Positions 1 to 21,958 of a DNA stretch of 21,958 bases are shown here, one piece after another. The notes under the pieces were generated by a model, which ran no database searches, was not told the origin of the DNA, and worked only from the letters and a program-made list of their open reading frames with translations. Source of the stretch: a virus; the IMG/VR virus record IMGVR_UViG_3300043436_004432, positions 1 to 21,958 of that record. The stretch is one strand, 5' to 3'. Numbering within the stretch: position 1 is the first letter of the stretch; each line of letters begins with the position of its first letter. The position numbers and the translations under genes were made by a program.

Positions 1-265
1 CGATGTAGCTCGCGGCCGAGGCGGCAATGCCGTCAATCCAAACAGTGACCTCGCCCAGATGGCGTCTCAGCGCATTGTAGATCGCCACCGCATCAAAGAC
101 TGAGCCGCCGGGGCTGTTGAGCCGCAGATCAATGGTCGCATCATCAGGCAAGGCACCCAACTCCGCCAGAAAGCCCTTCGCTGTGACGCCGTAAGCGCCG
201 ATTTCGTCATAGATCAGCACTTCCGTGCCCGAGGAACGGGCGCGGATCGTGTACCAGGATTTCAT
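1..265 (-). CDS. ClpP-like prohead protease (partial, runs off the left edge)
   Basis: This is the N-terminal 88 codons of a ClpP/S14-type serine protease, translated by hand from the minus strand. It starts at ATG 265-263, only four bases after the portal stop, and is preceded by a good Shine-Dalgarno (GAAGAGGAA) lying inside the end of the portal gene. Visible family hallmarks are the oxyanion-loop motif NSPGGSVFDA (residues 50-59) and DGIAAS (78-83), where Ser83 is the expected catalytic serine; His and Asp of the triad would lie beyond the window. In phages of this type the protease matures the procapsid by cleaving scaffold or capsid N-termini. Its place directly after the portal matches lambda and related head operons (B then C). 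The major capsid gene should follow to the left. The family call is firm; the head-maturation role is inferred from context. Confidence 0.9.
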   Translation of the reverse strand, partial: MKSWYTIRARSSGTEVLIYDEIGAYGVTAKGFLAELGALPDDATIDLRLNSPGGSVFDAVAIYNALRRHLGEVTVWIDGIAASAASYI

Positions 266-269
266 GGGG

Positions 270-1778
270 TTATTCCTCTTCGGGGTTGTTTGCCCGGCTA
301 AAGTCGGACGGTCCGACATTAGAATTCGTTTCCGGCACCTGGGTTGGCGTCGCCCGTGCACCCTGCGTCTCGCCCGGGCTGGCGCGATAAGTCAGCCCCA
401 GATCCGATGCGCGCTTGGCATCCGCAGCGTTCTCACGATCGACCTCTTCGATATCGTAGCCGGTACCCTCGACCACCTTGCGCCGCGAGGTAATGCCTGC
501 CCCCATTGCGAGCACCTGCGCTTGGATGTCTTTGAGCGGATCAACCCAGTCCCACCTTGGCGGGATCCATTGCACTGCGCGCGCGTCAGCGGGGTCTGTA
601 TTGAGCGCGCCCGACAGCACCGCCGTCTCCAGCCAGCGCCGCCAAATGGGACGGCACAGCTGATGCGCCATGACACCATGCTGCAATTGGCCAATCCGCC
701 GCCGGAACTCGACGAGTTCGGCACGCAAGGACGAGTAGTTCGCCTGCCGGACATCGCCCGTGACGAGATGATAAGGCAAACCCAGCGAGGCCGAGACCGC
801 TAAGAGTGTCCGGTACTGGAACGCCTCATAGCCACCACCAACATCAGCGGGGCTTGAGAACTTCACATCCTCACCCGGCAGCAGCACCTGCATGGTGCCG
901 GGCTCGAGGCTCGCGATGGCGGCCCCGTCGAGATCAGCAGCGCCCTCTCCCATCATCGGGTCCTCGGGGGCGGTCTTCGTGATGAAGCCCGCAAACATCG
1001 CCGCGGTCTTCTTCCGATCAAGTTCCGCATCGTCGTACTGGTCGAGCAAGAACAGCCGCACCATGGCCGGTGCCACATGCGGCAGGCCGCGGATCTGGCC
1101 TGCATCAATCGGCCGATAGATGTGCAGCACCTCCTCAGCCGACACGCGCACCGTCTCAGGCACCGCCACCCGCTGATCCGTGCTGTCGCCCGGGTGACGG
1201 CGGCGGAAGTGATAAGCCACCCGCCGGCCGATCAGATCGAACTCAACCCCACAGCGGATGGGGTTGCCGTTCGGGTCCATCTCCGTTTTCTCAAAGGGCA
1301 GCATCTCGGACTGGAGAAGCTGCAATTGCAGTGGCACTAGTAGCCCGTCCTCAGTGCGACGCGGGCGCAGGCGCACAAAACATTCACCGGCCACAAACAT
1401 CTCGCGTGCGACCATAGCCTGCAGACCGTAGAAATCGGTAAGCCCATCGGCGTCCGCCTCGTCCGTCCAGGCGAGCCAGAGCTTCTGGACCTGGTCCCGC
1501 AGTGCCGCATCCGTGATGAGCGATGACGGCTTGATACCGTCCCCAACAAGGTTGGCCGCAAAGGCCTCGCAGGCGTTCGCCGCATAGCCGTTGGTCACTA
1601 CCAGTTCGCGAGACCGCGCCAGCAGTTTGGGTCCGCCAGAAGCGACGAGCGCGTTGATGTTCTCGAGCGGTGGGTTCCAGCCCCGCAAGCGCCGCTTTGC
1701 CATCGCCCCTTCAAGCCGCGCGCGCATGGCTTCAGTGCCGCCCGGCTTGGGGCGGCGGAACAAGTCGAACATCCCCAT
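270..1778 (-). CDS. Phage portal protein, lambda gpB family
   Basis: A 502-residue protein with the features of lambda-family portals (Phage_portal_2). The N-terminal region around residues 45-85 has the typical stretch RSRELVVTNGYAANACEAF, followed by GDGIKPSS; the central region around SSLRAELVEFRRRIGQLQ is also family-like. The portal is a dodecameric ring at one capsid vertex through which DNA is packaged and ejected, and it docks the terminase. Length matches the family (about 480-530). The start at ATG 1778 lies six bases past the gpW-like stop, with an AAGGGG sequence upstream inside the gpW gene; a second ATG two codons on is possible. The C-terminus is short and acidic (NPEEE). It sits between gpW and the prohead protease, as in lambda (W, B, C). 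Confidence 0.94.
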   Translation of the reverse strand: MGMFDLFRRPKPGGTEAMRARLEGAMAKRRLRGWNPPLENINALVASGGPKLLARSRELVVTNGYAANACEAFAANLVGDGIKPSSLITDAALRDQVQKLWLAWTDEADADGLTDFYGLQAMVAREMFVAGECFVRLRPRRTEDGLLVPLQLQLLQSEMLPFEKTEMDPNGNPIRCGVEFDLIGRRVAYHFRRRHPGDSTDQRVAVPETVRVSAEEVLHIYRPIDAGQIRGLPHVAPAMVRLFLLDQYDDAELDRKKTAAMFAGFITKTAPEDPMMGEGAADLDGAAIASLEPGTMQVLLPGEDVKFSSPADVGGGYEAFQYRTLLAVSASLGLPYHLVTGDVRQANYSSLRAELVEFRRRIGQLQHGVMAHQLCRPIWRRWLETAVLSGALNTDPADARAVQWIPPRWDWVDPLKDIQAQVLAMGAGITSRRKVVEGTGYDIEEVDRENAADAKRASDLGLTYRASPGETQGARATPTQVPETNSNVGPSDFSRANNPEEE

Positions 1779-1783
1779 TTCTG

Positions 1784-2011
1784 TCAGAGCCCCTTGGCCG
1801 TCGTCACGCGGACTTGCCGCACGATCCGCCGCCCTTCGGCCATCGCGATCTCACGGTCCAAAGCCTCAATGGCCCGGTCGATCTCTGCCAAAGACCGGTA
1901 GTCGACTGTCTTACCGTCATAGCTGACGCGGGCGACGCCCGAGGCGCGCTGCGAAGAAAGTGTCTCCCGGCGGAGTTTTAGTGTCGTCAGATCCGCCATA
2001 CCCAAACTCAT
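1784..2011 (-). CDS. gpW-like head-tail joining protein
   Basis: A 75-residue protein resembling lambda gpW (about 68 residues): an N-terminal helix (LTTLKLRRETLSSQRASG), a short strand segment with YDGKTVDYRS, then a helix (EIDRAIEALDREIAMAEGRR) and a basic tail. In lambda, gpW binds the portal ring after DNA packaging and stabilises the filled head before tail attachment. The chosen ATG at 2011 overlaps the large-terminase TGA as ATGA, which suggests translational coupling; ATG 1999 (four codons later) is an alternative start. Position between terminase large subunit and portal is the classic lambda A-W-B order, which supports the call more than the weak primary-sequence similarity of this family. 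Confidence 0.85.
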   Translation of the reverse strand: MSLGMADLTTLKLRRETLSSQRASGVARVSYDGKTVDYRSLAEIDRAIEALDREIAMAEGRRIVRQVRVTTAKGL

Positions 2012-3981
2012 CCCATATAGCTTGACCGCGAAACGCGGCGGACCAGTGTCGACCTCATTGGTCTCGCGGTGGCCGCCTTTGGTGTCTGCGCATCGCTGCT
2101 ATCTGCAAATTGCGCCGCCAGCTCTTCCCACCGAGCGTCCGACCAGCGGTCTGCCCCGAGGATCCAGGCGGCGGCACGCGCATAAACACGGCAATCGAGT
2201 GCTTCGTTGCGTTCCCGCAGCTTTTGCCATTCGAGCTTGGCAAAGCCGCGCTTGTTCTTGACCGTGATCAGCTGCTCGGCCGTGAGCTGCTTCAGCCATT
2301 CAGCGTCGACCCAGCCCGGCAGATGGAGAAAGCCGGGAGAAAACCTCTCCCCACCCACCGGGCTGGTGACCTCCGGCGGGTCAAGCCGCAGGAAGCGATA
2401 GGTCTCGGCCTTGAACGTCGATGTGGCCACCGTCCAAAGCCGTGCACCGCGGCGAAGCCGCTTGCCCCCTATGGTGGCGTCCACAAATGTCGGCCCTGTG
2501 ACAGGGCTTGCCCGATTGAACCCCTCAACGCCCTTAACAGGTGCGACCTGCGCAAAGCCAACCTGACGCGCCCAGGCATAGACGGCCGCCGTCTCATAGC
2601 CGGTGTCGATCGCCAGTCGCGCGATGGTCATCGGCGTACCGCTGGCGTGAGCCCAAGTCTGGCCAAGAAGGTCCGAGAGCTTCTGCCAGCAAGCCTGATC
2701 GCCCGGGCCGCCCTCGATGACAATGTGATCAATGAGCCAGCTTTGCAGGCCCTTACCCCAAGCCCAGACATCAACCTCAATCCGGTCCTTCTGCACGTCG
2801 GCTCCAGCGGTCAAAAACAGCCCGCCCGCCGGCACCGTGCCCGCGCGCCAATCTTCCTTCAGCCCCTGCAACCGCTGCCAGTCTGGCGCCTCGCCGCTTT
2901 CCATCCAGGTCTCGCCCAGAGAGGTGTTGATGAATGTCTTCATCGTCTCGTCCCCACCGGCGCGCGCCGATAGAAACGCCTTGGCCATGGCCTCGAGCCG
3001 CACCCAGGGCGAATAGATCTCGTTCAGATGGAAGCCCGCCGTCCCGTTGAACGGCGCATCAGCGATCCAGCGGCCCTTGGAGATGGCCGCCCAGCGGGTC
3101 TCATCCTTCCAGAGAGCATCACATTCGGCGCAGTGGTAGCGCGCAGTTTCCGGACGATGGCCGCCAGCTTCATCCTTGTCCCATTTGACCTGCCCCCAGG
3201 TCAGGAGTTGTTCTGCGCCGCAGGCCGGGCACGGCACCCAATATCGGCGCTGGTCGCTTTCCTCAAACGCCGCCTCGATCCGGCTCGCGCCCTTGTTCGT
3301 CGGCGTCGAGACCAGCACGATCTTGCGGTTCCAGAATGTCACAGTCCGCTTTTTCGCGAGATTGACCGGGTCGCCTTCTGCCCCCGCGCTGAACGGATAG
3401 CGGTCGACCTCGTCGCACAAGAGCAGTCGGATCGGTCGGCTCGCCAGCCCCGAGGGCGCATTGGCCCCCACGATTGTCAGATGCCCGCCCGGGAACCGCT
3501 TGTGCAGGATCTTGTTGTTGCCGTCCCGCGACCGGGGATCGGCGATCTTGCCCTGTAGGCAGGGCGTATCGCGTGCCATCGGCGAGAAGCGATCCTTCGA
3601 CCAGGTTTCTGCGTCACGCTCGGTGGGCATCACCACCATGATCGGCGCCGGATCGTGGTCGATGTGGTAGCCGACCATGTTCAAGATCGACTCCGACTTA
3701 CCGATTTGGCTGCTCGACATGATCACGACGGTTTCGGCCGCCGGATCCGAGATCGCATCCATAATCCCGCGCTGGTATTCGGCGCGGCTCGTGCGCCATT
3801 GGCCAGGTTCAGCACTGGCCTCAGAACTCAGACGTCGGTTCTGGTCCGCCCAATCGCTGATCGTCAGGTCTGGCGGCGGCTTCAGAACCGCCAGTGCCTT
3901 CACTACCGTCCGCTTCAGGATCGGCGAGCCCGTCAATTTCAGGATCGGTTTCGAATTCAATGTCTGGCTCTGCGAGATCAT
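2008..3981 (-). CDS. Terminase large subunit, lambda gpA family
   Basis: A 657-residue packaging motor of the gpA family (GpA ATPase plus nuclease). The ATPase has an atypical Walker A, SSSQIGKS (residues 89-96), and Walker B LLLCDEVD (186-193) with catalytic Glu191; STPTN (225-229) is the coupling-type motif. A zinc-finger-like set follows (Cys251, Cys254, Cys284, Cys287), then the nuclease half with AGADVQKDRIEVDVW and a later LAIDTGYE supplying acidic residues. The protein cuts concatemeric DNA and pumps it into the procapsid through the portal. The N-terminal signature LSSEASAEPGQWRTSRAEYQ (51-70) is typical. The ATG at 3981 gives a 161-base overlap with the small-subunit gene; a GTG at 3903 (eight residues ahead of the conserved LKPPP) would reduce that to 83 bases, so the true start is uncertain. 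Confidence 0.95.
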   Translation of the reverse strand: MISQSQTLNSKPILKLTGSPILKRTVVKALAVLKPPPDLTISDWADQNRRLSSEASAEPGQWRTSRAEYQRGIMDAISDPAAETVVIMSSSQIGKSESILNMVGYHIDHDPAPIMVVMPTERDAETWSKDRFSPMARDTPCLQGKIADPRSRDGNNKILHKRFPGGHLTIVGANAPSGLASRPIRLLLCDEVDRYPFSAGAEGDPVNLAKKRTVTFWNRKIVLVSTPTNKGASRIEAAFEESDQRRYWVPCPACGAEQLLTWGQVKWDKDEAGGHRPETARYHCAECDALWKDETRWAAISKGRWIADAPFNGTAGFHLNEIYSPWVRLEAMAKAFLSARAGGDETMKTFINTSLGETWMESGEAPDWQRLQGLKEDWRAGTVPAGGLFLTAGADVQKDRIEVDVWAWGKGLQSWLIDHIVIEGGPGDQACWQKLSDLLGQTWAHASGTPMTIARLAIDTGYETAAVYAWARQVGFAQVAPVKGVEGFNRASPVTGPTFVDATIGGKRLRRGARLWTVATSTFKAETYRFLRLDPPEVTSPVGGERFSPGFLHLPGWVDAEWLKQLTAEQLITVKNKRGFAKLEWQKLRERNEALDCRVYARAAAWILGADRWSDARWEELAAQFADSSDAQTPKAATARPMRSTLVRRVSRSSYMG

Positions 3982-4417
3982 CGAGCACCTCGCGGATCGC
4001 AGTTCGGATCAGGTTCCGGGTATCTCCGACGGTGGGTTGGTCAAAGGCCTGTGGTGCCAGCCGGTCCGGCAGCGCTAAGAGGCGGGTTCTCAAAAGCGCG
4101 AGCACGGCAATCCAGGCCGCCTCAATCTCATCCGCTGCAATCAGCGAGCGGCGCTTTTCCTCTGCCTCCATCTCGGCAAGATCCGCCCGCGCCCGAATGA
4201 AGCGGGCACGTTCAGCCGCATAATCAGGCGCACCGGCCTGCGCCCTCAGCGCCTGATCACGCAAGTACCGGACATAGCCGCGTACAGACCCGATCAAGTC
4301 ATACTGGCCGCGCTCCGCCTTCGGGATCACGCCCTCGCGGCTCAGCTGCTGGACCCGCCGCTCCGAGAGATCCAGAAGCCGCGCGATTACGCCGATGGGC
4401 TGTGTGGCTGTCGACAT
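3821..4417 (-). CDS. Terminase small subunit, Nu1-like
   Basis: A 198-residue DNA-recognition subunit of the terminase. Residues 7-50 form a winged helix-turn-helix (IGVIARLLDLSERRVQQLSR, then a wing ending at the conserved RGYVRYLRDQ), as in lambda Nu1. A charged helical middle (about 62-118, RARADLAEMEAEEKRR) would serve oligomerisation. The C-terminal 50 residues are acidic and low-complexity (repeated DPE, EAD, GSEG) and are encoded entirely within the overlap with the large-subunit gene. It would bind cos or pac and recruit the large subunit. It is the first gene of the leftward late operon; ATG 4417 has only a weak upstream Shine-Dalgarno. Confidence 0.88.
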   Translation of the reverse strand: MSTATQPIGVIARLLDLSERRVQQLSREGVIPKAERGQYDLIGSVRGYVRYLRDQALRAQAGAPDYAAERARFIRARADLAEMEAEEKRRSLIAADEIEAAWIAVLALLRTRLLALPDRLAPQAFDQPTVGDTRNLIRTAIREVLDDLAEPDIEFETDPEIDGLADPEADGSEGTGGSEAAARPDDQRLGGPEPTSEF

Positions 4418-4532
4418 GCGCGGCCCCCGAACCTTCGATTAACTATATGGAATCGCGTCTAATTCACTGGATGTGCGGGCCCACTAGAGCGAAGCTCAAG
4501 ACAGCAGAAAGCGCAATTCAGGACGCATTGAG

Positions 4533-4745
4533 ATGAGCCAACGCCCCACTGCCCAAGACGCCTTCATCGCAAAGAAAGCTGCGATCGACGCGATGCTTGC
4601 TCGGCTTCAAGCGCTGAGCGACGCGCACTTCAACACCCATCCCGACGAGGTCCATTGGGGGCATGTCGGCAACCTTGATTATTACGCCGAGCTTCTGAAG
4701 CGCATCACCGACAGCGCCTTCACGGAAGGCGAGCACGCGGAGTAA
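4533..4745 (+). CDS. Small conserved phage protein of unknown function (70 aa)
   Basis: A 70-residue, His- and acid-rich, probably all-helical protein: an amphipathic helix (FIAKKAAIDAMLARLQALS), a turn containing NTHPDEVHWGHVGNL, and a second helix (YYAELLKRITDSAF). No membrane segment or catalytic motif is visible. I recall similar short proteins from Rhodobacteraceae prophages but know no function. It is encoded against the flanking operons and is followed five bases later by a second plus-strand gene whose Shine-Dalgarno (GGAG) overlaps this gene's last codons, so the two look co-translated. The upstream Shine-Dalgarno is modest (AGGA, rather far from the ATG). The opposite-strand frame over the same DNA reads like a shadow. 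Confidence 0.62.
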   Translation: MSQRPTAQDAFIAKKAAIDAMLARLQALSDAHFNTHPDEVHWGHVGNLDYYAELLKRITDSAFTEGEHAE

Positions 4746-4750
4746 AACCC

Positions 4751-4969
4751 ATGGAAACCACCAGCATTCGGCTCACCATCCGGAACCTGCCCGACCATTT
4801 TGACCGCACCCGCATTTCCGCCGTTCTCGACGAGATCGAACTGGCCCTGCTGGAGGAGCGCGAGATTCACTGCAGCACCTCAGCCGACAGTTTCACCATC
4901 ACGATTGTGGTGCCAACTCTCCGCCTGGTGGATGTGGCGACCTGCTTGAAAGGCATTGGCCTGATCTAA
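4751..4969 (+). CDS. Small protein of unknown function (72 aa)
   Basis: A 72-residue protein with alternating strand/helix pattern: TSIRLTIRNLP, then a helix DRTRISAVLDEIELALLEER, then SFTITIVVPTLRLVDVATCLKGIGLI, suggesting a small beta-alpha-beta ferredoxin-like fold. No known motif is recognised. The ATG at 4751 is preceded by GGAG eight bases upstream, at the end of the preceding gene, which supports coupled translation. Its TAA (4967-4969) overlaps the TAG of the convergent DUF7220 gene (4966-4968), leaving no room for a terminator between the two opposing transcripts. The call as a real gene rests on the Shine-Dalgarno, the pairing with the previous gene and the protein-like composition. 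Confidence 0.58.
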   Translation: METTSIRLTIRNLPDHFDRTRISAVLDEIELALLEEREIHCSTSADSFTITIVVPTLRLVDVATCLKGIGLI

Positions 4970-5193
4970 CCTCGCGCACCCGCCACTCGGATGGCCTCGA
5001 AGAGCCGACGCAGCAAGAACGATCTTGCCAGGCTTACGATTGTGAAGACCGCGCCCATTGCAAGGTTTTGACCCAAGGTCGTCTGCAGTCCAAAGATCGG
5101 AAAGATCAGGATCTGCGTCACGACGGCGACGCCATAACCGACGATCACGTTGGCGACAGACTCGACCAACGACATAAGGCGGGACTGCTTCAT
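4966..5193 (-). CDS. DUF7220-family small membrane protein
   Basis: A 75-residue protein with two predicted transmembrane helices: about residues 10-34 (VESVANVIVGYGVAVVTQIL, continuing through IFPIFGL) and about 42-62 (QNLAMGAVFTIVSLARSFLL), with a basic N-terminus (MKQSRLM) and a basic C-terminal helix (RRLFEAIR). This pattern matches the DUF7220 proteins I know from Rhodobacteraceae prophages; function unknown. ATG 5193 overlaps the methyltransferase TGA as ATGA, and no separate Shine-Dalgarno is evident, so it is probably translated by coupling. A holin-like role might be guessed from size and topology, but nothing lytic lies next to it and I do not assert it. Confidence 0.8.
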   Translation of the reverse strand: MKQSRLMSLVESVANVIVGYGVAVVTQILIFPIFGLQTTLGQNLAMGAVFTIVSLARSFLLRRLFEAIRVAGARG

Positions 5194-6422
5194 GCGGCCG
5201 CACGTTCCGCCTTCAGCGCGTCGAAGGTGGTGTCGCTGCCCTCAAGCGCCGCCTGTTTGCCGGTGAACTTCTGCCAACGCGCAACTGCCACATCGACGTA
5301 AGCCGGGTTCAGTTCGATGCCGTAGCAGACCCGTCCAGTCGTCTCGGCTGCGATCAGCGTCGTTCCTGATCCCATGAAGGGCTCATAGACCGCCTGCCCG
5401 GGGCTCGAGTTGTTCAGGATCGGCCGACGCATGCATTCGACGGGCTTCTGCGTCCCGTGCACGGTCTTTTCGTCCTGATCCTTGTTGGCAATCTGCCAAA
5501 GCGTGGTCTGCTTACGATCACCGGCCCAGTGCCCCTTGCCGGACTTGCGCACGGCATACCACGCGGGCTCGTGCTGCCAGTGATAATCCCCGCGGCTCAG
5601 AACCAGTCGATCCTTGGCCCAGATGATCTGGGACCGGATGGTGAAGCCTGCGACTTCGAGACTTTCCGCGACCGTCGCCGCGTGCAGCGCCCCGTGCCAG
5701 ACATAGGCGACATCGCCGGGGAACAGAGCCCAGGCTTCGCGCCAGTCAGCGCGGTCATCATTCAGCACCTTGCCGGTGCGTTTTGTCTTGGCCGCGCCAG
5801 CCTGGTTACGCCAGCTCGGATCGTATTCCACACCGTACGGTGGATCGCTGACAAGCAATAGCGGCTTTACGCCGTTCAGCACTCTCTCGACATCCGTGGC
5901 GACCGTGCTGTCGCCACAGAGCAGCCGGTGGTTGCCGAGGATCCAGAGATCGCCCGGGCGGCTGACCGGATCTGCAGGAGCTTCCGGAACATCGTCCTCG
6001 CCCTCCTGATGGCCGGCGCCGTCCTTAAGGCTGGACATCAGCGCGTTCAACTCGTCGTCTGTGAAGCCCGTCAGCCCGAGATCGAAATCAGCCTCCAGCA
6101 GGTCGGCCAGTTCGAGGTTCAGCAGGTCCTTGTCCCATTCGGCATTCTCGCTGGAGCGGTTATCCATGATCCGGAAGGCGCGCGCTTGGCTGACGGTCAG
6201 CCCCTTGGCGACATGCACCGGCGCGGTCTTGAATCCGAGCTTGCGGGCCGCTTCCAGCCGCGTGTGCCCGGCGAGAACCACCATCGCCTCGTCCACGACA
6301 ATGGGTTGCCGCCAGCCGAATTCCTGGATCGAGGCCGCGACCGTCGCGATCGCCTGCTCGTTGCGCCGCGGGTTGCGCGCATAGGGAATGATCTGCTCGA
6401 GCGGCAGGTCGACGACGTCCAT
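5190..6422 (-). CDS. ParB-domain/DNA methyltransferase fusion (N4/N6, beta class)
   Basis: A 410-residue two-domain protein. Residues 1-95 are a ParB/sulfiredoxin-like domain (IIPYARNPRR at 11-20, AGHTRLEAARKLG at 51-63, MDNRSSE at 86-92). Residues 155-385 are an amino-methyltransferase: DPPY at 193-196 (catalytic motif) and FMGSGT at 349-354 (SAM binding), with DPPY preceding FxGxG as in beta-class enzymes; TQKPVE (324-329) is the usual motif before the SAM site. It would methylate adenine N6 or cytosine N4 in phage or host DNA. Such fusions are common in phages and usually lack a restriction partner, where they can protect DNA from host enzymes or affect gene control. The ATG at 6422 has AAGGA seven bases upstream. 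Target sequence cannot be read from the protein. Confidence 0.93.
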   Translation of the reverse strand: MDVVDLPLEQIIPYARNPRRNEQAIATVAASIQEFGWRQPIVVDEAMVVLAGHTRLEAARKLGFKTAPVHVAKGLTVSQARAFRIMDNRSSENAEWDKDLLNLELADLLEADFDLGLTGFTDDELNALMSSLKDGAGHQEGEDDVPEAPADPVSRPGDLWILGNHRLLCGDSTVATDVERVLNGVKPLLLVSDPPYGVEYDPSWRNQAGAAKTKRTGKVLNDDRADWREAWALFPGDVAYVWHGALHAATVAESLEVAGFTIRSQIIWAKDRLVLSRGDYHWQHEPAWYAVRKSGKGHWAGDRKQTTLWQIANKDQDEKTVHGTQKPVECMRRPILNNSSPGQAVYEPFMGSGTTLIAAETTGRVCYGIELNPAYVDVAVARWQKFTGKQAALEGSDTTFDALKAERAAA

Positions 6423-6789
6423 GGTGATGTCCTTGGAATGCCCGCGAAGCGAAATGGGGTCTGATCCCCGTTTCGGTTCAGGCGTTTTGGGTTAGGCCGT
6501 TAGGCCTTTGTTTTCTTAGGCTTTGGCGGAAACCGAACCGCAGGTCCGCGCTAGCGAAACGAAACGGGTATTTTCAGGGGTGTCACTAGGAAACCCTCGG
6601 GCCTCGCCCCCCCGAATACGGTTACAAACAGGAGGGACCCGTTCAATTTCAATGGGTTGCGAGGCGAAACATTTTGAACGGAGACGGTTTTTTCGGAAAC
6701 CTGGTCACCGAGTTCAGCTTTGTTTTGCCTCTTGCAGTGCCACTGATCCTCATCGTCTCATATACGCGTACACACGAGAGAACTGCAAA
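6423..6789. promoter_or_regulatory. Divergent intergenic region between methyltransferase and VRR-NUC genes, with leader hairpin
   Basis: A non-coding stretch of 367 bases that must hold the promoters for the leftward methyltransferase operon and the rightward nuclease gene. Directly visible is a 10-bp stem (CGAAATGGGG, loop TCTGAT, CCCCGTTTCG; one G-T wobble) at 6450-6475, about 30 bases upstream of the methyltransferase start and thus in its probable leader. There are also three TTAGGC repeats around 6493-6525 and several short CGAAAC/GTTTCG motifs. A plus-strand frame is open through the right part but its translation is not protein-like. I could not assign convincing -35/-10 pairs. Confidence 0.45.
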
Positions 6790-7422
6790 ATGGCTCAAGC
6801 GCCCACCTTCGACACCGAAATCAACAAAGCGCCGGCGCTCCGCATCAGCCATGTCGTGCGCGGCCGCTTAAACGATGGCAGCAGGGTCCAATACCTCGTG
6901 GATCCCGAAGGCAAAGGTGATGAGCGAGATATTCCAGAGGACGTCGTCCTGCGGCGTTGGCGACGCAGGACAATGGTTGGCCACATATTCCATGGTTGCA
7001 GGTTGGGACCAAACACCTGGCGCGCCATTGGCTACGCGTTCGGTTCGGAAGCAGAACAGATATGCAGTCTGTCAGTCGAGCAGATCGCAGCAGGTCGACA
7101 AGACCTGAGCCTAGACAACGACAGCCATCACTTCCGGCTGCCGGACGCATCAACTGTGGCGTGCCTCTTTCAGGCCTTGGGGCCTGGTCAACTTGAAAAA
7201 ATCCTCCGTCGTCATCTCTCGCCCGAGCGGGTCGAGAGATTTGGCACACCGGACCTGTTCTTGTTCGCCAAGAAGCGTCAGGAAGCGAAGGTGTCGTTTT
7301 TCCGCTTGGTTGAGGTAAAGAAGCCTGGCGAGCATATCAGTCGTGACCAACACGAAGAAATTGCGTTCCTGCGCTCAATCGGCGTTCCCGCTCGGGTCCT
7401 TCGGCTCATCGAGCGCAACTAA
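6790..7422 (+). CDS. VRR-NUC-type PD-(D/E)XK nuclease
   Basis: A 210-residue protein whose C-terminal third matches the VRR-NUC nuclease fold: FGTPDLFLF (151-159) gives Pro154-Asp155, LVEVKKPG (173-180) gives the E-x-K pair Glu175/Lys177, and SRDQHEEIAFLRSIGVPARV (184-203) carries Gln187 and the final helix-strand. The first 130 residues resemble nothing I recognise. The frame is open back to 6523, but those 89 codons are unlike protein; ATG 6790, with GAGAG upstream, is the better start. VRR-NUC proteins cut branched or flapped DNA (eukaryotic FAN1, many phage helicase partners). It is a lone plus-strand gene between two minus-strand units, which is a moron-like arrangement, divergent from the methyltransferase. 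Confidence 0.82.
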   Translation: MAQAPTFDTEINKAPALRISHVVRGRLNDGSRVQYLVDPEGKGDERDIPEDVVLRRWRRRTMVGHIFHGCRLGPNTWRAIGYAFGSEAEQICSLSVEQIAAGRQDLSLDNDSHHFRLPDASTVACLFQALGPGQLEKILRRHLSPERVERFGTPDLFLFAKKRQEAKVSFFRLVEVKKPGEHISRDQHEEIAFLRSIGVPARVLRLIERN

Positions 7423-7433
7423 CCAACAAAAAC

Positions 7434-7465
7434 GGGGAGAGACGTCTTTCCGACGCACTCTCCCC
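7434..7465 (-). terminator. Intrinsic terminator of the leftward DUF6362 transcript
   Basis: An 8-bp outer stem GGGGAGAG (7434-7441) pairs with CTCTCCCC (7458-7465), and inside it CGTC (7443-7446) pairs with GACG (7452-7455) around a five-base loop. Read on the minus strand, the hairpin is followed at once by GTTTTTGTTGG, a typical U-tract, so it terminates leftward transcription past the DUF6362 gene. On the plus strand, where it follows the VRR-NUC stop by 12 bases, there is no U-tract, though the hairpin may still slow or protect that message. Confidence 0.83.
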
Positions 7466-7533
7466 ATCATGCCTTTCAGGTAGCACGGATTTGTTGCAGA
7501 TGTCGAGAAGAAAAATGTTGCAACACATTGGAC

Positions 7534-7914
7534 TCAATGGTGATTCAGTCGATCCGCGATCTTGGCCAACGACACCTGCCACCTCCGCCACGCAGTGGTA
7601 CGATCCACCCCTAACTCGCCACTGATCTCTTTCCAGGGACGACGGGCCGCCCGCCACCAGATCAAGCGACGTTCGTCCTCGCCGATCCACAGCACCCAGT
7701 CGAAGGTCTGCTCAAGCCGAGTGATCGCAGAGGTCGAAGGCCAGACCCGCATCGGCTGCGGCTCCATCGCGAGGATCTCCTTTTCCGACCGCACGATCTG
7801 CGGCCAGGCGTTGAAGTAGCCCTGCACCCTCACGGGCGGCAGCTTGCGCAGGGTGCGGAACGCCTCTTCGAAATGATCGGCGACGTCGTCGGCGGTCCAG
7901 GTGCGATCAGCCAT
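7534..7914 (-). CDS. DUF6362-family HTH protein
   Basis: A 126-residue Trp-rich protein that I recognise as DUF6362, a family seen in Rhodobacteraceae phages and prophages. The C-terminal half (66-122) looks like a sigma-region-4 or transposase-type HTH: RLEQTFDWVLWI, then a tri-helical segment with WKEISGELGVDRTTAWRRW (94-112). The N-terminal half contains the helix ADDVADHFEEAFRTLRKLP. A DNA-binding role, perhaps in late-gene control or packaging, is inference. ATG 7914 is preceded by a strong Shine-Dalgarno (GGGAGGT) and overlaps the upstream gene by eight bases. It is the last gene of its transcript, ahead of the terminator at 7434-7465. Confidence 0.8.
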   Translation of the reverse strand: MADRTWTADDVADHFEEAFRTLRKLPPVRVQGYFNAWPQIVRSEKEILAMEPQPMRVWPSTSAITRLEQTFDWVLWIGEDERRLIWWRAARRPWKEISGELGVDRTTAWRRWQVSLAKIADRLNHH

Positions 7915-8107
7915 GGCGCACCTCCCTCACCGCGGGAAGCTTGCCATAGAGCTTGTCCCCCAGTTGACGGACGAGTTCGCGTTCGGGCCAGGTCAGTCGT
8001 GGGTCATCAAGGGACACAGCCAGCATGCGCTGCTCGCGCCAGCTGTCCCGTTTGACCTGGTCGGGATCGCGGCGCTGGCCGCCGTAGCCTTTGGGGTAGA
8101 GCCTCAT
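7907..8107 (-). CDS. Small conserved protein of unknown function (66 aa)
   Basis: A 66-residue basic protein beginning MRLYPKGYGGQRRDPD, with a helical core (QVKRDSWREQRMLAVSL) and the segment LTWPERELVRQLGDKLYGK. The start ATG 8107 overlaps the TGA of the RuvC-like gene (ATGA), and its own TGA lies eight bases inside the DUF6362 gene; this tight nesting supports it as a real gene. The same frame is open further upstream to 8305, but that part is an Arg/His-rich shadow of the RuvC-like gene. No motif is recognised. It may partner one of its neighbours. Confidence 0.7.
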   Translation of the reverse strand: MRLYPKGYGGQRRDPDQVKRDSWREQRMLAVSLDDPRLTWPERELVRQLGDKLYGKLPAVREVRHG

Positions 8108-8592
8108 GCTGCACCTCCCAGGCTCTCTAGCGCCCAGTGCAGGATGGCGATGGCGTCGGCTTCGTTGTCGTCCGCTGGGCTGTAACCGCGCGCGCGCGCG
8201 GCGGCGATCATGGCCTGCTTGGGTGCATTGCCGTGGCCCGTGGCGTGACGTTTGATGGTGCCGACCGGCACTCCCTCGTAAGGAATGCCGCGCAGTTCGC
8301 CCCACGAGGTCAGCGAGGCCATCAGACCGCCATAGACATGGGCAGCGTCAGTGCCCGCATGCCGCCTGACTTCTTCATACCAGATCGCTGAGATGGGTCC
8401 GGACAGCCGGTCCAACTCCGTCAGCCAGCTGGTGAAGCGCAGATAGCGCATACCGCCGCCATCGTAGCGGCCAGGGCGGAAGCTGGCCGTTCCGGTTGTG
8501 ATCAGACCGTCATGGCCGCGGATCGCCCAGCCTGTGGTCGTGCCGAGATCAAGCGCCAGCAAACAGCGCGGGGTGTTTTCGGGTTGGGTCAT
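8104..8592 (-). CDS. RuvC-like Holliday junction resolvase (RNase H fold)
   Basis: A 162-residue RuvC-type nuclease. The first strand carries LLALDLGTTTGWAI (11-24) with catalytic Asp15; the second acidic residue is in IWYEEVRRH (Glu73 or Glu74); the C-terminal acidic pair is in ADDNEADAIAIL (140-151), with Asp146 in the usual last position. Length is close to RuvC (about 170). Phage relatives resolve four-way and other branched junctions made during replication and recombination, clearing DNA before packaging. The ATG at 8592 has an excellent Shine-Dalgarno (GAGGAGGT). It is the first gene downstream of the repeat-rich region 8593-8982, so its promoter should lie there. Confidence 0.87.
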   Translation of the reverse strand: MTQPENTPRCLLALDLGTTTGWAIRGHDGLITTGTASFRPGRYDGGGMRYLRFTSWLTELDRLSGPISAIWYEEVRRHAGTDAAHVYGGLMASLTSWGELRGIPYEGVPVGTIKRHATGHGNAPKQAMIAAARARGYSPADDNEADAIAILHWALESLGGAA

Positions 8593-8714
8593 GGAGACCT
8601 CCTCTTCGCTTGGACGAGCGTGGCGGGAGGGCTGGCCGGTGAAGGCTGCGGTCTCGCCAGGCCCCGAAGGGTGGTCTGGTCATGTCAGGCGCGGGGCGAG
8701 CGGGCCGCCCGGCA

Positions 8715-8977
8715 GATCCTTCAAAACCTTCAAAGGGGTCTCTTGAAAGATTTTCGCCCCTAAGTGGTTGTACTGTATATATAATATATAATCTTTCAAT
8801 TATTCAATATTTCAATAGGTACCTCTCTCCTAATTTTTAACCGAGCGCGTACGCGTACAGGGATAAAAGGTCCTCTTGAAAGATTGAAAGATTTGAAGGA
8901 TCCCGTTTTACCCTTTCATTGCAGGGATTTGACCCCCCTTAATGCTTCAAGGACAGCTTCAGCGGGTTTGAAGGATC
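8715..8977. repeat. Iteron-like array, consensus TTGAARGATY, seven copies in two forms
   Basis: Form A, TTGAAAGATT, occurs at 8743-8752 (+), 8790-8799 (as AATCTTTCAA, -), 8876-8885 (+) and 8884-8893 (+, overlapping the previous copy by two bases). Form B, TTTGAAGGATC, occurs at 8715-8725 (as GATCCTTCAAA, -), 8892-8902 (+) and 8967-8977 (+). Three copies run head to tail from 8876 to 8902 with a spacing of about eight bases. Two longer matches, GGTC(C)TCTTGAAAGATT, sit at 8737-8752 and 8869-8885. Such clustering is far above chance in this GC-rich DNA. Confidence 0.75.
8778..8807 (-). promoter_or_regulatory. Possible leftward promoter for the RuvC-like operon
   Basis: On the minus strand TTGAAT (8807-8802) is separated by 18 bases from TATATA (8783-8778). 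The whole segment is A/T-rich, so several other pairings are possible, and the transcript would have a leader of roughly 180 bases before the RuvC-like ATG at 8592. It overlaps one inverted TTGAAAGATT repeat. Confidence 0.3.
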
Positions 8978-8982
8978 TCCAG

Positions 8983-11262
8983 TCACCCATCCCACCTCGC
9001 CATCCTGTAGACCATGGCCTGCTTGGTGGAAGACCCGCGCATACCTGTGGTGATGTCGCCACTCTCGATCAGGGTGAGCAGGATTTCATCGCGATCCCGT
9101 GATTTTAGCCACTGCGAGGCCCGAGTGATCTCGGATTTGGTGATACCCTTAGCCCCTGACGCCCGGATGATCTCCTTCAGCCGCTTCAGGTGCGCCTCGG
9201 TCTCGGTGTCCGCGACATGGCGCTCTACCGCTTCCATCGTACGCTGCGCGTAGTGCCGCACGAAACTGATGGCCCACTCTGCCGCCGTGATCTCGATCTC
9301 GGGCCGTGCTGGATCACGCCCCACCGCCACTATGAGCGCAAGCTTCAGGGCGTTTTCTCCGATGCGGGCGAGGATTGCCGTGAAGGCCGTTCCAGCGGCG
9401 GCCCGCAATTCCTCCGTCAACTCGATGCTGAGCTGGCGGAACCGGGCCCGGGCCTCCTCAGTCATCGGCACGATCATCGGGTTCACGGCAGTGTTCTGAT
9501 CGGCGGTCTTGCCGGTCAGATTGCCCTTCTTGGTCCCACCGCCCGCGGCGATCAGCTGCAGCCCCTGGATCAGCGCGGGCGGGGCTTGCCGGATCCCGAC
9601 GGCAATGTTCTCGTCGGGGTAGTCCTCGTCGCTGGGCAGGATCAGGAAACGAGCCAGCGAGCCATCAACGACGTTCGCCCCCTGCAGCGCGCCCCAGAAG
9701 TGCAAGGGCGTCGTGGTGCCATAGACGCAGAGGCAGGGCTGGTTGATGTCGCGCCGTTCGTTCGTGCCGTCCCGATTGGCGTATTCTGCCCCGAGGAAGA
9801 TCCCACCGGCCGAGGTATAGAGCTCGGTCATGTTATCGAGGATTTCGGTGATATGGCGCGGGCTGCGCTTGCGGTCTGCGGCAGCTGACAGGAACATGCC
9901 GAACTCGTCGATCTGGAACAGGATCGCGGGCTGGCGGTGCAGCGCGGTCAAAAGGCCCGCGCCGGAAGCGATTTTGTTGCCGCCGAGATGATGGGCCAGC
10001 CCCGCCTCGAAGAAGGTCTCGTTGATGATTTCTCGGGCGTGGTTCTTGCCCGAACCGCTGTCCGCGATTCCGACGACATAGAGGTTCGAGCGCAGGTTGC
10101 TCTCGGTCCGATAATTCCGCCCCATCAGCGCGCCGATTGCACAGAGGCTGGCGCCGAACGACAGGAGCGGCTGCGGGCGCCGGGCAGTGGACAGCATGTA
10201 ATCGGTCAGATCGCCGACCAACCCGTCAGGTATCGCCAGCGAGAACGGCGGTGCGGCTGGGGCCGGAGACGCCGCAGTTGTTGAGACATCCAACCGTGCA
10301 AGCAGACCCGCCGCAGGATGATCCGCGTCATCGGGCAGACTGCCATCAAGGCGGAGGTCGGGATCAGGCTGCCAGCCGCGCTCCATGGCGAGATGGTAGA
10401 TCGTGCCAGCCCCGATCCGATCGGGCTTGAAGCTGGCCCAAGCGTTAAGCGTAGTGGCCGGCACATCCTTGGCCGCCTGCGCAGACCAGCCGCCAAAGAG
10501 ATCGGCTCCGGCCTCGCCAAGCGCCCCTTTCAGCGCCATGCCAACCCGCATCCAGCTGTCGTAGTCGAGTTCAGCGTTGGGCAGCCAAGCGAGCGCTGCC
10601 TCGATCGCGGGCAAGGTTCCGATCTGGCTGTGGATGCGCTCGACTTCACCCGCAGGTGCAACGGCAGAGAGCCCACGCTGGCGCAACGCTTCCGGGAGCA
10701 GCGCATAGGCCTCGTCAAGAAACGCAAGCGCAGCTTCGGCCGTGATTTCGGGCAAGTCGGTGATGTCGATATCCGCCAGACCCTCCTCGGGCCAGGCGTA
10801 GGGCGCGCCAGTGTCAGGGTGGATGGCATAGGCCACGAACTGCTGCCCGAGGCAGAGCACCTCCAGCGGGTGGCGCTTGATGCCACGGAACGGCTCGTTG
10901 GTGCGATAGACCAGCATCCGCTTCGGGGCCCGGCCAATGCGCAGGGCGGGCGTGTCACCGAGACGCTCCCTGGCGAGCCGCTCGATCTGCAGCGACAGTT
11001 CAGCGTCCTCGGCGATGTCGATATCCACCGCCGCCACGGCGCCGCCGACAATCCCAATGCCGCAATCCGGCCAGCTGGCCCATGTGGCCACCTCGACCTC
11101 CGTAGTACCGCGCTCGGCATGGCGGTTCCATTCCGGGTAGTCCGCCCAAGCCCCGCGCTGGAAGCGGCCGGGCTTCTTCGTGCCCGGGCCGATGGGCAGG
11201 ATGGCATAGCCATTGGTGACGAGCCGCGCGCCGAAGCGCGCGATGAAGGATGTGTCAGTCAT
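8983..11262 (-). CDS. Primase-polymerase/helicase replication protein
   Basis: A 759-residue multidomain replication protein. Residues 1-190 are a bifunctional primase/polymerase N-terminal domain (archaeo-eukaryotic type): AVAAVDIDIAED (76-86) supplies metal-binding Asp80 and Asp82, and YAIHPDTG (145-152) holds the expected His148. Residues about 208-300 match PriCT-2 (IEAALAWLPNAELDYDSWMR through DRIGAGTIYHLAMERG). The C-terminal half is a P-loop ATPase with Walker A GIADSGSGKN (398-407) and Walker B ILFQIDEFG (447-455), probably the helicase or a DnaB-like motor. It would prime and unwind at the phage origin. The gene ends against the repeat array at 8715-8977, a probable target. ATG 11262 overlaps the DUF6511 stop as TGATG. 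Last gene of the replication operon. Confidence 0.88.
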   Translation of the reverse strand: MTDTSFIARFGARLVTNGYAILPIGPGTKKPGRFQRGAWADYPEWNRHAERGTTEVEVATWASWPDCGIGIVGGAVAAVDIDIAEDAELSLQIERLARERLGDTPALRIGRAPKRMLVYRTNEPFRGIKRHPLEVLCLGQQFVAYAIHPDTGAPYAWPEEGLADIDITDLPEITAEAALAFLDEAYALLPEALRQRGLSAVAPAGEVERIHSQIGTLPAIEAALAWLPNAELDYDSWMRVGMALKGALGEAGADLFGGWSAQAAKDVPATTLNAWASFKPDRIGAGTIYHLAMERGWQPDPDLRLDGSLPDDADHPAAGLLARLDVSTTAASPAPAAPPFSLAIPDGLVGDLTDYMLSTARRPQPLLSFGASLCAIGALMGRNYRTESNLRSNLYVVGIADSGSGKNHAREIINETFFEAGLAHHLGGNKIASGAGLLTALHRQPAILFQIDEFGMFLSAAADRKRSPRHITEILDNMTELYTSAGGIFLGAEYANRDGTNERRDINQPCLCVYGTTTPLHFWGALQGANVVDGSLARFLILPSDEDYPDENIAVGIRQAPPALIQGLQLIAAGGGTKKGNLTGKTADQNTAVNPMIVPMTEEARARFRQLSIELTEELRAAAGTAFTAILARIGENALKLALIVAVGRDPARPEIEITAAEWAISFVRHYAQRTMEAVERHVADTETEAHLKRLKEIIRASGAKGITKSEITRASQWLKSRDRDEILLTLIESGDITTGMRGSSTKQAMVYRMARWDG

Positions 11263-11648
11263 CAGAAGGGCACCTCGGGGGTCATGGCGTCGAAGCGTTT
11301 GCGGTCCTTGGCCGCAAGCTCACGCAGGTGGTCGCAATATCCGGTGACGACCGCATCAATGAAGCGGTCCCATTCGGTCTCGGTCAGGGTGGCAAGATCG
11401 GACTTGCCGATGCTCTCGAGATACTCGCCGCCCATCTGGCCGCCGACGGTCATCGCCTCGGCCTCATTCGGGGTGGGGTCAATCATGCCCTTCCTCCCAT
11501 GGCAGATGTCCTGGCAGGTCCGGCTGCAGAGGTGCTTGCGGCTGGCATCGCACCGCGGGTCGGAGAGCCGATAGTGTGGGTTGAACCAGCCAAACCCACG
11601 AGGTTGCCGGTGGCAGATGGCGCAGAGGCCGGTGTGGAGTGCGCGCAT
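11262..11648 (-). CDS. DUF6511-family Cys-rich protein
   Basis: A 128-residue protein I recognise as DUF6511, a family of alphaproteobacterial phages and prophages. The N-terminal 55 residues are zinc-finger-like: Cys9 and Cys12 (LCAICHR), Cys33, then Cys41, Cys45 and Cys49 (LCSRTCQDICHGRKG). The rest is helical and acidic (EAEAMTVGGQMGGEYLESIG, ETEWDRFIDAVVTGYCDHL) and ends TPEVPF. Function unknown; position between a helicase and the primase-helicase suggests a replication accessory. The first 166 bases lie inside the 3' end of the helicase gene in another frame. ATG 11648 has only AGG upstream, so translation is probably coupled to the helicase. Confidence 0.82.
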   Translation of the reverse strand: MRALHTGLCAICHRQPRGFGWFNPHYRLSDPRCDASRKHLCSRTCQDICHGRKGMIDPTPNEAEAMTVGGQMGGEYLESIGKSDLATLTETEWDRFIDAVVTGYCDHLRELAAKDRKRFDAMTPEVPF

Positions 11649-13219
11649 GGATCAAACCTGTGGCCGGAGATTTCGACATAGCGGCCCGAGGGACGGACCG
11701 AGATTGCGCTAGGGCGCGCAAGAAGCGCGGCTTCAGCGATGGCCTGATCGACGGTGAGCGGCACTGGGCAGCCGGGCGCGCGCTTGCGCCACCACTCAGC
11801 CGCTTTCTGGCGGGCATAGCCTTGGTGCTCGATGCAGACCCATTCGCTGTATGACGTGAGCCCGCAACTGTAGGTCACCTTGAGCGAGGGCAGCCCGCCG
11901 AGCTTGTCATGGCGGCTGTAGGACACGCCATCCACCGGCAGCCACTGCACTTTCGGCGACAAGACCGGGAGTGTGGCCGCCGTCGGAGCGATCTTCACCT
12001 CTCGGGCCGGAAAGACGTAGCCGCAGTCCGGGCATTCCGTCGCCGAAAGCGCTATAATGCTGTCACATTCCGGGCAGACCTTGGTCGGGGCATCGCCACC
12101 ACCGGCCTCGCCGGCCCGTCGGGGCCGCACCAGATCGATCGGCCCGTGGCGGCGGACATTGCCGGCGAAATCGAGGACCAGGCAGTTTTCCTTGCCCGGC
12201 GCGAGACGCGTCCCACGGCCCACCATCTGCACATAAAGGCCTGCCGACTTGGTGGGGCGCAGGAGCGCGATCAGATCGACGGCAGGGGCGTTGAAGCCGG
12301 TGGTCAGCACGCCCATCGAGGCCAGCGCACGGATTTCACCGCGCTTGAACGCGGCAATGATCGCATCGCGCTCTTCCTTCGGTGTGTCGCCGAAGATGGT
12401 GCGGCAGATGATGCCTTGGCGGCCGAACTCTTCGGCCACGTGGCGGGCATGATCCACGCCAGAACAGAAGGCCAGCCAAGACTTCCGATCACGCCCATGT
12501 TCAATGATCTCGGTAACCGCGGCGCGCGTGATGGCCTCCTTGTCCACCGCCGCTGCCAGATCGCGCTGGATGAAATCGCCTGCGCGGGTACCGACCTTCG
12601 AGACATCCAACCGCGTTGCGGGTTGTTTCGAGACCAGCGGACTGAGATAGCCGGCGTCGATCAGATCACGCACCGGAGCTTCATATGCGATGTCGTTGAA
12701 GAGCGCGTTCTTGCCCTCATGCAACATGCCGCTGTCGAGCCGGAAGGGCGTGGCGGTTAGCCCGATGACCTTGAGCGCGGGGTTGATGCGGGTTAGGCCG
12801 TCCAAAAACCGGCGGTACATGGTGCTGGAACTGCCGGGGATGAGATGTGCCTCGTCGATCAGCACGAGATCCGTGTGGCCGATCTCAGCCGCGCGGCGGT
12901 GGATCGACTGGATGCCTGCGAAAAGAATGCGGGCCTGTGCCTCGCGCTTGCCCAAGCCAGCCGAATAGATGCCGGCCGGGGCCTCGGGCCAGAGCCCGAT
13001 CATCTCGGCATGGTTCTGGGCGATCAGCTCACGGACATGGGTCACGATAAGGATGCGCTGGTCGGGCCAGGCTTTCAGCACGCCCTCGATGAAGGCGGCC
13101 ATCACCAAGCTCTTGCCCCCGGCAGTCGGGATCACCACCAGCGGGTTGCCTTTGTGGTTCTGGAAATAGCCGTAGATCGCAGTGATCGCGGCCTGTTGAT
13201 AGGGGCGCAGGGTCAGCAT
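11483..13219 (-). CDS. DEAD/DEAH-box superfamily 2 helicase with Zn ribbon
   Basis: A 578-residue SF2 helicase of the UvsW/RecQ-like phage type. Motif I is IPTAGGKS (30-37), motif II DEAH (122-125), motif III-like GLTATP (153-158), motif V around TTGFNAPAVD (306-315) and motif VI QMVGRGTR (331-338). After the two RecA-like domains comes a four-Cys ribbon (Cys382, Cys385, Cys396, Cys399), then a domain with the segment LKVTYSCGLTSYSEWVCIEH and a conserved-looking end at RYVEISGHRF (513-522). The last 55 residues (Ala/Ser/Thr/Pro-rich) look non-native and lie wholly over the DUF6511 gene. It would unwind or remodel forks and recombination intermediates. ATG 13219 overlaps the nuclease gene by seven bases. 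Confidence 0.92.
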   Translation of the reverse strand: MLTLRPYQQAAITAIYGYFQNHKGNPLVVIPTAGGKSLVMAAFIEGVLKAWPDQRILIVTHVRELIAQNHAEMIGLWPEAPAGIYSAGLGKREAQARILFAGIQSIHRRAAEIGHTDLVLIDEAHLIPGSSSTMYRRFLDGLTRINPALKVIGLTATPFRLDSGMLHEGKNALFNDIAYEAPVRDLIDAGYLSPLVSKQPATRLDVSKVGTRAGDFIQRDLAAAVDKEAITRAAVTEIIEHGRDRKSWLAFCSGVDHARHVAEEFGRQGIICRTIFGDTPKEERDAIIAAFKRGEIRALASMGVLTTGFNAPAVDLIALLRPTKSAGLYVQMVGRGTRLAPGKENCLVLDFAGNVRRHGPIDLVRPRRAGEAGGGDAPTKVCPECDSIIALSATECPDCGYVFPAREVKIAPTAATLPVLSPKVQWLPVDGVSYSRHDKLGGLPSLKVTYSCGLTSYSEWVCIEHQGYARQKAAEWWRKRAPGCPVPLTVDQAIAEAALLARPSAISVRPSGRYVEISGHRFDPCAHSTPASAPSATGNLVGLAGSTHTIGSPTRGAMPAASTSAAGPARTSAMGGRA

Positions 13220-14157
13220 GGCGCGGCCTCCGTCGTGCGGGCGTCGTTTGCCCAGGTGGAGCCATCGGCCATGCGGTAGGTGACGACATCCTCACCCGCA
13301 TCGATGACCTCGCCCGGGACGAGATCGGGGATGAAGAGACGGCGGTTGCAGGCTGCGCGCTGTTCGAGCGCTGTCAGCATCCGGTCGTGACGGGCGCAGT
13401 GCCAGCCGCCGTCAACGGGCGTCGCATGCAGACAGGACCGGCAGGTCACGGCCGCCCCACCACCACCGTGGCAGACGGCATGGTGATCGCAGAACCGACA
13501 TTCGAACCAGGCCGGGTCCTCGCTGATCCGCGCGGGCGGATGCTGGGCGAAGATAACCCGGCCCGCCTTTTCCATCAGCCGCTCGGCGATGGCGCTATCA
13601 GCCTCGATGCGCTCGATATGCAGCGCATCGGTATCCTTACAAACCGCCACATAAAGCGCACGGGTGATCCCCATCAGATGCATGTAGATCTGCATCTGTG
13701 CGGCGTGCTGGGGCTTGGCCTGCACCACGCCTTTGGCTGTCAACTCAGTGAAACTCTTGACCCCGTGGGTCTTGAACTCCAGCACATGCCAGGCCTTCGG
13801 GGCCTCAAGGATGCCGATGGCAACGCCGTCCAGCGAGCCGCCGAAATGGCCGCCATGGGCTTCGACGCGGAACTGACGGCCGGTTTCGGGATCAACCTCG
13901 AGCACAGTTGCGCCAGTGGCGCGCAGATTGCGCACGAGGCGGTCCTCTTCCCGCTGGCCCGTCTCGAAGAGGCGCAGCAGGCGGCCGGAATGGCGCGCGG
14001 GCGTGACCCAGCGGAAATCGTACCAGAGTGCGCGGGCGCAGGACTTGCCAATGATCGAGGCACCGAGGTGGTCGCGGAAACCATCACCCTGGCGGGCCTC
14101 ATAATCGGCATAGATTGCCGTCAGCGTCGGCGTGGAGGCTTCGGGAAGCTCGGCCAT
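13213..14157 (-). CDS. Cas4/RecB-like PD-(D/E)XK nuclease with Fe-S cysteines
   Basis: A 314-residue nuclease. Active-site residues are Asp110 (GGSLDG), Glu127-x-Lys129 (LEFKT) and the following Gln in HAAQMQIYM (151-159, RecB motif). Cys40 (IIGKSCARALWY) together with Cys220, Cys223 and Cys229 (ECRFCDHHAVC) has the spacing of the Fe-S cluster seen in Cas4 and AddB. A second cluster, Cys239, Cys242, Cys254 and perhaps His257, follows (CRSCLH ... HCARHD) and may bind zinc. It would resect DNA ends for phage recombination, with the ATPase and DUF669 protein upstream. Start: the frame allows GTG 14160, but ATG 14157 overlaps the preceding TGA as TGATG and has GGGAGGG at correct spacing, so I take ATG. 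Confidence 0.87.
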   Translation of the reverse strand: MAELPEASTPTLTAIYADYEARQGDGFRDHLGASIIGKSCARALWYDFRWVTPARHSGRLLRLFETGQREEDRLVRNLRATGATVLEVDPETGRQFRVEAHGGHFGGSLDGVAIGILEAPKAWHVLEFKTHGVKSFTELTAKGVVQAKPQHAAQMQIYMHLMGITRALYVAVCKDTDALHIERIEADSAIAERLMEKAGRVIFAQHPPARISEDPAWFECRFCDHHAVCHGGGGAAVTCRSCLHATPVDGGWHCARHDRMLTALEQRAACNRRLFIPDLVPGEVIDAGEDVVTYRMADGSTWANDARTTEAAPC

Positions 14158-14531
14158 CACAGACCCTCCCGTTCACTGCGGGCCTGCGCCTCAGCCAGAA
14201 TGCCGCTCCAGGTTTCTGGATCATGGCGCTCGCGCAGGACGCCGATCAGCGCATCCTTCAGCTTCTGGCGACGACGACGGCTTGTGCCTTGGGCCAGAAG
14301 TTCCGCCCGCTCGCGGCTCAGGTGCCGCAGCGCCGTGCGGGCCCTGTGAAACCAGTCCGGGTCGATGGGTTTGTGACCCCGCTGCCGGGCCAGATCGGCC
14401 GTCGCGATCTGGGTGCGGATCTTGGCAATTGCGTCGTCAAGCTCGATCAACCGGCGCTGATCATCAGGCAAGCCGGGGCTGATCACGGCCCCAAGGTTTC
14501 CATCGGCGGCCGCGTTGTTCAGGTCAGTCAT
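14157..14531 (-). CDS. Small phage protein of unknown function, coiled-coil (124 aa)
   Basis: A 124-residue, highly charged helical protein. Residues about 23-50 (DDQRRLIELDDAIAKIRTQI) and 62-100 (RARTALRHLSRERAELLAQG, then a run of Arg/Lys: SRRRRQKLKDAL) suggest a coiled-coil with a basic patch. The C-terminus (RHDPETWSGILAEAQARSER) is helical. No catalytic motif is visible. ATG 14531 has a good GAGGA Shine-Dalgarno, and its TGA overlaps the nuclease ATG. Placement between DUF669 and the Cas4-like nuclease suggests a recombination or replication accessory; I do not recognise the family. Confidence 0.75.
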   Translation of the reverse strand: MTDLNNAAADGNLGAVISPGLPDDQRRLIELDDAIAKIRTQIATADLARQRGHKPIDPDWFHRARTALRHLSRERAELLAQGTSRRRRQKLKDALIGVLRERHDPETWSGILAEAQARSEREGL

Positions 14532-14596
14532 GGGATTGTCCTCAGATGGGGTTAGGCACCGCCCCGGCCGTCAACAGGTCAGGGCGGCGCAGCGCG

Positions 14597-15094
14597 TCAG
14601 CCATTCTTGTTCCAGGGCGCAGACGCCATCTTGGGCGGGGCTGCAGGTGTGGCGGGCGCAGCGGATGCCGGCTTAGCTGCACGGGCCGCAGCGGCGCGAT
14701 CCGGCGGCAGATAGGCGACGGCATTGCTCTCCCCGTAGCCATTCTTCGGCGGCCGGATCTTCACCTGGATCGTCATCGGGATCAGGTGCAGTTCCTCGCT
14801 GTCACTGACATGCATCTTGCCCGTCGCGTGGCAGATGGCCGACAGCGTGCGCTGCGCGATTTCCACCGTGGTCGGGTTCGGGTTCACGAGGTTCAGCTGG
14901 TCGAATATCTTCCGGCCCTTGTGCTCGCCCTCAAGGATGTCGAGCATCAGCCAGAGAAACTGACCCATGCCATTCTTGGTGACGCGCATCTCGCTTTCGA
15001 CAATCTGGGCGCGGTATTTGCCCGCGGGCAAAAGCTCCTGGGCGGTGGTGGGTTCAACGCTGGTAGCGTCGAAGGACGTGTCGAAACGTGCCAT
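14597..15094 (-). CDS. DUF669-family protein (putative phage ssDNA-binding partner)
   Basis: A 165-residue protein matching DUF669: FDATSVEPTTAQELLPAGKY near the N-terminus, then QIVESEMRVTKNGMGQFLWL (30-49), RKIFDQLNLVNPNPTTVEIA (61-80) and a strand segment IPMTIQVKIRPPKNGYGESN. The predicted mix of beta-strands suits an OB-like fold. The last 35 residues form an Ala/Pro-rich linker ending in APWNKNG, resembling the disordered tails of SSB-type proteins. DUF669 genes usually sit beside a phage RecA-like or AAA_24 ATPase, as here, so a role in binding single strands is plausible but inferred. Shine-Dalgarno AAAGGA lies eight bases before ATG 15094. Confidence 0.85.
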   Translation of the reverse strand: MARFDTSFDATSVEPTTAQELLPAGKYRAQIVESEMRVTKNGMGQFLWLMLDILEGEHKGRKIFDQLNLVNPNPTTVEIAQRTLSAICHATGKMHVSDSEELHLIPMTIQVKIRPPKNGYGESNAVAYLPPDRAAAARAAKPASAAPATPAAPPKMASAPWNKNG

Positions 15095-15115
15095 GGTCTT
15101 GTCCTTTCAGGGCGA

Positions 15116-15862
15116 TCATTCAGATTGAGGCATGGCCGCCATGAACTCGGCCCAGCTGAGGGGCAGCGTGTCCGGCAGCCCGTAACGGTTCTTGGCGAGG
15201 AAGGCGGGGCGCTCCTCGGTGTGCATGACGCGCGCACCAGACCCGAGCGCCCGGGTGACCTTCTTGTTGAAGCCGACATCAGACTTCGCGACCGAGATCT
15301 GATAGTTGGCGAAGAGCACCACATCAGAATGCTCCTGCAAGAGCGCCGAGGCGCGGGCCTGCAGCTTGATCACATAGCGGTCGTAAGGCTCGTGCTCGGG
15401 GCTGTCGAAGCGCTTGATGTCGGTATGGGCGATCTGGATGACCGCCATGCCTTTCTGGTCCCGGAGCGCATTCAGCTTGTCGAGATACTCCCGCCAGACA
15501 GTCAGCGCCTCGGCATAGCCTTTCCCGAAGCCGGGGGTTTCAATGGACGCCCAGCCGTTGCGGTGGCAGGCTTCAGCCCAGATCAGCGGCTCCAGCCAGT
15601 CGACGCTGTCGATGACCACCGTGCCGAAGTCGTGGCCCTCGGTCAGCAGAGCGTCCAGGGCCCCGGCCACGTCCGCATAGCTCGTCGCCAGCGGAAAATG
15701 TGGCACCTGCAGTTTTCCGAGCCCGTCCTCGGTCATGATGAACACCGGCCGGTCGGCATCAGAGGCAAAAGTGGACTTGCCGACACCTGCCACACCGTGG
15801 ATCAGGATGCGCGGCGGTGTCAGCGCCGAGGTCATGCACAGGGATGCGAGAGAGATAGCCAT
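15116..15862 (-). CDS. RecA-like AAA ATPase (AAA_24 type, possible Sak4-like recombinase)
   Basis: A 248-residue P-loop protein. Walker A is GVAGVGKS (23-30) and Walker B TVVIDSVD (81-88); IQIAHTDIKRFDSPEHEPYD (142-161) and the basic segment KKVTRALGSGARVMHTEERP are typical of the phage AAA_24 group, which overlaps with Sak4-type single-strand annealing proteins. It lacks the longer RecA C-terminal domain. It would bind or anneal single-stranded DNA together with the DUF669 protein, 21 bases downstream. ATG 15862 overlaps the preceding stop as TGATG and has AGGGGA upstream. The ATPase call is firm; the recombinase role is inference from family and context. Confidence 0.85.
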   Translation of the reverse strand: MAISLASLCMTSALTPPRILIHGVAGVGKSTFASDADRPVFIMTEDGLGKLQVPHFPLATSYADVAGALDALLTEGHDFGTVVIDSVDWLEPLIWAEACHRNGWASIETPGFGKGYAEALTVWREYLDKLNALRDQKGMAVIQIAHTDIKRFDSPEHEPYDRYVIKLQARASALLQEHSDVVLFANYQISVAKSDVGFNKKVTRALGSGARVMHTEERPAFLAKNRYGLPDTLPLSWAEFMAAMPQSE

Positions 15863-16347
15863 CAGGCAGTCCCCTTCGCTTCCAAGACCACCTTCAACGC
15901 ACCCATTTTGACAGTACGCGCCGGCTCAAACCCCTTGCGCCAAGCCTCAGGAAGCGCGCCATACGTGCGCTCAGAAACCGACAACTTCGTGTCGATGAAC
16001 TCGGAAGGATCCTCCCCTGCCGATGCGATGTTCTGGGCAATTTGGGCAAGCTTTTCCTGGTCCCAGTCGACGCGTTTGGGCAGATCAGCCACCACCGCGT
16101 AGTCGCCGTCCACCAAGCGGACGGTGCCGGTGTCCTTGCCGCAGGCACGGCGCGCTTCGGCAGCCCGGGTCGTATAGCGGACCTCAAAGGCTGTGTTGAG
16201 CCGCAGCGTCGCGGACTTCAATTGCCTGGCAGCATTATCAAGTTCCGCCTGCAACGCGGCCAGCAATTCGACCGGCATTTGCGCCATCTCGCCGGTCGGC
16301 AGGTTGAGCATATCATCCACGCTCAGGGTGTTCTTTGGATAAGTCAT
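15862..16347 (-). CDS. Conserved phage protein of unknown function (161 aa)
   Basis: A 161-residue mostly helical protein: TLSVDDMLNLPTGEMAQMPV, then a long helix (ELLAALQAELDNAARQLKSA continuing to about residue 65), a short strand region (TGTVRLVDGDYAVVADLPKR) and a C-terminal part with SERTYGALPEAWRKGFEPAR. No known motif. The frame stays open to 16647, but those 100 codons overlap the next gene and read as shadow; ATG 16347 with GGAG at correct spacing fixes the start. Its TGA overlaps the ATPase ATG, so it probably works with the ATPase/DUF669 pair. Confidence 0.78.
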   Translation of the reverse strand: MTYPKNTLSVDDMLNLPTGEMAQMPVELLAALQAELDNAARQLKSATLRLNTAFEVRYTTRAAEARRACGKDTGTVRLVDGDYAVVADLPKRVDWDQEKLAQIAQNIASAGEDPSEFIDTKLSVSERTYGALPEAWRKGFEPARTVKMGALKVVLEAKGTA

Positions 16348-16373
16348 TCTCGTCTCCATGTCTTGGAAGTTGG

Positions 16374-16688
16374 TCATGCATCCGCCCGCAGCGGGCGAGT
16401 GGTTGGGGATGTGTTGGGAGCAGGGCGCGGACGCGCGATGGCGCGGTAATCGAAGAGATCCGGGCCGAGGCGCTCTTGAACGAGATGAACAAGGTTCTGT
16501 TCTGACGCGCACCAAGCGGCGGACGCGATCATCCGCAAGCTGCGCTGCTGCGATGCCGGAAGCTTGGAGACGAGCGAGACCGCATCCACCGCGAGAAAGC
16601 CGCGATGGTAACTGACGGCCGCACCCGGAGGCGCCAAAGACACCCAAGCAAAAAAGCCAATGTCGTCGCGGATGTCAGGCTGCATCAT
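16374..16688 (-). CDS. Conserved hypothetical protein (104 aa)
   Basis: A 104-residue protein. The middle, AVSYHRGFLAVDAVSLVSKL followed by QQRSLRMIASAAWCASEQNL and VHLVQERLGPDLFDYRAIAR (about 67-86), resembles short conserved proteins I recall from Rhodobacteraceae phages and genomes, function unknown. The tail is Pro/Arg-rich. Two adjacent ATGs (16688, 16685) overlap the stop of the AlpA-like gene (ATGATG), so either can serve. It is the second gene of the leftward replication operon, where small regulators or host-takeover proteins are common. Confidence 0.7.
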   Translation of the reverse strand: MMQPDIRDDIGFFAWVSLAPPGAAVSYHRGFLAVDAVSLVSKLPASQQRSLRMIASAAWCASEQNLVHLVQERLGPDLFDYRAIARPRPAPNTSPTTRPLRADA

Positions 16689-16894
16689 GCCACCCGTGCC
16701 GCCTGGACGGCCTCGCTTTGATGCAAGTGGGCCAGTTCAAAGGATAGAACGTCCTCAAGCCGGTAGATCACCCGGCCACCAAGCTTCATGAAACTTGGCC
16801 CCTCACCGGTCCAGCGCCAGCGCTCCAAGGTGCGGTGGGAAATCGTCCAACGCCGGGCGAGTTCCTTTTGGGTGAGGCAGATTTTTGTCTGCAT
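16685..16894 (-). CDS. AlpA/excisionase-like HTH regulator
   Basis: A 69-residue MerR-like DNA-binding protein. The winged-helix signature is clear: LTQKELARRWTISHRTLERW (6-25), the wing GPSFMKLGGRVIYRLEDVLSFE, then a short helix. Such proteins activate integrase or excision genes (AlpA) or act as recombination directionality factors (Xis). It leads the replication operon, so it may control early genes or excision. Start: the frame begins with GTG 16906, but ATG 16894 has GGAG seven bases upstream, formed by the codons just after that GTG, so I choose ATG. Two tandem GAAGGGGAT repeats lie 65-90 bases upstream and may be its or another regulator's site. Confidence 0.85.
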   Translation of the reverse strand: MQTKICLTQKELARRWTISHRTLERWRWTGEGPSFMKLGGRVIYRLEDVLSFELAHLHQSEAVQAARVA

Positions 16895-16960
16895 ATCGGT
16901 CTCCACTGATGGTTACAGGGAAACAATGCAAAAGCTTGGTGTGGGATGTCGTCGGGATCA

Positions 16961-16981
16961 GAAGGGGATATGGAAGGGGAT
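16961..16981. repeat. Tandem GAAGGGGAT repeat upstream of the AlpA-like gene
   Basis: GAAGGGGAT occurs at 16961-16969 and 16973-16981, with a 12-base period, in the 190-base gap between the terminator and the AlpA-like gene. It could be a regulator-binding site for the replication operon. No convincing -35/-10 pair was found around it. Confidence 0.35.
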
Positions 16982-17017
16982 GGATGCCCTATTGAAACGA
17001 CAGCAGAAAATGGAAAA

Positions 17018-17046
17018 GGGGGATGAGCATCCCCCGCTCATCCCCC
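17018..17046 (-). terminator. Intrinsic terminator between the first leftward gene and the replication operon
   Basis: A perfect 11-bp stem, GGGGGATGAGC (17018-17028) with GCTCATCCCCC (17036-17046), and a seven-base loop. On the minus strand it is followed by TTTTCCATTTTC, a U-rich tract. It lies 44 bases beyond the stop of the 17090-17773 gene and would end that transcript before the AlpA-like gene. There is no comparable tract on the plus strand. Confidence 0.82.
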
Positions 17047-17089
17047 TCCCGCCCCCCTGACCATCCGCCTGTCACGGGGATGGGACACA

Positions 17090-17773
17090 TTAGTCAATGT
17101 TCAGGCGATAGTTCCCGCGTCCGTCAGACTTGATCAGTTGCCGCCATGACGTCTTCGACTTGAAGACGTCCGCCATCCGCATGCACTTCGAGTCTGCCGA
17201 GGTGAGTATCCTCTTGCCACTCTGCCATGGCTGGCCGGCCAAGGCCGCTTGATGCAACGCACGCACGACGGACGACTGTATGGCACCCAGCTGGAAGAGA
17301 TGCCCCCGACACCGCACTTCCTTGAAGTCGCGGGAATGGATGAAAGTTGGCGCCTCCTGCTTTGTCCCAGGCGCCCGAAAGCCCGATTTAAGCTCAAAAC
17401 GATCGCGTTCATCGCGCCGAAGCAACAAATCTCCAATCACGGCATAGATCGGGGCGTGGTCATACATCAGGCCGGCATAGCCCGTTCTGTCATGGCGGAA
17501 CTCGTTCAGGTGCGCCTCGCCTGACCGGTACAGATGAAAGACGTCGCCAGCATGCAGATCGAGTAGGCCGCTAAAATGCCGCTGCTCATGGGGTACCCGA
17601 AACCGCGCGCCGTCGATGTCTTCGTCATAATCGCCGAACTCAAGCGGCATGTCGAAGACCCGGATGGAGAGCCGCAACTGGTTGTTCTCCGCCAGATAGA
17701 CGAGGTCCTCCTCCGGGATCGACCAGCGCTTAACGATCTCGGCAAGGGGAAAATAGTCCTTCTCGATTTCCAT
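17090..17773 (-). CDS. Conserved protein of unknown function, first leftward gene (227 aa)
   Basis: A 227-residue acidic protein. The N-terminus (FPLAEIVKRWSIPEEDLVYL, 8-27) looks like a degenerate HTH or domain-swap helix pair, followed by a strand-rich middle (LRLSIRVFDMPLEFGDYDED). The C-terminal 65 residues (GAIQSSVVRALHQAALAGQP, then ILTSADSKCMRMADVFKSKT and WRQLIKSDGRGNYRLNID) look like a winged helix. I recall similar proteins of unknown function across proteobacteria. The ATG at 17773 has GGGGGAA just upstream. It sits where lambda-like phages place Cro, an antirepressor or an antiterminator, ahead of a strong terminator; a regulatory role is inferred, not shown. Confidence 0.78.
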   Translation of the reverse strand: MEIEKDYFPLAEIVKRWSIPEEDLVYLAENNQLRLSIRVFDMPLEFGDYDEDIDGARFRVPHEQRHFSGLLDLHAGDVFHLYRSGEAHLNEFRHDRTGYAGLMYDHAPIYAVIGDLLLRRDERDRFELKSGFRAPGTKQEAPTFIHSRDFKEVRCRGHLFQLGAIQSSVVRALHQAALAGQPWQSGKRILTSADSKCMRMADVFKSKTSWRQLIKSDGRGNYRLNID

Positions 17774-17804
17774 ATTCCCCCCGGATTCGCGCGTGCGGTT
17801 GTTC

Positions 17805-17851
17805 TCCTATCGTTCTAGTCTCTTGACGATCCCAGTGCAATCCTATCTTAT
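17805..17851. promoter_or_regulatory. Overlapping divergent promoters and possible operators between repressor and early gene
   Basis: Rightward: TTGACG (17823-17828), 17-base spacer, TCTTAT (17846-17851), giving a leader of about 25 bases to the repressor ATG. Leftward: TTGCAC (17840-17835), 17-base spacer, TAGAAC (17817-17812), with about 30 bases to ATG 17773. The two core promoters interlock, so they cannot both be occupied. TCCTATC is present twice, at 17805-17811 (leftward start point) and 17841-17847 (rightward -10), 36 bases apart, as candidate operator half-sites. Confidence 0.5.
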
Positions 17852-17882
17852 CCAAACTAATCCACAGCCCCTTGGGGATAAA

Positions 17883-18560
17883 ATGACCGAACACCACTCA
17901 CTGGCCGACCGCCTGCAGGCCCGCGCGCATCAGCTTGGCTTGAGCCCCGCCCACGTCGCAGAGATGGCGGGCGTGAACCGATCCTTCGTGTATGACATCC
18001 TCCGCGGCCGCTCGATCCGGCCTGGCCTCGACAGGCTAGCTGAGGTGGCGCGTGTCCTGAAAGTAGATCTCGACTGGTTGATCCATGGCATTGGCGAAGT
18101 TGAAGGCCCCCTGCCCTTCCTCGAAAACTCTGAAGAGGCGTTCGTGGCAATTGCGCATGCGGGCGTACGGCCCTCCATGGGGGGCGGTGCGATTGTTTTG
18201 GAAGACTATGAGGAAGCTGACCGCGCCTATCATTTCCGCAAGTCTTGGATCAAGAATGGGCTAAAGGCCTCCCCTTCCCAGCTGCGGATCATGAAGGTTG
18301 AGGGTGACAGCATGGAGCCCACCTTGATGAACGGCGATACCGTTCTGGTCGACATGACCCGCAAATCGCCCAATCCACCTGGAATTTTTGTGCTCGACGA
18401 TGGTATCGGGTTGGTTGCCAAGCGGTTGCAACATGTGCCTAACAGCGACCCGCCTGCGGTGCGGGTCATCTCCGACAACAAGCACTATCCAGAGTATGAG
18501 CGCAGCGCAGAAGAAATCGTGATCGTTGGACGTATTCGTTGGTTTGCAAGAGAGATCTGA
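17883..18560 (+). CDS. CI/LexA-like repressor with S24 peptidase domain
   Basis: A 225-residue repressor. The N-terminal XRE-type HTH spans about 8-66 (ADRLQARAHQLGLSPAHVAE, MAGVNRSFVYDILRG). The C-terminal S24 domain has KVEGDSMEPTLMNGDTVLVD (138-157) with nucleophile Ser143, and GLVAKRLQ (176-183) with general base Lys180. Self-cleavage stimulated by RecA would inactivate it and induce the prophage. An Ala-Gly pair (93-94) lies in the linker, but the position aligned with the usual cleavage motif reads SMGGGA (98-103). The frame is open from 17793, but ATG 17883 with GGGGA just upstream is the better start. It is divergent from the 227-aa early gene and followed one base later by the next plus-strand gene. 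Confidence 0.92.
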   Translation: MTEHHSLADRLQARAHQLGLSPAHVAEMAGVNRSFVYDILRGRSIRPGLDRLAEVARVLKVDLDWLIHGIGEVEGPLPFLENSEEAFVAIAHAGVRPSMGGGAIVLEDYEEADRAYHFRKSWIKNGLKASPSQLRIMKVEGDSMEPTLMNGDTVLVDMTRKSPNPPGIFVLDDGIGLVAKRLQHVPNSDPPAVRVISDNKHYPEYERSAEEIVIVGRIRWFAREI

Positions 18561-18561
18561 G

Positions 18562-19293
18562 ATGATCGGGTTCACAGTTTTGGAAAACGATGACCCCGCC
18601 TTGGCGTGGTCGCCCATGTTGCGAGGGTTCCAGAAAACATTCGCCTATCTTGAGGCCAATGGCGCGATCGGTCTGACCGCTTCAAAGGGCTTTAAGCGGA
18701 ACTTCGTTCACTGGGCGGCGGCGGAGTTCAACTGGCCTGGCCACACGGAAAAGGATCTTTTCGCCGTGAACAAGGTTCTGAACGAGCAGGACTTTATGCC
18801 GCTGGTCGACATTCACTTCCTATTGACCACCCTAAAAATGGGCCGCCATTACAAAGGGCAGTTCAAACTGACCAAGGCAGGTTCAGAGTTGGTGAGGCAA
18901 CCGGGGCGGCTATTCGGGATCATTGCGCCTTTCTACCTCTTTGAGGTCGATCATCGCAACTCGGGCCGGTTTTCAGATGAGCCACTCTTGGGCAATTGGA
19001 ACATCTTCCTAAACGTCCTTAATGTTGAGGCTGAGAATGCTGTCACTGGCGCGACCCTCAGACATTTGTTGTTTGGAAAACCCGACCCAAGTCCCTTTCC
19101 CCGATACGATGAGGTTATGGGAAATCTCTACATTCAACTCTTGAGGCCACTTTGCTGGACCGGTCTGCTGCAAGAGACACGACCCGCAAAATCCTCTCAT
19201 TCGCAAGAGAGCCTCTTTACCAAGACACCCCTGTGGAAGGCCGCGCTCACACTTGACACAGACCCAATGGTGAAGCCCGCGACGCGTCATTGA
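18562..19293 (+). CDS. Conserved protein of unknown function, co-transcribed with the repressor (243 aa)
   Basis: A 243-residue protein. Characteristic segments are FKRNFVHWAAAEFNWPGHTE, VNKVLNEQDFMPLVDIHFLL and GQFKLTKAGSELVRQPGRLF, then FYLFEVDHRN, and near the end FTKTPLWKAALTLDTDPMVK. I recall these blocks from conserved proteins of alphaproteobacteria, some annotated near plasmid pRiA4b ORF-3-like families; no function is known to me. There is no membrane segment. ATG 18562 comes one base after the repressor TGA, with GAGAGATCTGAG upstream; a longer frame from 18526 overlaps the repressor and is less likely. Expression with the repressor means it is made in the lysogen, so immunity, exclusion or repressor-partner roles are possible. 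Confidence 0.78.
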   Translation: MIGFTVLENDDPALAWSPMLRGFQKTFAYLEANGAIGLTASKGFKRNFVHWAAAEFNWPGHTEKDLFAVNKVLNEQDFMPLVDIHFLLTTLKMGRHYKGQFKLTKAGSELVRQPGRLFGIIAPFYLFEVDHRNSGRFSDEPLLGNWNIFLNVLNVEAENAVTGATLRHLLFGKPDPSPFPRYDEVMGNLYIQLLRPLCWTGLLQETRPAKSSHSQESLFTKTPLWKAALTLDTDPMVKPATRH

Positions 19294-19392
19294 CCGAGCT
19301 TTGATGGTGCAAACCCGAACCACTGCGCAGCCTTGCGCGGGGCTACATCAACCCATTGTTTTAACTTGATTCCCTGCATCGCATGCCTCTCA

Positions 19393-19407
19393 AGTTGGTT
19401 ACCAACT
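19393..19407. promoter_or_regulatory. Palindrome just upstream of the recombinase cassette, possible operator
   Basis: AGTTGGT-T-ACCAACT is a perfect 7-bp inverted repeat around one base, 14 bases before the ATG at 19422. Its place between the presumed promoter and the first gene suits an operator for the HTH protein of the cassette or for the repressor. It is short, so chance cannot be excluded. Confidence 0.4.
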
Positions 19408-19421
19408 CGAAAGGCGCTTCC

Positions 19422-19670
19422 ATGCTCGACATGATGTCCACCCCAGTTTCGGGGCCCAATCCTCTATGCCCTGACAAGATGTCAGCGCGCGCAAGGTTCG
19501 AAGAACTCGGCCGCATCCTAGCCGTGGGCGTGGTTCGCCTGAACGCGGCGAAGTCCAGATCTTTATCTGCCGATGACGGAGACAGTTTCGTGGACTTCCC
19601 GCCCCGCAAGAGCGGTGGTCGTCATGTGAAACGCATCCGCATCGGGGGAATTCATGCGCAAAACCAATAA
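19422..19670 (+). CDS. Small conserved protein of the recombinase cassette (82 aa)
   Basis: An 82-residue protein. The core, RARFEELGRILAVGVVRLNA (about 22-41), followed by AKSRSLSADDGDSF, matches short proteins that commonly precede DUF2924 and a serine recombinase in alphaproteobacteria; no function is known to me. The frame is open from 19383, but that start falls before the palindrome at 19393-19407; ATG 19422 with AAGG upstream is preferred. The end overlaps the DUF2924 gene by 17 bases, which fits an operon with coupled translation. Confidence 0.72.
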   Translation: MLDMMSTPVSGPNPLCPDKMSARARFEELGRILAVGVVRLNAAKSRSLSADDGDSFVDFPPRKSGGRHVKRIRIGGIHAQNQ

Positions 19671-20154
19671 GATAATTGATCGAGGGTTTAGCTCTGATCG
19701 GGCAAGAGATCGGACCGTTCTCTCTAGTCTCGCCGCTCTGAAGGAGATGTCGGTCAAGGAGTTGAAAGCAGAGTGGGAAAAACTCATCGGGACGTCAGCT
19801 CCGAACAATAGCCGAGCCTTCCTCGAATTCCGGATCGCCTATCGCATTCAGGAACTGGCCTATGGCGGCCCTGATCGTGAAACACGGCGGATGCTGGACC
19901 TTCTGGCGGACGAGGTTGAGGGGCATAGCAAGCGCAAACACCAGATCATCGATCCCCGCAATCCTGTTACTGGCACACGGCTTATCCGCGAGTGGGAGGG
20001 TATCGAGCACACGGTCACAGTCCTGAAAGACAGCTTTGACTGGCAGGGCCGAAAGTTCAAGTCGCTCTCCGCCGTCGCCCGCGAAATCAGCGGAACCCGC
20101 TGGAATGGCTATCGCTTCTTTGGTCTGCGCGAACGCAAGCGGGAGGATGTATGA
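19654..20154 (+). CDS. DUF2924-family protein
   Basis: A 166-residue basic protein of the DUF2924 family. Typical blocks are LAALKEMSVKELKAEWEKLI (27-46), SRAFLEFRIAYRIQELAYGG, GTRLIREWEGIEHTVTVLKD and the C-terminal FDWQGRKFKSLSAVAREISG, TRWNGYRFFGL. The C-terminal part resembles a small DNA-binding module of the kind found in homing endonucleases and phage proteins (SLSAVAREISGTRWNG). These proteins nearly always sit just upstream of a large serine recombinase, as here, and may help it bind or choose direction; that role is inferred. Its TGA overlaps the recombinase ATG. Confidence 0.9.
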   Translation: MRKTNKIIDRGFSSDRARDRTVLSSLAALKEMSVKELKAEWEKLIGTSAPNNSRAFLEFRIAYRIQELAYGGPDRETRRMLDLLADEVEGHSKRKHQIIDPRNPVTGTRLIREWEGIEHTVTVLKDSFDWQGRKFKSLSAVAREISGTRWNGYRFFGLRERKREDV

Positions 20155-21479
20155 TGGACAATCCCAACCGCCCTGCGCGACGCCTGCGCTGCGCCATCTA
20201 CACCCGAAAATCGAGCGAGGAAGGGCTCGAGCAGGAGTTCAACAGCCTGCACGCCCAGCGGGAAGCCTGCGAGGCCTATATCGCCAGCCAGAAGTCTGAA
20301 GGCTGGGCACTGGTTCGCGATCAATATGACGATGGCGGCATCTCAGGTGGCACGTTGGAGCGCCCAGGGCTGAAGCAGTTGCTGGCCGACATTGAAGACG
20401 GGTTGGTGGATGTGGTCGTCGTCTACAAGATAGACCGTCTCTCGCGCTCTCTGATGGACTTTTCTAAGCTGGTGGAGGTCTTTGATCGCAACGGGGTTAC
20501 CTTCGTCTCGGTCACGCAGAGCTTCAATACAACAACATCCATGGGCCGATTGACCCTGAATATCCTGCTCAGTTTTGCACAATTCGAACGTGAGGTCACT
20601 GCCGAGCGCATTCGCGACAAGGTGAAGGCTTCGCGCATGAAAGGTATGTGGATGGGAGGATATGTGCCCCTTGGCTATGATGTGCGGGACCGCAAGCTGG
20701 TTGTAAACGAACAGGACGCTGGCTCAGTGCGGCGGATCTTTGATCGCTTTGTGGAGGTTGGCTCCGCCACGGTGCTGGCGCGGGAACTGCGCCGTGAGGG
20801 GTTCCGCAGCAAGCAGGGCACGCTGATCGACAAGGGCTATCTGTACCGGCTTTTGAACAATCGCGTCTATCGTGGCGAGGCTCTGCACAAGGGTAAGGCT
20901 TATCCTGGAGAGCACGATGCCATCATTGACGCAGACCGCTGGCACCGCGTGCATGCCATCCTTCAGGAAAGCCCCCGCAAACGGGCGAACAACAGCCGCG
21001 CGCAAACGCCAGCGCTCTTGAAGGGGCTGATCTTCGGCGAAAATGGCGCGTCCATGACGCCGACCAGCACGAAGAAGGGGGCAAGGCTCTACCGCTACTA
21101 TGTGTCAATGGACGTGATCCGGAACCGCGAGACCGGCGAGGAAACCGCGCCGATGCGGCTGGCCGCCGGAATGGTCGAGGACGCAGTCGTGACCGAAGTT
21201 CGGCGCATCCTGCAAACGCCAGAGGTGGTCACGCAGGTGTTGGCCGCCTTGAAGCGCGACGGCGGTGGAGCATCCGAAGCTGATGCCATCGCGGCCTTGC
21301 AAGAGTTCAAGGGTGTTTGGGCGCAACTTTTCCCAGCGGAACAGGCCCGCATCATCCAGTTGTTGGTGCGGCGTGTCACGGTCACCACCGCCGGGCTTGA
21401 GGTCGATATTCGCAGAGAAGGAATTGCGGGCGTCATACGTGAGATGGTCGCGCCGCGCCGGATGGAGGCCGCAGAATGA
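20151..21479 (+). CDS. Large serine recombinase (probable phage integrase)
   Basis: A 442-residue serine recombinase. The catalytic domain begins AIYTRKSSEEG with nucleophile Ser21, followed by FNSLHAQREACEAYI, DDGGISGGTLERPGL and VVYKIDRLSRS (resolvase signatures), with the long helix ending near KVKASRMKG. The recombinase domain follows (VPLGYDV to YRLLNNRVYRGEALHKGKAY). The region LKGLIFGENGASMTPTSTKK to RYYVSMDV matches the zinc-ribbon domain, but its usual Cys pairs are absent. A short C-terminal part is helical. It would carry out site-specific integration and, with a directionality factor, excision. Two ATGs (20151, 20154) are possible; GGGAGG lies upstream. It is at the expected end of the element, after the immunity genes. 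Confidence 0.92.
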   Translation: MMDNPNRPARRLRCAIYTRKSSEEGLEQEFNSLHAQREACEAYIASQKSEGWALVRDQYDDGGISGGTLERPGLKQLLADIEDGLVDVVVVYKIDRLSRSLMDFSKLVEVFDRNGVTFVSVTQSFNTTTSMGRLTLNILLSFAQFEREVTAERIRDKVKASRMKGMWMGGYVPLGYDVRDRKLVVNEQDAGSVRRIFDRFVEVGSATVLARELRREGFRSKQGTLIDKGYLYRLLNNRVYRGEALHKGKAYPGEHDAIIDADRWHRVHAILQESPRKRANNSRAQTPALLKGLIFGENGASMTPTSTKKGARLYRYYVSMDVIRNRETGEETAPMRLAAGMVEDAVVTEVRRILQTPEVVTQVLAALKRDGGGASEADAIAALQEFKGVWAQLFPAEQARIIQLLVRRVTVTTAGLEVDIRREGIAGVIREMVAPRRMEAAE

Positions 21480-21862
21480 CAAAGCAGGACGATACGATCC
21501 GCGTGCTGATCCCGTTGACGGTGCGCAAGAAGAACGGGCGGCCGAAGATCCTGCCGCCCGCCGACTATCGACCGAGCGAGGACCAGACCCAAGATCCTCA
21601 TATCCTGCGCGCCATCGGTCGCGCATGGGGGTGGCGGCGGCGCATGGATGCTGGTGAGTTTGCCACAATCCAGGAACTGGCCGAGGCCGTTGGACTCGCG
21701 GAGCGCCACGTCAGCAGGCAACTGCGATTGGCCTATCTCGCGCCGGGGGTGCTGAAGCGGCTGACCTGCGGGCGCGAGGCCTCGACGGTCAGCCTGTACG
21801 ATCTGTGTTTTGTGGCAGGGGAGGCTTGGGGGGAGCAGCTGGATCGGGCAGTTGGCGTTTGA
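21476..21862 (+). CDS. HTH protein of the recombinase cassette (128 aa)
   Basis: A 128-residue protein. A basic N-terminus (IPLTVRKKNGRPKILPPADY) is followed by HILRAIGRAWGWRRRMDAGE and a ParB/Spo0J-like HTH, FATIQELAEAVGLAERHVSR (62-81), then LRLAYLAPGVLKRL. Proteins of this kind are regularly the last gene of the DUF2924/recombinase cassette in alphaproteobacteria. It could act as a recombination directionality factor or regulator; neither is shown. ATG 21476 overlaps the recombinase TGA (ATGA), so translation is coupled. Confidence 0.8.
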   Translation: MTKQDDTIRVLIPLTVRKKNGRPKILPPADYRPSEDQTQDPHILRAIGRAWGWRRRMDAGEFATIQELAEAVGLAERHVSRQLRLAYLAPGVLKRLTCGREASTVSLYDLCFVAGEAWGEQLDRAVGV

Positions 21863-21863
21863 G

Positions 21864-21893
21864 CGGCAAATCGACGTGATCGGCCCTTTGCCG
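21864..21893. other. Stem-loop after the recombinase cassette
   Basis: CGGCAAA (21864-21870) pairs with TTTGCCG (21887-21893) across a 16-base loop, starting two bases after the stop of the last cassette gene. No U-tract follows, so it is a weak terminator candidate. The rest of the window to 21958 holds no frame I can support as a gene. Confidence 0.3.
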
Positions 21894-21958
21894 ACTGTTG
21901 GCTTCTTTCGCGCCCGCCTGCCAGCGGTCATTCGGCTCCCCTCCAAGTTTTCACTTAC

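Follow-up and report, generated by a model that had tools for sequence, protein, structure and literature searches.

Iteron-like repeats of a candidate phage replication origin covary with the winged helix of the adjacent primase-helicase

Our comparative analysis of a 21,958-nucleotide stretch of viral DNA (the window) showed that an array of short repeats directly downstream of a primase-helicase gene changes its wording in concert with the C-terminal winged helix of the encoded protein, which is the behavior expected of iterons and their initiator. The array (positions 8715–8977) very probably represents the replication origin of the phage, with the primase-helicase encoded beside it as the putative initiator. 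Judged from sequence comparisons, we have good confidence in the origin function of the array and high confidence that the winged helix recognizes the repeats. The original prediction, which had named the array as a candidate origin, thus gains support from a layout conserved among relatives and from the joint change of repeats and winged helix. Several features typical of iteron origins are found together here: short repeats clustered above chance, an adjacent A/T-rich region of conserved position and, as indicated by the covariation, a nearby and apparently cognate initiator gene whose specificity is tied to the repeats.

Organization of the repeat array

The window encodes a lambda-type portal and a gpA-type terminase (virus record; Pfam), and the presence of an S24/HTH repressor-like gene (17793–18560, plus strand) and a serine recombinase (20151–21479, plus strand) makes the phage look temperate. 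The replication genes on either side of the array all lie on the minus strand. Rereading of the sequence recovered the seven repeat copies described previously on both strands of 8715–8977, i.e., four of TTGAAAGATT (8743(+), 8790–8799(−), 8876(+) and 8884(+)) and three of TTTGAAGGATC (8892–8902(+), 8967–8977(+) and 8715–8725(−)). In a scan of the full 21,958 bases, the core TTGAARGAT was found at seven sites, all within 8716–8976 and none elsewhere, while a first-order Markov model predicts 0.24 sites per window and 0.012 for the region 8593–9000. Markov sequences with the array's own composition contained a mean of 0.017 sites and a maximum of two (n = 5000).

The array starts just past the 3′ end of the primase-helicase gene, as noted before, with an outer site TTTGAAGGATC (8967..8977, +) about 7 nt after the stop codon; other classes of relatives carry other words at the same address. 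It is followed by the tandem triple TTGAAAGA-TTGAAAGA-TTTGAAGGATC (8876..8902, +), whose copies begin at 8876, 8884 and 8892. Their period of 8–9 bp, with a lag-8 autocorrelation of 0.67, agrees with the spacing of about eight bases given earlier, and the triple is kept in all classes. An A/T-rich core flanked by repeats, also part of the original prediction, was found at ∼8768–8819 in DNA of otherwise ∼63% G+C. This candidate DNA-unwinding element reaches a G+C minimum of ∼0.16 per 50 bases about 165 nt past the primase stop, and nearly every relative has its minimum at a comparable distance. Overlooked so far was a second triple within the core, TTGAAATA-TTGAATAA-TTGAAAGATT (8790..8816, −), which is inverted and degenerate, has an 8-bp period (lag-8 autocorrelation 0.70) and changes with the repeat class. 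The two triples thus form a long inverted repeat, with 18-nt arms and a loop of 68 nt in the window, beginning ∼92 nt after the primase stop. The spacer between them contains a G+C-rich alternating element, GAGCGCGTACGCGTAC (8843..8858), identified from the sequence; a CG-rich block is kept there in classes A, B, C and B2, and class H has a stem of a C-run and a G-run instead. Beyond the core lie the outer sites TTGAAAGATT (8743..8752, +), identified in the window scan and the class-by-address table, and TTTGAAGGATC (8715–8725), the latter with an adjoining half-repeat TTTGAAGG to position 8733 (together 8715..8733, −).

An Rfam scan of 8000–9300 gave a single match, RF01323 (CRISPR-DR10), at 17.9 bits vs. 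a gathering score of 39; being below threshold, it was rejected as chance. A search of cultured phages for DNA similar to the window found none. Cumulative GC skew of the window has its minimum at 9565 without a clean sign change at the array, and the skew averaged over relatives was noisy and uninformative as an origin marker.

Repeat classes in related phages

Two collection scans yielded 160 prophage or phage loci with a primase identity of 60–100%. Lack of the repeats beside the same primase gene had been named at the outset as evidence against an origin; instead, the layout is kept 3′ of the Prim-Pol/DUF3987 gene in nearly all of these loci, down to 60% identity. The conserved order comprises outer sites, the tandem triple (8–9-bp period), a spacer of 56–80 nt, the inverted triple in the A/T core and further outer sites. 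In relatives of the window's class, the sites are located at about +7, +82, +91, +99, +184 (inverted), +232 and +259 (inverted) relative to the primase stop.

Other classes carry different words at identical addresses, and this holds even for some relatives with more than 90% primase identity. We distinguish at least seven classes, in each of which every site has changed together, e.g., to ACTTCYTTCAA (class B), AATTCTTCAA (L148), AATTCCTCA (L147), ATYCGTCA (L146), TTMCGTCA (L142 group) or AATTTTTGNA (L144), and when seven motifs are tabulated by class, the result is nearly diagonal. Such a concerted change at separate sites requires one sequence-specific binder. In class C (37 loci), the layout is degenerate, with only degenerate CTTCA boxes, an A/T core without iterons and no stem. 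A tandem duplication of CAGAGACCCTCGCGCGCGTGGGTGGGGATG (two copies) was observed within the array of a B2-class locus (L157:8282–8600), where it lengthens the spacer between the triples. In another locus (L065, near 8280), the primase C-terminus diverges from the family past GSSTK and the sites are a mixture of A-, B- and C-like words, possibly reflecting a broken or recombinant cassette.

Whether the array persists when its neighbors vary can be judged only in distant phages, since neighboring genes hardly vary in close relatives. In the distant phages AP-16-3 and RHph_TM3_3_14B, the next gene is VRR-NUC or hypothetical, and an A/T core surrounded by TTGGAATT-type repeats is still found 3′ of the primase gene; with different neighbors, the array stays beside the primase gene. 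Cultured Sinorhizobium and Rhizobium phages with proteins ∼27% identical have TTGGAATT-type repeats and an A/T core in the same place. No array was seen after the primase genes of Synechococcus Ssp-JY40, Vibrio H188, Roseobacter CRP-902, Pseudoalteromonas H40/1 and a Sulfitobacter plasmid. The Loktanella phage pCB2051-A carries a 41-nt inverted repeat (93% complementary, 64-nt spacer; L163:3443–3588) directly after its primase gene, and an A/T-rich stretch follows it.

Covariation of repeats and primase-helicase winged helix

The candidate initiator is a 759-aa protein (8983..11262, minus strand) with a Prim-Pol, PriCT-2, DUF3987 ATPase and winged-helix architecture. It matches Pfam PF09250 (E = 7.5e-12), PF08707 and PF13148 and a PHROG annotated as DNA primase. 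The AF2 model is confident in the N- and C-terminal domains and poor in the ATPase region, and its top Foldseek match as a whole is the Prim-Pol domain of pRN1 ORF904 (1rni, E = 9.5e-5). Pfam assigns the ATPase region to DUF3987; Foldseek matches of this low-confidence part of the model to MCM/ORC were not significant. A winged-helix fold is predicted for residues 687–754 (codons at 9001..9204, −), with helices at 687–701, 709–715 and 721–733 and strands at 737–743 and 748–754. Folded alone, this domain has a pLDDT of 87 and a Z score of ∼10–11 vs. winged-helix domains (VIA), and its sequence profile matched winged-helix domains in the PDB weakly (best E = 0.016). P4 alpha was absent among the fold matches listed, an absence that carries no weight.

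Mutual information between primase residues and array class, calculated for 114 loci with at least 79% primase identity, is concentrated at residues 743–759. Columns 743–746 and 748 separate class B perfectly from classes A and C, and no other protein tested, i.e., encoded within ∼6–8 kb of the array, has such columns: the best of them reaches a balanced accuracy of 0.88, compared to 1.0 for the wing. In the AF2 model, residues 743–748 (codons at 9019..9036, −) form the wing tip. Residue 746 is Thr in 87/87 loci with an AT-type outer half of the repeat, as in the window (codon 9025–9027, −), and Gly in 60/60 with an ACTT-type one. These 147 classified loci include proteins that are only 60–63% identical; the unassigned groups K and L (with L113) are outside this count. 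At position 725 in the recognition helix, six of the 147 loci, those whose repeats have a CGTC inner half, carry Thr, Gln or Arg, and all the others carry Asp or Asn.

When the array class was traced along a tree of the primase body, it had changed 40 times, including 18 changes between B and not-B, and 16 of 16 independent pairs showed a joint switch of wing and array (p = 3e-5). One locus, L113, departs from the wing rule, combining a B-type wing with a C-like array. The extent of an exchange is seen by comparing L144 and L148, whose DNA is ∼95–100% identical up to ∼300 nt before the primase stop, drops to ∼40–70% across the winged helix and the array and returns to ∼90–97% from about +447, indicating that exactly the winged helix and the array were exchanged. 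Wing codons and array are only ∼100 bp apart, and such linkage could by itself preserve their association; the concerted change of all sites, however, is left unexplained by linkage alone.

The original prediction had offered the DUF6362 protein as a binder besides the primase-helicase. DUF6362 does not track the repeat class, and neither do RuvC, the ParB-domain methyltransferase, the DEAD helicase and other proteins tested. The ORF starting at 15862 shows several associated columns and was likewise rejected, its best value being 0.88 vs. 1.0 for the wing. Since the wing tip of the primase is the sole segment among the tested genes that tracks the class, the primase rather than DUF6362 is the candidate binder. 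The same result bears on the suggestion that the array is another kind of DNA site (partition/centromere-like, recombination or packaging). Short direct and inverted repeats occur at such sites too, and a ParB-domain methyltransferase (Pfam) is encoded at 5190–6422; given that this protein does not follow the repeat class, that the terminase genes are far from the array and that the only covarying protein segment found is part of a replication protein, we regard this explanation as highly improbable.

Alternatively, the array could be an operator through which a regulator, perhaps the winged helix of the primase itself, controls RuvC-DUF6362 transcription from a promoter in the A/T core. The core contains two minus-strand pairs of promoter-like hexamers (8815–8788 and 8799–8772) where 0.2 are expected, and 120 of 121 close relatives have the RuvC-like gene (8104–8592, −, in the window) as the next gene after the array, with an almost invariant leader. 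In AP-16-3 and RHph_TM3_3_14B, however, the array stays with the primase gene and not with RuvC, and neither DUF6362 nor the other tested genes follow the class. Moreover, a single promoter would not need seven sites spanning 260 bp and arranged as inverted triples with a 56–80-nt spacer. A purely regulatory function in place of an origin is thus unlikely, while an operator or promoter role on top of the origin role is possible.

On its far side, the exchanged block is bounded by the leader of the RuvC-like gene (8593..8700, −), as identity between classes returns to 0.95–0.98 at +280 to +400. Over ∼110 nt, this leader is 95–98% identical between array classes and better conserved than flanking coding DNA, is partly retained even at 62% primase identity and has no Rfam match above threshold. 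Conceivably, it acts as a regulatory RNA leader, as a promoter or as an anchor for the recombination by which cassettes are exchanged. Farther along, a VRR-NUC nuclease frame (6523–7422, +) lies on the strand opposite to its neighbors in a stretch of lower G+C content (0.54–0.58). It has tblastn matches in only 28 of 114 relatives and is possibly a late insertion.

Based on these comparisons, we propose that the C-terminal winged helix of the primase-helicase would bind directly to the 8–10-bp repeats. Within each repeat, the outer half would be read by wing residues 743–748, with T746 specifying AT and G746 specifying ACTT, and the inner half probably by residues of the recognition helix such as 725. 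Copies bound at the two inverted triples would assemble two initiator sets in opposite orientation, which may allow bidirectional loading. The A/T core with its weak repeats would melt, the DUF3987 ATPase would enter the melted core and unwind it, and replication would start there with first primers made by the Prim-Pol domain. Because the reader and its sites are adjacent, they would be exchanged as one cassette, changing replication specificity.

Relation to known replicons and implications

The closest parallels are the Sulfolobus plasmids pRN1, pRN2 and pHEN7 and the Bordetella phages BPP-1/BIP-1, in which a single protein likewise unites Prim-Pol, helicase and a C-terminal winged helix and a variable element lies between conserved flanks. 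Their ∼100-bp element, essential in their case, likewise lies 3′ of the gene and has inverted arms around a ∼57–80-nt loop. In pRN1, a 100-bp element that comprises a 21-nt stem and a 58-nt loop and lies 3′ of the Prim-Pol/helicase/winged-helix gene is needed for replication; the same stem-loop element was proposed by the authors for BIP-1 (PMC4234260). In that 2014 study, gel shifts and footprints with ORF904 failed, and the recognized sequence motifs were described as “not yet identified” (PMC4234260). The window has the PF09250 Prim-Pol, the C-terminal winged helix and the inverted arms of pRN1-type replicons, and class C relatives lack the arms. The pRN1 protein has an SF3 helicase domain, and the corresponding part of the phage protein is assigned to DUF3987. 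The pRN1 stem-loop was described without iterons, whereas phages of this family have additional outer sites, a distinct A/T core and a wing that covaries with the repeats.

By analogy to pRN1, the protein might need the base pairing of the arms, i.e., a stem-loop or cruciform, rather than the wording of the repeats. Most classes other than C have 18-nt arms with 13–18 complementary bases and a 52–80-nt loop, the single-strand DNA fold of the array has a z score of −3.85 so that the inverted arms could form a cruciform, and for one stem mutation in pRN1, tolerance depended on a partner mutation that restored symmetry (PMC4234260). However, 15 of the 31 class A loci have a C/T or A/G difference on one side only, which breaks the pairing at one position and retains the repeat consensus, and the outer sites, which are outside the stem, bear the same class word. 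Based on these two observations, we take the repeats as the recognized element; class C, moreover, has no such stem. Recognition of a stem-loop in place of the repeats is quite improbable, and a structural role of the arms besides repeat recognition is possible.

Reexamination of the arms 3′ of the replication genes showed tandem 9-bp repeats, with different words each, in BPP-1 (L170:2608–2711; 0 of 20,000 shuffles), pHEN7 (L175, ∼4690–4780; p = 0.00015), pRN1 (L173, ∼5080–5175; p = 0.015) and, weakly, pRN2 (start of L174; p = 0.09). No clear tandem arms were found in pDL10 and pSSVx, and the gene end of pSSVx was not located in this search.

Other systems are more distant. Phage P4 also combines origin repeats with a primase-helicase, alpha, whose C-terminal winged helix binds the ori repeats as cited in PMC4234260. 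Alpha, however, has a bacterial TOPRIM primase, which the PF09250 Prim-Pol protein of our phage lacks; order and wording of the repeats differ, and P4 alpha was not recovered as a sequence relative. PLE elements of Vibrio cholerae provide a functional parallel, with no homology claimed: the DNA-binding domain of the initiator RepA and the iteron origin are exchanged together with the remaining protein conserved, and their cognate pairing has been proven experimentally (PMC8263062). In PLE, the DNA-binding RepA_N domain is N-terminal, the iterons are ∼30 bp, there is no primase domain, and initiator gene and origin region form two separate covarying stretches. In PrimQH and PolpTN2, an archaeo-eukaryotic primase is fused to an ATPase (DUF3987 or another) and to a winged helix at the C-terminus; for PolpTN2, origin recognition by this winged helix was proposed as speculation from fold similarity (PMC5862659). 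They share this order of primase, ATPase and winged helix with our protein, which differs in having its Prim-Pol in Pfam PF09250.

In the literature searched, whose coverage is incomplete, we found no report of covariation between wing and repeats. The array and its covarying partner appear to constitute a pRN1/BPP-1-like replicon in which the covariation itself identifies the initiator candidate. More tentatively, and as a suggestion we hold only loosely, replicons from archaeal plasmids to tailed phages may share inverted sets of 8–9-bp iterons 3′ of the initiator gene, with a few wing residues setting specificity and with wing and array being swappable. If so, the pRN1-type arms, until now read as a bare stem-loop, would be iteron sets, and phages would swap a wing-and-array cassette, perhaps evading competitors or origin-directed nucleases.

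For the question of how pRN1-type Prim-Pol/helicase initiators find their origins, this phage family represents a natural experiment with many exchanges. With a concrete motif, residues 746 and 725 as candidate determinants of specificity, and cultured hosts, it reduces the question to a direct test of binding and plasmid replication. The covariation may also allow for a simple typing of prophage replication compatibility in Rhodobacterales and relatives.
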